Shown here: positions 1 to 64,000 of the stretch, piece after piece | Position numbering within the stretch: position 1 is the first letter of the stretch | Layout: each line of letters starts with the position of its first letter | Assembly (NCBI GenBank): GCA_038746285.1 | Contig: JBCDKT010000005.1 | Span: 1-64,000, forward strand | DNA from: Bacteroidota bacterium | Lineage (GTDB): Bacteria > Bacteroidota > Rhodothermia > Rhodothermales > JANQRZ01 | Direction: 5' to 3' | Length of the DNA: 64,000 nucleotides | Program-made: the position numbers and the translations under genes | Notes under the pieces: model-generated | What the model was told of the DNA's origin: nothing | The model's input: only the letters and a program-made list of their open reading frames with translations | Databases searched by the model: none

Positions 1-23
1 GATTGTTGCCTCACTCTCATGTC

Positions 24-101
24 ATGCCCGCGCAGGCGGGCATCCATCAGGCGGCGGCGCTTCACACAGGGGGGTGCATGGGTCCCCGCCTACGCGGGGA
101 C
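24..101. repeat. Two short palindromes in the left-edge intergenic region
   Basis: Two perfect 8-bp inverted repeats with 4-nt loops lie here: ATGCCCGC/GCGGGCAT at 24-43 and GTCCCCGC/GCGGGGAC at 82-101. Palindromes of this style are common dispersed intergenic repeats in bacteria. The rest of 1-432 shows no convincing gene; a promoter for the gene at 433 must lie there but I cannot point to it. Confidence 0.6.
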
Positions 102-432
102 GACCTCGTGTAGGTGAGACACTATCCTGAAGAACTGGTATGAGAGCGCCATCGCAGGAGCCAAGGGGCAGTTAGTTGTGTGAACGCCTACTCCTACCAG
201 CTCTGAAACAGGCTGCTGGCGCTGGGAGCGCAGCGAACGCAAGACGGACAGGGGGTCTACGCTGCCTTGCCCGTCCCGCGCAGCGAGGCTAGATTAGCGG
301 CTTTCGCCAACAATCGAGGAGACAACCCGGTCGTTCGTTACTTCGCGGCAGGGCGGCCCCCCACGCTGCCCCTGCGCGTGCCTGCTTCCCCGCCCGCTTC
401 GGCGCTGCCCGCCGCGGCCCTGCGAACGACCG

Positions 433-3400
433 ATGCCTCGCCGACTCTTCCTGCTCCTCGCTCTGCTCGCGGGCGCGCCCGCGCTCGCGCAGGTGCCGGA
501 CGGCGATCTCCGGGGGGGGGACCTCGGCGCGTTCCGCGACACGCTCGACCTCCGGCAGCCGCTCGCGCTTCGTCCGTTCGTCCTCCCCGGCTCGCTCACA
601 CTCCGGCTCGACGGCATCGCGCTCGACACGACGCAGTACGCCCTCGACACCCGTACGGGCAGGCTCCTCCTCAGGCTAGACCCGCGCCCGAAGGTCTCGT
701 CGACGCTCGTCGCGGTCTACCGGACGCTCCCGCTCGCGGCGTTCGACGGGCCCATCGCCCGGCGGCGGATCGGGGAGACTGACACGCTCGGGCGGCGGCG
801 CGTCGTGGAGGCGGAGCGCGCCGAGGCCGACGAGCCGCTCTTCGGCGCGCCGCCCCGGCTGCGGCGGCGGGGGTCGATCTCGCGCGGCATCGTGGCCGGC
901 AACCGGCGCGACGTGTCGATCGAGTCGGGGCTCAGGATGGAACTCTCGGGCGAGGTCGCCGACGGGGTCGAGGTCCAGGCCGTCCTCACGGACGAGAACA
1001 CGCCGATCCAGCCCGAGGGCACCACACAGCGGCTCTCCGACTTCGACCGGGTCTACGTGCAGCTTGACACGCGGCGCGGCCAGGCCCGCCTCGGCGACAT
1101 CGACCTCGCCTTCACCGGGACGGAGTTCGCGCCCTACGTCCGCAAGCTCCAGGGAGCAGCCGTCACCGCGAACGCGCCGGCGCTCTTCAGCGGCACGCTT
1201 GCCGGGGCGACGGCGACGGTCGCGGGCGCGACGGCGCGCGGCCTCTTCCAGAGCCAGGACATCCTCGCCCTCGAGGGCGTCCAGGGGCCGTACCGGCTCG
1301 TCGGGCGCGAAGGCGAGCAATTTATTATCGTTATCGCGGGCTCCGAGCGGGTCTACCTCGACGGGCAACTCCTGACGCGCGGCGAGGCGAGCGACTACGT
1401 GATCGACTACGCGACGGGCGAGGTCACCTTCACGCCGCGCCGACTGGTCACCGCCGAGCGCCGGATCACGGTCGACTTCGAGTACACCACGAGCGAGTTC
1501 ACGCGGACGGTCGTCGGGACCGAGGCCGAGGCCCGGCTGTGGGCACGCGCCGACGGGACCGAGCGCCTCCGCATCCGGGGCACGCTCCTGCGCGAGTCCG
1601 ACGGGGCCGCCTTCGCCGACGAACTCGGGCTGACCGAGGCCGACCTCGACCTGATCGGAGCCTCCGGGCTCGGCCCCGCCGTCCGCTCCGGGGCCGAGCC
1701 GGTGCCGTTCGACCCCGAGAGCCCGTTCGTCCTCTACGCCCGTCAGGACACGGTCTTCGCCGGACAAACCGTCTCGATCTTCGTCCCCGCCACGGCCGAG
1801 GCCGACTCGGTCTTCCGCGTCCGCTTCTCGCGCGTCGAGGTCGGGGCGGGCGACTACCGCCGGGCGGGCCGCGCCGTCAACGGCATCCTCTACGAGTGGG
1901 TCGGCCCTGGCGCGGGCGACTACGTCCCGCTCCGCCTCCTCCCCAAGCCGACGCTCCAGCAGGTCCTCGACCTCCAGGTGAGCGCCGAGCCCGTCGCCGG
2001 CCTCGAACTCTTCGGCGAGATCGCGCGGTCCACGAACGACGCCAACCGCCTCGACGTTGCCGGCGGCGCGGGCGGCAGCGCCGGCTACGGCGGGCTGCGG
2101 CTTCGGCCAACGCCGCTCCGGTTCGGGAGCCTCGACGCGGGCACGCTCTCGGCCGAAGTCGTCGGCCGGCTCCGGGGTGAGACCTTCCAGCCGCTGAGCC
2201 GGATCCGGCCGGTCGAGTTCAACCGAACGTGGAACGTGGCGCAGGCCGGCGCGGGGTTCACAGGCATCGACACCCTCGCCGAGTCAACCGCCGAGGGGGT
2301 TGTCCGCTGGGCGAGCGGCGAGGCGACGCACCTCCAGGTCGAGGCCGGGCAGATCGAGATCGGGGACCTGTTCGACGGGCAGCGCGGCGGCCTCGACGCC
2401 GCGTTCCGGCGCGAGCGGTGGCCCGGCCTCAGCTACCGGCTCGACGTCGTCGATTCGGAGAACGGCTTCGCTGGCGAGGAGGGCCGGTGGCTCCGCCAGC
2501 TCGGCCGGCTCGACTACCGGCTCCTCGGCGACCGGCTCGTGCCCTTCGTCGAGGTCGAGCAGGAGCGGCGCGACCAGCGGGCGCTCGGGACGGACAGCCT
2601 CGTGGTCGAGGCGCTCGCCTTCGCCGAAGTCCGCCCCGGGCTGGGCTGGACGAGCTCGACGCTCACCGCCGCCGCGTCGGTCGAGTGGCGCGACGAGGAG
2701 CAGCCGCTCGCCGGAGCCTTCGCGGACGCCGCCACCGTCACGACCGTCCAGACCGACCTCCGCTACCGCCCGTCGGCGACCTACACGACCGAGGCGCAGG
2801 TCGCCTACCGCCTCCGCAACGCGACCGAGGCGTTCGAGGAGACTGGCTTCGGCGACAACGAGAGCCTCGTCCTGCGCTGGACCAACCGCTGGACCCCGCT
2901 CGCCCGCGCCGTCGAACTGAACACGGTCTACGAAGCCCAGACCGAACGCTCGCCGGTGCTCCAGGAAATCTACCTCCTCGTCGGGCCCGAGCTTGGTGAG
3001 TTCGTCTGGGAGGACGCCAACGGCGACGGCGTGCAGCAGCTCGATGAGTTCCGCGAGGAGATCACCCCACTCGAAGGCCAGTACGCCCGCACCTTCGTCC
3101 CCGGCGACGACCTCATCCCGACGATCGGCGTGCAGGGCCGCCTCCGCCTCCGCCTCGACCCGGCCCGCCTGTTCGGTGACGACGCCTCGGGGTGGCAGCG
3201 CGCGCTCGCCAGGGTCTCGTCGCTCACCACGCTCGACGTGCAGGAGAAGAGCGAGGAGCCCGACCTGGCGCGCGTCTACCTCCTCAACCCCGGCGTGCTC
3301 CAGGACGAAGCCACGACGCTGGGCGGGCGCTTCCGCATCGGGCAGGAGTTCGCTTTTTTCCGGGGCGATCCGCGCTGGAGCGGGCGCCTCTTCGGCCAGC

Positions 3401-3981
3401 ACCTCCGCAGCACGAACCGCCTCGCGACGGGCCTGGAGCGGCGGCGCATCCAGCTCGTCGAGGCCGAGGCGCGGGCCGTCCTCTTCGGGCCGCTCAGCGG
3501 CGAGCTGCGCGGCGCGGCCGAGCGCAACGCGTCCGGCAGCCCCTTCGCCTCGCGCCGGTTCGACATCCGGGGCGTCGAGGTCGAGCCGGAGGCGACGTGG
3601 CGGTTCGGGCAGGCCGTCTCCCTCTCGGCCGGCGTGCGCTACGCCCGCAACCGCGACGCCGAAGCAAGCGCTTCGGGCGACGACCTCACGGCTCGCATCC
3701 TCGTCCTTCCCCTGCGCGCCCGCTTCGCCGTCGCGGGCCGGCTCCAACTCCTGCTCCAGGGCGAGCGCGCCGACGTCCGCCTCGATGGGGACGCGACCGC
3801 CGGGCAGGCCGCATTCGAACTCACCGAGCGCCGGGGCGACGGCACCTCGTACCTGTGGAGCGCGAGCGGGCAGTACACCCTCAACCGCTTCCTGCGGGCG
3901 GGCCTGAACTACGAGGGCCGCGCGCCGAGCGAGGCCCCCGTCGTCCACAACGTCCGCGTCCAACTCAGCGCCGTGTTCTGA
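433..3981 (+). CDS. Large outer-membrane beta-barrel protein of unknown function
   Basis: 1182 residues. The start gives a clean signal peptide (MPRRLFLLLALLAGAPALAQ, cleavage after about residue 20). The middle (about 285-335) carries a segment reading GPYRLVGREGEQFIIV, then GSERVYLDG and DYVIDYATGEVTFTPR. I recall this pattern from very large cell-surface proteins of Bacteroidota and Gemmatimonadota, including SprA-like ones. Around residue 860 there is an EF-hand-like calcium loop (DANGDGVQQLDEF). From about residue 550 on, alternating polar/hydrophobic strands dominate, and the chain ends in ...LSAVF; a terminal Phe is typical of outer-membrane barrels. I infer an outer-membrane barrel with a periplasmic or extracellular N-terminal part. 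It is about half the length of SprA, so I do not call it the type IX translocon. It stands alone and converges on the PIN toxin gene 12 bp away. Confidence 0.75.
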   Translation: MPRRLFLLLALLAGAPALAQVPDGDLRGGDLGAFRDTLDLRQPLALRPFVLPGSLTLRLDGIALDTTQYALDTRTGRLLLRLDPRPKVSSTLVAVYRTLPLAAFDGPIARRRIGETDTLGRRRVVEAERAEADEPLFGAPPRLRRRGSISRGIVAGNRRDVSIESGLRMELSGEVADGVEVQAVLTDENTPIQPEGTTQRLSDFDRVYVQLDTRRGQARLGDIDLAFTGTEFAPYVRKLQGAAVTANAPALFSGTLAGATATVAGATARGLFQSQDILALEGVQGPYRLVGREGEQFIIVIAGSERVYLDGQLLTRGEASDYVIDYATGEVTFTPRRLVTAERRITVDFEYTTSEFTRTVVGTEAEARLWARADGTERLRIRGTLLRESDGAAFADELGLTEADLDLIGASGLGPAVRSGAEPVPFDPESPFVLYARQDTVFAGQTVSIFVPATAEADSVFRVRFSRVEVGAGDYRRAGRAVNGILYEWVGPGAGDYVPLRLLPKPTLQQVLDLQVSAEPVAGLELFGEIARSTNDANRLDVAGGAGGSAGYGGLRLRPTPLRFGSLDAGTLSAEVVGRLRGETFQPLSRIRPVEFNRTWNVAQAGAGFTGIDTLAESTAEGVVRWASGEATHLQVEAGQIEIGDLFDGQRGGLDAAFRRERWPGLSYRLDVVDSENGFAGEEGRWLRQLGRLDYRLLGDRLVPFVEVEQERRDQRALGTDSLVVEALAFAEVRPGLGWTSSTLTAAASVEWRDEEQPLAGAFADAATVTTVQTDLRYRPSATYTTEAQVAYRLRNATEAFEETGFGDNESLVLRWTNRWTPLARAVELNTVYEAQTERSPVLQEIYLLVGPELGEFVWEDANGDGVQQLDEFREEITPLEGQYARTFVPGDDLIPTIGVQGRLRLRLDPARLFGDDASGWQRALARVSSLTTLDVQEKSEEPDLARVYLLNPGVLQDEATTLGGRFRIGQEFAFFRGDPRWSGRLFGQHLRSTNRLATGLERRRIQLVEAEARAVLFGPLSGELRGAAERNASGSPFASRRFDIRGVEVEPEATWRFGQAVSLSAGVRYARNRDAEASASGDDLTARILVLPLRARFAVAGRLQLLLQGERADVRLDGDATAGQAAFELTERRGDGTSYLWSASGQYTLNRFLRAGLNYEGRAPSEAPVVHNVRVQLSAVF

Positions 3982-3993
3982 GCGCGGCCGGGG

Positions 3994-4416
3994 CTACGCC
4001 TGCGTTTCCATCCAGTCCAAGAAGTCGCGCGGGATCAGAATAGGAATGCCGCGGAAGGGATGCAGCACGAGCAGGTCGTCATCGCCAGTGACGATGCAAT
4101 CAGCGTTGCCGCTCAGCGCCAGTTCCAGCAGCCGGTCGTCGTCTGAGTCGCGGCAAACCTGGATCGTCTCTGTGACCTGCACGACGGTAGCCCTTCGCAC
4201 GAAGAGACCCAAAAAGCGCTCGCGCGTAGCGGCGGAAATGTAGCGGTCGAACTTCTCGCGGCGGAGCACGGCGACGACCTCGTTCAGCGACTCCTCGGAA
4301 ACCAGCAGAACGCCTCCACCGAGCACGCTGCGAAGTGCCTGAAACGGGACCGACTGCTCAAATAAGGCTGCGCTAATGAGAACGTTCGTGTCGAAGACAA
4401 CCCGCACGCTACTCAC
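3994..4416 (-). CDS. PIN-domain toxin (VapC-like ribonuclease), second gene of a TA pair
   Basis: 140 residues, the usual size of a PIN_3-type toxin (COG1569-like). The acidic site is visible: D9 in VVFDTNVLIS, glutamates at 41-46 (SEESLNEV), the run D90-S-D92-D93-D94 before RLLELAL, and D112 in VTGDDDLL. Family knowledge predicts a Mg-dependent endoribonuclease that cuts RNA and is neutralised by the small protein encoded just upstream. The start overlaps the antitoxin stop by 8 bp, so the pair is translationally coupled. All expected acidic residues are present, so it looks active. Cellular target unknown. Confidence 0.85.
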   Translation of the reverse strand: MSSVRVVFDTNVLISAALFEQSVPFQALRSVLGGGVLLVSEESLNEVVAVLRREKFDRYISAATRERFLGLFVRRATVVQVTETIQVCRDSDDDRLLELALSGNADCIVTGDDDLLVLHPFRGIPILIPRDFLDWMETQA

Positions 4417-4645
4417 TCAGAATCTCAGCTAGAAGCTCCGGCGTGAGGCCATTCTGCTGCGCCTCGCGACTCATCCTGCGCATGATGTCTTCGAGCGACG
4501 CCTCCGGGGTCGTCTTCCCGGTAAGCTGCAAACTGATGAGCAGGTCCATCCTGCGGCGGTCCTGCTCGGAGGCAGACTCGTACAAGCGGGCCGCCTCGGG
4601 CGAGACGCGAATGATGATCTCTTGCGTTTCCAAGTTGTACCTCAC
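4409..4645 (-). CDS. Antitoxin-like partner of the PIN toxin
   Basis: 78 residues with a GTG start. The N-terminus (NLETQEIIIRVSPEAARLYE) resembles short strand-helix antitoxins that bind DNA as ribbon-helix-helix dimers, but I cannot assign a family with certainty. The C-terminal half is acidic and helical (LEDIMRRMSREAQ, LTPELLAEILSE), as expected for a toxin-wrapping tail. The gene precedes and overlaps the PIN toxin, the normal antitoxin-toxin order. Autoregulation of the pair is likely by analogy; no operator palindrome is obvious in 4646-4706. Confidence 0.7.
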   Translation of the reverse strand: MRYNLETQEIIIRVSPEAARLYESASEQDRRRMDLLISLQLTGKTTPEASLEDIMRRMSREAQQNGLTPELLAEILSE

Positions 4646-4706
4646 ACGGGACCGACTCTAGCCTTCTACCGGCCGAGAGACGTTCTGATTCCGTGGCGGA
4701 TTCCGG

Positions 4707-5648
4707 CTAGCGCCCTTGCACGACGAGGCGGCGCGTGGCCTGGGTGTCGGAGCCGCTGGCGCGGATGACGTAGAGGCCGGAGGTCAGGCTGCGCACGTCG
4801 AGCGAGAACGGGTGGACACCGGCTGCGAGCGCGCCCCGGTGCACCGTCTCCACGCGGCGGCCGAGGATGTCGAACACGTCTATCTGGACCGCCTGCGCCT
4901 GGTCGAGCGAGAGCCGGAAGGCGGAGCGCGAGGTCGCCGGGTTCGGGGCCGGCGCGTCGAGCGCGAACCGGGCTGCCGCAACGGTCTCCTCGTTCGAGAC
5001 CGTGTTGAGGAGCGTGAAGGTGAACGTCCCGAGCGCCGCCAGTTCGTCGCCCACCACGAACGGCGGCTCCTCGATGCGGAAGATCGGCTCGGCCGGGTTC
5101 GTGTCCTGGTTCGGCGAGGTGTAGTTCGCCCCGCTGTCCGTACCTGCGTCGTAGGCGTAGAGTGCCACGCTCACCTCCTCGAACCAAGTGCCGTCGTCCC
5201 GGAGATCAAAGCCGCTGACGCCGACGAACCAGTCCGGGCTGGGCGCGACCATCGTGACGAGCGAGACGAGCGCGTGGTCCTCGGTCACGTCGAACGTCGT
5301 CGAGACCGAGCCGGGCGAGAGCGCGATGCCGCCGCCGGAGACTACAGAGAGTGCCGTGCCGTCGCCGACGAGCCCGCTCACTTCGCCTCGAAGCTGCGAC
5401 GTGCCGCCGGTCTCGGCCATCTGCTCGATCCCCGGCGAGGCGAGGCCACCGACCTCCCAGAGCGAAGCGTCCGCGCTGTGGGCCGCGCCGATCAGCGGCG
5501 AGTAGTGCGGGTCCGGCGGGAAGCCGTCGGGGTGCGTGTCGGCGCTCCAGACGCTCTCGAAGGTGACGCGGTAGGTCGCCGTGCTTTGGGCCTGGGCGAA
5601 GGCCGGAGCGAGCATCAGCAGGGGCAGGGCGTAGCGAAGAAAGCGCAT
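4707..5648 (-). CDS. Secreted spondin-domain protein with T9SS-like sorting tail
   Basis: 313 residues from the ATG at 5648, chosen because it begins a signal peptide (MRFLRYALPLLMLAPAFAQAQ); the open frame upstream has no protein-like character. Residues 24-230 look like a Spondin_N domain: YRVTFESVWSADTHP, then HYSPLIGAAHS, ASLWEVGGLASPGIEQMAE and the later block DLRDDGTWFEE. Residues about 238-313 form a type IX-secretion C-terminal sorting domain (PAPNPATSRS, VFDILGRRVET, LTSGLYVIRASG, ATRRLVVQG). In this phylum such tails direct passage across the outer membrane and surface anchoring or release. The spondin fold often binds matrix or metal, but the substrate is unknown. It is divergent from the photolyase gene, with 168 bp between them. 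Confidence 0.82.
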   Translation of the reverse strand: MRFLRYALPLLMLAPAFAQAQSTATYRVTFESVWSADTHPDGFPPDPHYSPLIGAAHSADASLWEVGGLASPGIEQMAETGGTSQLRGEVSGLVGDGTALSVVSGGGIALSPGSVSTTFDVTEDHALVSLVTMVAPSPDWFVGVSGFDLRDDGTWFEEVSVALYAYDAGTDSGANYTSPNQDTNPAEPIFRIEEPPFVVGDELAALGTFTFTLLNTVSNEETVAAARFALDAPAPNPATSRSAFRLSLDQAQAVQIDVFDILGRRVETVHRGALAAGVHPFSLDVRSLTSGLYVIRASGSDTQATRRLVVQGR

Positions 5649-5816
5649 AGTGCAAGCTGGAAACGAGTTACAGGTAGGCGCTTCACGCGCGGCCCTGGCG
5701 TGGGTTCCGCCGCACGTCCGATGTGATGGTCTCGTGACAGGTCTGCGCTGCGCGGTTAGCGAACTCCGCGCCTCCACTCACCGTTAGCACTCTCCACGTC
5801 TCCCCTCCGCGTACTC

Positions 5817-7403
5817 ATGGCTACTGTCCTCTGGTGGGTCAAAAGCGACTTTCGCCTCGCCGACAACCCGGCGCTCACCGCCGCCCTCAACTCGGGCTCC
5901 ACCGTCCTCCCCGTCTACCTCTTCGAGCCGGCCGTCCTCCGAGCCGAAGAGACGAGCGGCTTCCACGTCGCCGCCTGGGTCGAGGCCCTCGGCGACCTCC
6001 GCGGCCGGCTCCGGCCGCACAGCGCCGACGTGCTTGCGCTCCACGCCGACGCCGTCGAAGCGTTCGGCAGACTGCGCGAGGCCGTACCGTTCGAGGCCAT
6101 CTACTCCCACGAGGAGATCGGGAGCGCGGTGACGTTCGCGCGCGACCACGCCGTCGGCGACTGGTGCCGCGCCGAGGGCGTGGCCTGGCACGAGCACAGG
6201 CAGACCGGCGTCTTCCGCGGCGGGATCGACCGCAACACGCGGGGCCGGCGGTGGCGGCAGTTCACGGCGGCCGGCCCGCTTCCCGCGCCCGACGGTACCG
6301 CCCTCGCCCGCGTCCGCGTGCCCGAGGCGGCGCACGCCCTTCAGCCACCGGAGGGCGCACGTCCGACCGTCGAAGCCTTCGGGCACCGGCTGACCGACGC
6401 GCAGCGCGACCTCCGCCAGCCGGTCAGCGAGACGGCCGCCGAGGCGACCCTGTCCTCGTTCCTGACCGAGCGTGGGGTCTGCTACTCCGGCGGCATCTCC
6501 TCGCCGAACGACGCCTTCGTGTGCGGGTCGCGCCTCTCGGTCCACCTCGCGTGGGGAACGCTGACCGGACGCCAAGCCTACGCCGCGACCGAGGCCCGGC
6601 AAGCCGAGTTGAAGGACCAGCCTAGCGAAGAGGCGAAGCAATGGCGCAAGTCGCTCCGCTCGTTCAAGAGCCGGCTCCACTGGCGCGACCACTTCGCGCA
6701 GCGCCTCGAGACGGAGCCGCAGATGGAGCACGCTCCGCTCAACGCCGCCTACGCTGCCCTCCCCACGCCCGGCGACGAGCACCTGGAGGCGTGGCTTGCC
6801 GGAGCGACGGGCTGGCCGCTCGTCGACGCCTGTATGCGCTGCGTGGCCGAGACCGGCTTCCTCAACTTCCGCATGCGGGCTTTCGTGACGAGCGCCGCCG
6901 TCCACTCGCTCCGCATCGACTGGCGGAAGACGCTCTACCCGATGGCCCGGCGCTGGGCCGACTACGCCCCCGGCATCCACATCTCGCAGACCCAGATGCA
7001 GGCGGGCGTCGTCGGGATCAACCAGCTCCGCGTCTACTCCCCCGACAAGCAGCTCGCCGACCACGACGCCGACGCGGTCTTCGTCAAGCGGTGGGTACCG
7101 GAACTGCGCGACGCGCCGGCTGAGGCGATCCTGAACCACCACCTGGACCCCGTCGCGGGCTACCCGGCACCGCTCGCCGACTGGCGCGAAAGCTCGAAGG
7201 CGATGCGGGCGGACTACTACGCCATCAAGCGGCTGCCCGAGACGCGGGCGCTCGCCGAGCAGGTTTACGAGCGGCACGGCTCGCGGCGTGCGCCCGGGTC
7301 ACGGACGTGGAAGTCGAACACGCCGAAGAAGGCCCGCAAGACGGGCACCCGGAAACCGGAGAAAGCCCCGAAGCCGGCTCCGCTCTTCGACGGACAGGAG
7401 TGA
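5817..7403 (+). CDS. Photolyase/cryptochrome family FAD protein
   Basis: 528 residues. Residues 1-200 are the N-terminal alpha/beta antenna domain (VLWWVKSDFRLADNPAL), and 270-490 the FAD-binding helical domain (WPLVDACMRC, FLNFRMRAF, IDWRKTLYPMARRWADYAPG, FVKRWVPEL). In classical class I photolyases the stretch after the FAD region reads WQW.AG.G.D, including an Asn near flavin N5. Here it reads ISQTQMQAGVVGINQLR, a known but less studied subgroup often labelled only FAD-binding protein. It may repair DNA or act as a blue-light sensor; the sequence does not decide. The last 40 residues are Lys/Arg/Pro-rich and probably disordered, possibly DNA-binding. The start codon gives the conserved first strand at once. 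Confidence 0.88.
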   Translation: MATVLWWVKSDFRLADNPALTAALNSGSTVLPVYLFEPAVLRAEETSGFHVAAWVEALGDLRGRLRPHSADVLALHADAVEAFGRLREAVPFEAIYSHEEIGSAVTFARDHAVGDWCRAEGVAWHEHRQTGVFRGGIDRNTRGRRWRQFTAAGPLPAPDGTALARVRVPEAAHALQPPEGARPTVEAFGHRLTDAQRDLRQPVSETAAEATLSSFLTERGVCYSGGISSPNDAFVCGSRLSVHLAWGTLTGRQAYAATEARQAELKDQPSEEAKQWRKSLRSFKSRLHWRDHFAQRLETEPQMEHAPLNAAYAALPTPGDEHLEAWLAGATGWPLVDACMRCVAETGFLNFRMRAFVTSAAVHSLRIDWRKTLYPMARRWADYAPGIHISQTQMQAGVVGINQLRVYSPDKQLADHDADAVFVKRWVPELRDAPAEAILNHHLDPVAGYPAPLADWRESSKAMRADYYAIKRLPETRALAEQVYERHGSRRAPGSRTWKSNTPKKARKTGTRKPEKAPKPAPLFDGQE

Positions 7404-7419
7404 GGCCGTGCTCGGCCTC
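7402..7419 (+). terminator. Hairpin at the photolyase stop codon
   Basis: A perfect 7-bp stem (GAGGCCG/CGGCCTC) with a TGCT loop starts within the stop codon of the photolyase gene. No T-run follows, so it may only stabilise the 3' end. Confidence 0.35.
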
Positions 7420-7459
7420 CGCACGCGGCGGCTGACTGACTACCGCGCCGCCTCGGGCG

Positions 7460-7594
7460 CTACGTGCTGTGCTGGCTGCCGTGGCGAGCGGCGAGGTCGT
7501 CAGCGAGGTCGTCGGCGAGCGTCTGGAGGCGGTCTTCGCGCTGCGCCACCAGGACGAGCGACAGCCCGCGCTGGGCGAGCGGCGGCGCACGCAC
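7460..7594 (-). pseudogene. Remnant of a short-chain dehydrogenase (SDR)
   Basis: On the minus strand, a frame from 7594 to a stop at 7460 translates to a 44-residue piece containing APPLAQRGLSLVLVAQREDR, then LQTLADDLA and AARHG. That is the beta2-alpha3 part of a short-chain dehydrogenase (usual form LA.RG..LVLVAR..DRL..LA..L). The GxxxGxG nucleotide loop before it and everything after it, including the YxxxK site, are missing, so only the N-terminal sixth of a gene survives. It lies in the otherwise empty 254-bp gap between the photolyase and the DUF2141 gene. Confidence 0.6.
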
Positions 7595-7657
7595 GTCCGG
7601 TACCTGCCGACGCGGCGGTAGCGACGGCCCAGGGACCGTATTTGAGCTGGTAACTGG

Positions 7658-8113
7658 TCATCCGTCTACCCTGACATCCAGCGTGAGCGTCTGGCCTGCG
7701 GCGAGGTCGAACCTCGCTTCCTCAAAACGAGGGGCGCGCATCCTCGGGCGCACGCCGTTCGAGACGCCCCAGTCCTCCTTTGGAACACCCAGGAAATTGG
7801 TGTCCACCTTGTCGTTGACATTGCGGTCGTGGAAGACCGACACGGCGTAGCTGCCAGGGGTGAGCGCGTCGAACTGGCACGTCACGCCGTCTGGGCTGGC
7901 CGCGTGTTCCTGAGCATGCAGAGCTGAGGCTCGGTCCATCGGAAAGCCGTCGTCCTGGTTGAAGAGCGCGCATCCGATCTCTCCTTCGTCAGAGGCGACG
8001 CCGGACACGGAGACGACGATGGTGCCGGTGGATGCGGCATCCTGGGCGGCGGCGGGGGCGCTCACCGCCACGAGGGCAGTGCTGAGCGCAGCCGTGCGGA
8101 CGAGTCGATTCAT
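7658..8113 (-). CDS. DUF2141 secreted protein
   Basis: 151 residues from the ATG at 8113, which opens a signal peptide (MNRLVRTAALSTALVAVSAPAAAQ). The body matches the DUF2141 pattern: an early strand (GTIVVSVSG), GCALFNQDDGFP, the block CQFDALTPGSYAVSVFHD, then NVNDKVDTNFLGVPKEDWGVSNG. It is a single beta-sandwich domain expected in the periplasm or outside. The function of the family is unknown. It lies 45 bp after the RND permease stop on the same strand and may be the last gene of the efflux operon. Confidence 0.82.
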   Translation of the reverse strand: MNRLVRTAALSTALVAVSAPAAAQDAASTGTIVVSVSGVASDEGEIGCALFNQDDGFPMDRASALHAQEHAASPDGVTCQFDALTPGSYAVSVFHDRNVNDKVDTNFLGVPKEDWGVSNGVRPRMRAPRFEEARFDLAAGQTLTLDVRVDG

Positions 8114-8158
8114 GGTTCGGTGTGGGTTGGTGAACGAGAAAGGCAACAGCGAATGGGC

Positions 8159-11100
8159 TCAGGCAGGCTGCGGCTCTGCCTCGGGCGTGAGCAACCGGTA
8201 GAGCGCGGGCACCACCACGAGCGTGAGCAGCGTCGAGACGGCGAGGCCGCCGATGATGACCCAGCCGAGCGGGCTCCAGAGGTCCGAGTTGGTGAGCGTG
8301 AGCGGGAGCAGCCCGCCGATGGTCGTGAACGTCGTGAGCAGGATCGGCGTGAAGCGCGTCTGCCCAGCCTCAGAGACGGCCTCCGCGACGGTGCGCCCTC
8401 GTGCCCGTAGCTGGTTGGCATAGTCGACGAGGATGATCGAGTTGTTGACCACGATCCCGATCAGACTCGTAAACCCGATGAAGGCCATGAAGCTGAACGC
8501 GTAGCCGGTCAGGAGCAGCGCCGGGAACGCGCCGATGATAGCCAGCGGGATCGCCACGATGATGATGAGCGGCTGGCGGAACGAGCGGAACTGAAGCACC
8601 AACACGGCGAGGATGCCGAGCAGCGCCACCAGGAGCGCACCGCCGAGGCTCGCGAAGCTCTCCTGCTGCGCCTCCAGCTTGCCGCCGTAGGTGACCCGGT
8701 AGCCTGGGGGCAAGGCCAGCGCTTCGACCTGCTCCACGACCTCCTGCGTGACCGCGATCTCGTTGTAGCCGCCCGCCACGTCCACGTCGGACGTCACGCT
8801 GACGGCGCGCACGAGGTCAACGTGGTCGATGCGCGTCGGGACCGGCTCGAAGCCGAGCGTGGCGACCTGCCGCAGCGGAACCGCCCCGCCGTGCATCGAG
8901 GCCACGGCGATGCGGTCGAAGTCGTCGAGCGACGGGCGGCGCGGCTGGCCGTCGTGGCCCGTGAGGGGGAGGCGGACGACGATGTCGTAGTCCTCGCCCT
9001 CGGGATCACGGTAGGTACCTAGTGGCAACCCGTTCATCGCGGCGAGGACGGTCCGGTCGACCTCAGCGATGGGCACGCCGAAGAGCCCCGCCTTGCTGCG
9101 GTCGATGCGCACAGCGAGGTCCGTCTTGGGCTGGGCGAGCGGGTTGTTCACGTTCTGTGTTCCCTCCGTCCTGTCGAGGATCGTCGCCACCTCGCGGGCT
9201 AGCCGGTCGAGGGTGACGAGGTCGGGGCCGAGCACCTTCACCGCGATGGGGGCCTCGACGGGCGGCCCGTTCTCGAACACCTCGTAGGCGACGTCCACGC
9301 CGGGCATCGCGTCGAACGTGGGCCGCAGGGCCTCCACGAGCGGCTCGACCTGGCGGGGGTCGTACGTCTCGACGAGCACCTGGGCCACGTTGGCCCGCTC
9401 GCGGCGCGGGATCTCGTTGTAGTAGACGAGCGGGTTGTCGCGCCCGACGTTCGCCGCGACGGTCTTGACCTCCGGGCGGTCGCGCAGCACCGCCTCGATG
9501 GCGCGCGTGGCCTGGTCGGTGTACTCGAAGTTGGCCCCCTCGGGCGTCTCGATGCTGACGAGGAACTGCGGCTTGCCCGCCTTGGGGAAGAACGAGACCC
9601 CGATGAGCGGGAAGAGCGCCCCCGCCCCGACGAGCGCGAGGAAGGCCATCGCCACGACTATCCGAGGCCGCCGCAGCGCCCAACTCAGCGTCCCGACGTA
9701 GGCCCGGTCGGAGACGGTGTCCAGCAGCCGCTGGAGGGGTGGCCGCTTCGCCTCTGCTTTCTTGTCATCCTGGGCGGGCAGTGGCGAGTCGAAGGATCTC
9801 GGTTCTGCCTCGGCGCTCTGCTCAGAGCTTGGAAGCTGGCCCGCAGGTCCTTCGGCTCCGTCCGCTTGACGGTCTTCATTCCCACCCCGCAGCAGCCGGC
9901 TCGCCATCATTGGCGTGAGGGTGAGCGAGAGCGCCAGCGACGCCGTGAGCGCGAAGACGACGGTCAGCGGCATCGAACGGATGAAGTCGCCGGTCCCCGA
10001 CTGGATCGCGATCATCGGGACGAAGGCCAGCACGCTCGTCGTCGTGGCCGCGATGATGGGCAGCGCCACCTCGCGCGTCCCGGCCACCGCCGCCTCGAAG
10101 CGCCCATAGCCCTGGCGGAGGTATCGCGCTACGTTCTCGACGACCACGATGGCGTTGTCCACCAGCAACCCAAGCGCGATCACGAGGCCCACGATGGAGA
10201 TCTGCTGGAGGCCGTAGTCGGCGAGGTCGAGCCAGTTGACCGCGATCAGAATCGAGGCGGGGATGGCCAACATCACGATGGCCGAGGCGCGCAGCCCCAG
10301 TGCCAAGAGGACGACGATCCCGACCAGGAGCACGCCCTGGAGGAGGCTGCCAAAGAATCCGCCCACGCGCGCGTCGACGCTCTCGGACTGGTCGAAGGCC
10401 ACGTTCAAGGCCATGTCATCCGGCAGCGTCGGGACTACCGAGGCGAGCGCGGCGTCGAGGCCGGTCCGCACGTCGAAGATGTTGGTCCCCTCGCGCTGCG
10501 CGATGGTGACGAAGGCGGTGCGGCTGCCGTTGAAGCGCGCCCGGTGGGTCTCGTCGGCGTAGGCGACGGCCACCTCGGCAAGGTCGCGGAGGTAGAGCAC
10601 CTGTTCGCCCGACACCCGGATGACGGTCTGCTCGATCTCGCCGAGGCTCTCGTAGTCGCCCGAAGTCTGGATCGTGAACCGCTTCGCGCCCGCATCGACG
10701 GTGCCGCCGGGGAGGTTCTGCGCCTCCGTCTGGACCGCCTGCATGACTTCACCGAGGGTGACGCTGCGCGCCCGCATCGCCTCGAGGTCTACGCTGATGC
10801 GCACCTCGGGATCGGGGATCGCCCACACGTCGGCTGCCTGGACGCCTGCGACCTGCTCGAAGGCGTCTTCGAGGCGCTCTGCCTCGCGTTTGAGGCTGCG
10901 GTAGCTGGCCGTCTCACTGGTGAGCGCAACTTGGAACGTGACCGCGTCGGTCGGAGAGAGCTGCACGAGGTCTACCGCCGCGACGCCTGCCGGGAGCGTC
11001 GGGCGCACCTGCGCGACCGCCTGGACGACCTCGTCGTGCGTCTCGTCGGAGTCGGCGTAGGCTTCGAACTCGGCTACGATGACAGCCAGACCGTCCTGGA

Positions 11101-11350
11101 TGGTCGTCTCGAGGTCTTTGAGGTCGTCGAGTTCGTAGATCGCCGTCTCGATAGGGTCGACGACGAGGCTCTCGATGTCTTCGGGGTTCGCACCCGGGAA
11201 GACTGCGATCACGCGCGACGTCGCGATGTCGAACTGCGGGTCCTCGGAGCGGGGCATCGTGAGGAAGCTCTGCACGCCGAGCAGCGTGAGCAGGAGCACC
11301 ACGACGAGCGTGAACTGGTAGTTCTGGATCGCCAGCTTGGGGAGGTTCAT
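8159..11350 (-). CDS. RND efflux permease (AcrB/MexB-type superfamily)
   Basis: 1063 residues with the two-fold RND layout: TM1 near residues 12-30, a periplasmic porter/docking domain, TM2-6 (about 335-480), a cytoplasmic linker, TM7 near 560, a second periplasmic domain, and TM8-12 to the end. A proton-relay aspartate is visible in [13 protein letters not shown]; the neighbouring position is Asn instead of a second Asp. It should exchange protons for drugs, solvents or lipids, working with the adaptor and TolC encoded upstream. The linker between the two halves is unusually long and carries a low-complexity insert (about residues 485-533) that seems to derive from a dispersed repeat. It is 158 bp downstream of the adaptor gene. 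Confidence 0.92.
9763..9854. repeat. GTCATCC-type dispersed repeat inside the RND permease gene
   Basis: On the plus strand this reads TGTCATCC at 9763-9770, then CGAAGGATCT at 9790-9799 and AGGTCCTTCG at 9845-9854, an inverted pair with one mismatch. The words resemble the intergenic repeats at 20063 and 37560. The segment is translated in frame into an acidic, Ser/Gln-rich linker of the permease. I infer insertion of a repeat into a tolerant loop. Confidence 0.5.
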
Positions 11351-11410
11351 GGGATGACTCTGGACAGAAGAGGTAAAGACAAACGTGGAGCGCGGCAGGG
11401 ACCGCTGACC

Positions 11411-11460
11411 ACAGACCGCGGAGGGTGGGGATTAGCTCGGGCCGGCGGTCTGCGGTCTGT
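11411..11460. repeat. Inverted repeat between adaptor and permease genes
   Basis: Perfect 9-bp arms ACAGACCGC (11411-11419) and GCGGTCTGT (11452-11460) enclose 32 nt within the 158-bp gap between the adaptor and the permease. It could form a hairpin in the operon mRNA. Confidence 0.45.
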
Positions 11461-11508
11461 CATCCGCCATCGGCGGCCAGGCCGTGGGTGTGGGTTCGAG
11501 CAACGAGT

Positions 11509-12588
11509 TCACTGCGGCTCCGACGGCTCGACCACGCGCACAGCCGCGCCGTCGGTGAGGTAGGCCGCGCCGGTCGTGACGAGGTGGGCGACGCCGCCCA
11601 GCCCCGAGCGCACCGCGAGGTGGTCACCGCTGACAGCGGCGATCTCGACCGTCAGCTGGCGCGCCGTCGCCGCGCCGCCCGCCCCCGGCTCGATCCCGAA
11701 GACGGTCCCCGTGTCGCCGTCGCCCGCCACGAGCGCGTCGACCGGGACGAGAGCGTAGCGCTCGCCCGCGCTCGGCCGGAGGTCGACCTGCGCCACGAAG
11801 CCCGACCGCAGCCGCCGCTCGGCGTCGGGCACGGCGACCTCGACCTCGAACGTCCCCGTCGCCGGGTCGGCCGCGCTTGCGAGTTCGGTCACCCGGCCCT
11901 CGAAGACGACGCCGGGGTAGGCGTCGAAGCGGACCGTCGCCGGGTCGCCGAGGGCGAGGCGGACGATGTCCCGGTCAGCGACGCCGAGGCGGACCACCCA
12001 GCCGTCGGCGGCCGTGCCAAGCGTGAGAACGGGCTGGCCGGGCTGGACGAGTTCGTTCGGCTCGGCGTGGCGACGGAGCACGCGGCCGGCGGCCGGGGCC
12101 GTGATCGTCGCGTAGCGCCGGTTGAAGGCCGCGATGTCGAGCTGCGCCTGGGCGACCTCGACCCCCGTGCGAGCGTCCTGGACGGCTTCGAGCGTGGCGA
12201 CGGAGTCGGCGAGGAGGCGCTCGGCGCGGGCGAGGTCGCGCTCGGCCTTGGCGAGCGCGCTCTCGGCCTGGAGCACCTGGGCGTCAATCTCGCGCGGGTC
12301 GAGCCGGGCCAGCACCTGGCCGGCGCGGACGGCGCCGCCTTCGTCCACGTTGACCCGGGCCACCAAGCCGCTGATCTTGAACGAGAGCGCGCGCTCGGAC
12401 TTCGAGGCGAGCCGCCCGCTCGACCGGACCGGGAGCGTCTGCTCGGCCGCCACGACGGCGACGACCTCGACGGGAACAGGCTCGGCGGTACTCGGGGCCT
12501 CGTCCGCCGAGGCGTCGGTGCCGCAGCCGGCGAGGAGGGGGAGCGCCGCGAGGACGCAGGCTATCAGAAGGTGTCGAGCTGATGTCAT
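11509..12588 (-). CDS. RND periplasmic adaptor (membrane fusion) lipoprotein
   Basis: 359 residues from the ATG at 12588, chosen because it begins a lipoprotein signal (MTSARHLLIACVLAALPLLAGC, lipobox LAGC). The family order is visible: a lipoyl half-motif (LSFKISGLVARVNVDEGG, RAGQVLARLDP), a coiled-coil hairpin of about residues 95-155 (LQAESALAKAERDLARAERLL), the second lipoyl half (ATITAPAAGRVLRRHAEPNE), a beta-barrel domain and a membrane-proximal end. It bridges the inner-membrane permease and TolC. It starts 38 bp after the tolC stop and is co-oriented with the other efflux genes. Confidence 0.9.
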   Translation of the reverse strand: MTSARHLLIACVLAALPLLAGCGTDASADEAPSTAEPVPVEVVAVVAAEQTLPVRSSGRLASKSERALSFKISGLVARVNVDEGGAVRAGQVLARLDPREIDAQVLQAESALAKAERDLARAERLLADSVATLEAVQDARTGVEVAQAQLDIAAFNRRYATITAPAAGRVLRRHAEPNELVQPGQPVLTLGTAADGWVVRLGVADRDIVRLALGDPATVRFDAYPGVVFEGRVTELASAADPATGTFEVEVAVPDAERRLRSGFVAQVDLRPSAGERYALVPVDALVAGDGDTGTVFGIEPGAGGAATARQLTVEIAAVSGDHLAVRSGLGGVAHLVTTGAAYLTDGAAVRVVEPSEPQ

Positions 12589-12626
12589 GACAGTAGGGGT
12601 CGGAAGAGCAGGTGTCGTTCGGAGAA

Positions 12627-14120
12627 TCAGTCGGGGAGCACGCCGCCGACGGCGAATTCGAGGTCGGCGAGGCGGGCGAGCAGGGCGTAGCGCGTCACGT
12701 TCAGGTTGAGCTGGGCGCTCGTGAGCGTTGTCCGGGCGTCCACGAACACGACCTGGTTGGCGCGCCCCTCGGCGGCGAGGCGCTGGGTGAGGCGGAACCC
12801 CTCGGCGGCGGCGGTGAGGCGCTCGGTGGCGGTTGCGAGCGAAGTCTGGGCGACGCGGACGGCGTCGAAGGCCTGCTGCACCTGGAGTCGGATCTGCTGG
12901 GCAGCCTCGGCCCGCTGCGCCCGCGTTCGGTCGGCGACGGCCTGGGCCTCGCGCACGCGCGCTCGGTCGGCCCCGCCGTCGAAGAGGCTCCACGAGAGGA
13001 CCACTGAGGCGAGGTAGAACGGCTGCTCGCCCTCGAAGCCGTAGCCCCGGCCCTGGATGCCGCCGTCGAGCGCGGCCGAGACGCCGGGGAGGTAGGCCGC
13101 CCGGTTCAGCCGCACCTCGGCCTCGCGGGCGTCGATCGCCGCGTCGAGCTGGGCCAGTTCGAACCGCTGCGCGACCGCCGCGTCCTGCATCGCCGCGAGC
13201 ACATCGCCGAACGCCGGGTCGCCGAAGACTGGCGCTGTCTGGCTCGACCCAGTGCGCTGGAGCCAGGTCCCAGGCTCGGCGCTCGGGAGGTCCCAGGTCG
13301 CGTCTTCGTCGGCTTCCAGCGGTGTGTCGAGCGGTCGGTTGAGGAGCGCGTTGAGGTACGACCGGGCGAGGTCCCGGTCACGCTCGGCCTCGGCCACCTG
13401 CTGCGCCACGGCGAACGTCTCGGCTCGGGCGCGGAGGACGGCGTCGGCGAGAACGCGGTCGCTGCGCCGGAGCCGCTCGGCCGTCCGCAGGTTCTCCCCG
13501 ACGAGCCCCGAGGCGGCCTCGAAGATGGCGACAGCGCGCCCGGCCTGGAGGTACTCGAAGTAGGCCACGCGTACGTCGCGCGCGAGCGCCCGCCGGAACG
13601 CCTCGACCTCGGCCTCCCTCGACGCGACGAGGTGGCGGTTGAGCCGGACGGCGGCGCTCAGGCGCGGCTGGTAGAGCGGCTGCACGACCCGAAGCCGCGT
13701 GTCCTGCTCCTGGTCGCGCAGAAACTCGATCTCTTCGTTGGCGAGCGTCGGGAACGCGGGGTCCTGGCCCTCGGCGGCGAGGAGGTCGTTCAGCGTACCG
13801 TAGACCGGGTTAAGCAGGTCGCCGAGCGGGAGGTTGACCGTGCGGCCCCCGCCCGCGCGGGAGAACCGGGCCTCGACCGAGAGCGCGGGGAAGAACTGTC
13901 GCCGCGCCGCCGCAAGCGCGTGGCGGCTCGCGGCGAGGTCGAACGCCCGCTGCTGGAGCGCGAGGTTGGCCCCGAGGGCTTCCTCGACGTAGGCGTCGAG
14001 GCGCTGCTGGGCGTCGGAAGCCGAGCCGGGCTGGGCTGCGAGTGGGGCTGCTGCCAGGAGCGCGGTCAGGCTGAGCGCGGCGAGCCGGAGCGTGAGGAGG
14101 GGCAGGGAGCGTCGGTGCAT
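12627..14120 (-). CDS. TolC-family outer-membrane efflux channel
   Basis: 497 residues with a signal peptide (MHRRSLPLLTLRLAALSLTALLA...APLAAQ). It has two outer-membrane-efflux repeats with long helices: ALGANLALQQRAFDLAASRH, FFPALSVEA near residue 75, then the second repeat AAYLPGVSAALDGG and LSWSLFDGGADRARVREAQA. It forms the trimeric exit duct of the tripartite pump. It is the first structural gene after tetR; the 54-bp gap between them carries a palindrome shared with the tetR promoter. Confidence 0.9.
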   Translation of the reverse strand: MHRRSLPLLTLRLAALSLTALLAAAPLAAQPGSASDAQQRLDAYVEEALGANLALQQRAFDLAASRHALAAARRQFFPALSVEARFSRAGGGRTVNLPLGDLLNPVYGTLNDLLAAEGQDPAFPTLANEEIEFLRDQEQDTRLRVVQPLYQPRLSAAVRLNRHLVASREAEVEAFRRALARDVRVAYFEYLQAGRAVAIFEAASGLVGENLRTAERLRRSDRVLADAVLRARAETFAVAQQVAEAERDRDLARSYLNALLNRPLDTPLEADEDATWDLPSAEPGTWLQRTGSSQTAPVFGDPAFGDVLAAMQDAAVAQRFELAQLDAAIDAREAEVRLNRAAYLPGVSAALDGGIQGRGYGFEGEQPFYLASVVLSWSLFDGGADRARVREAQAVADRTRAQRAEAAQQIRLQVQQAFDAVRVAQTSLATATERLTAAAEGFRLTQRLAAEGRANQVVFVDARTTLTSAQLNLNVTRYALLARLADLEFAVGGVLPD

Positions 14121-14140
14121 GTTGGCTTTGTGTCGCTGAG

Positions 14141-14154
14141 TGACAGAGTGTCAA
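14141..14154 (-). promoter_or_regulatory. Putative TetR operator / -35 region in front of tolC
   Basis: The palindrome TGACA-GAG-TGTCA occupies 14141-14153. On the minus strand, bases 14154-14149 read TTGACA, a good -35 hexamer. The same TGACA-N3-TGTCA half-sites occur in front of tetR. No good -10 is visible, so efflux transcription may depend partly on the tetR promoter. Confidence 0.55.
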
Positions 14155-14174
14155 CAAATGAGGCAAAAAAAGGG

Positions 14175-14825
14175 CTAGCTCGGGCGCAGCATGAGGTCCG
14201 CCATCTCGAAGGCGTGGCCCATCAGCGCCTCGCTGTCGAAGCCGAACTGCTGCTCCAGCATCGCGTTTTTCATCGAGCCGACCTGGATCATGCCGTGGAT
14301 GAACCCCCACAGCGTGACGGCCGTCTTGGCGGGGTCGAGGTCGGGGCGGATAGAGCCGTCGGCCTGCCCGTGGGCAATCGCGCCGATCATCGTCTCCATC
14401 GTACTGTGGCTCGCGCCGAGCATCGCCGCCTCGTGGTGCTCGGCCTCGTCGGGGTCGAGTTCCCGGGTCTCGAACCGGGCGAGGGCCTCGAAGAGCACCG
14501 GCCGCTCGTAGGCGAAGGTGATGTACGCGTGCCCGACCGCGCGAATCTGGCTGATCCCCTCCTCGTGCGCGGCGACGGCTGCCTGGAACCGGCTGGTGAG
14601 CTCCGTCATCGCCTGGTGAGCGAGCGCGTTGAAGAGGTCGATTTTGTCCTGAAAGTAGACGTAGACGAGGCCTCGGCTGAGGCGGGCGGCCTCGGCGATG
14701 TCACCCATCGTGAGCGCGTCGAGGCCCTTGCGGCCGATACTGTGCTCGGCGGCGTCGAGGATCGACTGGCGGCGCTGCTCCTTTTCTTCGGCGCGGCGCT
14801 GGGCGGTGAGCGAGGGCTGGGTCAT
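14175..14825 (-). CDS. TetR-family transcriptional regulator of the efflux operon
   Basis: 216 residues. The N-terminal helix-turn-helix is classic: RQSILDAAEHSIGRKGLDAL, then TMGDIAEAARLSRGLVYVYF with KIDLFNAL. Residues 70-216 are an all-helical ligand-binding and dimerisation domain with no clear subfamily match. It lies directly upstream of tolC on the same strand. Identical half-site palindromes sit in both promoter regions, so it most likely represses itself and the pump and is released by a pump substrate; the ligand is unknown. A run of seven T follows the stop codon on the coding strand, without a clear stem. Confidence 0.9.
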   Translation of the reverse strand: MTQPSLTAQRRAEEKEQRRQSILDAAEHSIGRKGLDALTMGDIAEAARLSRGLVYVYFQDKIDLFNALAHQAMTELTSRFQAAVAAHEEGISQIRAVGHAYITFAYERPVLFEALARFETRELDPDEAEHHEAAMLGASHSTMETMIGAIAHGQADGSIRPDLDPAKTAVTLWGFIHGMIQVGSMKNAMLEQQFGFDSEALMGHAFEMADLMLRPS

Positions 14826-14848
14826 CGGAGGTTGTCTGTCTGCAATGA

Positions 14849-14877
14849 AGTATAGTCATTCTTTGACATAATGTCAA
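14849..14877 (-). promoter_or_regulatory. tetR promoter with overlapping operator
   Basis: On the minus strand TTGACA (14877-14872) is followed by exactly 17 nt and TATACT (14854-14849), a textbook sigma-70-like promoter. The -35 is embedded in a perfect palindrome with 7-bp arms, TTGACAT/ATGTCAA, at 14863-14877, well placed for TetR to block polymerase. The tetR ATG is 23 nt below the -10. Confidence 0.65.
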
Positions 14878-14939
14878 CAAGGGGGCAGATATTTCTGGCG
14901 CGCCACGGGCACCGCCACCTCCGCGCGCCCGACGCAAGA

Positions 14940-14967
14940 GGCCCTGCCGACGTGTGCCGACAGGGCC
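14940..14967 (-). terminator. Hairpin after the glycoside-hydrolase gene
   Basis: Arms GGCCCTG and CAGGGCC enclose a 14-nt partly self-complementary loop, 50 bp past the stop of the gene ending at 15017. There is no clear T-run, so termination strength is uncertain. Confidence 0.45.
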
Positions 14968-15016
14968 CCGCTGCTCAGGTGCACTGTCTGGCGGCGAGGT
15001 CATCGCCCGGCAGCAC

Positions 15017-18000
15017 CTAGCGGATCAGCACGAGTTTCCGGGTCGCCTCGTCGCGCGCAGTGGCCACGCGGAGGAGGTAGACTCCGCTGGGGAGACTACC
15101 GGCGCGGAAGGGCACCGTGTGGAGGCCGCTTGCGAGTACCCCGTCCACCAGCACAGCGACGCGCTCGCCGAGGAGGGTGTAGACGGCGACGTGGGTGTGC
15201 ACCGAGGCGGGCAAGCGGAAGCGCACCGTCGCTCGGTCCCGCAGCGGGTTCGGCGCTGCCTGGAGCAGCACCACCCGGTCGCTCACGTCCTCGGGCTCCA
15301 CGTCGGTGGCAGCGGCGACGGTGAACGTGATGGCGAGCGCCGTCCCGGCACCGCCCGACGCGTTCGCGCCCTCGAACGGCGTTGCCGTCAACTCGTACGC
15401 CCCCGGTGCTGGCGTCCACGGGTTGTAGTCGCCCTCGGCGTCGCCGGCAAGGGCGTAGGGCGCGCTGTTCTCCGTTTGGTAGTTTGCGTCGTCGTTCAGC
15501 CGGAACCGGACGCTCCCGACCACCGCAGGAACCGTGTTCGCGCGCACGTTGATGTGGGCCGGCATCTCTCCAACCACGAGCCGGTCTCCGTCCGCAAGCG
15601 GCCCCACGTCCTCGTCCGTGTCGGCGTCGACGAGGGTGAAGCTGGCGACGGCGACCGACGCGCTGCCGCCCGCTCCGGTGAGCGCTACGGTCGTCGTCGG
15701 CGTGTCCGGGTCGTCGCTGGCGATGCGGAGCGTGGCGCTCTTTCCGCCTTCGGAACTTGGGCTGAACGCGACCTCGGCCGCGGCCTCCCCGCCGGGGCCG
15801 AGCACGACCGGCGACGGGTCGGTCGCCAGCTCGAAGTCGGCTGCGTCGGGGCCGCCGAGCGCGAGCGACTGGACCGTCAGCGGAGCCGTGCCGGTGTTGC
15901 GGAGGCCGAGCGTGCGCGTGACCGTCTCGCCCACCTCGACGGCGCCGAAGTTGAGCGTGCCTGGTGCGATGCTGAGGTTCGGCGCGTCGGGGGCGTCGGT
16001 GCGGGTGAGGAGCGCGACCCAGTCCTCGGACGGGCTGCCCGGCGGCGTACCGAGCGACTGGTCCGCCCCTTCGCTCACGGTCGGGACGCTACCGCTCTGG
16101 AGCGCGCCCCCGTTCCGGGGGTCGAACCACGCGACGGTGTATGTCCCGGCGGGGATGTCGAAGGCGTCGGTCCCGTCGGGGAGGTAGACGGCCGCGACGA
16201 ACCAGCCGTCGTCGGGCGCGTCCTGGGCGAAGAGGTAGGTGTCGCCGTCGGCCCCAACGGACGAGGCACGGACCGTCGCCATCTCGGTGAACGGGAGGTG
16301 GTCATGCATGAACGAGACCGCGTAGCGGGTGTAGTCCCAGAGCCGGTCGCGGCTGCGGAAGTCTTCGAGGTCGAGGTCGTTGTGGGGCCGGCTGTAGCCG
16401 AAGTACCACTCGACGCCCGCGCCGCCGGCGAAGAGGTTGGCCCAGAGCGCCTCGCCGCGGCAGGCGCGGTGGTTGTTGCCCGCCCCGTCGGGCGAGCACC
16501 CGACCGTCGCGTTGCCCGGCTCGTCGAGCGTGACGACCCACGGCCGCCCGGCGTCGGCGGAGCGGCGGACCCACTCCTCGCTCGGCCCGTAGCCGTTGTT
16601 CATCCCGCCGAGCTGGAGGCTCGGGCCGTCCAGGTTCGGGAACCCGAGGAGCGGGCCGAACACGGCCTCGTGGTCGCCGGGGTAGGTGTGGACCACGATC
16701 GGGTGGGCGTAGGGGTCGAGCGCGCGGACGTAGTCGGCGAAGGCGCGGCGCTGAGCGTCGGTGTTGGTGTTCTCCTCGCCGAGGTTCCACACGAGGGCCG
16801 GGTGGTAGCCGAAGCGGGCGACGAGTTCGCGGTAGTAGAGCTTGCGCTCGGTCCCGAGGTCGCCGCCGTTGAGGAGCTGGTCGTTCTCGGTCTCCTGGGT
16901 AAGCACATGGAGCTTCACGCCCCGGGCCGTCATGTGGCGGAGGACGACGTCCCACTGCGCGAGCTTCGAGACGTCGAAGCGGCGGCGCTCGCCGTAGGCC
17001 GTCCACGGGTAGACCTCGCGGCCGTCGCCCTGCACGTTCATCGTGATGAAGTACTGCGAGTTGACGCCCTCCGAGGCGAGGTAGTTGACCGCGCCGACGA
17101 TCCGCTTGCCCTTGCCGCCCTGCCACGTCGGGTCGCCGCTCTGCCAGTCGCCGAGGTGGGGGTCGTAGCGGTGGAGGCCGTCGGTGAGGTCGTTGCCGCT
17201 GCCGCCGTTGTCCTGGGTGTTGTCGAACTCGTAGTAGCCGAGGAAATTCTCGGGGCTGTCGGCACCGCCCTTGATGAAGTACGAGCCGTCGTCGAAGCGG
17301 AGGTAGTGCTCGCCGACGTAGCGGAGCACGCCGCGTCCTCGGAAGTCGGGCGCGCTCTTGTCGGTCTCACCGACGGCGAACGACCCGGCGAGGCCATCGA
17401 ACGCGGTCGGCGTCCCGGCCCCCGGGCTCAGGCTGACAGCGACGTCGGTGCCCTCGCGGAACGAGGCGGCGAACGTGTGGGTCCCCGTCTCGGCCGGGGT
17501 GTAGATCGCGCGCCATTGGTCGCCGGCGGCCGCGCTCGTCTCGGCCGCGTCGCCGTCGGCGGCGAAGAAGCCCGGGACGACGTGGACGGCCCCGCTTGGC
17601 GCCGTCACCGCGACGTTCAGGCGGTAGCGGAGGAAGGGGTTCGCACTGTCGCTCTCGCTGACGTCCGGCCCGGTGAAGGTGAGCGAGACCGGGTGCCACC
17701 GCTTCAACTCACCTTCGACGACCACGTCTCCCCCGCCGGAGTCCCCGTCGCGCGGCGACTCCGGGTTGTCGAGGTCGAGGGCGTCGCCGCTGCCGACGGA
17801 GCTGTGGTAGAGGACGAGCCGGTCGAGGAGGTGACCGTCGGAGCGGCCGGAGACACGGACGGTGTAGGTCCCCGGCGCGTCGAAGCGGGCGAAGAGGTCG
17901 TGGGCGTCGTTGTCGCTCGTGCGCGTGCTCCAGGTCCAGTCCGTGGTGCCGCTGGAGTAGGCCTTGAACCACCCGCCCGAGCCGGACCCGTTGGGCACGT

Positions 18001-18490
18001 CGCCCGTGCAGTCGTTCTGGGCCGGGTCGTAGCCCTTCGGGCAGACGATGCTGCCGTTGCCCTTCTCGCCGTAGAAGGCGTCGGCGTCGATCTTGAGCCA
18101 CGAGTCGTTGTGCTCGGTCGCGTTCGAGCCGAAGCCGACCTTGCTCCGCCACTGGAAGCGGTAGGTGCCGGCCTGGCTGATCCGGACGGGGAAAGCCATC
18201 GTGCCCTGGCCGGGGTTGCCGTAGTTGTTGCCGTCGTCCCACTGGAGGTAGCGGCCGCCGGTAGCGCCGGGGAACGCCGGGTGGTCGCTGTCGGCCTCGT
18301 CCGGCATCAGCCGCCAGCCGTCGGGGTGGCCGCCGCCCGGGACGAGTTCCGTCTCGGCCTCGATGACGACAAGGCCGCCGGTTTCGAGGAAGGGCGCCTG
18401 CGCGGTGCTGGAGGGCGCGAGCAGAAGCAGGGCGGACCCTGCGAGGAGGACGAGGACGCTTCGGCTCAAACGTCGATCAGGACAAGTCAT
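15017..18490 (-). CDS. Secreted multidomain glycoside-hydrolase-like protein (DUF5060/DUF4038 type) with T9SS tail
   Basis: 1157 residues. After a signal peptide (about 1-30) come a carbohydrate-binding-like beta domain (35-235: VVIEAETELV, GGRYLQWDDGNNYG, DRLVLYHSS), a DUF5060-like domain (255-350), and a TIM-barrel-like domain of the DUF4038/apiosidase type (385-690). Candidate catalytic glutamates are in VWNLGEENTNTD (about 567) and VVTLDEPGN (about 655). Next come a collagen-binding-like beta domain (710-800: DGWFVAAVYLPDGTDAFDIP, YTVAWFDPRNGG), an ASPM/HYDIN-like sandwich (830-930: LNFGAVEVGETVTRTLGLRN), another beta domain and a type IX sorting tail (1080-1157: AAPNPLRDRATVRF, LLGERVAVLVDG, LPSGVYLLRVA). 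It probably degrades a complex glycan outside the cell; the substrate is not known. No neighbouring SusC/SusD genes are visible. Confidence 0.85.
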   Translation of the reverse strand: MTCPDRRLSRSVLVLLAGSALLLLAPSSTAQAPFLETGGLVVIEAETELVPGGGHPDGWRLMPDEADSDHPAFPGATGGRYLQWDDGNNYGNPGQGTMAFPVRISQAGTYRFQWRSKVGFGSNATEHNDSWLKIDADAFYGEKGNGSIVCPKGYDPAQNDCTGDVPNGSGSGGWFKAYSSGTTDWTWSTRTSDNDAHDLFARFDAPGTYTVRVSGRSDGHLLDRLVLYHSSVGSGDALDLDNPESPRDGDSGGGDVVVEGELKRWHPVSLTFTGPDVSESDSANPFLRYRLNVAVTAPSGAVHVVPGFFAADGDAAETSAAAGDQWRAIYTPAETGTHTFAASFREGTDVAVSLSPGAGTPTAFDGLAGSFAVGETDKSAPDFRGRGVLRYVGEHYLRFDDGSYFIKGGADSPENFLGYYEFDNTQDNGGSGNDLTDGLHRYDPHLGDWQSGDPTWQGGKGKRIVGAVNYLASEGVNSQYFITMNVQGDGREVYPWTAYGERRRFDVSKLAQWDVVLRHMTARGVKLHVLTQETENDQLLNGGDLGTERKLYYRELVARFGYHPALVWNLGEENTNTDAQRRAFADYVRALDPYAHPIVVHTYPGDHEAVFGPLLGFPNLDGPSLQLGGMNNGYGPSEEWVRRSADAGRPWVVTLDEPGNATVGCSPDGAGNNHRACRGEALWANLFAGGAGVEWYFGYSRPHNDLDLEDFRSRDRLWDYTRYAVSFMHDHLPFTEMATVRASSVGADGDTYLFAQDAPDDGWFVAAVYLPDGTDAFDIPAGTYTVAWFDPRNGGALQSGSVPTVSEGADQSLGTPPGSPSEDWVALLTRTDAPDAPNLSIAPGTLNFGAVEVGETVTRTLGLRNTGTAPLTVQSLALGGPDAADFELATDPSPVVLGPGGEAAAEVAFSPSSEGGKSATLRIASDDPDTPTTTVALTGAGGSASVAVASFTLVDADTDEDVGPLADGDRLVVGEMPAHINVRANTVPAVVGSVRFRLNDDANYQTENSAPYALAGDAEGDYNPWTPAPGAYELTATPFEGANASGGAGTALAITFTVAAATDVEPEDVSDRVVLLQAAPNPLRDRATVRFRLPASVHTHVAVYTLLGERVAVLVDGVLASGLHTVPFRAGSLPSGVYLLRVATARDEATRKLVLIR

Positions 18491-18908
18491 CGTTACCGTG
18501 GTAGGCTTGTGGTGGAAGTCGTAGCCCGCTCAGATACAGCGTCTTGGGCGTGAGCGAGGCATGCGGACAAGCCATCGCCTCTCCCAGCGGCCCGCTTAAT
18601 CAGCTAGGCCGTGCGGGTCGAAACGGCAACCGAGCAGCCGACTCAAGCCGCCGGGAGCCAGGGCGCGCGGTTTTCGAGCCCGCTCAGCATTCCCTGACCC
18701 ATCAGACTTCGCCCCCCACCGGATGCGGTCTTTTGGAAAGAGCCAAGCTGCGAAGCCTCGAACACCGAGCGGCGTGCGCTACCGTTCGAAGCCGGGTTGC
18801 TGCGTCCCGGCAGGCTGTGCCGGCCCGGCGGTGTCTTCACCAAGTTTCCCCCTCAGGCGCGCGGCGCGGGCTGCGTATATTCTCGCCCTGCGTTCGCGCA
18901 GCCCTCCA
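18491..18908. other. Gene-free region before tRNA-Phe
   Basis: 418 bp without a convincing coding region. The only element I can suggest is TATATT at 18876-18881, a possible -10 box about 28 nt upstream of the tRNA 5' end, without a clear -35. Confidence 0.5.
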
Positions 18909-18981
<73 letters not shown>

Positions 18982-18995
18982 CCTCCCCAGATGCT

Positions 18996-19703
18996 AAGTC
19001 GCCCGGCGAGTTCCGCCGCTCGCAGGTGTGGCTCGGCGGGCGGTGCCCGAGCCAGGCGACGTTCGTACCACCTCCGCCCGGTGAGGTGATGGGACGTCTC
19101 AATCCGTTCGGGCACTTCTTCCACGACCCGGACTACCCCGTACTGCTGAAAGCGGGCCTCGCGCATGTTCAGTTCGAGACGATCTACCCCTTCCTCGACG
19201 GCAACGGGCGCGTCGGGCCGCTGCTTATCACCTTGCTGCTACGCGAGCAAGACGTGCTGACAGAGCCGGTACTCTACCTCAGCCTCTACTTCAAGACGAG
19301 CCGGCAGGCGTACTACGATCACCTCCAGCGCGTCCGCACTGAAGGCGACTGGGAAGGCTGGCTCTGGTACTTTCTCAGGGGCATCCGGGACACGGCCCGC
19401 GAAGCCCTCCAGACGGCGCAGGAGGCGCTCGCTCTCTTCGACGCAGACCGAGGCAAAATCGAGGTTCTTGGGCGCGGTGCGGCGTCAGCACGCGCCGTCT
19501 TCGAGATGCTTCAGCGGCATCCCCTCACGACGATTCCCGCTGCGACCGAGCGGCTCGATTTGAGCTACCCGACGGTGCGGGACGCGCTCGGGCGCCTCGA
19601 AGGGGTCGGCATCGTGAAGGAGGTGACGGGCGAGGACCGGGGCCGACTCTACGTGTATGATCATTACCTGCGTCTCCTGGGCAAAGACACCGAGCCGCTC
19701 TAG
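18996..19703 (+). pseudogene. Headless and active-site-mutated Fic family gene
   Basis: The frame immediately after tRNA-Phe translates to a Fic protein from its middle onwards: KSPGEFRRSQVWLGG, FVPPPP, LAHVQFETIYPFLDGNGRV, then LYLSLYFKTSRQAYYDHL, EGDWEGWLWYFLRG and a C-terminal winged-helix segment (LSYPTVRDALGRLE). Relatives of about 370 residues carry roughly 110-130 more residues at the N-terminus; here those are gone and the frame runs back into the tRNA. The catalytic motif HPFxDGNGRxGR reads YPFLDGNGRVGP, losing the catalytic His and the last Arg. An AMPylation activity is therefore unlikely. An internal ATG at 19089 could in principle start a short product. I call it a decaying gene cut at the tRNA 3' boundary. 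Confidence 0.8.
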
Positions 19704-19704
19704 C

Positions 19705-19742
19705 CCACGCGGGCGAAGCCGAGGCTTTCGGAAGCGGTGCGG
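19705..19742. repeat. Duplicated 3' end of recG
   Basis: About 38 bp here match the 3' end of recG at 20219-20256. The core ACGCGGGCGAAGCCGAGGC.. is identical over 22 nt, and the next 14 nt have three differences. Read on the minus strand it still encodes ESLGFARVG and a stop, like the true recG end KSLGFARVG. The two copies flank the GIY-YIG gene and its repeat segment. Confidence 0.8.
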
Positions 19743-19743
19743 A

Positions 19744-20040
19744 TCACGCAGTCATGGCGTCTGCAAGATCGACGAGGTTGGGGTTCTGCTGGCGGACGAG
19801 GTTCCATTTCCAGTCGCGGTGCCAATTCTTGAGCTGCTTCTCGCGCGCAACCGCGTCGTTCGCGTCTCGGAACGTCCCGACCCAGAGCAAATCCCGGACG
19901 CGGTAGCGTTTCGTGAAGCCCTCAACGCGCCCCGCCTTGTGCTCTGCTACCCGCCGCGTCAAGTCGTTCGTCATCCCGACGTAGAGGACCGTCCGCCGTC
20001 GGTTCGACAAGATGTAGACATAATAGCGATGCACTTTCAT
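19744..20040 (-). CDS. Small GIY-YIG nuclease family protein
   Basis: 98 residues, the usual length of stand-alone GIY-YIG proteins (UPF0213/URI-like). The motif is seen as YYVYIL (residues 6-11) and LYVGMTNDLTRR (19-30) with the candidate catalytic Arg at 29 or 30; the later glutamate is in VAREKQLKNW (E67). Such domains cut DNA with one metal ion; for these solo proteins the role is unsettled. The gene lies between two copies of the recG 3' end, starts 22 nt from a cluster of GTCATCC palindromes, and its stop codon begins 2 nt after the duplicated recG piece. This position suggests it arrived as a small mobile segment. Confidence 0.87.
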   Translation of the reverse strand: MKVHRYYVYILSNRRRTVLYVGMTNDLTRRVAEHKAGRVEGFTKRYRVRDLLWVGTFRDANDAVAREKQLKNWHRDWKWNLVRQQNPNLVDLADAMTA

Positions 20041-20062
20041 CAGTCCGTTTCTCTCTCCTTCA

Positions 20063-20158
20063 TGTCATCCCGAACTTGTTTCGGGATCTGAGGCTCATGC
20101 CATCCCTCACGAGACCCTGAAACGAGTTCAGGATGACAAGAGAGTGTTCAGGATGACA
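20063..20158. repeat. Cluster of GTCATCC/GGATGAC palindromes
   Basis: TGTCATCC at 20063-20070 is answered by GGATGACA at 20131-20138 and again at 20151-20158. Inside are two smaller hairpins: CCCGAA/TTCGGG (20069-20085) and CCTGAA/TTCAGG (20116-20132). This nested arrangement is typical of dispersed REP-like elements. It lies between the GIY-YIG start and the recG stop. Confidence 0.75.
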
Positions 20159-20214
20159 GGAGGGGGTAGAGTACTGTAATAGACGCCTTGGTCCACTCGG
20201 CGTAATCCGGCTAC

Positions 20215-22305
20215 TCACCCTACGCGGGCGAAGCCGAGGCTTTTGGGGGCGGTGCGGGCGAAGGCGCGGCGGGTCTCGACGTGCTCGGCCTGCCGGAGGT
20301 CGGGGTCGCGCTCGACGAGGGCGAAGGCGGCTTCGCGGGCAAGACTTAGTAGTTCGGCGTCGCGGACGACGTCGGCGAGTTTGAAGGCCGGGAGGCCGGA
20401 CTGGCGGGTGCCGAAGAAGTCGCCCGCGCCGCGGAGCTTGAGGTCGGTCTCGGAGATCACGAAGCCGTCGTCGGTGGCGAGCATGGCTTCGAGGCGCTCC
20501 TCAGCCTCGGCGGAGCGCTTGTAGTCGGCCATGAGGAGGCAGTAGCTCTGCTCCGCGCCCCGCCCGACGCGGCCCCGAAGTTGGTGGAGCTGCGAGAGCC
20601 CGAAGCGCTCGGCGTGCTCGATCACCATCACGGTCGCGTTCGAGACGTCGACGCCAACCTCGATCACGGTCGTGGCGACGAGGATGTCGGTCTCGCCCGA
20701 CTTGAAGCGGTCCATCGCCTCCTCCTTCTCGTAGGCGAACATCCGCCCGTGGACGAGGTCGACCCGGTAGGGCCGGAACCGCTCCTGAAGATTCTCGAAG
20801 CCGGTCTCTGCGTCTTTGAGGTCGAGCTTTTCCGACTCCTCGACGAGGGGGTAGACGACGTAGGCCTGCCGCCCGGACCGGAGCTGGTCCTTGATGAACG
20901 CGTAGGCTTCCTCGCGGCGCTTCTCGGTGTAGAGCTTGGTCTGGATCGGCTTGCGCCCGGCCGGCCGCTCGTCGATGACGGTCACGTCGAGGTCGCCGTA
21001 GACGGTCATCGCGAGCGAGCGGGGGATGGGCGTCGCGGTCATGAGGAGCATGTGCGGGCGGGAGCCTTTGCGGAACATCCGCGCGCGCTGCATCACCCCG
21101 AACCGGTGCTGCTCGTCGACGACAGCGAGGCCGAGGTTCTGGAACTCGACCGTCTCCTCGATGAGCGCGTGGGTCCCGACCGCGACCGCCGCGCGGCCTT
21201 TTTTCAGGTCGCCCAGGATCTCCTCGCGGAGCTTCTTCCGCTGCCCGCCGATGAGCAGCCGGACCTCGACCCCGAGCGGTTCGAGGTAGTCTTTGAGGTT
21301 GGCGTAGTGCTGCTCGGTGAGGATCTCGGTCGGGGCCATGAAGGCGCTCTGGAAGCCCGAGTCGAGCGCCTGCATCATCGCCGCGACGGCGACGACCGTC
21401 TTCCCGCTCCCGACGTCGCCCTGGACGAGGCGGTTCATCTGGGTCCCGCTCATCGTGTCGGCCGCGATGGCCTCGACGGCCCGCTGCTGCGCGCCCGTCA
21501 GCGTGAACGGCAGCACCTCGGTCACGAACTGCCGCGCGAACTCGCCGGGTGCACGGAAGGCTGGACCGGCGACCTCGGCGCGCTGTTCGCGCGTGAGGGC
21601 GAGGAGGAGCTGGAGGAAGAACAACTCCTCGAACTTCAACCGCCGCATCGCCCGGCCGAGCTCGCCCCGGTCCTTCGGAAAGTGGATCGCCCGGAGCGCG
21701 ACGTTGCCGGGGATGAGATCGTACTCCTCGCACACCCAGTCCGGCAAGACTTCGGGAATCTCGAGGCCGTGCTCCTTGATAAGGCCGTAGACGAGCCGCC
21801 GGAACGCCCGGCTGTTGAGGCCGACTTTTTCGAGCGCCGCGCCGCCGGGGTAGAGCGGGATGATGCGGCCCGTGTCGAGCGCCGCGCCCTCGTCGTCGAG
21901 CCGGTCGAAGTCAGGGTGGGCAAGGGAGAAGGTGCGGCCGTACTGCTCGGGCTTGCCGTGGAAGGCGAAGCGCCCGCCGGTCTCGAAGAGGCGCTGGATG
22001 TAGGTAGCGCCCCGGAACCAGACGCACTTGAGGGTGCCGCCGGAGGCGTCCTGGACGCGGAGTTCGAGCCGCCGCTTGCCGCCGCGCCCGGGGATCATCC
22101 CCTTCGCCTGGACGACCCCGACGACGGTCACCGGCTCGCCGGCCACGAGCTGGCGGATCGGGGTGACGGTCGAGCGGTCGAGGTAGCGCCGGGGGTAGGT
22201 GCGGAGGAGGTCGCGGAAGGTCTGGACGCCGGCCTTGCGCAACGGCTCGGCCCGCCGCTTCCCGACGCCCTGTAGTTCTTCGATGTCGGTGTCGAGGACG
22301 CTCAC
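20215..22305 (-). CDS. recG: ATP-dependent DNA helicase RecG
   Basis: 696 residues, full family length, with a GTG start that directly opens the conserved N-terminus (LDTDIEELQGVGKRRAEPL). It has the wedge/OB domain (VTVVGVVQAKG), Walker A (GDVGSGKTVVA, about residue 296), the DEQH box (VVDEQHRFGVMQR), MTATPIPRSLAMT, and C-terminal helicase motifs (VATTVIEVGVDVSNATVMVI, QLRGRVGRG). RecG remodels stalled forks and branch-migrates Holliday junctions. The last residues KSLGFARVG are duplicated 500 bp downstream. It is preceded by a strong terminator and appears monocistronic. Confidence 0.96.
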   Translation of the reverse strand: MSVLDTDIEELQGVGKRRAEPLRKAGVQTFRDLLRTYPRRYLDRSTVTPIRQLVAGEPVTVVGVVQAKGMIPGRGGKRRLELRVQDASGGTLKCVWFRGATYIQRLFETGGRFAFHGKPEQYGRTFSLAHPDFDRLDDEGAALDTGRIIPLYPGGAALEKVGLNSRAFRRLVYGLIKEHGLEIPEVLPDWVCEEYDLIPGNVALRAIHFPKDRGELGRAMRRLKFEELFFLQLLLALTREQRAEVAGPAFRAPGEFARQFVTEVLPFTLTGAQQRAVEAIAADTMSGTQMNRLVQGDVGSGKTVVAVAAMMQALDSGFQSAFMAPTEILTEQHYANLKDYLEPLGVEVRLLIGGQRKKLREEILGDLKKGRAAVAVGTHALIEETVEFQNLGLAVVDEQHRFGVMQRARMFRKGSRPHMLLMTATPIPRSLAMTVYGDLDVTVIDERPAGRKPIQTKLYTEKRREEAYAFIKDQLRSGRQAYVVYPLVEESEKLDLKDAETGFENLQERFRPYRVDLVHGRMFAYEKEEAMDRFKSGETDILVATTVIEVGVDVSNATVMVIEHAERFGLSQLHQLRGRVGRGAEQSYCLLMADYKRSAEAEERLEAMLATDDGFVISETDLKLRGAGDFFGTRQSGLPAFKLADVVRDAELLSLAREAAFALVERDPDLRQAEHVETRRAFARTAPKSLGFARVG

Positions 22306-22329
22306 GTGCGGGGAGAGGGGAGAAAAGAG

Positions 22330-22359
22330 ACGGCGGCAGGCGTGCGTGCCTGCCGCCGT
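22330..22359 (-). terminator. Rho-independent terminator after the SnoaL-like gene
   Basis: Perfect 12-bp arms ACGGCGGCAGGC and GCCTGCCGCCGT with a 6-nt loop. On the minus strand the stem is followed by a T-rich tract (TCTCTTTTCTCC). It separates the gene ending at 22402 from recG. Confidence 0.8.
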
Positions 22360-22401
22360 ATGGTACGCCTCGCGCGCGTGGTCTTCAACCCGCCGCCTGC
22401 G

Positions 22402-22776
22402 CTACGCCGACGGCTCGGAGGTGGCGTAGTAGAACCGGGCGTCGGTCACCTTGCCGTCCTTCCACACATAGCGCTCGACCTCTTCCAGGTTGGTCCGCTT
22501 GCCGTCGGCGAACGTCGCGTCGAACCAGGACTCGATCATGGACACGCCCGCGTCCTCGTTGGCGGTGACGACGTGGATGCCGCCGCCGTGCACCTCGCGG
22601 ATCGACCCGAAGAACTCGGCCATGCGGCCGAGCTGGGTCTCGCGGCCCTGGGCGGTCTCACCGGTCGCCTCGGTGATCGTCACGTCGTCGGCGTAGTAGG
22701 TGTCGATGGCCTCTTTCCACTGGCCGGAGTCGGCGAGCTGGGCGAGGTCGTGGGTCATCTCAAGGATAGAAGGCAT
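22402..22776 (-). CDS. SnoaL-like (NTF2-fold) protein
   Basis: 124 residues from the ATG at 22776, chosen because it begins the first helix (ILEMTHDLAQLADSGQWKEA). It continues with YYADDVTITEATGETAQGR, then a strand-rich half (IHVVTANEDAGVSMIESWFD, VERYVWKDGKVTDARFYY), the cone-shaped NTF2 fold found in SnoaL polyketide cyclases, ketosteroid isomerases and many uncharacterised small proteins. No catalytic residue can be assigned. It is divergent from the ATPase gene at 23001. Confidence 0.78.
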   Translation of the reverse strand: MPSILEMTHDLAQLADSGQWKEAIDTYYADDVTITEATGETAQGRETQLGRMAEFFGSIREVHGGGIHVVTANEDAGVSMIESWFDATFADGKRTNLEEVERYVWKDGKVTDARFYYATSEPSA

Positions 22777-23000
22777 GGTAAACGAGAGGTAGGAGAATGG
22801 GAACGGTTGGTGCCGGGCAGGAAGCAGGAGACCCTCGCGGCAACCGCAATAAACACTGGAGCGGTGACACATGCGTGTCATACAAGCTGAGCTGCAACTC
22901 GAATCCGTTCGGGGGCTTCGCCCGGCCCGCTCTTAACTCGATTCTGCGCACGGCCGACACTCAGGCGACGCTCCTCCACTCCAAGCCGCTACTCTACCCA

Positions 23001-25079
23001 ATGACGAACGAGCCCGCCCGGGACGAGACCTCCTCAACGGAGCCGCAGCCCAACGGTTCGGCAGCACCGGACGGGAGGGGTAGCTCCAGCCCGCCGCTAC
23101 CGGACGCGATCAGCGAACTGCCGGATGCCATCAGCGAACTGCCCGCTTCCATCGGCGACCAGTTCGACGTGGCTCCGTCGGACACCGAGCTAGCGGCGGA
23201 GGCGTTCTCGCCGCTCAACGTCGAGGACCGGGTGGTGATCTCGCTGCTGTTCAACGAGGCGATCCGCGTGGAGCACGTCGAGCGGGCGTGGCACCGGCGG
23301 CACGAGCTAGCGCAGGAGGGGACGCCGGTCAAGCTCTGGCGCGCCCTGGCCATGGACCCGAGCCTCGACGCGTCGATGGTCTACGCCGAGGCGGCCAACG
23401 TCTTCGCGTTCAAGACCACGCAGTTCGCTAAAGACGCTGTCCTGGCCTGCATCCGCAAGGTGGAGGACCTGTTCTCGTCGGAGCAGTGGAGCCAGATGCA
23501 GGCGCTGAAGGTGTTGCCGGCGGCGGCCAGCGAAGAGCAGCAGGACGCGCCGACGCGCCGGGCAGCCGACAGAAAAAGGCCGGGCCGGGGGGCCACAGAG
23601 GCGCGGCCCGTCGGGCGCTGGATCTTCATCACCCACGACCCGACGAACCCGGAGATCCACCGCTTCCTCAACAAGCTCCACCTCCAGTCCTACGACCTCC
23701 AGTACGCCCCGGAAGACCTCCTCGCCGAACTCACCGAGGAGTCCGGCGTCAGCGAGAACGTGGTCCGCAACGAGTACCTGGAGAAGGTGCAGGAGAGTTC
23801 GGAGTACGCCTTCGACTTCGGGCTCGAGGCCGACGACGCGCCGCTCGTGGAGGACGAGGAGCTCGAAGCCGAGATCAACCGGAGCGCGCTCATCAACCTG
23901 TTCGAGGCTGCGCTTTTCGAGGGCGTGCGGCGCGGGGCCTCCGACGTCCACATCTGCCCCAACGAGGACGGCTACATCAGCATCAACTTTCGCGTTGACG
24001 GCGACCTCGCCCAGTGGTACGTCGAGGACAAGGCCCCGCCCGAGGCGTTCCTGGCTGTCGCCAAAGACCGGAGCCGCAACGTGGACCGGTTCGAGCGCGA
24101 GAAGGGCCAGGACGGCTTCATCCAGCGCACCGTCGACGGCACCCTCATCCGCTACCGCGTCTCGGTCCTCCCGATCGCGCACTCCGACCAGGAGACGCGC
24201 CACGAGAGCATCGTCATCCGCATCCTCGACGACAGCAAGGTCGTCGACAACCTCGACAAGCTCGGGCTCGGCGAGCGGGGGCTCCAGCTCTTCAAGGAGG
24301 CCATCCGGCAGCCGCACGGGATGGTCATCCTGACCGGCCCCACCGGCTCGGGCAAGTCGACGACGCTCTACGCTGCCCTCCACGAGGTCCGCTCCCCGAA
24401 GCGCAACGTCCTCACCGTCGAGGACCCCGTCGAGTACGTCCTTCCCGGCATCCGGCAGATCAAGGTCAGCCACAAGCTCTCGGTCAAGGAGGCCCTCCGC
24501 TTCATCCTCCGCCACGACCCCGACGTGGTGATGGTCGGCGAGATGCGCGACCAGGACACGGCCGAGCTCGGCATCAAGCTCGCCAACACGGGCCACCTGA
24601 CGTTCTCGACGCTCCACACGAACGATGCCCCGAGTGCCGTCAGCCGCCTCTACAAGATGGGCGTCGAGCCCTTCCTAATCGCCCACTCCGTCACGCTCGT
24701 CGCGGCGCAGCGCCTCCTCCGGGTGCTCTGCCCGGCCTGCAAGCAGCCCGACCCCGACCCGGACCTGGAGACGCTCCGGCGCATGGGCTTCCAGCCCGGC
24801 GAGGGCGAGACCTTCCTCCGCGCCGCCCCCGCCTCGGGCTGCAAGAACTGCAACGGCAACGGCTACCGGGGCCGCCGCGCCGTAGCCGAGGTGATGGCGA
24901 TGACGAAGCCCATCCGCGAGCGCATCATCCAGGCCGAAGGCAACCTCGACGAAGACGCCCTCCGCGACGCGGCCGTGGCCGACGGGATGACCACGCTCAA
25001 GGACGCCGCGTGGGCCGTCGTCCGCGAGGGCGAGACGAGCATCGAGGAGATGGTCCGCGTCGTCGGCGTGCTACACTGA
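23001..25079 (+). CDS. GspE/PilB-family secretion or pilus ATPase
   Basis: 692 residues from the ATG at 23001, the last in-frame Met before the conserved part. The N-terminal 65 residues are Pro/Ser-rich and contain a repeated PDAISELP. A MshEN-like region precedes the catalytic core: an N2 domain with GASDVHICPNEDGYISI (about 313), Walker A GPTGSGKSTT (about 446), the Asp box and LRHDPDVVMVGEMRDQDTAE (Walker B), a His box (TFSTLHTNDAPSA), and a zinc tetracysteine CPACKQ...CKNCNG. It powers assembly of type IV pili or type II secretion pseudopili at the inner membrane. No other pilus or secretion gene is nearby, so its partner machine must be encoded elsewhere. Confidence 0.9.
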   Translation: MTNEPARDETSSTEPQPNGSAAPDGRGSSSPPLPDAISELPDAISELPASIGDQFDVAPSDTELAAEAFSPLNVEDRVVISLLFNEAIRVEHVERAWHRRHELAQEGTPVKLWRALAMDPSLDASMVYAEAANVFAFKTTQFAKDAVLACIRKVEDLFSSEQWSQMQALKVLPAAASEEQQDAPTRRAADRKRPGRGATEARPVGRWIFITHDPTNPEIHRFLNKLHLQSYDLQYAPEDLLAELTEESGVSENVVRNEYLEKVQESSEYAFDFGLEADDAPLVEDEELEAEINRSALINLFEAALFEGVRRGASDVHICPNEDGYISINFRVDGDLAQWYVEDKAPPEAFLAVAKDRSRNVDRFEREKGQDGFIQRTVDGTLIRYRVSVLPIAHSDQETRHESIVIRILDDSKVVDNLDKLGLGERGLQLFKEAIRQPHGMVILTGPTGSGKSTTLYAALHEVRSPKRNVLTVEDPVEYVLPGIRQIKVSHKLSVKEALRFILRHDPDVVMVGEMRDQDTAELGIKLANTGHLTFSTLHTNDAPSAVSRLYKMGVEPFLIAHSVTLVAAQRLLRVLCPACKQPDPDPDLETLRRMGFQPGEGETFLRAAPASGCKNCNGNGYRGRRAVAEVMAMTKPIRERIIQAEGNLDEDALRDAAVADGMTTLKDAAWAVVREGETSIEEMVRVVGVLH

Positions 25080-25097
25080 CTACGAGCCCTGCCGCTT

Positions 25098-25685
25098 TCA
25101 GACTGTGTCATCTGGTCCGTACCGGTCAAAGGTCCACCGGAGCGGATTGTCGGCGATATACCGGCGAGCGACGCCCAGTTCGCGCTCGTCCCGCAGGACG
25201 CGCTCGTGGTAATTGCGCTGCCAGACCACCACCCCCGGCGTCCCGCGCGCCGCGTTGACCCGTTTCGTGACGGCGGATTTGAACCCGGCGACAAGCGCCC
25301 CCAACGATTTTGGCGGAGGTCCCGGTCGTGCGTTTGGTCCCGACCGTAGGGGCGACCGGCCGGTCGCCCCTACGCCACCGGTGGGCGTTGCGTCATCGCC
25401 GATGATGCCGAAGATCCCGTGAACGTGGTTCGGCATGACAACAAAGGCGTCCAATACGACCTCGGCCCGGATATCCCCTGTCCGTTCCCATTCCTCCCAC
25501 ACCATCGCCCCGAGGCCCGACAGGCACATTCCCCCGTCCACGACCTCGCCGAACAGGGGCACCTGGCCGTGCGTGCAGATCGTCACAAAGTACACCCCGT
25601 CGGCGTAGCCGTGAAACGGCAGGCGGACCGAGCGGCGGCGCTGCCGAGTCGGGTCGTAGCGGCGGGCGGGTTCGGCGAGGAGCAT
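25098..25685 (-). CDS. REP-associated tyrosine transposase (RAYT, IS200/IS605 Y1 family)
   Basis: 195 residues from the ATG at 25685. Family marks: RRSVRLPFHGYADGVYFVTI with CTHG, the metal-binding HVH in VVMPNHVHGIFG (H87, H89), WQRNYHERVLRDERELG, and the catalytic tyrosine Y176 in VARRYIADNPLRW. RAYTs nick single-stranded REP hairpins and are thought to move them, usually without mobilising themselves. Uniquely here, residues about 104-114 (GVGATGRSPLR) are encoded by a perfect 30-bp palindrome whose relatives are scattered through the window. It is a single gene without IS ends, convergent with the ATPase gene 18 bp away. All catalytic residues look intact. Confidence 0.9.
   Translation of the reverse strand: MLLAEPARRYDPTRQRRRSVRLPFHGYADGVYFVTICTHGQVPLFGEVVDGGMCLSGLGAMVWEEWERTGDIRAEVVLDAFVVMPNHVHGIFGIIGDDATPTGGVGATGRSPLRSGPNARPGPPPKSLGALVAGFKSAVTKRVNAARGTPGVVVWQRNYHERVLRDERELGVARRYIADNPLRWTFDRYGPDDTV
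25345..25374. repeat. GTAGGGGC-type palindrome inside the RAYT gene (copy 1)
   Basis: A perfect 30-bp palindrome: the 15-nt arm is CGTAGGGGCGACCGG followed directly by its complement. It is the most symmetrical copy of the family and is translated in frame within the transposase. Confidence 0.9.
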
Positions 25686-25719
25686 ACCTGGTAGACACAG
25701 GTCGCCACCCGACATAACC

Positions 25720-28242
25720 TCACCCTGCCGAGCGCAGCACCTCCAGCGGCGGGCGTTGGAGGATCCCCCGGCTCCCGACGAGGCCAATGGCGACCGTCAG
25801 CGCGGGCACGGCGAGGAGCGCGACGAGCACGCCGCCCCACGCCGGCACGAACGGCACCTCGAACACGAGCGCCGAGAGCGCCCACCCGCCGACGAGCGCG
25901 AGGCCGACGCCTACGGCCGCCGCGAGCAGCCCGAGCAGCAGGTACTCGGCGAAGAGGATCCGGCCGACCTGCCCGCGCGCTGCACCGAGCGTTCGCAGGA
26001 GCACGCTCTCCTCGATCCGCTGGAAGCGCGAGATGAGGACGGCCCCGGCGAGGACCACGAGGCCCGTCAGGATCGAGAAGAGAGCCATGAACTGGAGCAC
26101 GAACGCCACCTGGCCGAGCACGCCTTGCACCAAGCCTAGGACGAGGCGGACGTCGACGATCGACACGTTCGGGTAGGCGCGGACGACCTCGCGCTGGAGC
26201 CGCGCCGAGGTCTCGGCGTCGCCGCCAGGCGTCAGGATGATGTCGAACTGCGGGGCCCCGTCGAGCGGGCCTTCGGGGAAGACGACGAAGAAGTTGGGCT
26301 GGACCCGCGCCCAGTCCACCTCGCGCAGGCTCGCGATCTCGGTCTCCATGCGGACGCCCTGCACGTTCCACGTCAGCCGGTCGCCGAGCCCGACGCCGAG
26401 GTCGCCTGCGATGCCGGCCTCCAGCGAGACCGGGACGACGGCGGTGTCGGCCGGGACGCGGGCGGCGACGCGGCCCTCGACGAGCGTCTCGGAGCCGATG
26501 AGCCCGGCGCGGTAGGTCGAGCGGTACTCGCGGCGGAGCACCCAGCCCGGCACCGTGCTGGCCGAGTCCTGCCGGATGGCGTCGGTGCTGCGCCCGTTGA
26601 CGGCGGTGAGGCTCGTCGTCACGACGGGGATGCGGTCGAGGACCTCGCCGCCCTCCGACTCGATCAGGGACGCGATGCCGCCGCGCTGGTCGGGCTGGAC
26701 GTCGAACAGGATCAGGCCGGGGGGCGACCCGCTGCTCGTGACGGCGATCTGGTCGAGGAGCGAGGTCTGGACGAGCCAGAGCGTGGCGATGAGGAACGTC
26801 CCGAGCCCAAGCGTGAGCATGAGCACGAGCGTCTGGTTGCCCGGGCGGTAGAGGTTCGCCAGGCCCTGCCGCGCGGTGTAGGGCCAGCCCGACGGGGCGA
26901 CCCGGCGCACGGCGGCCATCACCCCGCGTGCCGCGAGCGCGAGGAGGCCGAGGACGGCCGCGATCCCGAGCGGGAAGCCGACCGCCGCCCGGGCGTCGCC
27001 CGTCTGCGCCCACGCGAACGCTGCCACGCCGAGCACCATAGCCCCGACGAGCGCGAGGCGCAGCGGGTCGAAGCCGCCCTCGCCCTCGGCCCCCGAACGG
27101 ATCGCCCGGAGCGGTGGGATGCGCCGGACGCGGACGAGCGGGAGGAGCGCGAACACGAGCGCCACCGCCAGGCCGATCCCGATCCCTTCGGCGACGGCCC
27201 GCCACGAGACCGCGAAGGCGACCTCGACCGGGAGGAACGGTCCGAGGACGGCGGGCAGCACAGTCTGCACCGCCACGCCGAGGGCCGCGCCGAGGACGGC
27301 CCCGGCGAGGCCGAGCGCGGCGGCCTGGAGGACGTAGGCGCGGAGCGTCTGCCCCGCCGTCGCGCCGAGGCAGCGGAGCGTGGCGACCGTCTCGGCCTTC
27401 TGGCGGACGTAGACCGTGATCGCGCTCGCCACCCCGATCCCGCCGAGGAGGAGGGCCACGAACCCGACGAGCGAGAGGAACCGCCCGAGGTCGCCGAGCG
27501 CGTTGTTCCAGTCCTCCTGCGCCTCCATCGGCGTGTCCGCCCCCAGCCCGAGGGCACGCAGTGCCGGCCTAATCTCGGCGAGGACGGCCTCCTCGTCGGC
27601 CGCGTCGAAGCGGAAGTGGCGGCGGTAGTCGACCCGGCTGCCGAAGCCGAGAAGCGTCGTGTCGAGCGCGGCGAGGGGTACGTACACCCGAGGCCCGACG
27701 AACGAGCCGACGCCGGTCTGCCCCGCGATCTCGTCGATCCCGCCGGCGATCCGGTACGTCCGCTGCCCGACGCGGACGGAGTCACCGGGGGCCACGTCGT
27801 ACTGCAGCAGAAGCGAGGCGTCGACGAGCGCTTCGCCCTCCGCCTGGTACGCGTCCGCCGCGCCCTCCGGGGTCGTCACGATCTCACCGTAGAACGGGTA
27901 GCCGCCTGCGACGGCGCGGACCTCGGTCAGCCGCGCCCCGCCGGTCGCGGGGAAGTAGGCCATCGAAGCGAAGGCGACCTCCTCGGCCTGGTCGCCGGGG
28001 TAGGCCCGCGCCACCGAGTCCACGAGCGCATCGCCCGGAGGCCCGAAGCCGCGCCGCGTGGACACCGTGAGGTCGGATCCGGTGAGCGACCGGGCCTGCT
28101 CGGCGACGGCCGTCTGGAGTCCGTCCGAGAACGAGCGAATCGCCACGAGCGCTGCCACGCCGAGGGCCGCCGAGGCGACGAAGAGAAGCAGGCGGCGGCG
28201 CGAGGTCCGGCTGTCGCGCCAGGCGAAGGTGAGGGAGAACAT
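25720..28242 (-). CDS. ABC transporter permease, FtsX/YbbP type
   Basis: 840 residues. TM1 is at about 17-37 (RRLLLFVASAALGVAALVAI), followed by a MacB-like periplasmic domain, a first FtsX block of three helices (about 255-385), further helices near 395-440, a second periplasmic domain, and a final FtsX block (about 705-840). This ten-TM, two-FtsX layout is that of E. coli YbbP. With the ATPase at 28279 and the divergent TesA-like esterase it reproduces the conserved ybbA-ybbP-tesA neighbourhood, thought to handle lipids or lysophospholipids in the envelope. The exact substrate is unproven. It ends 35 bp before the RAYT start. Confidence 0.88.
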   Translation of the reverse strand: MFSLTFAWRDSRTSRRRLLLFVASAALGVAALVAIRSFSDGLQTAVAEQARSLTGSDLTVSTRRGFGPPGDALVDSVARAYPGDQAEEVAFASMAYFPATGGARLTEVRAVAGGYPFYGEIVTTPEGAADAYQAEGEALVDASLLLQYDVAPGDSVRVGQRTYRIAGGIDEIAGQTGVGSFVGPRVYVPLAALDTTLLGFGSRVDYRRHFRFDAADEEAVLAEIRPALRALGLGADTPMEAQEDWNNALGDLGRFLSLVGFVALLLGGIGVASAITVYVRQKAETVATLRCLGATAGQTLRAYVLQAAALGLAGAVLGAALGVAVQTVLPAVLGPFLPVEVAFAVSWRAVAEGIGIGLAVALVFALLPLVRVRRIPPLRAIRSGAEGEGGFDPLRLALVGAMVLGVAAFAWAQTGDARAAVGFPLGIAAVLGLLALAARGVMAAVRRVAPSGWPYTARQGLANLYRPGNQTLVLMLTLGLGTFLIATLWLVQTSLLDQIAVTSSGSPPGLILFDVQPDQRGGIASLIESEGGEVLDRIPVVTTSLTAVNGRSTDAIRQDSASTVPGWVLRREYRSTYRAGLIGSETLVEGRVAARVPADTAVVPVSLEAGIAGDLGVGLGDRLTWNVQGVRMETEIASLREVDWARVQPNFFVVFPEGPLDGAPQFDIILTPGGDAETSARLQREVVRAYPNVSIVDVRLVLGLVQGVLGQVAFVLQFMALFSILTGLVVLAGAVLISRFQRIEESVLLRTLGAARGQVGRILFAEYLLLGLLAAAVGVGLALVGGWALSALVFEVPFVPAWGGVLVALLAVPALTVAIGLVGSRGILQRPPLEVLRSAG

Positions 28243-28278
28243 AGACGGAATGGGAAGAATGGGAAGACCGGGAGGATG

Positions 28279-29031
28279 TTAGCCGGAGGCGGAGCGAGGT
28301 GCCTCCTCCTTCATTCCTCCCACTCTCTCCACTCCTCCCACGCCACTATATCTTTCCGTCACCTCATCCCCCACGAGCCGACCCCCTCTCAGCCGCAAGA
28401 CCCGCTCGGTGCGCGCGGCGAGGTCGAGGTCGTGGGTGACGACGACGAGCGCGGTGCCGGCCTCGGCGTTGAGGTCGAAGAGGAGGGCCTCGACGGTCTC
28501 GCTGGTCTCGGTGTCGAGGTTGCCGGTCGGCTCGTCGGCGAAGAGGATGCGGGGGCGATTGATGAAGGCCCGGGCGAGGGCGACGCGCTGCTGCTCGCCG
28601 CCGGAGAGCTGCGTCGGGTAGTGGTGCGTCCGGTCGCCGAGACCGACGCGCGCCAGCAGCCGCTCCGCCTCGGCGTCGCCGCGCACGCCGCGCAGCTCGA
28701 GCGGGACCGTCACGTTCTCCAGCGCGGTCAGCGTCGGGATCAGCCGGAACTGCTGGAAGATGAACCCGACGGACTCCCCGCGCACGCGCGAGCGCTCGTC
28801 TTCGTCGAGGGCATCGAGCCGCTCGCCGCACAGCTCGACCGTGCCCGAGGTCGGCCGGTCGAGGCCGGCCGCGAGGCCGAGGAGCGTCGTCTTACCGCTC
28901 CCGCTGGGGCCCACGACCGCGCACGTCGCCCCGTCGGCGAGGTCGAACGATACATCGTCGAGGACGGTCAGGCGACGGCTCCCGCTGTCGAAGGTCTTGG
29001 TGAGGTTGCGAACGGAAAGAGCGAACGACAC
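28279..29031 (-). CDS. ABC transporter ATP-binding protein, YbbA/LolD type
   Basis: 250 residues. Walker A GPSGSGKTTLLGL, Q-loop FIFQQFRLIPTLTALENV, signature LSGGEQQRVALARA, Walker B RILFADEPTGNLD and H-loop VVVTHD are all intact. It is the cytoplasmic ATPase of the permease encoded 36 bp downstream. It is divergent from the TesA-like gene with 123 bp between the starts, a shared promoter region. Confidence 0.93.
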   Translation of the reverse strand: MSFALSVRNLTKTFDSGSRRLTVLDDVSFDLADGATCAVVGPSGSGKTTLLGLAAGLDRPTSGTVELCGERLDALDEDERSRVRGESVGFIFQQFRLIPTLTALENVTVPLELRGVRGDAEAERLLARVGLGDRTHHYPTQLSGGEQQRVALARAFINRPRILFADEPTGNLDTETSETVEALLFDLNAEAGTALVVVTHDLDLAARTERVLRLRGGRLVGDEVTERYSGVGGVERVGGMKEEAPRSASG

Positions 29032-29154
29032 AGAGGTGCGGGTTGGTGAGCGGCCGAACTGGTACGACCGGTCCCGTCGCCTGTTGCACCAGACGCCGAG
29101 GAACAGCCGGTGGTAGCTACGGTTTGCTTGCCCCCGTCACATCGGCTGCCTTCC

Positions 29155-29859
29155 ATGCGCTTCGCTCTATCTGCCTGCCTGCTCTTCGCCCTCGCCGCCT
29201 GCTCGTCGCCGGACCCGGCAGAGGCTCCGCCCGTCGCCGAGCCAGCCGCCGTGACGACGACCGCCGAAGCCGACAGCGGCGCGGTGACGGTCGTCTACCT
29301 CGGCGACTCGCTCACGGCGGGCTATGGGTTGCCGCAGGGCGCGGACCAGGCCTACCCGGCGCTCATCGACGCCAAGGCGGACTCGCTCGGGATCGCGGTC
29401 CGCACCGTCAACGCCGGCATCAGCGGCGACACATCGGCCGGCGGCCTGCGGCGGATCGACTGGCTCGCGGGGCGGCAGCAGATCGACGTGCTCGTCCTCG
29501 CGCTCGGGGCCAACGACGGCCTGCGCGGGCTCCCCACCGACGCCCTGCAGGCCAACCTGGAAGCGATGATCGAGCGCGCCCGCACGTCGAACCCCGACGT
29601 ACGCGTCGTCCTCGCCGGCATGATGGTGCCGACCAACATGGGCACCGGCTACGCAGAGCGCTTCGCCGAGGTCTTCCCGGCTGTCGCCCGCGAGCAGGGC
29701 GTGGAGCTCGTCCCGTTCCTCCTCGACCGGGTAGGCGGTGTCCCGGCCCTCAACCAGCCCGACGGCGTCCACCCGACCACGGCCGGCCAGCGCATCATGG
29801 CCGAGACCGTCTGGCGGGTCCTCGGCCCGGTCCTGAACGACGCGCGCGTCGAGGCCTAG
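29155..29859 (+). CDS. TesA-like arylesterase/lysophospholipase, SGNH hydrolase lipoprotein
   Basis: 234 residues from the ATG at 29155, which begins a lipoprotein signal (MRFALSACLLFALAAC, lipobox LAAC). The SGNH blocks are complete: GDSLTAGYG (nucleophile Ser, oxyanion), GISGDTSAGGLRRI, LGANDGLRG, and catalytic Asp/His in DGVHPTTAGQ. It should hydrolyse acyl esters or lysophospholipids in the periplasm. It is divergent from the ybbA-like gene, a conserved association. Its stop overlaps that of plsY by 4 bp on the opposite strand. Confidence 0.9.
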   Translation: MRFALSACLLFALAACSSPDPAEAPPVAEPAAVTTTAEADSGAVTVVYLGDSLTAGYGLPQGADQAYPALIDAKADSLGIAVRTVNAGISGDTSAGGLRRIDWLAGRQQIDVLVLALGANDGLRGLPTDALQANLEAMIERARTSNPDVRVVLAGMMVPTNMGTGYAERFAEVFPAVAREQGVELVPFLLDRVGGVPALNQPDGVHPTTAGQRIMAETVWRVLGPVLNDARVEA

Positions 29860-30503
29860 CCTTTCTTTGCCCCGACGCGGCTCTCGGTCCCGTGCAGCAG
29901 CCGCCCGATGTTGGCGCGGTGCGTGAAGAAGATCAGGAACGGCACCACGATGCAGAACCACATCGTCGGGGCCGACACGTCTACCCCGAATACAGCCTCG
30001 CGCACGACCTGCGTCAGCGGGAGCGAGGCCGCCGCCGCCATCGATGCGAGCGAGACGTAGCGCGTCGTCGCCACAATGATCGTGAACAGGCCCAGGCCAA
30101 CGAGGACCGGGACTGGCGCGAGGGCGACAACTACACCCGCGCCCGTCGCGACACCCTTCCCTCCCTTGAACCCAGCGTAGACCGTGTAGATGTGGCCGAG
30201 CACGGCCGCCGCGCCGGCAATGACCATCAGCCAGCCGGTCTCGTTAGGGTGGAAGAACGCAGGCTCCGCGCCTACCCGCAGGTACTTCCCGAGCGCGACT
30301 GCCAGAACGCCTTTCAGCAGGTCGATCGCCATCACGGCCATGCCCGGGCCTTTGCCGAGCGTGCGGAAGACGTTCGTCGCCCCCGCGTTGCCGCTGCCGT
30401 GCTGCCGGATGTCGATCCCGCGCAGCCAGCGCGCGGCGAGGATGCTCGTCGGGATCGACCCGATGAGGTAGCTGAGGGTGAGGATAACGAGAAGGGTAAG
30501 CAT
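29856..30503 (-). CDS. plsY: Glycerol-3-phosphate acyltransferase PlsY
   Basis: 215 residues, family length, with about five membrane helices. The three PlsY motifs are visible: SYLIGSIPTSILAARW, GSGNAGATNVFRTLGKGPG and FKGGKGVATGAGV. It transfers acyl from acyl-phosphate to glycerol-3-phosphate, the first step of phospholipid synthesis, in the inner membrane. It follows the LVIVD protein gene by 24 bp on the same strand. There is no sign of plsX nearby. Confidence 0.95.
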   Translation of the reverse strand: MLTLLVILTLSYLIGSIPTSILAARWLRGIDIRQHGSGNAGATNVFRTLGKGPGMAVMAIDLLKGVLAVALGKYLRVGAEPAFFHPNETGWLMVIAGAAAVLGHIYTVYAGFKGGKGVATGAGVVVALAPVPVLVGLGLFTIIVATTRYVSLASMAAAASLPLTQVVREAVFGVDVSAPTMWFCIVVPFLIFFTHRANIGRLLHGTESRVGAKKG

Positions 30504-30527
30504 GGCCTGGGCGGGAAGTGGATAGAC

Positions 30528-32003
30528 CTAGCGCAGAAGCGTGAAGGGGCGCGTCTGCACGGAGCCTGCCACGTCGAGGCGCGCGACGTAGGCACCGTTC
30601 GGGAGGGCGTCCCCGTCGAAGAGTATCGCGTGATCGCCCGCCGCCATAAGCCCGTCGGCGAGGACGGCGACCTCGCGGCCGAGGACATCGTAGACCGCGA
30701 GGCGGACGTGGGCGGCCTCGCCGAGAGCGAACGGCACCGTCATCGCCCCCGTCGTCGGGTTGGGATAGCTCGCGCCGAGTGCGAAGACGTCGGCTGGCTG
30801 GGCATCGTCCTCGGCATCGACGGGGGGTTCGCCGAGGCGAAGCACGTAGAGGCCGGTGTCTTTGTCCGAGACGATCAGCTTGCCCGAGGGGAGGTAAGGG
30901 TAGATCGTCCAGGCACCCCGGAAGCCGGTCTCGGTGCCGAGGTAGGTGTCGTAGGCACCGACCGCCTCGGGGTCGCCGGGGTCGCTCACGTCGTAGACGC
31001 GGACGCCGTCGGCGTAGGCGGCGATGTAGAGGAGGTCGTCCCGGACGTAGCAGTTGTGGACGGGCTGGCTCGGGTTCGGGTTGATGATGATCGTCGAGAC
31101 CTGCTCCACGTCGAACGGGTCGCGCACGTCGAAGCCGCGCGTGTGCCGTTCGCTCCCGATCTCGTCGCCGACGAAGAGGTGGCTCCCGTCCTCGGTCGCG
31201 CAGATGTTGTGCGCGCCCTGGTTGACGGCGGCGTACTGGAAGTTCGCCGTGACCGTCGGGTTGGCCTTGTCCGAGATGTCGAGGATGTCGATGCCCTGGT
31301 CGTAGATCGCCGCGGCGTAGAGCACCTCCCCGACGATGTCTATGTCGTGGTAGTACGTCTGCCCGTCGGTGCCGGCGATGCCGCCGGCGAAGGCCGGGGC
31401 CGCGGGGTCGGCGAGGCTGTAGATGCGGAGGCCGCCCGGCGAGCGCCCGCCGATGACGTAGAGGTAGTCGCCCTTGACGAGGATGTTGTGCGACCCTCCG
31501 CTGGAGACGCCCGGCTGCACGTCGAGCGTCCCCACCTGCACCGGGTCGGTCGGGTCGGCGAGGTCGATGATCTGCAGCGGCGCACGCTCGTTGACGAGGT
31601 AGGCGTAGGAGCCGTAGGTCTTCACGTCCTTCGCGTCCAGGCTACCGCCCGACGACGCGAGGCCCGGCACGAAGCCCGTCTGCACTGGGGCGTCGTCCGT
31701 CACGTCGATCACGAACAGCCCGTTGTCGCGGCCGGTGAGCAGGGCGTACTCCCGGTTCGTCGCCGGGTCCACCCAGCCCCAGATGTCGCCGTACCGGTCG
31801 GTGGCCGGGCCGAGGGTGCCGAGCAGCGTCATGTTGAAGTCTTCGGTCGTCCGTCCGGCGGCGCTGGGGCCGGGAGCCTCGGCGTGGCCCATCGCTGCGC
31901 GCCACGCGGCGGCCTGCGGCGCTTCGGTGAGGGCGGGGTCGGGCTGGGCGAGTACGGCGGTGCTGCCCAGGAGCACGAAAAGGAGAAAGATGGTGCGCGG
32001 CAT
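30528..32003 (-). CDS. LVIVD-repeat (choice-of-anchor B) secreted protein with T9SS tail
   Basis: 491 residues with a signal peptide (MPRTIFLLFVLLGSTAVLAQ). Residues 55-400 are about six to seven blades of an LVIVD/YncE-like propeller: YALLTGRDNGLFVIDVTD, YLVNERAPLQIIDLADP, LYVIGGRSPGGLRIYSLADP, YAAAIYDQGIDILDISD, LYIAAYADGVRVYDVSDPGD. Residues about 405-491 are a type IX sorting tail (ASYPNPTTGAMTVPF, YDVLGREVAVLADG, LPNGAYVARLDV). Such proteins are exported to the cell surface. The ligand is unknown; the many Asp and Asn turns may bind calcium. Confidence 0.86.
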   Translation of the reverse strand: MPRTIFLLFVLLGSTAVLAQPDPALTEAPQAAAWRAAMGHAEAPGPSAAGRTTEDFNMTLLGTLGPATDRYGDIWGWVDPATNREYALLTGRDNGLFVIDVTDDAPVQTGFVPGLASSGGSLDAKDVKTYGSYAYLVNERAPLQIIDLADPTDPVQVGTLDVQPGVSSGGSHNILVKGDYLYVIGGRSPGGLRIYSLADPAAPAFAGGIAGTDGQTYYHDIDIVGEVLYAAAIYDQGIDILDISDKANPTVTANFQYAAVNQGAHNICATEDGSHLFVGDEIGSERHTRGFDVRDPFDVEQVSTIIINPNPSQPVHNCYVRDDLLYIAAYADGVRVYDVSDPGDPEAVGAYDTYLGTETGFRGAWTIYPYLPSGKLIVSDKDTGLYVLRLGEPPVDAEDDAQPADVFALGASYPNPTTGAMTVPFALGEAAHVRLAVYDVLGREVAVLADGLMAAGDHAILFDGDALPNGAYVARLDVAGSVQTRPFTLLR

Positions 32004-32047
32004 AGGGGGAGAAACGGTGTCAGCGGAGGGAATGCAGAGTCAAGAAG

Positions 32048-32092
32048 ATAGGCGTTTAACTGGTAGATCGCCTATGCGGGTTCCTAACCCGC
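32048..32092. other. Two adjacent hairpins in a divergent intergenic region
   Basis: Arms ATAGGCG (32048-32054) and CGCCTAT (32069-32075) are followed at once by GCGGGTT-CCT-AACCCGC (32076-32092). They lie in the 237-bp gap between the LVIVD gene and the rlpA-like gene. The second stem resembles the core of the repeat at 52212. I see no clear promoter. Confidence 0.45.
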
Positions 32093-32240
32093 CGCACGAG
32101 CCTGCGCGACCGGCCGGACAGCGCAATGTCTCGATCCGGTTCCTGAGACAGCGCACTCTTCACTGGACAGGTGAACTCATCCTGCCGGCGTGCGTGCTAC
32201 GCCTTGTGTTTTGCACGCCCCGCCCTCCGCCCCGCCGCCC

Positions 32241-32951
32241 ATGCTCCGCCTCCTCGCCTTCGGCCTGCTCTTGACGGCGCTGCCCGTCGCCGCGCAAGAC
32301 GATGTCTCGATCAATGCCTCGGAGCAAGCGCGGGCCGTCCGCTACGATCCCGGTGCCACCGGCCACGCGACGGCCAGCGGCGAGCCCTACAACCCGGAGC
32401 GCACCACGCTCGCTCACCCGACCCTCCCGTTCGGCACCCTCGTCGACCTGACGAACCCGGCCAACGGCGAGACGGTCACCGTCCGGGTCAACGACCGCGT
32501 CCCCGCCCCGGACCGGCCGAGCGTGCGGGTCTCCGCTCGCGCCGCCGACCGCCTAGGTCTGGGCGCGCGCGGCGGCGACGTGGTGCTGCGGCTCGGCGAG
32601 GACGAACTCGCCCTGCTGCGCGTCCGCGCCCTGCGCGAGAAGGAGCGGGCTCAGGCGGAGGGCGCCTCGCCCCCGGTTGCCCAGGCCGCGTCTCGCGGAT
32701 TTACCGTGCAACTGGCCTCGTTCTCCGACGAGGGGCGCGCCGCCGCGCGGGCCGACGACCTGCGCGGTGCGTGGGTGCTGCCGGTGACCGTGGACGGCGC
32801 GCGCGTCTACCGGGTCTGCTACGGCGTCTTCCCCACCGCCGAGAGCGCCGCGGCCGGCCAGGCCCGCCTCGCCGCACGCGGCATCGACGGCTTCGTCAAG
32901 TCGCTCGACGCGCCGCCGTCTCGGACAACGAGCGAGAGCGGCCGGCTGTAG
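32241..32951 (+). CDS. RlpA-like protein (double-psi beta-barrel plus SPOR domain)
   Basis: 236 residues from the ATG at 32241, which begins a signal peptide (MLRLLAFGLLLTALPVAAQ). Residues 30-115 are the RlpA barrel (GHATASGEPYNPERTTLAHP, LPFGTLVDLTNPANGETVTV, VNDRVPAPDRPS). The Asp of the DR pair is retained, but the usual DRGPF and DLS segments are altered. Residues about 150-225 are a SPOR domain (GFTVQLASFSDEGRAAARAD, VYRVCYGVFPTAESA), which binds denuded septal glycan. Family knowledge suggests a periplasmic or outer-membrane lytic transglycosylase acting at division sites; here the signal peptide lacks a lipobox. Its stop abuts that of nadC with no space. Confidence 0.85.
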   Translation: MLRLLAFGLLLTALPVAAQDDVSINASEQARAVRYDPGATGHATASGEPYNPERTTLAHPTLPFGTLVDLTNPANGETVTVRVNDRVPAPDRPSVRVSARAADRLGLGARGGDVVLRLGEDELALLRVRALREKERAQAEGASPPVAQAASRGFTVQLASFSDEGRAAARADDLRGAWVLPVTVDGARVYRVCYGVFPTAESAAAGQARLAARGIDGFVKSLDAPPSRTTSESGRL

Positions 32952-33839
32952 CTACTGTGCCAGCTCGACCTTCAGCGAGATGTCGAGGGCGCGGACGGAG
33001 TGGGTGAGCGCGCCCGACGAGACGAAGTCCACGCCCGCCGCGGCAATCGCGGGCACGGTGGCGAGCGTCACGTTGCCCGAGGCCTCGGTCTCGAACCGGC
33101 CCGCGAGGCGCGCGACGGCCTCGCGCAGCATCGCCGCATCTACAGTCCCGTCGTCGGCAAGGCGGACCATGTTGTCGAGCAGTACCCGGTCCACGCCGCC
33201 CGCGGCGAGCACCTCGTCTACCTCGTCCAGCGTCCGCGTCTCGATCTCGATGGCGAGGCCGGGGGCGTGCGCGGTGCGGTAGGCGCGGGCGGCTTCGATG
33301 GCCGGGCGGATCCCCCCGGCAGCGGCGATGTGGTTGTCCTTGATGAGGAACATGTCGAAGAGGCCCGTGCGGTGGTTCGTCCCGCCGCCGAGGCGGACGG
33401 CCCACTTGTCGAGCGCCCGCAAGCCGGGGGCCGTCTTGCGCGTGTCGAGAACGCGGGTGCCCGGCCCAGCGGCCTCCACCATCTGCCGCGTCGCGGTCGC
33501 GATGCCGCTCATGCGCTGCATCAGGTTCAGCGCCAGCCGCTCCCCGACGAGGATGTCCCGCGCCTCGCCTCGGAGCGTCCCGAACCGCGTGCCCGCCTCC
33601 ACAACCTCGCCATCGTGCTGTGTCCACGCGAGGGCAAAATTGGCACCGGACACCTTGTCGAACACCCGCTCGGCGACGGCAAGCCCGGCGAGGACCCCGT
33701 CCTCTTTGGCGAGGAACGTGGCCTCGGCCAACTGACCGGCGGGAATCGTGGCGAGCGTCGTCACGTCGCCGGGGCCGACGTCTTCTGCGAGAGCCCGCTC
33801 GATGAGCGCGTCGAGTTCGGCGAGGTCGGGAGCGCTCAT
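32952..33839 (-). CDS. nadC: Nicotinate-nucleotide pyrophosphorylase NadC
   Basis: 295 residues from the ATG at 33839. Diagnostic segments: ALAEDVGPGDVTT, LNLMQRMSGIATATRQ, TRKTAPGLRALDKWAVRLGG followed by GTNHR, and FLIKDNHI. It converts quinolinate and PRPP to nicotinate mononucleotide in de novo NAD synthesis, in the cytoplasm. The start overlaps the stop of the thioesterase gene by 4 bp (ATGA), so the two are coupled. nadA and nadB are not in the window. Confidence 0.96.
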   Translation of the reverse strand: MSAPDLAELDALIERALAEDVGPGDVTTLATIPAGQLAEATFLAKEDGVLAGLAVAERVFDKVSGANFALAWTQHDGEVVEAGTRFGTLRGEARDILVGERLALNLMQRMSGIATATRQMVEAAGPGTRVLDTRKTAPGLRALDKWAVRLGGGTNHRTGLFDMFLIKDNHIAAAGGIRPAIEAARAYRTAHAPGLAIEIETRTLDEVDEVLAAGGVDRVLLDNMVRLADDGTVDAAMLREAVARLAGRFETEASGNVTLATVPAIAAAGVDFVSSGALTHSVRALDISLKVELAQ

Positions 33840-34249
33840 GCCGGCGCGGTGGCGCGCGCGAAGGCGTCGAGGACGACCTGCGGTGCGCGGACCGTCCGGC
33901 CCTGCGCCGTGTCGAGGAAGCAGAGCGTGACCGCCCCGGAGACAAGCACCCGCTCCTCGCCCGCCCGCCGGACCTCGTAGGTGGTCTCCGCACGCGTGTC
34001 CGGCTCGGCGATGGAGACGGTGATCTCCAGCAGGTCGTCGTAGCGCGCCGGGCGGTGGTAGCGGACCGAGAGTTCCACGACGGGCATGATGATGCCGGTC
34101 TCTTCGAGGGTCTTGTAGGCCAGGCCGTGCGCGCGCAGCGCCTCGGTCCGCGCCGCCTCGAAGTAGTCCACGTAGTGCGCGTGGTAGACGACGCCCATCG
34201 GGTCGCACTCGCGGTACCGCACCCGGTGCTGGTAGACGTAGTCGATCAT
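33836..34249 (-). CDS. Acyl-CoA thioesterase, YbgC/4HBT hotdog fold
   Basis: 137 residues from the ATG at 34249. The hotdog signature is RVRYRECDPMGVVYHAHYVD with the active-site Asp in ECDPMGVV, then FEAARTEALRAHG and the strand VVELSVRYHRPARYDDLLEI. The family cleaves short or aromatic acyl-CoA thioesters. Here it is coupled to nadC and lies 66 bp downstream of accA, which fits a household role linked to acyl-CoA. Substrate not predictable. Confidence 0.9.
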   Translation of the reverse strand: MIDYVYQHRVRYRECDPMGVVYHAHYVDYFEAARTEALRAHGLAYKTLEETGIIMPVVELSVRYHRPARYDDLLEITVSIAEPDTRAETTYEVRRAGEERVLVSGAVTLCFLDTAQGRTVRAPQVVLDAFARATAPA

Positions 34250-34314
34250 CGGGAGATGTGAAGGTGACGGGCGAAGGATGCGCGAGGCGCTGGGGTTGCC
34301 CGATGCCCCGACGG

Positions 34315-35298
34315 CTACGACACCGCGATAGCGCCGGTACCCATGCCGTCGAACTTGGCGAGGCGTTCGGCGAGGAGGGTGTCCGTGTCGAGACCGTCGA
34401 GGTGGTCGAGCGCTTCGGTGATGGCTGCGCCGGTGGCGTCGAAGGCGGCTTGTGGGTTGCGGTGCGCGCCGCCGGCCGGCTCGGGCACGATCGTGTCGAC
34501 AATGCCCTGCTCGACGAGGTCTGGGGCGGTCAGCTTGAGGGCGCGGGCGGCCTCCTCCTTGTAGTCCCAACTCCGCCACAGAATCTGCGAGCAGCTCTCG
34601 GGCGAGATCACCGAGTACCACGCGTTCTCGAGCATCAGAATCCGGTCGCCGACGCCGATGCCGAGCGCGCCGCCGCTGGCACCTTCGCCGATCACCACGA
34701 TGACGATCGGCACCGGGAGGCGGGCCATCACCATCAGGTTGCGGGCGATGGCTTCGGCCTGGCCGCGCTCCTCGGCTTCGAGGCCGGGGAACGCGCCCGG
34801 CGTGTCGAGAAGGGTGATGATCGGCTTGCCGAACTTGGCCGCCATGCGCATCAGGCGGAGGGCCTTGCGGTAGCCCTCGGGGTTAGGCATCCCGAAGTTG
34901 CGGAACTTGCGGCTCTTGGTGTCGCGCCCCTTCTGCTGGCCGATCACCATCACCGTCCGGTCGCGCGAGCCCCAGCGGCTCCCCTCGAACCGGCCGAGGC
35001 CGCCGACGAGGGCGCGGTCGTCGCCGAAGAGGCGGTCGCCGTGGAGCTCGCGGAAGCCGCGCACGAAGCCGCTGATGTAGTCGAGCGTGTAGGGCCGCTC
35101 GGGGTGGCGGGCGAGCTGGACGCGCTGCCACCGCGTGAGGCCCTGGTAGATCGAGACGCGGAGGGTCTCGGCCCGGGCTTCGAGCGCCTCGATCTGCGGC
35201 GAGAGGTCGACGCTCCCGTCCTCGGCGTTGAAGGACCGGAGCTCGCGGAGCTTTTCCTCTAGCTCGTAGAGCGGCTTCTCGAAGTCGAGGAGGTGCAT
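34315..35298 (-). CDS. accA: Acetyl-CoA carboxylase carboxyltransferase subunit alpha
   Basis: 327 residues from the ATG at 35298, which gives the conserved N-terminus [20 protein letters not shown]. Other family blocks: [84 protein letters not shown] and [12 protein letters not shown]. With AccD it transfers carboxyl from biotin to acetyl-CoA, making malonyl-CoA for fatty-acid synthesis. accD, accB and accC are not in the window. A large hairpin sits between it and the glycosyltransferase gene upstream. Confidence 0.97.
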
Positions 35299-35310
35299 GG
35301 GGCGTCGGGC

Positions 35311-35381
35311 GTGAGGCGTGACGCGCGAGGGCACCCTGAGCAAAGCAGGGGCTGTGGCTTCCCTCGCACGTCACGCCTCAC
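35311..35381 (-). repeat. Long inverted repeat between the glycosyltransferase and accA
   Basis: Two 21-nt arms (35311-35331 beginning GTGAGGCGTGACG, and 35361-35381) pair with a single G-T-type mismatch around a 29-nt loop. The right arm covers the glycosyltransferase stop codon, and the left arm ends 12 nt before the accA start in the mRNA. It could terminate or attenuate read-through, or be a dispersed palindrome. Confidence 0.75.
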
Positions 35382-37429
35382 ATTTTGCGGAAGAGGGCGC
35401 GCAGGAGGATTTCGAAGTCGAGTGCGGCGGACTGGTTGCGGGCGTAGAACCAGTACGCCCGGTGCGCCTCGACGATGTCCTCCGGCGGGGCCACGAGCGT
35501 GTCGAGGATCGAGACGACGCCGGGGCGGAGGCCCCACGCCTTCGGGGGATGGGCCTGGGCGGCATCGTAGCCGATCAGCGCGCGCCGCCCGGCGAGCACC
35601 GACGGCATCCGGGCCGTCGCCGCGGCGAGGCGCCGCAGCCGCCCGTGCGGACGGAACCGGACGCCGAGCCGAATGAGCGGGTGGAGGAGGGCACCGAGAA
35701 GGGCCACCGGCATCTCGACCGCGCGGCGCGCCAGCGGCGAGCGCAGCGGGGCCACGAAGCGCTCGGCCTCGCGCAGCGGCGTCGAGAAGTCGTCGATCGA
35801 GGCCTTGCCGATGATGCGGTCCTGGCCCTGGGTGAGAATCTTGAACTGCACCGGCAGGTCGCGCAGCCGCCGCATGTGCTGGAGGATGGCCGTGTTGGTC
35901 AGGCTGTCGGCGGCGAAGATCACGTCGTCGATCTCGCGCAGCCGGACGAGGTCGCGGAGGTGGCGCACGGCCCCGAGGCGCTCGACGCCCGCTGCCTGCT
36001 CGGCCGCGCCGACGAAGCCGACGAGCCGGACCGGCGGGTCGATGCGCCGCGCCAGCAGGCCGCGCAGCCGGCCCGCCTCGCCCGCGCTGCCGACGAGGAG
36101 CGCGCGCCGGTTGCCGTGCTGCCGCCGGTTGGCGACGAGCCGCCAGGCCGTGAGCAGGACCGCGACGAGGAAGAACCCGAGCAGGATCGTCGCCCGCGAG
36201 AAGGCTACGCTCTTGACGAAGAACGAGAACGTCGTCACCGCGAGGAAGGCCACGCCGATGCCCGAGAGCACAGGCCGGAGCGGGTAGCGCCGGCCGCGCC
36301 GGTAGCCGCCGCCGGCCGCGATCCCGAGCACGGCGGCGAGCGCGTAGGCCGGGACGAGCGCCGTGTAGTAGAGCCCGTCGAACGCGATGCCCTGCTGCGC
36401 CGACCACCCCAGCGCCACCACCATGCCGACGAGGAGCGCGAGGCCGAAGTCGAGGACGGGCACCGCGAGCGCGGCGAGGGCCTTCGCGGCCATGCTCATC
36501 CCGGCCCGCGCCAGGATCCCGCCGCGGATCACGCTGGCCAGCGCGCGGGAGTGGCTGCCGGCGAAGTGCTTCTCGGTGAACTTGAGCATCGCCCCGTAGA
36601 AGAGGCGGACGTAGCGGAGTTCGCCCTTGCGCGTACACTCCCCCTTGTAGTGGATGATCTGGGTGTCGGGCGTGTAGTAGATCTTCCAGCCGGCCTGCTG
36701 GATGCGGAAGCACCAGTCGAGGTCCTCACCGTACATGAAGAACTCCTCGTCGAACAGCCCGGCACCGCTGCCGGGGGCACCATCGCCGGACAGGGCGGCG
36801 TGCTCGTAGAGCGCCGCGCGGCGCACCATCATGCAGGAGCCGGAGAGCGCGTCGACCTCGCACACCTCGTCGATCGGGAGGTAGGTCATGTTGTAGCGCC
36901 CGAACGTGCGGCTCTTCGGGAAGAGGCGCGAGAGCCCGAGCATCCGGTAGAGCGCCACCGAGGGGGTCGGGAAGGCGCGACGGCTCTCGGGCGCAGACGT
37001 GCCGTCGGGGTTGAGGATCCGGCAGCCGGCCGCGCCGGCCTCGGGGTGCGCGTCCATGAACGCGACGAGCGAGCGGAGGGTGTCCTCCTGCACGAGCGTG
37101 TCCGGGTTGAGGATGAGCAGGTAGCGCCCCTTCGCCTCGCGGATAGCCTGGTTGTTGGCCCGCGCGAACCCGACGTTCTCCTCGTTGGCCACGACCCGGA
37201 CGCCTGGGAAGCGCTCGCGGACCATCGCCACGGACCCGTCTACCGAGTTGTTGTCCACGACAAACGTCTCTACCGACAGGCTCGCCGAGGCGCGCTCGAC
37301 CGATCCGAGCGCCTGCTCCAGAAACTCGCGTACGTTGTAGTTCACGATCACGACCGACACGTCCACCACGTCGGTGGCGCGCGCGGCGTGCAGCGCGGGG
37401 CGAGGCGGGGAGGCGGGGGGTCCGTGCAT
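35378..37429 (-). CDS. GT2 glycosyltransferase fused to a degenerate polyprenyl-phosphate sugar-transferase-like module
   Basis: 683 residues from the ATG at 37429. Residues 20-290 are a GT-A family 2 domain: VSVVIVNYNVREFLEQAL, FVVDNNSVDGSV, NVGFARANNQAI, LLILNPDTLVQ (DxD-like), and EEFFMYGEDLDWCFRIQQAG. From about 325 on come several TM helices, then a Rossmann-like segment (RRALLVGSAGEAGRLRGLL, IDDVIFAADS) as in WbaP/EpsE-type phosphosugar transferases. Residues 575-683 keep that family's membrane helix (EMPVALLGALLHPL) and tail (LRPGVVSILDT, ALDFEILLRALF) but lack the catalytic KFRTM block. The first half probably adds a sugar to a lipid-linked glycan or O-antigen at the inner membrane; the second half may only scaffold. 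Confidence 0.85.
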   Translation of the reverse strand: MHGPPASPPRPALHAARATDVVDVSVVIVNYNVREFLEQALGSVERASASLSVETFVVDNNSVDGSVAMVRERFPGVRVVANEENVGFARANNQAIREAKGRYLLILNPDTLVQEDTLRSLVAFMDAHPEAGAAGCRILNPDGTSAPESRRAFPTPSVALYRMLGLSRLFPKSRTFGRYNMTYLPIDEVCEVDALSGSCMMVRRAALYEHAALSGDGAPGSGAGLFDEEFFMYGEDLDWCFRIQQAGWKIYYTPDTQIIHYKGECTRKGELRYVRLFYGAMLKFTEKHFAGSHSRALASVIRGGILARAGMSMAAKALAALAVPVLDFGLALLVGMVVALGWSAQQGIAFDGLYYTALVPAYALAAVLGIAAGGGYRRGRRYPLRPVLSGIGVAFLAVTTFSFFVKSVAFSRATILLGFFLVAVLLTAWRLVANRRQHGNRRALLVGSAGEAGRLRGLLARRIDPPVRLVGFVGAAEQAAGVERLGAVRHLRDLVRLREIDDVIFAADSLTNTAILQHMRRLRDLPVQFKILTQGQDRIIGKASIDDFSTPLREAERFVAPLRSPLARRAVEMPVALLGALLHPLIRLGVRFRPHGRLRRLAAATARMPSVLAGRRALIGYDAAQAHPPKAWGLRPGVVSILDTLVAPPEDIVEAHRAYWFYARNQSAALDFEILLRALFRKM

Positions 37430-37559
37430 AGCGCCGCCAAGATACGACGCGGTCAAAAACTTTCGCACGAGGCGTACGAGGCACACGAGGCGTGCGGGGT
37501 CGCAGCCCCGACGAGGGGAGTGACGTGCTGCGCTCACGCAGACACTGGTGTTGCGACAA

Positions 37560-37639
37560 GCTCACCCTGACAGGGTGAGCTTCCTGAACTCGGTTCAGGA
37601 TCTCGGAGCCACGCTTCAGATCCCGGGTCCGGGATGACA
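37560..37639. repeat. Mosaic of three palindromes (GGATGAC family)
   Basis: Three perfect hairpins in a row: 10-bp arms GCTCACCCTG/CAGGGTGAGC (37560-37580), 7-bp arms CCTGAAC/GTTCAGG (37583-37599), and ATCCCGG/CCGGGAT (37620-37635), the last running into GACA as GGGATGACA. The second and third share words with the repeat at 20063-20158. They fill the 230-bp gap between the kinase and glycosyltransferase genes, which holds no coding region. Confidence 0.75.
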
Positions 37640-37659
37640 ACACAGGAGGGCTGACAGCC

Positions 37660-39345
37660 TCAGCTTGCCGGAGGACTGGGGGCACCTGGGGAAGGGGCGA
37701 GGCGGGCTGCCGGGCGCGGGCGTTCCGGCGCGTCCTCCACGCTGGCCCACGTCCGGTCGAAGCTGACCGTAAAGGTGGTCCCCGCGCCGGGCACGCTCTG
37801 GACCTCCACCCGTCCGCCCAGCAGGTCGATGAGCTGCTTCGTGATCGGGAGGCCGAGGCCGGTCCCCTCATGGGTGCGGCTGAGGCCCGTGGACGCCTGC
37901 TCGAAGGCGTCGAACAGGGCCGGTACGTCGGCTGCGTCCATCCCGATGCCGGTGTCGATGACGCGGAGGACGACGCGCTGCTCGTCGGCCCCGACCGTGA
38001 GGCGGACGGCCCCCTCGTCGGTGAACTTCACCGCGTTCGACAGCAGGTGACTCAGCAGCCGGTGCAGGGCCTCGCGGTCGAGCTGGGCGCGGGCCGGGGA
38101 CGCAATCTCTGCGCGGAAGTCAAGTCCCTTCGACTCGGTGCGGTGGCGGAACAGGTCGGCGACCTCGCCGGCCACCTCGGCCACGTCCACAACCTCGATG
38201 TGCATCTTGGCCTCGCCGCTCCGAAGCTGGGCCAGGTCGAGGAGGGCGCTGAGGGTATCGCTCAGGCGGTGCGCGTTCTGCTGGACGGCCTGCGCGAGGT
38301 CGCGCTGCTCGTCCGTGACTTCCTCCGCGAGAATCTCGGTGAAGCCGAGGATGCCTGCCAGCGGGGTCCGCAGCTCGTGACCCATCGTGTCGAGGATGGT
38401 CGACTTCATGCGGAGCATCGTCTCGGCCTGGGCCTGGGCCCGCGCCTTCTCGGCATCGACCCGCTTCTGCTCCGTGAGGTCGTGGGCCGTCGTGCAGAAG
38501 ACGGCCTGCCCGTCGCGCTCGATGAGGCGCACCCCGACCTTCAGGTCTACCAGGGTGCCGTCCTTGCGGCGGTGCTGCTGCTCGCCGACGGCAAGCTGCC
38601 GGTCGTTCAGGGCCGTGTCGAGTTCGTGCTTGGTGAACCGCTCCGGCGCGACGACTACGTCCGGGATCGTGAGGGCGCGCAGCTCGGCGAGCGTGTAGCC
38701 CGTCAGCGTGAGGTAGGCGCTGTTGGCCTCCAAGAAGCGGCCGGTCTCGGCGTCGGTCAGAGAGAGCCCGTCGGTGGTGCTCTCGAAGACTGTGCGGTAC
38801 AGAGTCTCGCTGGCCTGAGCCCGCTGCCGCACCCCGTGCCGGAGCCAGAGGCCGATGCAGATGGTCACCGCCGTGCAGACCACGCAGACCATGAAGAACC
38901 AGGGGTTCGTGGCCGGAGCGCCTGCGGCCAGCACAGCGGCGGCGGCCACGCCGACCGTGTAGAGCGCGAGCCCGAACGCCATCGGCAGCGTGCTCGTCTC
39001 CGGCGTGGCGATGCTGATCATCACAACGACGAACAGGTAGCCGAGCACGTACTCCGGCGCGAGGTCGTTGAGCGCCGTGACCACCCCGAACCACGAGACC
39101 ATCACGCAGACGATGGCCGCGGCGAGCACCTCGAGGTGCGCCCGCACCCACGCGCTGACGTAGCTGCCGGCTGCAAGGGCGAGCGGCAGAACCCCCACCA
39201 GCCAGCGCATCCAGAGCGGGTCCACGGCCGCCGGGTCGTTCCAGTGGTAGAGGTACCCGAAGACCGGGGCCAGCGCCGCAGCCAGGAGGCTCACCACGCG
39301 GTACGTGCGAAGCCCTGGGGTAGCCTCGGAGGAAGGGAGCGGCAT
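37660..39345 (-). CDS. PAS-domain sensor histidine kinase
   Basis: 561 residues. The N-terminal 170 residues have about six membrane helices (VVSLLAAALAPVFGYLY to VCVVCTAVTICIGLWL), possibly a MASE-like sensor. A PAS domain follows (about 190-300: YRTVFESTTDGLSLTD, FLEANSAYLTLTGYT), then HisKA with the phosphorylated His in LDTMGHELRTPLAGI (about 322), and HATPase_c with the N box (LLSHLLSNAVKFTDEG), G1 (RVIDTGIGM), and THEGTGLGLPITKQL. No receiver domain and no adjacent response regulator, so it is an orphan kinase. It is divergent from the MATE gene with 110 bp between. Confidence 0.92.
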   Translation of the reverse strand: MPLPSSEATPGLRTYRVVSLLAAALAPVFGYLYHWNDPAAVDPLWMRWLVGVLPLALAAGSYVSAWVRAHLEVLAAAIVCVMVSWFGVVTALNDLAPEYVLGYLFVVVMISIATPETSTLPMAFGLALYTVGVAAAAVLAAGAPATNPWFFMVCVVCTAVTICIGLWLRHGVRQRAQASETLYRTVFESTTDGLSLTDAETGRFLEANSAYLTLTGYTLAELRALTIPDVVVAPERFTKHELDTALNDRQLAVGEQQHRRKDGTLVDLKVGVRLIERDGQAVFCTTAHDLTEQKRVDAEKARAQAQAETMLRMKSTILDTMGHELRTPLAGILGFTEILAEEVTDEQRDLAQAVQQNAHRLSDTLSALLDLAQLRSGEAKMHIEVVDVAEVAGEVADLFRHRTESKGLDFRAEIASPARAQLDREALHRLLSHLLSNAVKFTDEGAVRLTVGADEQRVVLRVIDTGIGMDAADVPALFDAFEQASTGLSRTHEGTGLGLPITKQLIDLLGGRVEVQSVPGAGTTFTVSFDRTWASVEDAPERPRPAARLAPSPGAPSPPAS

Positions 39346-39455
39346 CAGGCGGGAAGAGAAAACGAGTCGACGGCGACGGGGGTATGGGGGCGAGTTGAAC
39401 TATCGGCGGGGGGGAGACTGCCTTTACCGCAACCCGGACCGCTCGGCGTCGTTGT

Positions 39456-40886
39456 GTGCACCTCCGCGTCACCGTTTCTCCTCCGCTTCTCGTGCCCTCG
39501 CGTTCCCTCTTTCGCCGCGAAGCGCGCGCCACGCTCGCTCTCGCCACCCCGCTCGCGCTCACGCAGCTCGTCCAGATGGCGATGGGCTTCGTGGACGTGG
39601 TGATGATCGGGCGTCTCGGGCCGGAGGCGATGGCGGCCGGCGTGATCGCCACCTCGGTCTACTTTTCGCTCCTGCTCGTCTGCATGGGCGTCGTGATGGC
39701 CGTCAACCCGATGGTCTCGCAGGCCGTCGGGGCGGGCGACGAGGCGACGGTCGGCCGCTCGCTCCGGCAGGGCCTCTGGCTGGCGACGCTCCTTGGCGTA
39801 CCCCTGATGCTGCCGCTGTGGTACATCGAGCCGGCCCTCGGCAGGACCGGGCAGGACCCAGCAACGGCAGCGCTCGCGGGCGCGTACGTCCGCGCCGTTC
39901 TCTGGGGCACGGTCCCGCACCTGTGGTACACCGCGCTGCGCGGCTTCGCCGAGGGGCTGGGACGCCCCCGCCCGATCCTCGTCGTCACCGTCGTCGCGGC
40001 CTTCGCCAACGCCGGGCTCAACGGGGTGCTGATGTACGGCTGGCTCGGGTTCCCCGCGCTCGGCGTGGTCGGGGCCGGGTGGAGTTCGGCGATCGTGACG
40101 GGCGTGCTCTTCCTCGGCCTGCTGCTCTACGTCCGCCTCGACCGCGACTTCTGGCAGCGGGCCGGCCTCGCCCGCCTCCGCAAGCCCGACGTGGGGGCGC
40201 TCCGCGACCTCTTCCGGCTCGGCTGGCCCATCGGGATCAGCTTCGGCCTGGAAGCCGGGCTCTTCGCCGTGACGACGCTCCTCGTGGGCAACCTGGGGAC
40301 GGTGGCGCTGGCGGCGCACCAGATCGCCATCAACGCCGCGAGCGTGACGTTCATGGTGCCGCTCGGCGTCGCCTTCGCCGCGACCGTCCGCGTGGGCCAC
40401 GCCGCTGGCGCGGGCGACCCGGCGGGGGCCGAGCGGGCGGGCTGGACCGCAGTAGCGATGGGGGCGGCGTTCATGACATTGGCCGCGCTCCTGTTCTGGC
40501 TGCGCCCCGACTGGGTGGTGTGGGTCTACCTCGGCCGCGTCAGCGGCGACGAGCTGGAGGTCGCCCGCTTCGCGGCGGCGCTGCTCGGCATCGCGGCCGT
40601 CTTCCAGATTCTCGACGGCGTGCAGGCGACGGCGGCCGGTGCGCTGCGCGGGCTGAAGGACACGCGCGCCCCGATGATCGTCGGGGCGGTGGCGTACTGG
40701 GGGATCGGCTTCGGGGCGGCGCTGTGGCTGGGGTTCGGGCTAGACCTCGGGGCGGAAGGCATCTGGTGGGGGCTGACGCTCGGCCTCGGCGCGGCGGCCG
40801 TCGGACTGACGCTCTGGTTCCGGTGGCGCGTCCGGCAACGTGGCCCGCTCAGGCCGTCGGATCACGCTGAGCCTGCGGCAGCTTAA
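39456..40886 (+). CDS. MATE-family multidrug/cation exporter
   Basis: 476 residues with about twelve TM helices in two homologous halves. N-half: LALATPLALTQLVQMAMGFV, then DVVMIGRLGPEAMAAG and the pore region MVSQAVGAGDEATVGRSLRQ. C-half: FRLGWPIGISFGLEAGLFAV, ALAAHQIAINAASVTFMVPL, AATVRVGHAAGAGD. NorM-like exporters swap Na+ or H+ for cationic drugs across the inner membrane. The start at 39456 leaves a short N-terminal tail; an internal start near the first Arg-rich stretch is possible. Confidence 0.92.
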   Translation: MHLRVTVSPPLLVPSRSLFRREARATLALATPLALTQLVQMAMGFVDVVMIGRLGPEAMAAGVIATSVYFSLLLVCMGVVMAVNPMVSQAVGAGDEATVGRSLRQGLWLATLLGVPLMLPLWYIEPALGRTGQDPATAALAGAYVRAVLWGTVPHLWYTALRGFAEGLGRPRPILVVTVVAAFANAGLNGVLMYGWLGFPALGVVGAGWSSAIVTGVLFLGLLLYVRLDRDFWQRAGLARLRKPDVGALRDLFRLGWPIGISFGLEAGLFAVTTLLVGNLGTVALAAHQIAINAASVTFMVPLGVAFAATVRVGHAAGAGDPAGAERAGWTAVAMGAAFMTLAALLFWLRPDWVVWVYLGRVSGDELEVARFAAALLGIAAVFQILDGVQATAAGALRGLKDTRAPMIVGAVAYWGIGFGAALWLGFGLDLGAEGIWWGLTLGLGAAAVGLTLWFRWRVRQRGPLRPSDHAEPAAA

Positions 40887-41113
40887 CGTCCCCCTGCCGG
40901 GCACCGATTCCTACGGTACGGAGGACGGCGCGCGCCCTGCCGCCCGGGCCGATGCAGCTGTTGGATAGGCTCTTTACACCGTTCAGGCGGTCTTTTCTAT
41001 GTATCTTCAATGCCAACCCTGGGGGGTCCGTCTACCTTCGTTGCGGCAGGGTTGCACCCGGTTTCGCGCCTCGGTGCCCCCGCCTTGAACGCTCACCAGA
41101 AGCACTGCGCCTG

Positions 41114-41785
41114 ATGGCTCAACTCTTTCCTCGCAAGGCCAACGCGCTTCCGGTCGTCTCGCTCTTCGGGGCGCTCGGCGGCGGCGTCTTCGTGATCGCC
41201 TTTGTGTGGTACTACTTCTCGCCCGAGTTCTACGAGGTCGGGTATGAGCCGGCGCAGCCCGTCCCCTACAGCCACTCGCTCCACGCCGGCCAGCTCGGCA
41301 TGGACTGCCGGTACTGCCACAACCACGCCGAGAACGCGGCGCACGCCAACATCCCGCCGACGCAGACCTGCATGAACTGCCACGCGCAGATCAAGACGCA
41401 GTCGCTGGCGCTGTTGCCGGTCCGCGAGTCCTGGGCCACGGGCGAGCCCATCGAGTGGGTGCAGGTGACCCACCTCGCCGACTACGCCCGCTTCCCGCAC
41501 AACGCCCACGTCGCCGTCGGCGTCGGCTGCGAGAGCTGCCACGGGCGCGTGGACCAGATGCCCGTCGTCTGGGTCGCCGAGCCGATGTCGATGGGGTGGT
41601 GCCTGGAGTGCCACCGCAACCCGGAGGAGTACCTCCGCGACCCCGAACTCGTGACGGTCATGGGCTACGCCGAGGAGGTCCGCGCCTCCGAGGAGACCTA
41701 CGAGGCGTACATCGAGGCCAACCTCGCCCGCATCGCCGCCGAGGGCATCAACCCGCCCGAGAACTGCTCCGCCTGCCACTACTGA
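41114..41785 (+). CDS. actA: Alternative complex III subunit A, pentaheme cytochrome c
   Basis: 223 residues from the ATG at 41114. One N-terminal TM helix (about residues 13-33, VVSLFGALGGGVFVIAFVWY) anchors a periplasmic domain with five CxxCH heme sites: CRYCH, CMNCH, CESCH, CLECH and CSACH. The count matches the pentaheme subunit of Rhodothermus marinus ACIII. It takes electrons within ACIII towards the terminal cytochrome. First gene of the respiratory cluster; a weak promoter could lie in 40930-41010 (TTTACA at 40973 with TATGTA at 40998, spacing 19), but I am not confident. Confidence 0.95.
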   Translation: MAQLFPRKANALPVVSLFGALGGGVFVIAFVWYYFSPEFYEVGYEPAQPVPYSHSLHAGQLGMDCRYCHNHAENAAHANIPPTQTCMNCHAQIKTQSLALLPVRESWATGEPIEWVQVTHLADYARFPHNAHVAVGVGCESCHGRVDQMPVVWVAEPMSMGWCLECHRNPEEYLRDPELVTVMGYAEEVRASEETYEAYIEANLARIAAEGINPPENCSACHY

Positions 41786-41799
41786 GTCCAGGGTCGAGG

Positions 41800-41827
41800 G
41801 TCGGGAGGCTGACGCTCGGCCTCCGAC
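41800..41827 (+). other. Imperfect hairpin between actA and actB
   Basis: Arms GTCGGGAGGC (41800-41809) and GCCTCCGAC (41819-41827) pair with one bulged base. It is not a clear member of the GTAGGGGC palindrome family but occupies the same kind of junction. Confidence 0.4.
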
Positions 41828-41846
41828 GCCCGACTGACCAACCTGC

Positions 41847-44800
41847 ATGATCGATCTCGACGTTCTCTCCTCGGCTGAAGTCGCCGCCGACCGCGCGGCG
41901 GAGGGGCAGCCCCGGTTCTGGCGCAGCGCGTCGGACTTCCAGGGCACGCAGGCCCACCGAGCACTCCAGAAGGACGAGTTCCACCCCGCCGCCACCGACG
42001 CCTCGGACATCGAGGGCGACCCCGGCCCGAGCCGCCGCTCGTTCATGAAGATCATGGGGGCCTCGCTCGCGATGGCCGGGCTGACCGGCTGCCGCCGCCC
42101 CGTCGAGCACGTCCTCCCGTACTCGCGCAAGCCCGAGGACATCGTCCCCGGCATCCCCAACTACTACGCCACCGCGATGCCGTCCTCGGGCGGCTTCGTG
42201 CAGCCGCTCGTCGTCGAGAGCAACGAGGGCCGGCCGACCGGCATCGGCGGCAACCCCGAGCATCCGTACTCGCTCGGCGGGACCGACGTCTTCGCCCAGG
42301 CCTCGATCCTCAACCTCTACGACCCCGACCGCTCGCGCCGGGCGCGCCTCCGCGAAGGCGGCGACGTGGCGTGGTCCGACTTTGTCCGCCTCGCCCGCCG
42401 CCTCGGCAGCCAGCGCGTCGCCGTCCTCGCGGAGCCGACCTCGTCGCCGACGGTGCGCCGCCTCCGCGACCAGCTCGCCGGCACCGCCGAGTGGATCACC
42501 TACCGCAACACCGGCGACGACCCCGCCGCGCTCGGCCTCCAGGGCGTCGCCGGCCGCCCGCTCCGCCCGCTCTACCGCTTCTCCGAGGCCCAGACGATCG
42601 TCTCGTTCGACGCGGACTTCCTCTCGGGCGACAACTCGGTCTACAACTCGCGCGAGTACGCCTTCAGCCGCCGCGTGATGGAGCCGACCGACGACATGAG
42701 CCGGCTCTACGTCGCCGAGAGCGCCTACACCCAGACCGGCGGCATGGCCGACCACCGCCGCCGCATGAAGGCGGGGATGGTCCCGTTCTTCGCCGCCGCC
42801 GTCGCCGCCCGCCTCGGCCTGGGCGGGGTCGCCGCCGCCGACGAGGACCGCTACGCCGACGACCCGTTCCTCGACGCGGTCGTCGAGGACGCGCAGGCCG
42901 GGACGACCATATTCGTCGCAGGCGCGACGCAGCCCGCCGCCGTGCACGCCCTCTGCGCCCGCCTCAACGACCGCTTCGCCGCCGGGGCCGTGCAGTACCT
43001 CGACACCGGCGAGGAGACCGCCGCCCGGCAAGGTCCGGCCCTCCGGCGCCTCGTCCGCGACATGCGCCGCGGAGCCATCGACGTGCTGGTCATGATCGGC
43101 GTCAACCCGGTCTACGACGCGCCGCCCGAACTCGGCTTCGCCGACGCGCTCGCGCGCGTGCCGACCTCGATCCACCTCGGCACGCACCTCGACGAGACCG
43201 CCGCCGCCGCGAGCTGGCACATCCCGCGCGCGCACTACCTCGAGCAGTGGGGCGACGGCCGCGCCTACGACGGGACCTACTCCGTCATCCAGCCGCTGAT
43301 CGCGCCGCTCTACGAAGACGCCCGCTCCGAGGTCGAGCTGCTCCACACGCTCGCCACCGGCGAGGAGGTCTCGGCCTACGACCTCGTCCGCGCCACGATC
43401 CGCCAGCAGGGCCTGTTCGACGGCGCGCAGGGCACCTTCGAGGACGCGTGGCGGACCCTCCTCCACGACGGCTTCCTCCCGGAGACGCAGTACGCCGCCC
43501 AGTCCGGGGCCGCGGCGGGCGCGGCGGGCACGCTGGAGCGCCTGACCGTGCCGGCGGACGACGCCATCGAGGTCGTGATCCGGCCCGACCCGAAGATGCT
43601 CGACGGGACCTTCTCGAACAACGCCTGGATGCAGGAGGTGCCGGACCCGGTCACGAAGGTCACCTGGGACGCCGTCGCGCAGATGAGCGCGGCCACGGCG
43701 CAGGCCCTCGGCATCCCCGTCGTCGAAGGCTCGTTCGAGGGCGGCCCCGTCGAGGCCGGGCGCGTCATGGCGAGCGTCATCTCGATCCGCGTCGGCGACC
43801 GGGAGATCGAAGTCCCGGCCTGGGTCCAGCCCGGCCACCCGGACAACTCGATCACCGTCACGACCGGCTACGGGCGCACCCTCGGCACCGACCGCGTCAT
43901 CTCCGACCGCAGCCTCCTGGCCCGCCTCTTCGACAAGGACGTCGACATCTACCGGCCCGGCCCGCTCGCCAACGGCATCGGGGCGAAGGCCAACGCGGCG
44001 CGCCTGCGCGGCACCGACGGCAGCGCCGTCATCCCGGCGGCTGAGGTCGAGATCGCCAGCGAGGAGCGCTACATGATCGCCACGACGCAGGACCACGGCT
44101 CGATGGAGGGCCGCCCGCTCGTGCGCATGGGCACGCTCGACGAGTACCGCGCCGACCCCACGTTCGCCAAGGACGCCGTCAAGCCCGTCGAGGGCGTGCC
44201 GTGGGAGGACTTCCCCGCCGCCTGGAACCTCGGCGAGGACGACCCCAAGGCCAACACCCCGACCTCGGACCCGCGCATCGGCGAGGCGATGTACTCCGAG
44301 AACCAGTGGGCGATGGTGATCGACCTCAACGCGTGCTCGGGCTGCAACGCCTGCGTCGTTGCCTGCCAGAGCGAGAACAACATCATCGTCGTCGGCAAGG
44401 ACCAGGTGGCGCGCGGGCGCGAGATGCACTGGGTGCGCATGGACCGCTACTACGTCAGCGAGCGCGCCGACGACCCGTTCGACACCCAGGGCCTCGGCGA
44501 ACTCGACTCGCCGATGATGGTGATGCAGCCGATGATGTGCCAGCACTGCGAGTACGCCCCGTGCGAGTCCGTCTGCCCGGTCGCCGCCACGGTCCACTCG
44601 CCGGACGGCCTCAACGTGATGGTCTACAACCGCTGCATCGGGACGCGCTACTGCTCGAACAACTGCCCCTACAAGGTGCGCCGGTTCAACTTCTACAACT
44701 GGACCAAGACGCTCCCGGTCGAGATCCAGATGGCGATGAACCCGAACGTCACGATGCGCTTCCGGGGCGTGATGGAGAAGTGCACCTGGTGCGTGCAGCG

Positions 44801-45119
44801 CATCCGCGCCGCGCAGACGGTGGCCCACATCGAGGACCGCCCGCTCCGCGACGGCGAGGTCCGCTCGGCCTGCGAGTCGGTCTGCGCCCCGGGCGCGATC
44901 GTCTTCGGCGACCTCAACGACCCGGACTCCCGCGTCAACCAGATCCGGCGGAACGCCCGCCGCTACGAACTGCTCGAAGAGCTGAACGTCAAGCCGCGCC
45001 TGAGCTACCTCGCCCGGCTCCGCAACCCGAACCCGACGCTCGAGGCGCGGCTCCATCCCGATCCGGAGACGGTCCAGCCCGAACCCTCGCGCGAGCCCGC
45101 TCCCGAACCCAGCGCCTGA
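41847..45119 (+). CDS. actB: Alternative complex III subunit B, molybdopterin-like plus iron-sulfur protein
   Basis: 1090 residues. A twin-arginine-type segment (SRRSFMKIMGASLAMAGL, about residues 62-79) indicates Tat-dependent export. The large middle part is homologous to molybdopterin oxidoreductases; known ACIII lacks the cofactor. The C-terminal part (from about 830) is ferredoxin-like with cysteine clusters CSGCNACVVAC, CQHCEYAPCESVC, CIGTRYCSNNC and CTWC...CESVC, matching the three [4Fe-4S] and one [3Fe-4S] clusters known for R. marinus ACIII. It oxidises quinol together with ActC. It is separated from actC by 45 bp holding a palindrome. Confidence 0.95.
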   Translation: MIDLDVLSSAEVAADRAAEGQPRFWRSASDFQGTQAHRALQKDEFHPAATDASDIEGDPGPSRRSFMKIMGASLAMAGLTGCRRPVEHVLPYSRKPEDIVPGIPNYYATAMPSSGGFVQPLVVESNEGRPTGIGGNPEHPYSLGGTDVFAQASILNLYDPDRSRRARLREGGDVAWSDFVRLARRLGSQRVAVLAEPTSSPTVRRLRDQLAGTAEWITYRNTGDDPAALGLQGVAGRPLRPLYRFSEAQTIVSFDADFLSGDNSVYNSREYAFSRRVMEPTDDMSRLYVAESAYTQTGGMADHRRRMKAGMVPFFAAAVAARLGLGGVAAADEDRYADDPFLDAVVEDAQAGTTIFVAGATQPAAVHALCARLNDRFAAGAVQYLDTGEETAARQGPALRRLVRDMRRGAIDVLVMIGVNPVYDAPPELGFADALARVPTSIHLGTHLDETAAAASWHIPRAHYLEQWGDGRAYDGTYSVIQPLIAPLYEDARSEVELLHTLATGEEVSAYDLVRATIRQQGLFDGAQGTFEDAWRTLLHDGFLPETQYAAQSGAAAGAAGTLERLTVPADDAIEVVIRPDPKMLDGTFSNNAWMQEVPDPVTKVTWDAVAQMSAATAQALGIPVVEGSFEGGPVEAGRVMASVISIRVGDREIEVPAWVQPGHPDNSITVTTGYGRTLGTDRVISDRSLLARLFDKDVDIYRPGPLANGIGAKANAARLRGTDGSAVIPAAEVEIASEERYMIATTQDHGSMEGRPLVRMGTLDEYRADPTFAKDAVKPVEGVPWEDFPAAWNLGEDDPKANTPTSDPRIGEAMYSENQWAMVIDLNACSGCNACVVACQSENNIIVVGKDQVARGREMHWVRMDRYYVSERADDPFDTQGLGELDSPMMVMQPMMCQHCEYAPCESVCPVAATVHSPDGLNVMVYNRCIGTRYCSNNCPYKVRRFNFYNWTKTLPVEIQMAMNPNVTMRFRGVMEKCTWCVQRIRAAQTVAHIEDRPLRDGEVRSACESVCAPGAIVFGDLNDPDSRVNQIRRNARRYELLEELNVKPRLSYLARLRNPNPTLEARLHPDPETVQPEPSREPAPEPSA

Positions 45120-45123
45120 CCGC

Positions 45124-45148
45124 GAGGGCGGCCGGCCGGTCGCCCCTC
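45124..45148. repeat. GTAGGGGC-family palindrome between actB and actC (copy 2)
   Basis: Imperfect palindrome with the arm GAGGGCGGCCGG and its near complement ending GTCGCCCCTC. It shares the GACCGG/CCGGTC-type core with the copy inside the RAYT gene; the outer ends have drifted. Confidence 0.7.
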
Positions 45149-45164
45149 CCTTGCCCTCACCGCC

Positions 45165-46682
45165 GTGGCAACGACTACCTCACACGCCGACCCGAACGAG
45201 CATTTCCTCGAAGACGAGCGCCTCGTCCGCGGGAACCTCTCGTTCCACGACATCACCGAGCTGGTCGCGTACCACTCGGAGAAGAAGACGCCGCTCGGGT
45301 GGTACCTCGCCTTCGGCGCGGCGCTGACGGGCCTCGGCATCCTCGGGATCTCCGTCGCCTACCTGCTCTGGAACGGGACCGGCGTCTGGGGCAACAACGT
45401 CCCCGTCGGCTGGGGCTGGCCGATCGTCAACTTCGTGTTCTGGGTCGGCATCGGGCACGCCGGGACGCTGATCTCGGCGATCCTCTTCCTGTTCCGGCAG
45501 GGCTGGCGGACCTCGATCAACCGCGCGGCCGAGGCGATGACGCTCTTCGCCGTGGCCTCGGCGCTGCTCTTCCCGACGCTCCACGTTGGGCGCGTGTGGG
45601 CGGTCTACTGGATGCTGCCGCTCCCGAACCAGATGGCGATGTGGCCGCAGTTCAAGAGCCCGCTCCTGTGGGACGTCTTCGCCGTCTCGATCTACGGCAC
45701 CGTCTCGCTCGTCTTCTGGTACGTCGGCCTGATCCCGGACCTCGCCACGATGCGCGACCGGGCGGTCAAGCAGGGCCGGCTGCTGCGGGCGCGGATCTTC
45801 GCCTTCTTCTCGCTCGGCTGGACGGGCTCCAACCGCCACTGGCGGCACTACGAGAAGGCGTACCTCCTCCTCGCCGGCCTCGCCACGCCGCTCGTGCTCT
45901 CGGTGCACTCGGTGGTCTCGTTCGACTTTGCGATCTCGATTGTCCCGGGGTGGCACACGACGATCTTCCCGCCCTACTTCGTCGCGGGGGCCGTCTTCTC
46001 GGGCTTCGCGATGGTGGTCACGCTGATGGTGGTCGCCCGGAAGGTCTACGGGCTGCAGAACCTCATCACGCTCGACCACCTCGAGAAGATGAACGTGATC
46101 ATCCTGGTGACCGGCACGATCGTCGGCTTCGCCTACATCACGGAGTTCTTCATCGCGTGGTACTCCGGCGTGGTCTACGAGCAGTACATGTTCTTCAACG
46201 TCCGCGCCACCGGCCCCTACGCCTGGGCCTACTGGACGATGATGAGCTGCAACCTGCTCTTCCCCCAGCTCTTCTGGGTCAAGCGCTTCCGCCGCTCCAT
46301 CCCGATCATGTTCGCGATCTCGATCACGACCAACATCGGGATGTGGTTCGAGCGCTTCGTGATCACCGTCACCTCCCTCCACCGCGACTACCTGCCGTCG
46401 AGCTGGGACTACTTCAGCCCGACGATCTGGGACGTGCTGCTCTACATCGGCTCCTTCGGGCTGTTCTTCACGCTCTTCCTGCTCTTCCTCCGCTTCATCC
46501 CGATGGTGGCGATCTCGGAGGTCAAGAACGTCACCCCGCAGGCCGATCCCCACTTCTACCACAGCCACGGCGACGGGCACGGCCAGGGCGACGGCGACGG
46601 CCGCGTCGAAGAGGTCCCGGCCGCCGTCCCGAACGTCGCCTACCGCACCGCCTCCTCCGAAAAAGACGACGACAAGGCCTGA
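45165..46682 (+). CDS. actC: Alternative complex III subunit C, NrfD-like membrane protein
   Basis: 505 residues with a GTG start; the N-terminus (residues 1-30) is soluble and leads into [11 protein letters not shown], conserved in ActC. About ten TM helices follow ([37 protein letters not shown], and so on), the NrfD/PsrC fold that forms the quinol site and a possible proton path. The C-terminal 40 residues are His/Asp/Gly-rich and cytoplasmic or periplasmic. A good Met start is absent and GTG gives the expected length. Confidence 0.94.
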
Positions 46683-46686
46683 CCGG

Positions 46687-46714
46687 GTAGGGGCGTACCG
46701 CCCTACGCCCCTGC
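46687..46714. repeat. GTAGGGGC-family palindrome between actC and actD (copy 3)
   Basis: Arms GTAGGGGCGTA (46687-46697) and TACGCCCCTGC (46704-46714), 10 of 11 bp paired, loop CCGCCC. The outer stem matches the family; the core differs from the other copies. Confidence 0.8.
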
Positions 46715-46741
46715 GGTTGCCGCCGCGCATCCTAAGAGACC

Positions 46742-47404
46742 ATGGCGCTGATTCCCGCTCCGATCCAGAACCTGCTCACCTCCCGGGCCGACAAAAACGT
46801 CGGCCTGCTGGCGGAGTTTTCGAACCCTGGCGAGCTCGTCGAGGCCGTTGAGGCCGTCCGGCGCGAGGGCTACACGCGCATCGACACGTTCAGCCCGTTC
46901 CCGATCCACGGCATGGACGACGCGATGGGGCTGAAGCCGTCGCTGCTCGGCTACCTCGCCATCGGCGGCGGGATCACGGGCTGCTCGCTCGCTCTCCTGA
47001 TGCAGTGGTGGATGAGCGAGGTCGACTACCCGCTCAACATCAGCGGCAAGCCGTTCTTCTCGATCGAGGCGAGCGTGCCGGTCGCGTTCGAGCTGACGAT
47101 CCTGCTCTCGGCGCTCGGCGCGGTCGGCGGGATGTTCGCGCTCAACGGCCTGCCGAAGCCGTACAACCCGCTGTTCTACTCCCGGCGCTTCGCGCGCGCC
47201 TCCGACGACGGCTTCTTTCTGCACGTCGCCGAGGCCGACCAGAGCTACGACCAGACCGCCACCGCTGCGATGCTGCGCGCGAACGGAGCCCTCGCCATCG
47301 ATTACATCAGCCACGACGGAGCCTACGACGTGGACGACGACGGCTCGCTCGTGCAGACCGCCGCCGCGCCCGTGCCCCCGCCCCGCCCCGCGCCCGCTCA
47401 CTGA
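46742..47404 (+). CDS. actD: Alternative complex III subunit D (DUF3341)
   Basis: 220 residues. The N-terminal ferredoxin-like half (LLAEFSNPGELVEAVEAVRR, IDTFSPFPIHGMDDAMG) is followed by two TM helices (GYLAIGGGITGCSLALLM near residue 77; FELTILLSALGAVGGMFAL near 118). This is the standard DUF3341 layout. It is a structural subunit that helps hold ActC and ActF; no cofactor is expected. Confidence 0.93.
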   Translation: MALIPAPIQNLLTSRADKNVGLLAEFSNPGELVEAVEAVRREGYTRIDTFSPFPIHGMDDAMGLKPSLLGYLAIGGGITGCSLALLMQWWMSEVDYPLNISGKPFFSIEASVPVAFELTILLSALGAVGGMFALNGLPKPYNPLFYSRRFARASDDGFFLHVAEADQSYDQTATAAMLRANGALAIDYISHDGAYDVDDDGSLVQTAAAPVPPPRPAPAH

Positions 47405-47406
47405 CT

Positions 47407-47434
47407 GTACGGGCGCAGCATGCTGCGCCCCTAC
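47407..47434. repeat. GTAGGGGC-family palindrome between actD and actE (copy 4)
   Basis: 28-bp palindrome with one mismatch: arm GTACGGGCGCAGCA followed by TGCTGCGCCCCTAC. Outer stem as in the family, core GCAGCATGCTGC. It ends 10 nt before the actE start. Confidence 0.85.
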
Positions 47435-47444
47435 GCCCGCTGAC

Positions 47445-48104
47445 ATGATGCGATCTCCGACCCTGCTTGCCGCCGTGCTCGTCCTGGCCGTCGCCCTCGC
47501 GGGCTGCCGGGGCATGCACTCGGACAAGCCGCCGATCCACCCGAACCTCAACATGGACTTCCAGGAGTACTTCGAGCCCCAGGAAGCCAACCCGTTCTTC
47601 GCCGACAACTCGGCGATGCGGCAGCCGGTCCCGGGCACCGTCAAGCGCACCGGCCTGCGGACGACCGAGAACGCACCCTACTACGCCGGGCGCACCGCCG
47701 ACGGCGCGCTCGTCGAGACGATCCCGATGGAGGTGTCGGAGGAGGTGCTGCTGCGCGGGCAGGAGCGCTACAACATCTACTGCTCCGTCTGCCACGGCGA
47801 GGCGGGCGACGGGCAGGGCATCATCATGACCGGCAACGGCGGCCAGGGCTACGGCTACACGCCCGCCCCGAGCTACCACACCGACGCCAGCCGCGCCTAC
47901 CCCGACGGCTACTTCTACGACGCCATCGCCAACGGCATCCGCTCGATGCCGAGCTACGCGCACCAGGTCTCGGTCCCGGACCGTTGGGCCATTGTCGCCT
48001 ACATCCGCGCCCTCCAGCGCTCGCAGAACGCCGCCGCCGAGGACGTCCCGGAGCCGATCCGCGCCCAGCTCGAGACCTACAACCCGAACGTCAACCTGGA
48101 CTGA
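47445..48104 (+). CDS. actE: Alternative complex III subunit E, monoheme cytochrome c lipoprotein
   Basis: 219 residues with a lipoprotein signal (MMRSPTLLAAVLVLAVALAGC). After a linker (HPNLNMDFQEYFEPQEANPF), one heme c site CSVCHGEAGDGQG lies near residue 111, with the distal Met likely in GIRSMPSYAHQ. ActE passes electrons from ActA to the soluble or CoxB-fused cytochrome c. Either of the two adjacent Met codons could start. Confidence 0.94.
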   Translation: MMRSPTLLAAVLVLAVALAGCRGMHSDKPPIHPNLNMDFQEYFEPQEANPFFADNSAMRQPVPGTVKRTGLRTTENAPYYAGRTADGALVETIPMEVSEEVLLRGQERYNIYCSVCHGEAGDGQGIIMTGNGGQGYGYTPAPSYHTDASRAYPDGYFYDAIANGIRSMPSYAHQVSVPDRWAIVAYIRALQRSQNAAAEDVPEPIRAQLETYNPNVNLD

Positions 48105-48115
48105 CGTCAGACTTG

Positions 48116-48143
48116 GTACGGGCACAGCATGCTGCGCCCCTAC
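48116..48143. repeat. GTAGGGGC-family palindrome between actE and actF (copy 5)
   Basis: 28 bp, nearly identical to the actD/actE copy: arm GTACGGGCACAGCA and TGCTGCGCCCCTAC, two mismatches. An upstream ATG at 48129 lies within it and is rejected as the actF start. Confidence 0.85.
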
Positions 48144-48161
48144 GGTTGCCCTCTTACCGAC

Positions 48162-49445
48162 ATGGCAAACCCGCTCACCCGCCTCCTCGACCCGGTGGAC
48201 GCCGACCGCGACCGCGTCGTGCGGCGCTACCAGTTCACGGCCGACAACCGGGCGTGGATGATACCGCTCGCCGTCGGCGTCGTCGGCCTGACGGTCGGGG
48301 CGATCGGGTTCTTCGGCGACCACTACTCGTTCTGGTACTCGTACCTCACCGCCTGGGTCTTCTGCCTCTCGATCTCGATCGGTGCCCTCTTCTTCGTGAT
48401 GATCCAGCACGTTCCGCGCTCCAAGTGGGTGACGGCCGTGCGGCGCTTCCCGGAGATGCTGATGACCAACTTCTGGCTCCTTGCACTCCTCGGCATCCCG
48501 ATGTTCCTCTTCGGGATGTACGACCTCTACCACTGGACGCACAAGGAACTGTACGAGATACTGCCGGACGGGACGCCGGGCCCGGACTACGACGCCATCG
48601 TCGCGGGCAAGCGGGCCTACCTCAACACGCCGTTTTTCTACGTGCGGATGGTGGCCTACTTCGCCGTCTGGATCACGATCTCGACCAAGCTCTACCGCAT
48701 CTCGGTCCATCAGGACACGGTGCCGCGCCGCGACGTGGGCAAGGACCTCCGCCGCGTGAGCGCCTGGGGTATCCCCCTCGCCGCCGTCGCCACGGCCTTC
48801 GCCGGGTTCGACCTCATCATGAGCCTCGACCCGCACTGGTTCTCGACGATGTTCGGCATCTACTTCTTCGCCGGCGGTTTCCTCGCCTCGATTGCGACGG
48901 TGACGTTCCTCGCGCTTGCCTACCGCAGCGCCGGCATGCTCCGCCACGAGGTCAACGAGGAGCACTACCACGACCTCGGCAAGTACCTCTTCGCCTTCAC
49001 TGTGTTCTGGACGTACATCGCCTTCAGCCAGTACATGCTGATCTGGTACGGCAACCTCCCCGAAGAGACTGTCTGGTTCCAGCACCGGATCACCCACGGC
49101 TGGGAGCACGTCACGACAGCGCTGATCTGGGGCCACTTCATCCTGCCGTTCTTCATCCTCATCCCGCGCTTCGCCAAGCGCGTCGCGCCGATCCTTGCCA
49201 TCATGTGCGTCTGGACGCTCGTGATGCACTACATCGACCTCTGGTGGCAGATCCGGCCGAGCCTCTACGTGGCGACGCACAAGGAGATCTACCAGGACGC
49301 GGCGTTCGTGTGGACGGATTTTGCCCTGTGGTTTGGGATGGTGGGGCTGTTCTTCGGGGCGACGCTCTGGCGGGCCTCGCGGCACAGCATCACGCCCTAC
49401 AACGACCCGTACTACGCGAAGTCGCTCCGCTTCCAAAACATCTAG
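48162..49445 (+). CDS. actF: Alternative complex III subunit F, NrfD-like membrane protein
   Basis: 427 residues from the ATG at 48162, just past the palindrome. About ten TM helices (IPLAVGVVGLTVGAIGFFG, AWVFCLSISIGALFFVMI, and so on) give a second NrfD-like subunit, paralogous to ActC. Conserved loops: RFPEMLMTNFWLLALLG, DPHWFSTMFGIYFFAGGF and AFSQYMLIWYGNLPEET. It is proposed to take part in proton translocation. It ends 94 bp before the next gene. Confidence 0.94.
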   Translation: MANPLTRLLDPVDADRDRVVRRYQFTADNRAWMIPLAVGVVGLTVGAIGFFGDHYSFWYSYLTAWVFCLSISIGALFFVMIQHVPRSKWVTAVRRFPEMLMTNFWLLALLGIPMFLFGMYDLYHWTHKELYEILPDGTPGPDYDAIVAGKRAYLNTPFFYVRMVAYFAVWITISTKLYRISVHQDTVPRRDVGKDLRRVSAWGIPLAAVATAFAGFDLIMSLDPHWFSTMFGIYFFAGGFLASIATVTFLALAYRSAGMLRHEVNEEHYHDLGKYLFAFTVFWTYIAFSQYMLIWYGNLPEETVWFQHRITHGWEHVTTALIWGHFILPFFILIPRFAKRVAPILAIMCVWTLVMHYIDLWWQIRPSLYVATHKEIYQDAAFVWTDFALWFGMVGLFFGATLWRASRHSITPYNDPYYAKSLRFQNI

Positions 49446-49539
49446 AACGGCGCGGAAACGCACCCCTGGGGGCTTTCATTCCGGTTTCACTCTTTCCTGA
49501 AAACTAGACCGCCTCTGTAGCGTCCAACCCTCCGTTATT

Positions 49540-50256
49540 ATGGCTGACCGCAGAGACGATATTCCAGAAAGTGAGCGCCCCGCTGTGGTGCCGGACCCGC
49601 ACCGCAACGAGCCGGACCCCACGCGCGATGAACACACGCGCGACGCCCCGGATGCCGGCATCGTGCGCCCGGACCAGCAGGAAGAACTAGGCCCACTTGA
49701 GGGGCTCGTCCACGCGGGCGCTGTGCAGGCCGCCGAGGTGCTCGGCAGTGAGGAAGCAGAGGCCGAGGCCGAGCGTCTTGGGATCGAGGCCGAGGGCTTC
49801 GAGTCGGCGCAGATCTTTTCGATCATGCTGGCCACAGCCGTCACGCTCGGACTCGCAGTCGTCGGCGTGGTCGGCCTCGTCTGGTTCGTGGCCGACGGCG
49901 AGACGCGCGACCGCGACGCGGTGGTGCTCTACCCCGAACTCCAAAACACACGCACTCTTGCGGCGGCGAAGCTCGGCGAGTACGGCCGGCAGGAAGAGGT
50001 CTACCAGATGCCCATCGAGAGCGCGATGGAGAGCGTTGCGGACGAGTACTTCGCAGAGCAGCAGAACGAGGCGCGGCGTCCCCCGGAGAACTTCAGCACT
50101 CTCTACCTCGACGCCAACGCAGAGGACTGGCTGAGCGGCACGGCGCGGATCAACGAGGTGATAGACAACAACGGAGCCGTGCCTGTACGCGAGACGGATG
50201 CGGAGGAAACGGTACCGGGAGACGGACTGGAGACCGACGAACCGGAGGATAACTGA
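49540..50256 (+). CDS. Single-pass membrane protein of unknown function in the ACIII-caa3 cluster
   Basis: 238 residues. The first 85 residues are very acidic and Pro/Arg-rich, probably disordered. One TM helix lies at about 92-116 (IMLATAVTLGLAVVGVVGLV), and a soluble domain of about 120 residues follows (LVWFVADGETRDRDAVVLYP, LQNTRTLAAAKLGEYGR). No cysteines or heme sites. It ends 2 bp before the SCO gene, so it is in the same transcription unit. A structural or assembly role in the ACIII-oxidase supercomplex is inferred from position only. Confidence 0.8.
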   Translation: MADRRDDIPESERPAVVPDPHRNEPDPTRDEHTRDAPDAGIVRPDQQEELGPLEGLVHAGAVQAAEVLGSEEAEAEAERLGIEAEGFESAQIFSIMLATAVTLGLAVVGVVGLVWFVADGETRDRDAVVLYPELQNTRTLAAAKLGEYGRQEEVYQMPIESAMESVADEYFAEQQNEARRPPENFSTLYLDANAEDWLSGTARINEVIDNNGAVPVRETDAEETVPGDGLETDEPEDN

Positions 50257-50258
50257 AC

Positions 50259-51101
50259 ATGACGATGCTGCGCACCCTTATCTCCTGCTTCGCTGCGACG
50301 GTTCTCACCGTCGCTTCCGGGCCGGTCGTAGCGCAGCCTGCCGGTGACCTCCCGGACGAGTTCCAGGGAGCCGGCATCGAGGAGCGTCTTGGGGAGATGG
50401 TCTCGCTGGACCTGCCGTTCGTCGCGTCCGACGGCACGCCGGTCACGCTGGGCGACTACGTGGACGGCGAGCGACCGGTCGTGGTCGCGTTCGTCTACCA
50501 CAATTGCCCGATGCTGTGCAGCCTCATCCTCGACGGAATGACGGAGGCTCTCCGAGAGAGCAGCGTCGACTTGGGCGAGGACTACGAAGCGCTCGCCATC
50601 TCCTTCGACGAGGCCGACACGCCGGAACGTGCTGCTGCCGTGCGCGAGCGCTATGCCGCTCTCGCAGGCGAAGGCGCAGCCGACGGGCTCCACTTCCTCG
50701 TCGGCGAGCCGCCGAGCATCGAGCAGGTCACGAGCCAACTCGGCTTCGGGTTCAAGTGGAACGAGCGCCAGAAGGAGTTCGCCCACAGCGCGGGCCTCTT
50801 CTTTCTCAGCCCGGAGGGTCGCCTGACGCGCGTCCTCTACGGCATCGAGTTTCCGCCCTCCGACTTTCGCTCCGCCGTGCTCGAAGCCGGCGAGGGGCGC
50901 GTCGGGTCGCCGGTCGAGCAACTGCTACTCTACTGCTTCGTCTACGACCCCGATGCGGGGTCCTACGTGCTCCACGCCCAGAACGCGATGAAGGTCGGCG
51001 GCGTGCTGACGATTATCGTTCTGGGTAGCTTCCTCTTCTTCTTCTGGAGGCGCGAAAGCAGGAAGCGCCCCGTTTTTGAAGAGACGGCGACCGGCCCTTG
51101 A
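50259..51101 (+). CDS. SCO1/SenC copper chaperone for cytochrome oxidase
   Basis: 280 residues with a signal peptide (about 1-28, cleaved after VVAQ). The thioredoxin-like domain has the copper-binding CxxxC in VYHNCPMLCSLI and the conserved His in EFAHSAGLFFLSPEG. A C-terminal TM helix (GGVLTIIVLGSFLFFFW) tethers it, with a basic tail. It loads or reduces the CuA site of CoxB, encoded next. It follows the preceding gene with a 2-bp gap. Confidence 0.93.
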   Translation: MTMLRTLISCFAATVLTVASGPVVAQPAGDLPDEFQGAGIEERLGEMVSLDLPFVASDGTPVTLGDYVDGERPVVVAFVYHNCPMLCSLILDGMTEALRESSVDLGEDYEALAISFDEADTPERAAAVRERYAALAGEGAADGLHFLVGEPPSIEQVTSQLGFGFKWNERQKEFAHSAGLFFLSPEGRLTRVLYGIEFPPSDFRSAVLEAGEGRVGSPVEQLLLYCFVYDPDAGSYVLHAQNAMKVGGVLTIIVLGSFLFFFWRRESRKRPVFEETATGP

Positions 51102-51167
51102 CACCGCCGCCGTTTAGCTTAACCTTGCTGTCCGGGCTCCGTGCCCGCACGATCTGAAGCGAACGAT

Positions 51168-52208
51168 ATGGAAAGAGAAGGCACATTCTGGCTGCCCCCC
51201 CAGTCCTCGACGACGGCGCACGAGGTCGACGCGCTGTTCTACTTCATCCTCGTTATGAGCGTCATCATCCAGGTGGGGGTGACCTACTACCTGGTGAAGT
51301 TCGCCTGGAAGTACCGCCGGCGCTCCCACGCGGACCGGCCCGTCGATGTGCACCCGAGCAAGTGGCTCGAAATTTCGTGGGTGGTCGTCCCGACGCTGCT
51401 CGTCTTCGTCGTCTTCTTCTGGGGCTTCAAGGCGTTCGTGAGCGCGGGCATCGCGCCCGACAACGCGTACCAGATCCACGTCGTCGGCAAGAAGTGGCTG
51501 TGGGAGTTCGAGTACCCCGATGGCACGACGAGTGTCGGCGACCTCTACGTCCCCGTCGGCGAGCCGATTGAGCTCATCATGACCTCGACCGACGTGCTGC
51601 ATTCGTTCTACGTCCCCGAGTTCCGCGTCAAGCACGACGCCATCCCGAACCGCTACACGACCATCTGGTTCGAGGTGAAGGAGGAGGGCGAGTACCAGGT
51701 GCTCTGCACCGAGTACTGCGGCACGGCGCACTCCGAGATGTACGCCAAAGTCCACGCCGTGGACCGGGGCACCTTCAACGACTGGCTGCGCACCGGCGGC
51801 GGCAACGACAACCTCCCGCTCAACCAACTCGGCGAGCTGCTCTACACGAAGCAGGCGTGCAACAACTGCCACTCCGTCGATGGCTCCTCGGGGATCGGGC
51901 CGAGCTGGCAAGGCTTGTGGCAGGCCGCGCGTCCCGGCTCCGACGAAGGCGTCGCAGACGCAAACTACATCCGCACGTCCATCGTTAACCCGAACGCGTA
52001 CATTGTTGAAGGGTACCAGGGTGCGATGCCGGCCTACCCGAACCTGACCGACCGCGAGTTGAACGGCCTGGTCGCCTACATCCGCGACATCAACGGTGCC
52101 TGGACAGCCGCCGACAGCGCAGCCGCTAACGACAGCACCGTCGTTCCGGCCGACACCCTCGACGTGCCGACACCCGACGGCGACGCTGAACTGGCACCTG
52201 CCGATTAG
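51168..52208 (+). CDS. coxB: Cytochrome caa3 oxidase subunit II with fused cytochrome c
   Basis: 346 residues from the ATG at 51168. Two TM helices ([40 protein letters not shown]), then the cupredoxin domain with CuA ligands: His in [13 protein letters not shown] and [14 protein letters not shown]-terminal cytochrome c domain carries CNNCHS (about residue 232) with the distal Met likely in [11 protein letters not shown]. This fusion defines a caa3-type oxidase. It receives electrons from ACIII. Confidence 0.96.
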
Positions 52209-52211
52209 ACC

Positions 52212-52240
52212 GTAGGGGCGGGTTTGAAACCCGCCCCTAC
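52212..52240. repeat. GTAGGGGC-family palindrome between coxB and coxA (copy 6)
   Basis: 29 bp with perfect 14-bp arms: GTAGGGGCGGGTTT, a central G, and AAACCCGCCCCTAC. Same outer stem as the RAYT copy but a different core. It begins 4 bp after the coxB stop. Confidence 0.9.
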
Positions 52241-52255
52241 CAACCACATCTCATC

Positions 52256-54112
<1,857 letters not shown>

Positions 54113-54116
54113 CCCG

Positions 54117-54144
54117 GTACGGGGGACCGGCTGGTCGCCCCGAC
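54117..54144. repeat. GTAGGGGC-family palindrome between coxA and coxC (copy 7)
   Basis: Imperfect palindrome: arm GTACGGGGGACCGG and CTGGTCGCCCCGAC. Core GACCGG/GGTC as in the RAYT copy. It starts 4 bp after the coxA stop. Confidence 0.75.
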
Positions 54145-54159
54145 GCCAACATCTGACCT

Positions 54160-55086
54160 ATGGCCGTCCGCCCGACCACGATCACCGTTGATGACCCACA
54201 CGCGGGGCACGCGGGCGGTCACCACGGAGACGGTGCGGGGCGTCCACCGCACCTCAAGCACTACTTCGTCTCGTCCGAGCAGCAGTTCGACGCGGCGAAG
54301 CTCGGGATGTGGCTCTTCCTCGTGACGGAGATCCTGCTCTTCGGTGGGATGTTCGTCGCCTACGGCATCTACCGCTCGATGTACCCCGAGCTGTTCTCCG
54401 AGGCGAGTACCCAGCTCGACACCGTGATGGGGGCGCTCAACACGATCGTCCTCCTCGGCTCGTCGCTGACGGTCGCGTGGTCGATCCGGGCGATCCAGAT
54501 GAACAACAAGAAGCTCTGCTTCTGGCTGCTCGTGACGACGATCGTGCTGGCCGGGATGTTCATGGTGGTCAAGTATTTCGAGTACACCCACAAGTTCGAA
54601 CTCGGCATCCTCCCCGGCCAGAACATGGTCTACGCCGAGGGGACGACGTTCACGCTCCCCGGTCTCGGGGACGGCAACATTGCGTCCGGCGTCGGGAACG
54701 CGGACGGTGCGGACCCAGGCGGCGCTGAGGCGAACAACGCGGGGGCCCACGCCGCCGAGGGGACGAGCCTGCACGACCTCGCCGAGGCGGGGGTCTCGAC
54801 GCGCGCCGACCTCCACGCCGAGGGGGCCGAGCACGGCTACGTGCCGGGCGAGCACGGCCTCACCAACCAGCGCGCCGGGCTGTTCTTCTCGATCTACTAC
54901 GTGATGACCGGCATCCACGGCCTCCACGTCTTGATCGGCATGGTCGCCATCGGGATACTCGCGGTCAAGACGTGGCGCGGCAAGTACTCCGACGCGTGGT
55001 ACACCCCGGTCGAGAACGTCGGGCTGTACTGGCACGTCGTGGACGTAATCTGGATTTTCCTCTTCCCGCTGATGTATCTGATTTAG
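54160..55086 (+). CDS. coxC: Cytochrome oxidase subunit III
   Basis: 308 residues, with five to six TM helices (KLGMWLFLVTEILLFGGMFV, LGSSLTVAWSIRAIQMN, LLVTTIVLAGMFMVVKYFEY, YYVMTGIHGLHVLIGMVAIG, YWHVVDVIWIFLFPLMYLI). Conserved subunit III segments WLFLVTEILLF and HVVDVIWIFLFP are present. Odd: an Ala/Gly/His/Asp-rich hydrophilic insert of about 60 residues (about 170-232) separates TM helices 3 and 4. The His-rich N-terminus precedes the first helix. Confidence 0.95.
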   Translation: MAVRPTTITVDDPHAGHAGGHHGDGAGRPPHLKHYFVSSEQQFDAAKLGMWLFLVTEILLFGGMFVAYGIYRSMYPELFSEASTQLDTVMGALNTIVLLGSSLTVAWSIRAIQMNNKKLCFWLLVTTIVLAGMFMVVKYFEYTHKFELGILPGQNMVYAEGTTFTLPGLGDGNIASGVGNADGADPGGAEANNAGAHAAEGTSLHDLAEAGVSTRADLHAEGAEHGYVPGEHGLTNQRAGLFFSIYYVMTGIHGLHVLIGMVAIGILAVKTWRGKYSDAWYTPVENVGLYWHVVDVIWIFLFPLMYLI

Positions 55087-55097
55087 CCGCCGGCTTC

Positions 55098-55156
55098 TGG
55101 CTGCCGGCTTTCGGCTCTCCGGGTGAGGGAGTCACAAGCCGACAGCCGGCAGCCGA
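55098..55156. repeat. AGCCGACAGCC-type inverted repeat between coxC and coxD
   Basis: TGGCTGCCGGCTTTCGGCT (55098-55116) pairs with AGCCGACAGCCGGCAGCCGA (55137-55156) with few mismatches. Similar words (GCCGAAAGCC, AGCTGACAGCC) occur at 56041-56070 before metF. It is a repeat family different from the GTAGGGGC one. Confidence 0.65.
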
Positions 55157-55173
55157 TAGCCGACAGCTTCCCC

Positions 55174-55671
55174 ATGGCCGAGAACGTCCACAACACCTCC
55201 GCCCACGACCCCGCCGACCACGGGCATCACGGCCACCACATCCTCTCGGCGAAGCTCCTGCTGACGGTCTTCTTTTCCCTCGTCGGGCTGACCATCTTCA
55301 CCGTCGGCCTCGGGTTGCTGGAGCAGAACGAGATCGTCCACCTGGGCGCGTTCAGCGTGCCCGTCGCGCTCGCCATCGCCGGCGTGAAGGCCACGCTCGT
55401 GGCGATGTTCTTCATGGCGCTCAAGTACGACAACAAGGTCAACCTGCTCGCCTTCTCGCTGAGCATCGTCTTCCTCGTCGTCTTCTTCGTCTTTACGTTC
55501 CTCGACACGGGTTTCCGGGGCTCGTTCGACGATTTCTCCGCCACGCCGATTGACCAGACGCAGCTAGAAGAACTTCGACTCCAGGAACGAAACGACGCTA
55601 TATTGCCGGACTTCGAGGCTCAGCCGCTGCTCCTCCAGGGAGACACGGCGCTTATCGACCCCACGCCCTGA
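55174..55671 (+). CDS. Cytochrome oxidase subunit IV-like protein
   Basis: 165 residues from the ATG at 55174. A His-rich N-terminus (HDPADHGHHGHHI) is followed by three TM helices: KLLLTVFFSLVGLTIFTVGL, LAIAGVKATLVAMFFMAL and LSIVFLVVFFVFTFLDTG. This is the COX4-pro/caa3 subunit IV pattern. The C-terminal 45 residues are soluble. It stabilises the oxidase; no cofactor. Confidence 0.9.
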   Translation: MAENVHNTSAHDPADHGHHGHHILSAKLLLTVFFSLVGLTIFTVGLGLLEQNEIVHLGAFSVPVALAIAGVKATLVAMFFMALKYDNKVNLLAFSLSIVFLVVFFVFTFLDTGFRGSFDDFSATPIDQTQLEELRLQERNDAILPDFEAQPLLLQGDTALIDPTP

Positions 55672-55677
55672 TCCGCC

Positions 55678-55992
55678 ATGTACCTCGCCGCCCTGATCGC
55701 CGGATTTGTTGTTCTTGCTATTCCAGTCATTGTCCTGATGGCGATATGGTCCGCGGTAACGCTCTGCCGCGTGCTCTTCCCCGAGCGGCCGCTGCCCCTG
55801 ATGCGGGACGAAGCCAAAGAGCGGCGCGAAGCGATCGCGCGCGGCGAGTCAGTCAAGGTCGGGTTCCGCGAGATCCACGAGGACATGCGCGAGCACACCC
55901 GCGAACTCGCCTGCCCCTACCACCACGCGTGCGGCTGCTCCGACGGCTTCCCTGAGTTCTGGCTCGAAGACCTCGACCGGCGGCGCAACTGA
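55678..55992 (+). CDS. Small membrane protein with a Cys/His cluster, last gene of the oxidase cluster
   Basis: 104 residues. One TM helix (about 5-30, LIAGFVVLAIPVIVLMAIW), a charged helical segment, and a C-terminal cluster ACPYHHACGCSDGFPEFW with three Cys and two His. It starts 6 bp after the subunit IV gene. I do not recognise a family. The metal-binding-like cluster and its place suggest a role in oxidase assembly or copper handling, but this is inference. Confidence 0.75.
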   Translation: MYLAALIAGFVVLAIPVIVLMAIWSAVTLCRVLFPERPLPLMRDEAKERREAIARGESVKVGFREIHEDMREHTRELACPYHHACGCSDGFPEFWLEDLDRRRN

Positions 55993-56074
55993 GGGACGCT
56001 TCGGGCTCCTGGTTGCTGGCGCGTGGTTTGAAGACGGGTAGCCGAAAGCCAACAGTCGAAAGCTGACAGCCAGT

Positions 56075-57031
56075 ATGAAAGTCACCGAGCACTTCGAGCG
56101 GGCGTCCGAGCCGCTCATCTCGTACGAGATCATCCCGCCCAGGCGCGGCGGATCCCTCCAGGGCGTCTTCGACATCGTCGAGCAGGTGCTGCCCTTCGAG
56201 CCGCCGTTCATCGACGTGACCGGGCACTCAGCCGAGGTCTACTACGAGGAGATGGCCGACGGCACGATCCGCCGCCACGTCAAGCGCAAGCGGCCCGGCA
56301 CGCTCGGCCTGTGCGCCGCGATCCAGTACCGCTTCGGGATCGACACGGTGCCGCACCTGCTCTGCCAGGGCTTCGCGCGTGAGGAGACCGAAGACGCGCT
56401 GATCGAGCTCAACTACCTCGGCGTGCAGAACGTGATGGCGCTCCGCGGCGACGACAAGGGCGTGCCAAAGAAGAAGGTCGCGCACCGCTCGGTCAACGAG
56501 ACCGCCCAAGACCTCGTCGCCCAAGTCGGGGCGATGAACCGAGGCCAGTTCCTGGACGACCTCATCGACGGGACGCCGGCCGACTTCTGCATCGGTGTGG
56601 CGGGCTACCCCGAGAAGCACTTCGAGTCGCCCAACCCGACGTGGGACGTGCTCAACCTCAAGCGCAAGGTCGACGCCGGGGCCGACTACGTCGTTACCCA
56701 GATGTTCTTCGACAACCGGCACTACTTCGACTTCGTCGAGCGCTGCCGCGCGGTCGGGATCACCGTGCCGATCGTGCCGGGGCTGAAGCTGCTGACGAGC
56801 AAGCGCCACCTGCACTCGCTCCCACGGACCTTCCACATCGAGATCCCCGAAGCGCTCGCCGCCGAGGTCGAGGCTGCAGACGACGCCCGCGTGGCGGAGG
56901 TCGGCATCGAGTGGGCCGTCCAGCAGAGCGAGGAACTGATGAGCGAGGGCGTCCCGTCGGTGCACTTCTACGTGATGCAGACGGCCAAGCACGTCATCCG
57001 CGTCGCCGAGGCCCTGCGGAAGATGGCGTGA
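56075..57031 (+). CDS. metF: Methylenetetrahydrofolate reductase
   Basis: 318 residues. TIM-barrel flavoprotein with SYEIIPPRRGG, FIDVTGHSAEVYYEE, LCQGFAREETEDALIELNYL, NVMALRGDDKG, FCIGVAGYPEKHFESPN and DYVVTQMFFDNRHYFDFVER. It reduces methylene-THF to methyl-THF for methionine synthesis, using FAD. It matches the bacterial length (about 300) and lacks the eukaryotic regulatory domain. The 82-bp leader contains an AGCCGAAAGCC repeat segment; I see no riboswitch. Confidence 0.95.
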   Translation: MKVTEHFERASEPLISYEIIPPRRGGSLQGVFDIVEQVLPFEPPFIDVTGHSAEVYYEEMADGTIRRHVKRKRPGTLGLCAAIQYRFGIDTVPHLLCQGFAREETEDALIELNYLGVQNVMALRGDDKGVPKKKVAHRSVNETAQDLVAQVGAMNRGQFLDDLIDGTPADFCIGVAGYPEKHFESPNPTWDVLNLKRKVDAGADYVVTQMFFDNRHYFDFVERCRAVGITVPIVPGLKLLTSKRHLHSLPRTFHIEIPEALAAEVEAADDARVAEVGIEWAVQQSEELMSEGVPSVHFYVMQTAKHVIRVAEALRKMA

Positions 57032-57034
57032 GCC

Positions 57035-57395
57035 TCACGCTGGCAGTGGGCGTTGGCGGACTCGGTCCCTTCTCACAGTAGTGTATCGACCGGCAAGAAC
57101 GAGGTCGGGGTTGGTGAGCAGATGCAGCAGCAGGTCGGCTACGTCAGTTGCAGACCGCTTGTGCGTAGCGAAAGTAAACAACGCCGCGCGGAGGCGGCTG
57201 CCGATTTACGAAGAGCAGCACGCCGAAGTCGCTGTCGAAAGTGAGAAGGATACGGTCTTCTGTTCGTGCTTGTGCCAGCACTTCGACGTCGCGAGCACTC
57301 GAAGTGGCCTCGGCAACGGACGCTACATCGTGTCCGGCATCACGAAGCAGTCGGATACTGGGAAAAGGGATGTGCTCGTCTGCGAGAAGGCGCAT
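57035..57395 (-). pseudogene. DUF5615 PIN-like toxin gene with a frameshift
   Basis: The first 83 codons from 57395 give the DUF5615 N-terminal part (MRLLADEHIPFPSIRLLRDA, RILLTFDSDFGVL, PRGVVYFRYA) and stop at 57144. In the next frame, with no stop between, the expected family C-terminus follows: VADLLLHLLTNPDLVLAGRY, then TTVRRDRVRQRPLPA and a stop at 57035, just 3 bp after the metF stop. Joining the frames near 57148-57155 restores a protein of normal length (about 120). So the gene is broken by a one-base indel, or the read has an error. DUF5615 proteins are PIN-fold toxins paired with DUF433 antitoxins, as here. Confidence 0.8.
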
Positions 57396-57486
57396 AGCTC
57401 TAGAGTTTTACCGCCGAAGGGAAAGCACAGGAAGCGCAGCCGGCGCTTCTGGCTTGGAGTAGTCCTTTGGCAGAGCATCTAGAGCT
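57396..57486. repeat. Inverted-repeat-bounded segment between antitoxin and toxin genes
   Basis: AGCTCTAGA (57396-57404) directly abuts the toxin start, and its complement TCTAGAGCT is at 57478-57486. The 73 bp inside hold a perfect hairpin GAAGCGC/GCGCTTC (57431-57449). This DUF433 and DUF5615 pair is unusually far apart (147 bp), so a small insertion is possible. Confidence 0.45.
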
Positions 57487-57542
57487 CTGAGCGTTGGGGT
57501 GGAGCTTGGCCCGCGAGGAGCAGGCGGGAGGACAGGAGAAAA

Positions 57543-57782
57543 TTACGGTGCGCTTCGACGAAGAGCGAACACCTTTTCCGCTTCAGAAGTCTCGGCAGCG
57601 AAGGCGAAGACTGCTCTCAGGTCATCTGACTTGAGGTGAGGATAGCTGCTCAATATATCATCTTGCGTCCAGCCTGCTGCGAACAGTTCGAGCAGGAAGG
57701 CCACGCCAAGCCGCGTGCCTTTCACCCGGGGCTTGCCGCCGATCACGTCAGGGTCCGAGACGATGTAGTCGCGCCAGTTCAT
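57543..57782 (-). CDS. DUF433 antitoxin
   Basis: 79 residues from the ATG at 57782, which opens the conserved MNWRDYIVSDPDVIGGKPRV. The helix-turn-helix-like core is GTRLGVAFLLELFAAGWTQD, then DILSSYPHLKSDDLRAVFAF. DUF433 proteins act with DUF5615 PIN-like toxins; the partner gene lies 147 bp downstream but is frameshifted. If the toxin is dead, the antitoxin may persist as a repressor or be decaying. Confidence 0.88.
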   Translation of the reverse strand: MNWRDYIVSDPDVIGGKPRVKGTRLGVAFLLELFAAGWTQDDILSSYPHLKSDDLRAVFAFAAETSEAEKVFALRRSAP

Positions 57783-57839
57783 GCCTGATGATACGCTCAA
57801 CGATCCCGCCGGTGCCAAAGGCCGGGTCAAGCGCGTGGG

Positions 57840-58949
57840 CTACCGCATCGGGTCCTCGGTAGGGGCCGGGTTGGTGAGGAGGCCGGCCGAGGCGGGCTCG
57901 GTGCGCTGGAGGAGGCGGTCGAGCGAGGCGGCGACGAGTTCGCCCATTGTGTCGCAGGCGGCGAAGGTGCGGTCGGCGTAGTGCTCGGCGAGCTGCTGGC
58001 CGAGGCGCTGGACGTGGTCGGCCGGGGCGATGAGGTCCTCGCGCATCACGCCCATCAGGGCGCTGTAGCGTCCTCGGCTGACGCGCAGCCGCCCCGCGAT
58101 CAGCGCCCGCTCCTCGCGCTGGTACTGGTCCACCGTGGTCGGCGTCATGAACGCCATGCCGAGCGCGATGATGGCGTTGTTCTGCGGGAAGAACTGCGGA
58201 AAGTAGACCTGCTTGCGCCAGTGGTGGCTCTGCTGGTCGAAGTCGAGCGGGCGCATCCGGTACTGCATCTTCTCGAAGTCCGGCGTGATGTCGACCACGA
58301 AGTTGCCCGAGTGCATGTCCCCGAGCAGCCGGACGAAGCACAGCTCGTTGAATTTCACGAACTCCTTCGCCAGCCGGACCTGGTCAAACCGGTTCTCGGG
58401 CAGGTACTCCCGCATGAACTGGTCCCCCGGTACGCCGATGATGTGCTCCTCGATCAGCGACTGCCCGGAGATGAAGTAGTTGATCCGGTTGGGCGAGAGG
58501 ATGTGCTCGAGTTCCAGCCCGTAGACCCGGTTGGCGTCGGCGCGCTTGACGTAGAAGTAGTCGAAGTTCTCGTTGAGCCGGTTGACGATGCGGACGCGGA
58601 AGGGGAGCGTGTTACCGTAGTGGCAGAGGTCGATCCGGTCGATGTAGAGGTGCTCGACGGTCGAGAGGTCGCCGTCGGACTTGAGGAGGGCGTAGGTCAG
58701 GCGGAGGTGGTCGTGGATCTCCTGCATCTCCGCCGAGCCGTAAAAGACGGTGCTCCAGAGCGTGTCGTTACCCTGCTCGTCGTAGAGCGTGACGGCGTTG
58801 TCGTAGCGGAGGAGGTTCGAGTAGCGGACGCCCGCGTCGTGGAGGCGGTTGTAGCGCGCGAGGTACTCGGCGAGGAAGTCGCTGACGGGGTACGTCGGCT
58901 TCTTCTTCGAGATGAGGTTGCGCACCCGGGCGTCGGAGTCGCTGTTCAC
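57840..58949 (-). CDS. Uncharacterised protein with kinase-like (APH-fold) motifs
   Basis: 369 residues, no signal peptide. I do not recognise a named family. Kinase-like landmarks: FDYFYVKRADANRVYGLELE with K135 and E146/E148 as a possible ATP-binding pair, the catalytic-loop-like LLGDMHSGNFVVD (D211 and N216 five apart, as in the HGDxHxGN loop of aminoglycoside phosphotransferases and HipA/Fam20-type kinases), and a metal-binding-like RPLDFDQQ (D236/D238). The C-terminal third is helical. It is 30 bp downstream of bshA on the same strand, probably one transcription unit; a link to bacillithiol or cell-envelope sugars is speculation. Confidence 0.75.
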   Translation of the reverse strand: MNSDSDARVRNLISKKKPTYPVSDFLAEYLARYNRLHDAGVRYSNLLRYDNAVTLYDEQGNDTLWSTVFYGSAEMQEIHDHLRLTYALLKSDGDLSTVEHLYIDRIDLCHYGNTLPFRVRIVNRLNENFDYFYVKRADANRVYGLELEHILSPNRINYFISGQSLIEEHIIGVPGDQFMREYLPENRFDQVRLAKEFVKFNELCFVRLLGDMHSGNFVVDITPDFEKMQYRMRPLDFDQQSHHWRKQVYFPQFFPQNNAIIALGMAFMTPTTVDQYQREERALIAGRLRVSRGRYSALMGVMREDLIAPADHVQRLGQQLAEHYADRTFAACDTMGELVAASLDRLLQRTEPASAGLLTNPAPTEDPMR

Positions 58950-58979
58950 GGGTCCGTGGGCTGGCGTGTGCGAAGGCGG

Positions 58980-60158
58980 CTACGCGCAGTCGCCGACTGG
59001 GTCGGCGTGCTCCGCGCGGTCGATCATCTGCTGGTAGAACCCCTCGTACTGCGGCACGATGCGGTTGATGTCGAAGTGCTCGACGGCGCGGCGGCGGGCG
59101 GCCTCGGCCATGCGGGCGTGGAGCGCCTCGTCGGTGAGGATGCGGCGCGTGGCGTCGGTGAGGCAGTCGACGTCGGCGAGCGGGCAGAGGAAGCCGGTCT
59201 CGCCGTCGAGGTTGAGTTCGGGGATCCCGCCGATGTCGGTCGAGACGACGGGGACGCCGCACGCCATCGCCTCGAGCGCGGCGAGGCCGAACGTCTCCGA
59301 GCCGGACGGCATCAGGAACACGTCGGCCACCGAGAGAATCTCCTCGATGGGCTCCTGTTTCCCGAGGAAGCGGACCTCGCCGTAGACCCCGAGTTCGCGG
59401 GCGAGCACCTCCGTCGCCGGCCGGTCCGGCCCGTCGCCGACGAGGAGGAGCTTGACGCCGGGACCGTTTCCGTTCAGGCCGCCCTCGTGGAGCCGGTGGA
59501 AGACGTGGACCACGTCGCTGGCGCGCTTGACCTCGCGGAAGTTGGAGACGTGGATCAGCAGCTTCTCGCCGTTCGGGGCGATGGCGCGTTTGAAGTGGCC
59601 CTTCTGCTGCCGCGTGAACCGGTCCGTGTCGACGAAGTTGGGGATCACCTCCACGTCGCGCTCCACGTCGAAGTGGCTGTGCGTCTCGTGGCGAAGGTAG
59701 TCGGAGACCGCCGTGACCCCGTCCGAGGCGTTGATGGCGTGCGTGACGACGGGCGTGAACGAGGCGTCCTGCCCGACGAGCGTGATGTCCGTCCCGTGGA
59801 GCGTCGTGACGACGGGGACGCGGATGCCTTCGCAGGCGAGGATCTGCCGGGCGAGGACGGCGCTCGTGGCGTGGGGGATGGCGTAGTGGACGTGGAGGAG
59901 GTCCAACTGCTCGTGCTTCACCACGTCGATCATCTTGCTGGTGAGCGCAAGCGAGTAGGGGGGGTACTCGAAGAGCGGATAGGTGTTGACCCGGACCTCG
60001 TGGAAGTAGATGCGCTCGGTGAAGTGGGCGAGCCGCTGCGGCGGGGCGTAGGCGATGAAGTGGATCTCGTGCCCGCGCCGCGCGAGCGCTTTGCCGAGTT
60101 CGGTGGCCACGACGCCGGAGCCGCCGTAGGTCGGGTAACAGGTGATGCCGATGCGCAT
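58980..60158 (-). CDS. bshA: N-acetyl-alpha-D-glucosaminyl L-malate synthase BshA
   Basis: 392 residues from the ATG at 60158, which gives the invariant N-terminus MRIGITCYPTYGGSGVVATE. Other marks: HEIHFIAYAPPQRL, LLHVHYAIPHATSA, VTTLHGTDITLVGQD, VSNFREVKR, LLLVGDGPDRP and the GT4 nucleotide-sugar motif GSETFGLAALEAMACGVPVV. It joins GlcNAc from UDP-GlcNAc to L-malate, the first step of bacillithiol synthesis. bshB and bshC are not in the window. Confidence 0.95.
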   Translation of the reverse strand: MRIGITCYPTYGGSGVVATELGKALARRGHEIHFIAYAPPQRLAHFTERIYFHEVRVNTYPLFEYPPYSLALTSKMIDVVKHEQLDLLHVHYAIPHATSAVLARQILACEGIRVPVVTTLHGTDITLVGQDASFTPVVTHAINASDGVTAVSDYLRHETHSHFDVERDVEVIPNFVDTDRFTRQQKGHFKRAIAPNGEKLLIHVSNFREVKRASDVVHVFHRLHEGGLNGNGPGVKLLLVGDGPDRPATEVLARELGVYGEVRFLGKQEPIEEILSVADVFLMPSGSETFGLAALEAMACGVPVVSTDIGGIPELNLDGETGFLCPLADVDCLTDATRRILTDEALHARMAEAARRRAVEHFDINRIVPQYEGFYQQMIDRAEHADPVGDCA

Positions 60159-60293
60159 GAACGCCGGGGTCGGTGAAGCGGTAGAGGTCGGGAAACTCCG
60201 AGGGGGGCGGATAAGTTGCGGACCGGCGCGGCGCGCCCCCGGCTCGAACGGCGCGGTCTCGTATCTTTCTTTTTTCCGCCTATCCCCACGCCC

Positions 60294-60887
60294 ATGCGCC
60301 CTCTCCGCTTCGCCCTCTTCGCCGCGTTTTTCGCGGCGGCCCCGCTCGCCCACGCCCAACTCATCCCCAGCTTCGGCGTCACTGGCGGGCTCAACTTCGG
60401 CTCGCTCTCCGACGCCGGCACGGCCGACCTCGACCAGTCCACCGGCTACCACGTCGGCATCTTCGGCGACTTCGGGTTCGGTCCGCTTGCGGCTCGGGCG
60501 TCGGTGCTGTTCGTGCGTGCGGGCGACATCGAACTCGTGCCCACCTTCCAGGACTCGGATGCCGGCGTGTCGTACATCGCAGTGCCCATCGATCTTCAGT
60601 ACCGCTTCCCGTCACCGCTGCTGAAGCCGTACGCGCTCGTCGGCCCGGAATTCCGCTTCGCCACGGGCGACCTCGCCGACCTGGACGGCAGCCGCAGCAC
60701 GTCGGTGGCCGTCAACGTCGGCGTCGGCGCGCAACTCGCGGCGCTCATCGGGCCGAAGGTCTTCGCGGAGCTCCGCTACGCCTTCGACGTGAGTGGCTTC
60801 CTGGAGGAGCGGGAGGCGTTTGGTATTACCGTGGATGACACTTTCAGGGTCAACGTGTTCTTCCTCCGCGTCGGCATCGGGCTGTAG
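60294..60887 (+). CDS. Outer-membrane beta-barrel (PorT-like) protein
   Basis: 197 residues from the ATG at 60294, which opens a signal peptide (MRPLRFALFAAFFAAAPLAHAQ). The body is an eight-stranded-type barrel: FGVTGGLNFGSL, YHVGIFGDFGFGPLAARASV, YIAVPIDLQYRFPSP, PYALVGPEFRFATGD, VAVNVGVGAQLA, VFAELRYAFDVSG. The pattern is the porin-family outer-membrane protein (OMP_b-brl_2) common in Bacteroidota. Function unknown. Confidence 0.87.
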   Translation: MRPLRFALFAAFFAAAPLAHAQLIPSFGVTGGLNFGSLSDAGTADLDQSTGYHVGIFGDFGFGPLAARASVLFVRAGDIELVPTFQDSDAGVSYIAVPIDLQYRFPSPLLKPYALVGPEFRFATGDLADLDGSRSTSVAVNVGVGAQLAALIGPKVFAELRYAFDVSGFLEEREAFGITVDDTFRVNVFFLRVGIGL

Positions 60888-60909
60888 GGTCACGAACGTT
60901 TCGCTTGAA

Positions 60910-60946
60910 ACGAGCGGTCCGGTGGGTGTACCATCGGGCCGCTCGT
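60910..60946 (+). terminator. Hairpin between the two outer-membrane protein genes
   Basis: Arms ACGAGCGGTCCG and CGGGCCGCTCGT pair in 11 of 12 positions around a 13-nt loop. No T-run follows; it may be a terminator or mRNA-end stabiliser for the gene ending at 60887. Confidence 0.5.
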
Positions 60947-60970
60947 GTATGATCCAACCCTGTGAACGTC

Positions 60971-62134
60971 ATGCTCTCTCGTCTCTCTATTTTACTCTTT
61001 ACCCTCAGCCTCGCTACGTTCGGGAGTCTGTCTGCCTCGGCGCAGGGCGACACGCGGACGGACCCCGAGCCGGAACGCTTCTTCATCCTGATCCAGGGGT
61101 ACCGGGCAGGCGCTCTTAGCGGCTCCGGCTTGTCCTCCTCGTTCGGCGTGCAGGTCGCGGACATCGGCAGCGCCAACCCGGCTGCGCTCGGCGCGTTCGG
61201 AGAAGCCGTTGCCGGACTCTCCTACCGGGTAGAGACGGCTATCGGCGAAGGGTACCTAGCCGGTATCGGATACGGACCGAGGAACAGTGTGCGCCCGCAG
61301 AGCGCGTCCGTGGCGGTGCCAGTGGGTGCGTTCACGCTTGGGCTGAGCTACGCCCAGCGCTACGCCGCCGAGATGCAGTTCGAACCAATTCCGACCCCGC
61401 CTGAGATCGATCCCACGCTTGAGTTCGAGGCTAGCTTCGCGTCCCGGCTCGAAACGATCTCGCCGCAGGCTGCCTACCGCACGACGTTGAAGGGCGGGGG
61501 CGTGCTTGCGATCGGGCTTCGTCTCGGGATCGGCTACGCCTCGTTCGAGCGAACGGTGGACAACCTCAGTGCGGCGTTCTCGGGATGGGGAACGCAGCTT
61601 GCGGGGGGACTGACGTTTCGCACGGAAAAGGTTGGGTGGGCCGTGTACGGCGAGAGTGCGTTGCGAGTCGAGGGCGAATACGACCAAGTGATTGCCTCCC
61701 CGCCCGGAGATGACAGCCCGGACCGAGTCCAGAGCCTTCCCACGGCCGACGCGCTTCCTCCTCGCATTGGCGTTAGCGCCGAGGTGGCAGCACGTCAGAC
61801 CCTCGATCTAGGCATAGACGCCGCGTGGTCGTTCTGGACAGAGGCGTGGGATGAGTCTGGCCAGGACAGCGGCGAGGTTGCCGCCTGGGGTAGACTCCAC
61901 CTTGCCAACGACCGGACGGTTTCCTTTGGCGTGCTCTGGCAGGACCGCAACCGGTGGGGCGAAGTGTTCAACGAGGTCTTCGACTACAGCGGACGGGCGA
62001 TCTACCTGACGCTCGGTGGTGCGCTCACCCTCGACCGCTTTCGCCTCAACGCCGTCGTTGCCGACAGCCGGCTCCTCTCCGGCGCCGAGCAGCGGCAGAC
62101 CGTCGTCAAGCTTGGCGCGAGCGTCCAGCTCTAA
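60971..62134 (+). CDS. Secreted/outer-membrane barrel protein of unknown function
   Basis: 387 residues from the ATG at 60971 (a GTG three codons upstream is possible). Signal peptide MLSRLSILLFTLSLATFGSL..ASAQ. The chain is rich in amphipathic strands with Gly and aromatic residues (GLSYRVETAIGEGYLAGIGY, FTLGLSYAQRYAAEMQF, GWAVYGESALRVEGEYD, YLTLGGALTLDRF). It opens the mature part with a segment like FadL/PorV proteins (GVQVADIGSANPAALGAFGE). Possibly a transport barrel of the PorV/UPF0164 kind, but this is weak. It converges on the baeRF gene. Confidence 0.78.
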   Translation: MLSRLSILLFTLSLATFGSLSASAQGDTRTDPEPERFFILIQGYRAGALSGSGLSSSFGVQVADIGSANPAALGAFGEAVAGLSYRVETAIGEGYLAGIGYGPRNSVRPQSASVAVPVGAFTLGLSYAQRYAAEMQFEPIPTPPEIDPTLEFEASFASRLETISPQAAYRTTLKGGGVLAIGLRLGIGYASFERTVDNLSAAFSGWGTQLAGGLTFRTEKVGWAVYGESALRVEGEYDQVIASPPGDDSPDRVQSLPTADALPPRIGVSAEVAARQTLDLGIDAAWSFWTEAWDESGQDSGEVAAWGRLHLANDRTVSFGVLWQDRNRWGEVFNEVFDYSGRAIYLTLGGALTLDRFRLNAVVADSRLLSGAEQRQTVVKLGASVQL

Positions 62135-62140
62135 GCGAAC

Positions 62141-62168
62141 GTAGGGGCGGCCGGTCGGTCGCCCCTAC
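62141..62168. repeat. GTAGGGGC-family palindrome between convergent genes (copy 8)
   Basis: 28 bp: arm GTAGGGGCGGCCGG and TCGGTCGCCCCTAC, two mismatches. It fills the 55-bp gap between converging genes and could act as a two-way terminator. Confidence 0.85.
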
Positions 62169-62189
62169 AGGTTTGCGCGGTGGTGCTCT

Positions 62190-63380
62190 CTAGAACCGCA
62201 GCAGGGCAGCGGCGGGGCCGAGGTCCTGCATCCGGGCGCGGGCAGCCTCGCTGCGGACGAGTTCGAGCGAGGCCCCCTGTTCCAGCGCCCGCTCCAGCAT
62301 TAGCTCGAACAGGTCGCTCTGCGGGAAGACCTCGTTACCCGTCGCCTCCAGCGTGCCTTCCGTCTGCGAGGTCAGCATCCCTGTTTCGCGGTCGATGCCG
62401 CCGGGGATCTGCTGCTCGTCGTCGAGGAGAAGGGTCATCACGCGCTGCTGGTTGAGCATGTCGAGCGTGTCTTCGATCCCGGCAACCGCCTTCGTGGTGA
62501 GGAGCGCTTGGACCTGCTCCAGCGTCTCTAGCTCCTCCTTCTCCTCGACCTCGCGCTGGATCGGCTCGGCTTTCTCGGCGATCTCGGCGGTCGAGGCGTT
62601 GATCTCGCACTGGAAGCTGGCCGCGATCCGGTCGCGGGTGTGCTGCTCGAGCGCGTCGAGGAATGGGGCCTCCATGTCGGCGGGGCTGCTGTAGACCAGG
62701 TGCCGCACGTCGAGCTTGTTGGCGAGCAGTTGGAGTGCGTGCGCCGCACGTTTGGCCTGCTCCTTCCGGTACTCGGCCTGCTTGTCCTGCCGCTGGTCTT
62801 TGGTCTGGAAGTCCGTGGTCAGGATCTCGCGCCCCTCTAGCTCGAAGACCTCTTCGACGAGGCCGATCTGGCTGAAGAAGAACCGCATCTGCTTCTGGCT
62901 GAGGACGGCGATCCCGAAGCGGTCGTGCTCGTCGCGGACGCGGACGAGGGGGCGGACGTAGGGCCGGCGGTCCACGTAGGCCGTGCTCGGGATGTCGATG
63001 GCGAGACCGAACTGGCGGAACAGCCCGAGGGCCTCGCAGGCGTAGAAGGCGAGCCCGCGGCCGGTCCGAGGAATGCCCCGGCGGAGCGCCTCTTCTATGT
63101 GGCTCAGTTCGTTCTGCACGGTGGCGCGGTCGTACTGCCCGTCCGCATGTTCGAGTGCCCGGCGGGCGATGTCTTTGAACGCGATCTGCCACCCGTCGCC
63201 GATGCGCATCTCGGGCGTCAGGCTCATGAACAGGGAGAGCACCGGCGCGCTGGCACTCTCGATGGCGGCGAGGTCCGTGAGGTGGTTGGCGTCGAGGTAG
63301 TGGAAGCCGGGGGCCGTCGTGCGCTCTTCGAGTTCGGCGATCAGGGCGTCGCGGAGGTCTGGGGTGAGTGCGTTGCTCAT
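62190..63380 (-). CDS. Bacterial eRF1-like protein (baeRF family)
   Basis: 396 residues. It shows the layout of bacterial archaeo-eukaryotic release-factor homologues: an N-terminal domain 1 (LTDLAAIESASAPVLSLFMS, ALEHADGQY), a central Rossmann-like domain (ALGLFRQFGLAIDIPSTAYV, RRPYVRPLVRVRDEHDRFGI), and a C-terminal domain 3 (HALQLLANKLDVRHLVYSS, ALLTTKAVAGIEDTLDMLNQ) with a long charged helical stretch (EPIQREVEEKEELETLEQVQ). I see no GGQ motif. Family members are thought to act on stalled or hibernating ribosomes. Family level is good; the subfamily is unclear. Confidence 0.75.
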   Translation of the reverse strand: MSNALTPDLRDALIAELEERTTAPGFHYLDANHLTDLAAIESASAPVLSLFMSLTPEMRIGDGWQIAFKDIARRALEHADGQYDRATVQNELSHIEEALRRGIPRTGRGLAFYACEALGLFRQFGLAIDIPSTAYVDRRPYVRPLVRVRDEHDRFGIAVLSQKQMRFFFSQIGLVEEVFELEGREILTTDFQTKDQRQDKQAEYRKEQAKRAAHALQLLANKLDVRHLVYSSPADMEAPFLDALEQHTRDRIAASFQCEINASTAEIAEKAEPIQREVEEKEELETLEQVQALLTTKAVAGIEDTLDMLNQQRVMTLLLDDEQQIPGGIDRETGMLTSQTEGTLEATGNEVFPQSDLFELMLERALEQGASLELVRSEAARARMQDLGPAAALLRF

Positions 63381-63717
63381 GCTTCTGCGTCGGTGTCGTT
63401 GATAGGATCAGTCGACGGGGTTGTCTTCGGCGACGGCGCTGGGGTCCGCCGGGCCGGTGCGCTGGCAGAGGTAAGCGCGCGTATCGGGCGGGGCGAGAGG
63501 TGTGTGCCCAGTGGAAGGCAGCGCGAACCGGCGGAGGTGCGGTGCCAGAGGCCGGCGTCACGCCGTGGATGGCCCGGGTGAAGAGAGGGTGCAGAGAGGG
63601 GTCTGCTGCGCGGGGTGACTCTCTTCTAATGACGCCGAGCCGAGATGGGTCCCGATACCGGAAGACAGAGGACGGAAAGCGACGGAGCGCGTGAGCGGTC
63701 GCCCGCCGTCTTCTGGA
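63381..63717. other. Gene-free region upstream of the baeRF gene
   Basis: 337 bp with no credible coding region on either strand. It must contain the promoter of the minus-strand baeRF gene, but no clear element stands out. Confidence 0.5.
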
Positions 63718-64000
63718 TCATCGTCCTCCGGGGACGCCGAGGGTCGCCACGACGGGGAAGTGGTCCGAGACGGTGCGCGGGTCGTGGAGGTGCACGAAGT
63801 CCACGGCCCGGAGCGTCCGGTAAAGCTGCGGCGAGAGCAGGAGGTGGTCGAGCGAGGACAGCTCGCCCGCGTCGATCTCTTCGTTGCGGTTGCGGTCGTA
63901 GTAGGCCGTGTAGCGCTCGGCCTGGGGCACGTCGGCGGCGACGTTGCGGAGGTCGTCCTCCGGCCCTGGCCCGGCGCGCTGGACGGTGGCGAGCACGTCG
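63718..64000 (-). CDS. Endonuclease/exonuclease/phosphatase-family protein, C-terminal part
   Basis: Only the last 93 or so residues lie in the window; the gene continues past the right edge. Visible are an EF-hand-like YYDRNRNEEIDAGELSSL, LDHLLLSPQLYR and the catalytic Asp-His in VSDHFPVVATL, the end of the DNase I-like fold. It may be a secreted nuclease or phosphatase; the start and any signal peptide are not seen. Confidence 0.8.
   Translation of the reverse strand, partial: DVLATVQRAGPGPEDDLRNVAADVPQAERYTAYYDRNRNEEIDAGELSSLDHLLLSPQLYRTLRAVDFVHLHDPRTVSDHFPVVATLGVPGGR

Follow-up and report, generated by a model that had tools for sequence, protein, structure and literature searches.

The window, a 64,000-nucleotide stretch of a Bacteroidota genome (G000), carries recG on its minus strand (20215..22305), recognised by its open reading frame and its Pfam RecG/helicase domains and 93% identical to the recG of G001, the sole other genome marked as the same genus in our searches. 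Read along the minus strand, recG is followed by a palindromic, REP-like stretch without strand (about 20060..20165), which includes the hairpin TCCCGAACTTGTTTCGGGA (20068..20086, no strand), then by a gene for a 98-aa GIY-YIG nuclease (19744..20040, minus strand; PF01541, E=4e-17), and finally by the end of a convergent Fic gene (18996..19703, plus strand; PF02661), of which only the 3' part is present; the N-terminal part is missing here, and the gene is full-length, at 397 aa, in G001. The nearest solved sequences to the nuclease are UPF0213 BH0048 and UvrC, placing it, by sequence, in a known endonuclease fold.

A preliminary description of this DNA had reported that the nuclease gene is bracketed by a duplicated recG 3' end, with only that gene and palindromes in between, and both observations are borne out. 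Positions 19704-19742 and 20219-20257 form a direct repeat of 39 nt, 35/39 identical (90%) and in the same orientation, and the minus-strand translation of each copy is LGFARVG-stop, the stop being TAG in the far copy and TGA in recG. The near copy (copy 2; 20219..20257, minus strand) is the present end of recG and closes with RTAPKSLGFARVG-TGA; the far copy (copy 1; 19704..19742, minus strand) touches the Fic stop. The repeat lies well above chance: its local score is 58, whereas the reverse strand gives 27 and internal recG windows of the same genome give 37 and 31. Related sequences occur elsewhere in G000: a third copy of the recG tail lies on contig C6 (25956-25992; L009, about 3957-3993), and sequence related to the window palindromes is found on seven further contigs (C14, C18, C71, C2, C40, C30 and C38). 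The C6 copy adjoins a fragment of an HSDR_N restriction gene.

An empty site in the same genus

Which of the two recG ends is the original one? In G001, recG directly meets the full-length convergent Fic gene, the two stops overlap, and there is no insert at the junction; the single-ended empty site that the preliminary description had proposed to look for in a relative therefore exists. The G001 junction reads AGCCTCGGCTTCGCCCGCGTGGGCTAGAGCGGCTCGG, letter for letter the sequence of the window's far copy and Fic end, the far copy's GCCCGCGTGGGCTAGAGCGGCTCGG included, and window positions 18996-19742 align across the junction (C10:99993-100739) with 86% DNA identity. Because the G001 junction consists of the far copy and Fic, the native end of recG is the far copy, now displaced, and the near copy, the palindromes and the GIY-YIG gene are a 515-bp addition, in which GIY-YIG is the sole encoded domain. 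The GIY-YIG unit is present in the window and absent from G001 at the same recG-Fic junction: it was inserted at the recG 3' end, leaving recG with a complete end and moving the native end next to Fic. The two copies diverge from G001 in different places. On its 5' side the near copy resembles G001, from which it departs in the final bases (GTAGGGTGA vs GTGGGCTAG) and at one other site; the differences of the far copy lie on its 5' side. Such chimeric differences would be expected from the joining of two similar ends; mutation after the duplication would also fit.

The history of the region within the genus is more involved. In G002, of the same family, the genes immediately behind recG are those found beyond the insertions in G001. 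G001 itself encodes the nearest homologue of the window nuclease (80% identity), 3.9 kb downstream of recG; this gene is also directly followed by a copy of the recG tail, so that the junction between GIY-YIG gene and recG tail is common to G001 and the window. The C6 copy of G000 holds the position of this G001 copy, with the same downstream genes after both. Since the order of the GIY-YIG gene relative to Fic differs between the two genomes, more than one step is needed. A further rearrangement is visible at window positions 18983-18996, where a tRNA-Phe is joined to the Fic gene without its N-terminal part. In G001, tRNA-Phe and Fic lie 52 kb apart and in opposite orientation, which makes an inversion in the window lineage, with one end in Fic, likely, as judged from contigs that are not joined. 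Beside the Fic gene of G001 (L045, 7096-9172), a Type ISP C-terminal domain is split over two open reading frames, perhaps a decayed restriction system.

Duplicated recG ends in other genomes

DNA downstream of recG was obtained for 52 of 60 relatives and searched with the last 60 nt of recG at a threshold score of at least 47; a recG search among named genomes gave only 6 loci. The recG end recurs downstream in 5/52 genomes (G000, G005, G012, G021 and G029). G001 scores 35, inside the control range (at most 33 on the reverse strand and at most 38 for internal windows, apart from G029). Among the remaining gene ends in these regions, 2/486 are repeated within 6 kb downstream at the same threshold, both belonging to recG's convergent neighbour (in G028 and G037), and away from the recG junction the count is 0/484. 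The excess of recG ends over other gene ends is significant by Fisher's test (p = 1.3e-4; 7e-6 without G028 and G037), both values being rough since the genomes and genes are related. Just below the threshold, the 3' end of a gene in G009 (L067, 9676-11752 counted from the recG end) recurs downstream with a score of 45.

What lies between the duplicated ends varies. The insert of G021 is a gene pair with a weak DUF3368 match, suspected to be a toxin-antitoxin pair; that of G012 consists of 114-bp units; and in G005 and G029 it is a TonB operon. Because G019, of the same genus as these last two, shares with both the DNA directly after recG, the TonB operon may have been next to recG all along in these two genomes, the far copy being the later arrival. 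The G012 units (L022/L070), which directly follow recG, combine a palindrome with a recG tail and contain no gene; they might be a non-autonomous form. In genus g4, five of seven genomes have inserted DNA (0.2-1.9 kb) at the recG stop, by comparison with G051 and G044. The DNA just after recG in this genus (L049-L055) encodes HNH_5 with IS1595, DUF2283 with or without DUF4258, or a PD40 protein. No GIY-YIG gene was seen in the recG-junction inserts of G005, G012, G021, G029 or genus g4, and the window protein has no match in G012, G005, G028 or G037, despite the duplications at their recG junctions. The preliminary description had held that the same duplication in relatives lacking the GIY-YIG gene would speak against its reading. 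Such duplications do exist, in G005, G012, G021 and G029; as they enclose different inserts and occur in other families, they do not undo the insertion in the window, and they mean that a recG end can become duplicated without GIY-YIG. These GIY-YIG-free inserts are the strongest evidence against crediting the nuclease alone.

They also raise the alternative that DNA of any kind tends to insert duplicatively at the recG 3' junction, a hotspot in which GIY-YIG would be one passenger. With the stops of recG and the convergent gene overlapping, both genes would stay intact, and the event would hence be seen, only where an insertion duplicates the junction. The contrast between 5/52 recG ends and 0/484 ends elsewhere fits this, as do the frequent inserts at the recG stop in genus g4, the duplicated neighbour ends of G028 and G037, and a range of cargo that extends from the DUF3368-like gene pair through HNH_5 with IS1595 and DUF2283 with DUF4258 to the PD40 protein. 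A hotspot at recG nevertheless leaves unexplained why GIY-YIG genes are bracketed at tRNA genes and other places, and why the type of nuclease tracks the tRNA isotype, both described below; we regard it as unlikely to be the explanation.

Classic site-specific integration, with the recG end as attB, the repeats as attL and attR, and an integrase since lost or acting in trans, appears more doubtful still. As in integrative elements of tyrosine recombinases, the window insert is bordered on either side by the same gene 3' end in direct orientation; in G000, G005, G012 and G021 the repeats measure 28-39 nt and terminate at the stop or close to it, and the chimeric differences, with a near copy that is native on its 5' side and a far copy that is native on its 3' side, are of the kind that att recombination would leave. 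Unlike those elements, the window locus has no tyrosine recombinase: there is no match to PF00589 in the insert, nor near recG in seven genomes, so that this reading stands without its enzyme. The other duplications are far longer or shifted (more than 190 bp in G029; about 150 bp in G028 and 36 bp in G037, both starting at the stop), and the tRNA-associated units encode GIY-YIG alone. The insertion that regenerates a gene end, as first described, is thus supported, and its likeness to att sites is not.

GIY-YIG genes between direct repeats across the phylum

A second GIY-YIG gene of G000, on contig C37, lies directly behind a tRNA-Pro, and 59 nt comprising the tRNA 3' end and terminator are duplicated on its far side at 90% identity. 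Close relatives in three other families also lie behind tRNA-Pro, in G059 as two tandem units; the G012 member of this type is truncated and has no repeat. The same-genus G001 has the tRNA-Pro without GIY-YIG, sharing the tRNA and the upstream side only, and a two-sided empty site for the C37 unit was not found. Across the phylum this subfamily has a match in 196/395 genomes, and we examined the best 30 loci of these 196 genomes, one per genome and not a random draw. Among these best loci, 26/30 have a bracketing direct repeat at a score of at least 50, with inverted controls at most 40 (the exceptions are L214, L216, L229 and L236), and 23/30 have a tRNA near the gene, 18 of them on the same strand at most 60 nt upstream and 5 others at most 80 nt downstream. 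Tandem arrays of up to 5 units, spaced roughly 300-450 bp, lie behind or before tRNA genes; in these arrays a neighbouring unit supplies part of the bracketing repeat. In sum, relatives of the nuclease are commonly flanked on both sides by direct repeats taken from the place of insertion, chiefly tRNA 3' parts. Among more distant GIY-YIG relatives (26 loci from the tRNA-type query and 4 from a family search), only 3/30 (L194, L201 and L130) have a bracketing repeat of at least 44, so the bracketed anatomy is not universal in the GIY-YIG family.

The far tRNA copies are altered in a consistent way. All 24 that pass the T-arm criterion keep the T-arm and lack an intact anticodon arm (24/24; one of them, L260, is a neighbouring tRNA-Pro, and the predicted tRNA-Cys it was scored against is an altered copy of this kind itself), and the anticodon arm is most often replaced by a TCCCG...CGGGA hairpin. 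This hairpin lies within 260 nt of the gene in 15/30 tRNA-type loci, against 4/156 control positions in the same loci and 1/1354 in the recG regions. We considered it as a hallmark of all types and rejected this; it occurs in only 4/21 window-type loci and is therefore not claimed for the recG type.

Nuclease sequence and tRNA isotype go together. On a nuclease tree of 45 sequences, 40 of them with a known isotype, which has few columns and many open forks, the isotype changes 12 times (11 isotypes, 40 rows), whereas in 300 shuffles it changed 24.3 times on average and never fewer than 20. In G285, the Pro, Ser and Asp units each group with the same isotype from another family. Within the tRNA subfamily, nuclease sequence thus predicts the isotype of the adjoining tRNA. 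We take this fit to mean that the nuclease picks its tRNA target; long vertical inheritance beside each tRNA would be an alternative source of it.

The window's own subfamily, the recG type, has a match in 46/114 genomes of the order. A direct repeat of at least 44 surrounds the gene in 14/29 loci, the window included, and an inverted one in 5; the other 15/29 have no strong direct repeat. The 72 control open reading frames gave 0 direct and 2 inverted repeats, these controls being few and drawn from other places than the phylum-wide loci. None of the 29 loci has a tRNA within 300 nt. Many of the bracketing repeats are REP-like, and in one case (L287, in G089) the repeat contains a protein-coding 3' end. 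At L143 (1961-2468), a REP-like repeat, TGTCATTGCGAGG..., stands in direct orientation on both sides of the GIY-YIG gene. That the palindromes themselves are mobile by REP-like transposition, with GIY-YIG genes riding along or mobilising them and the gene-end duplication as a by-product, accords with the REP-like flanks of many such genes and the related palindromes elsewhere in G000, but is highly improbable, given that the tRNA units are bounded by tRNA sequence and not by REP pairs and that G001 and the window share the junction between GIY-YIG gene and recG tail. The palindromes adjoin the nuclease gene as in RAYT/REPIN systems; the enzyme of those systems is an HUH protein, whereas the one here is GIY-YIG and a gene end is duplicated.

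A candidate homing unit and its parallels

We favour the reading, at a probability of roughly 60%, that the 515-bp unit is a small homing-type element that regenerates the gene end it enters and consists of palindromes, the GIY-YIG gene and a recG tail. The nuclease probably drives its movement, a view drawn mainly from its relatives. The 98-aa enzyme would cut at the end of its target gene, and repair from a copy bearing the element would insert the unit, the carried gene end leaving the host gene intact. Tandem arrays would then arise through recombination between the repeated ends. Taken jointly, the recG and tRNA loci tentatively suggest something broader: minimal mobile units, about 300-520 bp long, that belong to a single class throughout the phylum and each combine a ~90-aa GIY-YIG nuclease with a copy of the 3' end of its target. 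The nuclease would choose the target; the displaced copy would be altered, in the tRNA units by exchange of the anticodon arm for a palindrome, perhaps against cutting or against tRNA production; and through the repeated ends several units could accumulate in a tandem row next to a single tRNA gene. In the same way, recG would be a protein-gene target of the same kind, its specificity being read from two loci.

The closest parallel lies in fungal mitochondria. The available portion of PMC3630166 describes mORFs in Allomyces (atp6) and Glomus (atp6, atp9, cox2, nad3) in which the host C-terminus is duplicated, the native end is displaced and hybrid genes result; one Glomus case has a GIY-YIG enzyme. 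As in the mORFs described there (PMC3630166), the window has an endonuclease reading frame at the 3' end of a host gene, a duplicated end, and a displaced native end that matches a close relative, and by its sequence the recG case would class anatomically with them. The differences are that the present units lie in a bacterial chromosome, encode a 98-aa enzyme, target recG and tRNA genes, carry REP-like or tRNA-hairpin features and form tandem arrays. The gene end carried by a mORF is, in that portion of the source, foreign and yields a hybrid gene. At recG, the near copy departs from the G001 sequence at no more than its final bases and one other site, which leaves a foreign origin of this end conjectural. 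A second parallel is SegB, a free-standing GIY-YIG homing endonuclease of phages that, in the available part of PMC13096335, often lies close to tRNA genes and brings about tandem amplification by recombination. The units described here share with it the type of enzyme, the association with tRNA genes and the tandem arrangement; unlike the phage enzyme, for which that part of the source describes no such feature, they have a duplicated gene end with an altered anticodon arm. Among open-licence papers, to which our search was limited and which are no proof of absence, we found no report of such anatomy in bacterial chromosomes.

If the reading is correct, these units would be a very small self-regenerating mobile element of bacteria, using gene ends as safe harbours without intron, intein or integrase, and would offer a bacterial model for the gene-end replacement known from fungal mitochondria. 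They would also provide a ready set of natural pairs of target and nuclease, and would account for the frequency of small GIY-YIG genes beside tRNA genes in the phylum. Partial tRNA copies of another form occur as well: at L142 (2472-2657), the intact tRNA-Pro gene is preceded by two 93-nt tandem repeats (95%) that carry its 5' half.

Follow-up and report, generated by a model that had tools for sequence, protein, structure and literature searches.

The question raised by this locus is why a transposase gene should carry, in its own coding sequence, a palindrome of the kind that its product is presumed to target. The window, i.e. the whole stretch of 64,000 nucleotides that was analysed, contains a RAYT (TnpAREP, HUH/Y1) gene on the minus strand at 25098..25685, which the ORF listing gives as 195 aa with an ATG at 25685; a longer version of the ORF begins with a TTG at 25787. 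The flanking ORFs presumably encode a GspE/PilB-like ATPase and a permease-like protein, names that were given by inspection of the sequence. The RAYT has NHVH and WQRNY motifs, and the HVH (HUH) and tyrosine motifs that the sequence-only reading had called intact are both present: HVH occupies residues 87-89 (25419..25427, minus strand) and the putative catalytic tyrosine is Y176 in YIADNP (25158..25160, minus strand), assigned by the Y-motif given in PMC6006769. Between the two motifs, at 25345..25374 (codons 104-114), lies a perfect 30-bp in-frame palindrome, as the same reading had stated. It is a 'double foot' REP (GTAG...CTAC) with the sequence CGTAGGGGCGACCGGCCGGTCGCCCCTACG and the core GACCGGCCGGTC, and it encodes the peptide (G)VGATGRSPLR(S). 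A chance palindrome is ruled out, i.e. the observed score was reached by 0 of 100 and 0 of 200 base shuffles of the loop in two runs. The word GTAGGGGC occurs 13 times in the window as compared to 1.8 expected occurrences. A literature search with the exact palindrome-encoded peptide (10 residues) returned no match.

The protein matches NCBIfam REP_Tyr_transpos (E=1.5e-14, under the curated cut-off) and also Pfam Y1_Tnp, again under the cut-off. An AlphaFold2 model (pLDDT 77.8, pTM 0.74) has as its top PDB match in Foldseek the entry 4er8, the E. coli TnpAREP-REP complex (E=1.5e-5). In this model alpha-B spans residues 57-72 and alpha-C residues 128-147, and the loop encoded by the palindrome is predicted to be disordered (pLDDT <50 at residues 99-115).

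A known group with this kind of architecture is TnpAREP subclass 2.4, defined by Quentin et al. 2018 (PMC6006769), which corresponds to group 4 in the RAYT classification of Bertels et al. 2017. Its members are described there as proteins of about 194 aa with NH[IFV]H, WQ and YIxNNP motifs, a variable beta3-alphaC insertion and double-foot GTAG...CTAC REPs; in-frame REP insertions between HuH and Y are their hallmark, and these were deemed peripheral to DNA binding and of little impact. The window RAYT shares the HUH/Y1 fold with HuH and Tyr, its NHVH, WQRNY and length fit that description while YIADNP deviates slightly (D for the first N of YIxNNP), and its in-frame REP likewise falls within the variable insertion between beta3 and alphaC. 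Long, double-foot REPs are also present in the host genome (134 contigs, 96.6% complete), where 50 GTAGGGG(8-34)CCCCTAC sites in several core families were found on each strand and the reversed control pattern gave 0 sites. By fold, motifs, size, loop REP and host REP type we would assign the window RAYT to subclass 2.4. Since an in-gene REP was already described in 2018, the window gene adds a case to a known phenomenon; the accessible part of the 2018 text (PMC6006769) draws no link of the in-gene core to recognition residues or to genomic families.

The palindrome has relatives in the window and in the rest of the genome. Seven related palindromes had been counted elsewhere in the window; we find four good ones and a degenerate one. 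The good ones are dispersed REPs at 47407..47434 (core GCAGCATGCTGC, one arm mutated), 48116..48143 (core ACAGCATGCTGC), 52211..52241 (core GGGTTTGAAACCC, which is also the core inside the C42 RAYT of the same genome) and 62141..62168 (GGCCGGTCGGTC, near the in-gene core), and the degenerate REP-like palindrome is at 46687..46714. The core families of the host genome are TTTGATTAATCAAA or CTTGATTAATCAAG, GCAGCATGCTGC, GACCGGCCGGTC, GGGTTTGAAACCC and GTATTGCGATAC, and the window palindrome itself has four more exact copies and seven copies at one mismatch. The GCAGCATGCTGC family (47407-47434 and 48116-48143) has a core that is carried by none of the three RAYTs of the genome.

These three RAYTs, found by a protein search and 51-55% identical, do not agree with the expectation that RAYTs are single-copy genes. 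All three have an in-frame GTAG...CTAC palindrome at the same loop and the cores are all different, i.e. GACCGGCCGGTC in the window gene, GGGTTTGAAACCC in C42 and TTTGATTAATCAAA in C12, each with additional copies elsewhere in the host genome. In L024 (G000 C12:72217-72789) three tandem GATPDD-type peptide repeats lie immediately upstream of the in-gene palindrome. An IS200/IS605 insertion sequence was considered for this locus and rejected, as the three RAYTs are divergent genes and not repeated copies, and no GTAG palindrome was found flanking the window RAYT gene, where such an element needs subterminal hairpins at both ends.

The prevalence of the in-gene palindrome was estimated from 286 distinct RAYT loci, many of them in incomplete MAGs: 167 from the named genomes (80 loci), order-level relatives and a catalogue of all RAYTs in 57 genomes, and 119 from a fresh phylum sample of 396 genomes, 163 of which had matches. 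The palindrome was unmatched in 200 base shuffles of the loop in 112 of the 167 loci of the first set, and was likewise unmatched by base shuffles in 78 of the 119 loci of the second. About 70% of the RAYTs thus have it, an upper-side estimate because the search profiles came from palindrome-bearing RAYTs, and in about 30% a clear in-gene palindrome is absent or only decayed remnants are seen. A palindrome score of 9 was attained by 103 of 150 loops versus 1 of 150 upstream coding segments of equal length; the downstream segments, which extend beyond the gene end, attained it in 18 of 150 cases, as flanking REPs predict. A scan of viral contigs for RAYTs gave two distant relatives only. Palindromes were counted over 40 genomes by a generic pattern, and core-specific patterns were used for the families. 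One RAYT, L044, has a 53-bp perfect in-gene palindrome. Two genomes are rich in GTAGGGG(12-16)CCCCTAC sites: the Chloroflexi MAG G108 (L074, L106, L118, L119) has 176 of them in several core families along with 12 RAYT matches, and the 1.5-Mb Planctomycetes MAG G112 (L083, L150) has 169, three core families among them, but only two RAYTs were found in it.

Is it the DNA or the encoded peptide that is conserved? The same palindrome DNA is read in two frames, as VGATGRSPL and as RGDRPVAPT, and a second palindrome gives VGARHAVPL and GRGTACRAPT. Over all, GTAGGGG is in frame 0 in 49 genes, in frame 1 in 22 and in the frame that reads TAG as a stop in none. Random synonymous recoding regains the observed palindrome strength in just 2 of 103 genes. 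In four pairs of homologues the palindromes are identical at 30/30, 30/30, 26/26 and 30/30 positions (116 of 116 bases), in genes that are 65-76% identical outside the palindrome and in which 36-48% of the codons for shared residues are synonymously different. The two reading frames, together with palindrome identity amid gene identity of 65-76%, show that the DNA is conserved and not the peptide. Close homologues encoding the same peptide with non-palindromic codons had been named in advance as the finding that would speak against a role of the palindrome; instead, L026 has the same peptide encoded by the same 30 bases, whereas elsewhere in the gene synonymous differences from the window RAYT are seen at 59 of 143 conserved codons. 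We give practically no credence to the idea that selection acts on the peptide and that codon choice produces the palindrome incidentally. Most genes with this core do encode an identical VGATGRSPL, but the palindrome is lost on synonymous recoding, other cores encode unrelated peptides, and the use of two reading frames contradicts selection at the peptide level, which was rejected.

The in-gene core was then compared with the palindromes outside the gene. Among loci with both an in-gene palindrome and one at most 1.2 kb away, the six inner half-site bases of the two were exactly the same in 27 of 43 cases (shuffled mean 2.3, maximum 7). A similar tendency is seen at the level of whole genomes. 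When four cores were scored in 57 genomes, 19 genome-core combinations had both in-gene and dispersed copies, 13 had the in-gene copy only, 18 had dispersed copies only and 178 had neither (pooled odds ratio 14.5, p=8e-10; the in-gene assignment for G112, G130 and G134 was made from coordinates). For core D taken singly the association was not significant (p=0.05). The 13 in-gene-only combinations show that the gene retains its palindrome even where the REP load is not large. The Thermus genomes G102 and G107 have one palindrome of the GTAG pattern per whole genome, which must be the in-gene copy as this copy fits the pattern. Palindromes abundant in the absence of a matching RAYT, an outcome that had likewise been named as contrary to the proposed link, are found in a minority, i.e. 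in the 18 dispersed-only combinations. These make up 18 of the 37 combinations with dispersed copies and, with palindrome families such as GCAGCATGCTGC for which there is no RAYT of that core, they count against the cognate reading. The link between the window RAYT and its palindrome family nevertheless holds up: exact and near copies are present in the genome, core matches are beyond chance and the core covaries with residues of the protein (see below). Recognition of the cognate REP by the RAYT is, as far as sequence comparisons go, well supported.

The covariation was calculated on 103 clean cases that served for training. The two residues directly preceding FK[S] (positions -1 and -2) came out on top for core similarity after removal of background identity (r=0.46 and 0.38, as compared to a column mean of 0.00 and sd of 0.10). 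In the window RAYT these are A133 (position -2) and G134 (position -1) of alpha-C, just before FKS (codons at 25284..25289, minus strand). A second covarying patch comprises residues 65-75 (E65, T69, I72, R73, E75; 25461..25493, minus strand), from the end of alpha-B into beta-3. The inner half CCGG is found with AG in 18 of 19 training cases; for ACGG with xG the count is 10 of 10, for ATTG with RG 7 of 7, for CGCA with G[SA] 5 of 5 and for the odd-length CCCG with GQ 4 of 4. An outer core of ACG is accompanied by a PT pair at an earlier position of the helix (8/10). Without a tree null, raw mutual information told us nothing, as the variable terminal columns came first; the comparison used here is with columns simulated on a tree that was built without these regions. 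No simulated column reaches the association seen for the two residues before FK[S]. The columns that lead against this null have the spacing of a helix face and are ordered along the hairpin, i.e. the apex base goes with E65, T69, I72 and R73 of alpha-B, the next bases with G134 and A133, those further out with A133/A130 and then with the helix start.

A hold-out set of 75 RAYTs from fresh genomes was sampled after the columns had been named. Here the -1 column was first again, followed closely by the alpha-B patch and by the -2 column, and the column ranking of the training set was replicated (Spearman 0.47 over 153 columns). When a hold-out RAYT had the same dipeptide as a training RAYT, the two had 3.7 of 6 core bases in common, as compared to 2.1 for controls matched for identity; the difference was positive in 61 of 63 cases. 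Three simplified rules fixed in advance held in 9/17, 20/27 and 4/17 hold-out cases, versus base rates of 11/76, 45/76 and 4/76; as they generalised only in part, the code appears real in outline and not yet correctly written. RAYTs without an in-gene palindrome pair in the same way with their flanking REP (L031, L046, L165, L168, L184), so that the pairing is no artefact of the insertion in the coding sequence. Among the hold-out and extra loci, RGFKI occurs with A-rich tips in L205, L272, L290 and L337, and G[WYR]FKM with TTCA tips in L171, L185, L251 and L304.

The associations are statistical and the sequences are related, and one may ask if palindrome and helix are simply inherited together within each RAYT clade. 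RAYTs that share a core are indeed frequently related, and the median column z-scores are above 0, so that some phylogenetic signal is left. On the other hand, the partial correlations remove background identity, the tree-simulated columns never match the association at the two leading positions, the same helically spaced columns lead in two separate samples, and about 69 core changes are needed on the 103-tip tree. We consider shared ancestry a very unlikely explanation; the core bases appear to covary with alpha-B and alpha-C residues beyond phylogeny. The way in which the palindrome tracks specific RAYT residues suggests a readable protein-DNA recognition code.

Taken together, we consider it probable that the window gene is a subclass 2.4 RAYT whose in-gene palindrome is its own cognate REP, the hairpin being read by alpha-C and alpha-B and nicked near the GTAG foot. 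The palindrome itself, its conservation as DNA, its agreement with flanking and genomic REPs and the covariation are shown by the data; from these we infer the binding, the nicking and the individual contacts, as well as the reason for keeping the in-gene copy, in the following form. A copy of the cognate REP would be carried in the disordered loop that follows the HUH strand and precedes helix alpha-C. The folded single-stranded REP hairpin would be recognised via its GTAG foot and via core contacts, with A133, G134 and A130 of alpha-C lying along the stem and E65, T69, I72 and R73 of alpha-B at the apex, and the nick would fall adjacent to the foot. During drift of specificity the in-gene copy would shift along with the recognition residues; if it changes in step with them, reader and address are held in one gene.

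E. coli TnpAREP (subclass 2.2, 4er8) has the same fold, HUH and Tyr and a GTAG-headed REP substrate, but it has 33 residues from HUH to W94, no in-gene REP and a bulged REP stem, and specificity for the loop sequence is not reported. Its K82 contacts the REP bulge (PMC8266576). In a profile alignment of uncertain register K82 falls on S137, which is not in the top covarying pair, a point against the reading given above, and is one helical turn from A133/G134 in the same helix. Corneloup et al. 2021 describe two other TnpAREP groups that coevolved with their REPs and propose helix alpha-3 as the reader of loop bases (PMC8266576). Subclass 2.5, or group 3 (Stenotrophomonas, Marinomonas), is similar in that the REPs have perfect stems and loop bases set the activity; it differs in its short REPs with GTAG outside the stem, and in-gene copies are not reported (PMC8266576). 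Di Nocera et al. 2013 (PMC3733652) describe GTAG REPs as well as intragenic REPs in other genes. Such intragenic GTAG/CGTC REPs, like the Rickettsia palindromic elements (PMC3733652), are in-frame palindromes within coding sequences too, but the genes that hold them, among them uvr, rec and dna, are unrelated ones and not that of the presumed mover. For the prevalence of about 70%, the conservation of the DNA in two frames, the match of the in-gene core to flanking and genomic cores and the core-residue covariation we found no prior reports; our coverage of the literature is partial and more may have been reported.

The in-gene site may be a donor, a maintained link of enzyme and target, an autoregulatory hairpin or a tolerated passenger, and two of these accounts have to be weighed here. 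An abundant mobile REP may land repeatedly in a permissive, disordered loop, perhaps helped by the enzyme acting in cis, and have no function there, which is the view of Quentin et al. 2018. We take this as a real possibility, rated somewhat below even. In its favour, the modelled loop is disordered and its length varies, about 30% of the RAYTs have no palindrome or decayed remnants of one, and intragenic REPs occur in other genes (PMC3733652). Less easily accommodated are the 13 of 32 genome-core combinations in which the palindrome is solely in the gene and the two Thermus genomes whose one palindrome is the in-gene one, as well as the perfect identity of palindromes between diverged homologues and a fast core turnover that is accompanied by matching recognition residues. 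Alternatively, the hairpin in the mRNA or in the single-stranded gene may be bound or nicked by the gene's own product, which would limit expression. The palindrome hairpin does dominate the predicted mRNA fold of its stretch (-36 kcal/mol, z=-2.2), and binding to folded hairpins is known for this group of HUH enzymes (PMC8266576); however, the known substrate is single-stranded DNA and the site is in the middle of the gene and not at its start. Such autoregulation seems unlikely to us.

Beyond the reading of the palindrome as the cognate REP there is a broader proposal, about which we are almost evenly divided and lean slightly to doubt: subclass 2.4 RAYTs may be self-addressed. The gene would keep its own target hairpin, the alpha-B and alpha-C residues would give a roughly colinear base code through which specificity is readable and perhaps reprogrammable, and active maintenance would preserve the copy, either because it is the master of a REP family or because it is the link by which enzyme and target are inherited together. 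If the in-gene palindrome does label specificity, then matched pairs of enzyme and target are present in the sequence databases in large numbers. They would suffice to work out a hairpin-recognition code for HUH nucleases, to put this code to the test and to predict the RAYT from which a given REP family arose. An insertion that has been filed as neutral would then raise the question of why the target of a transposase should lie inside the transposase gene.
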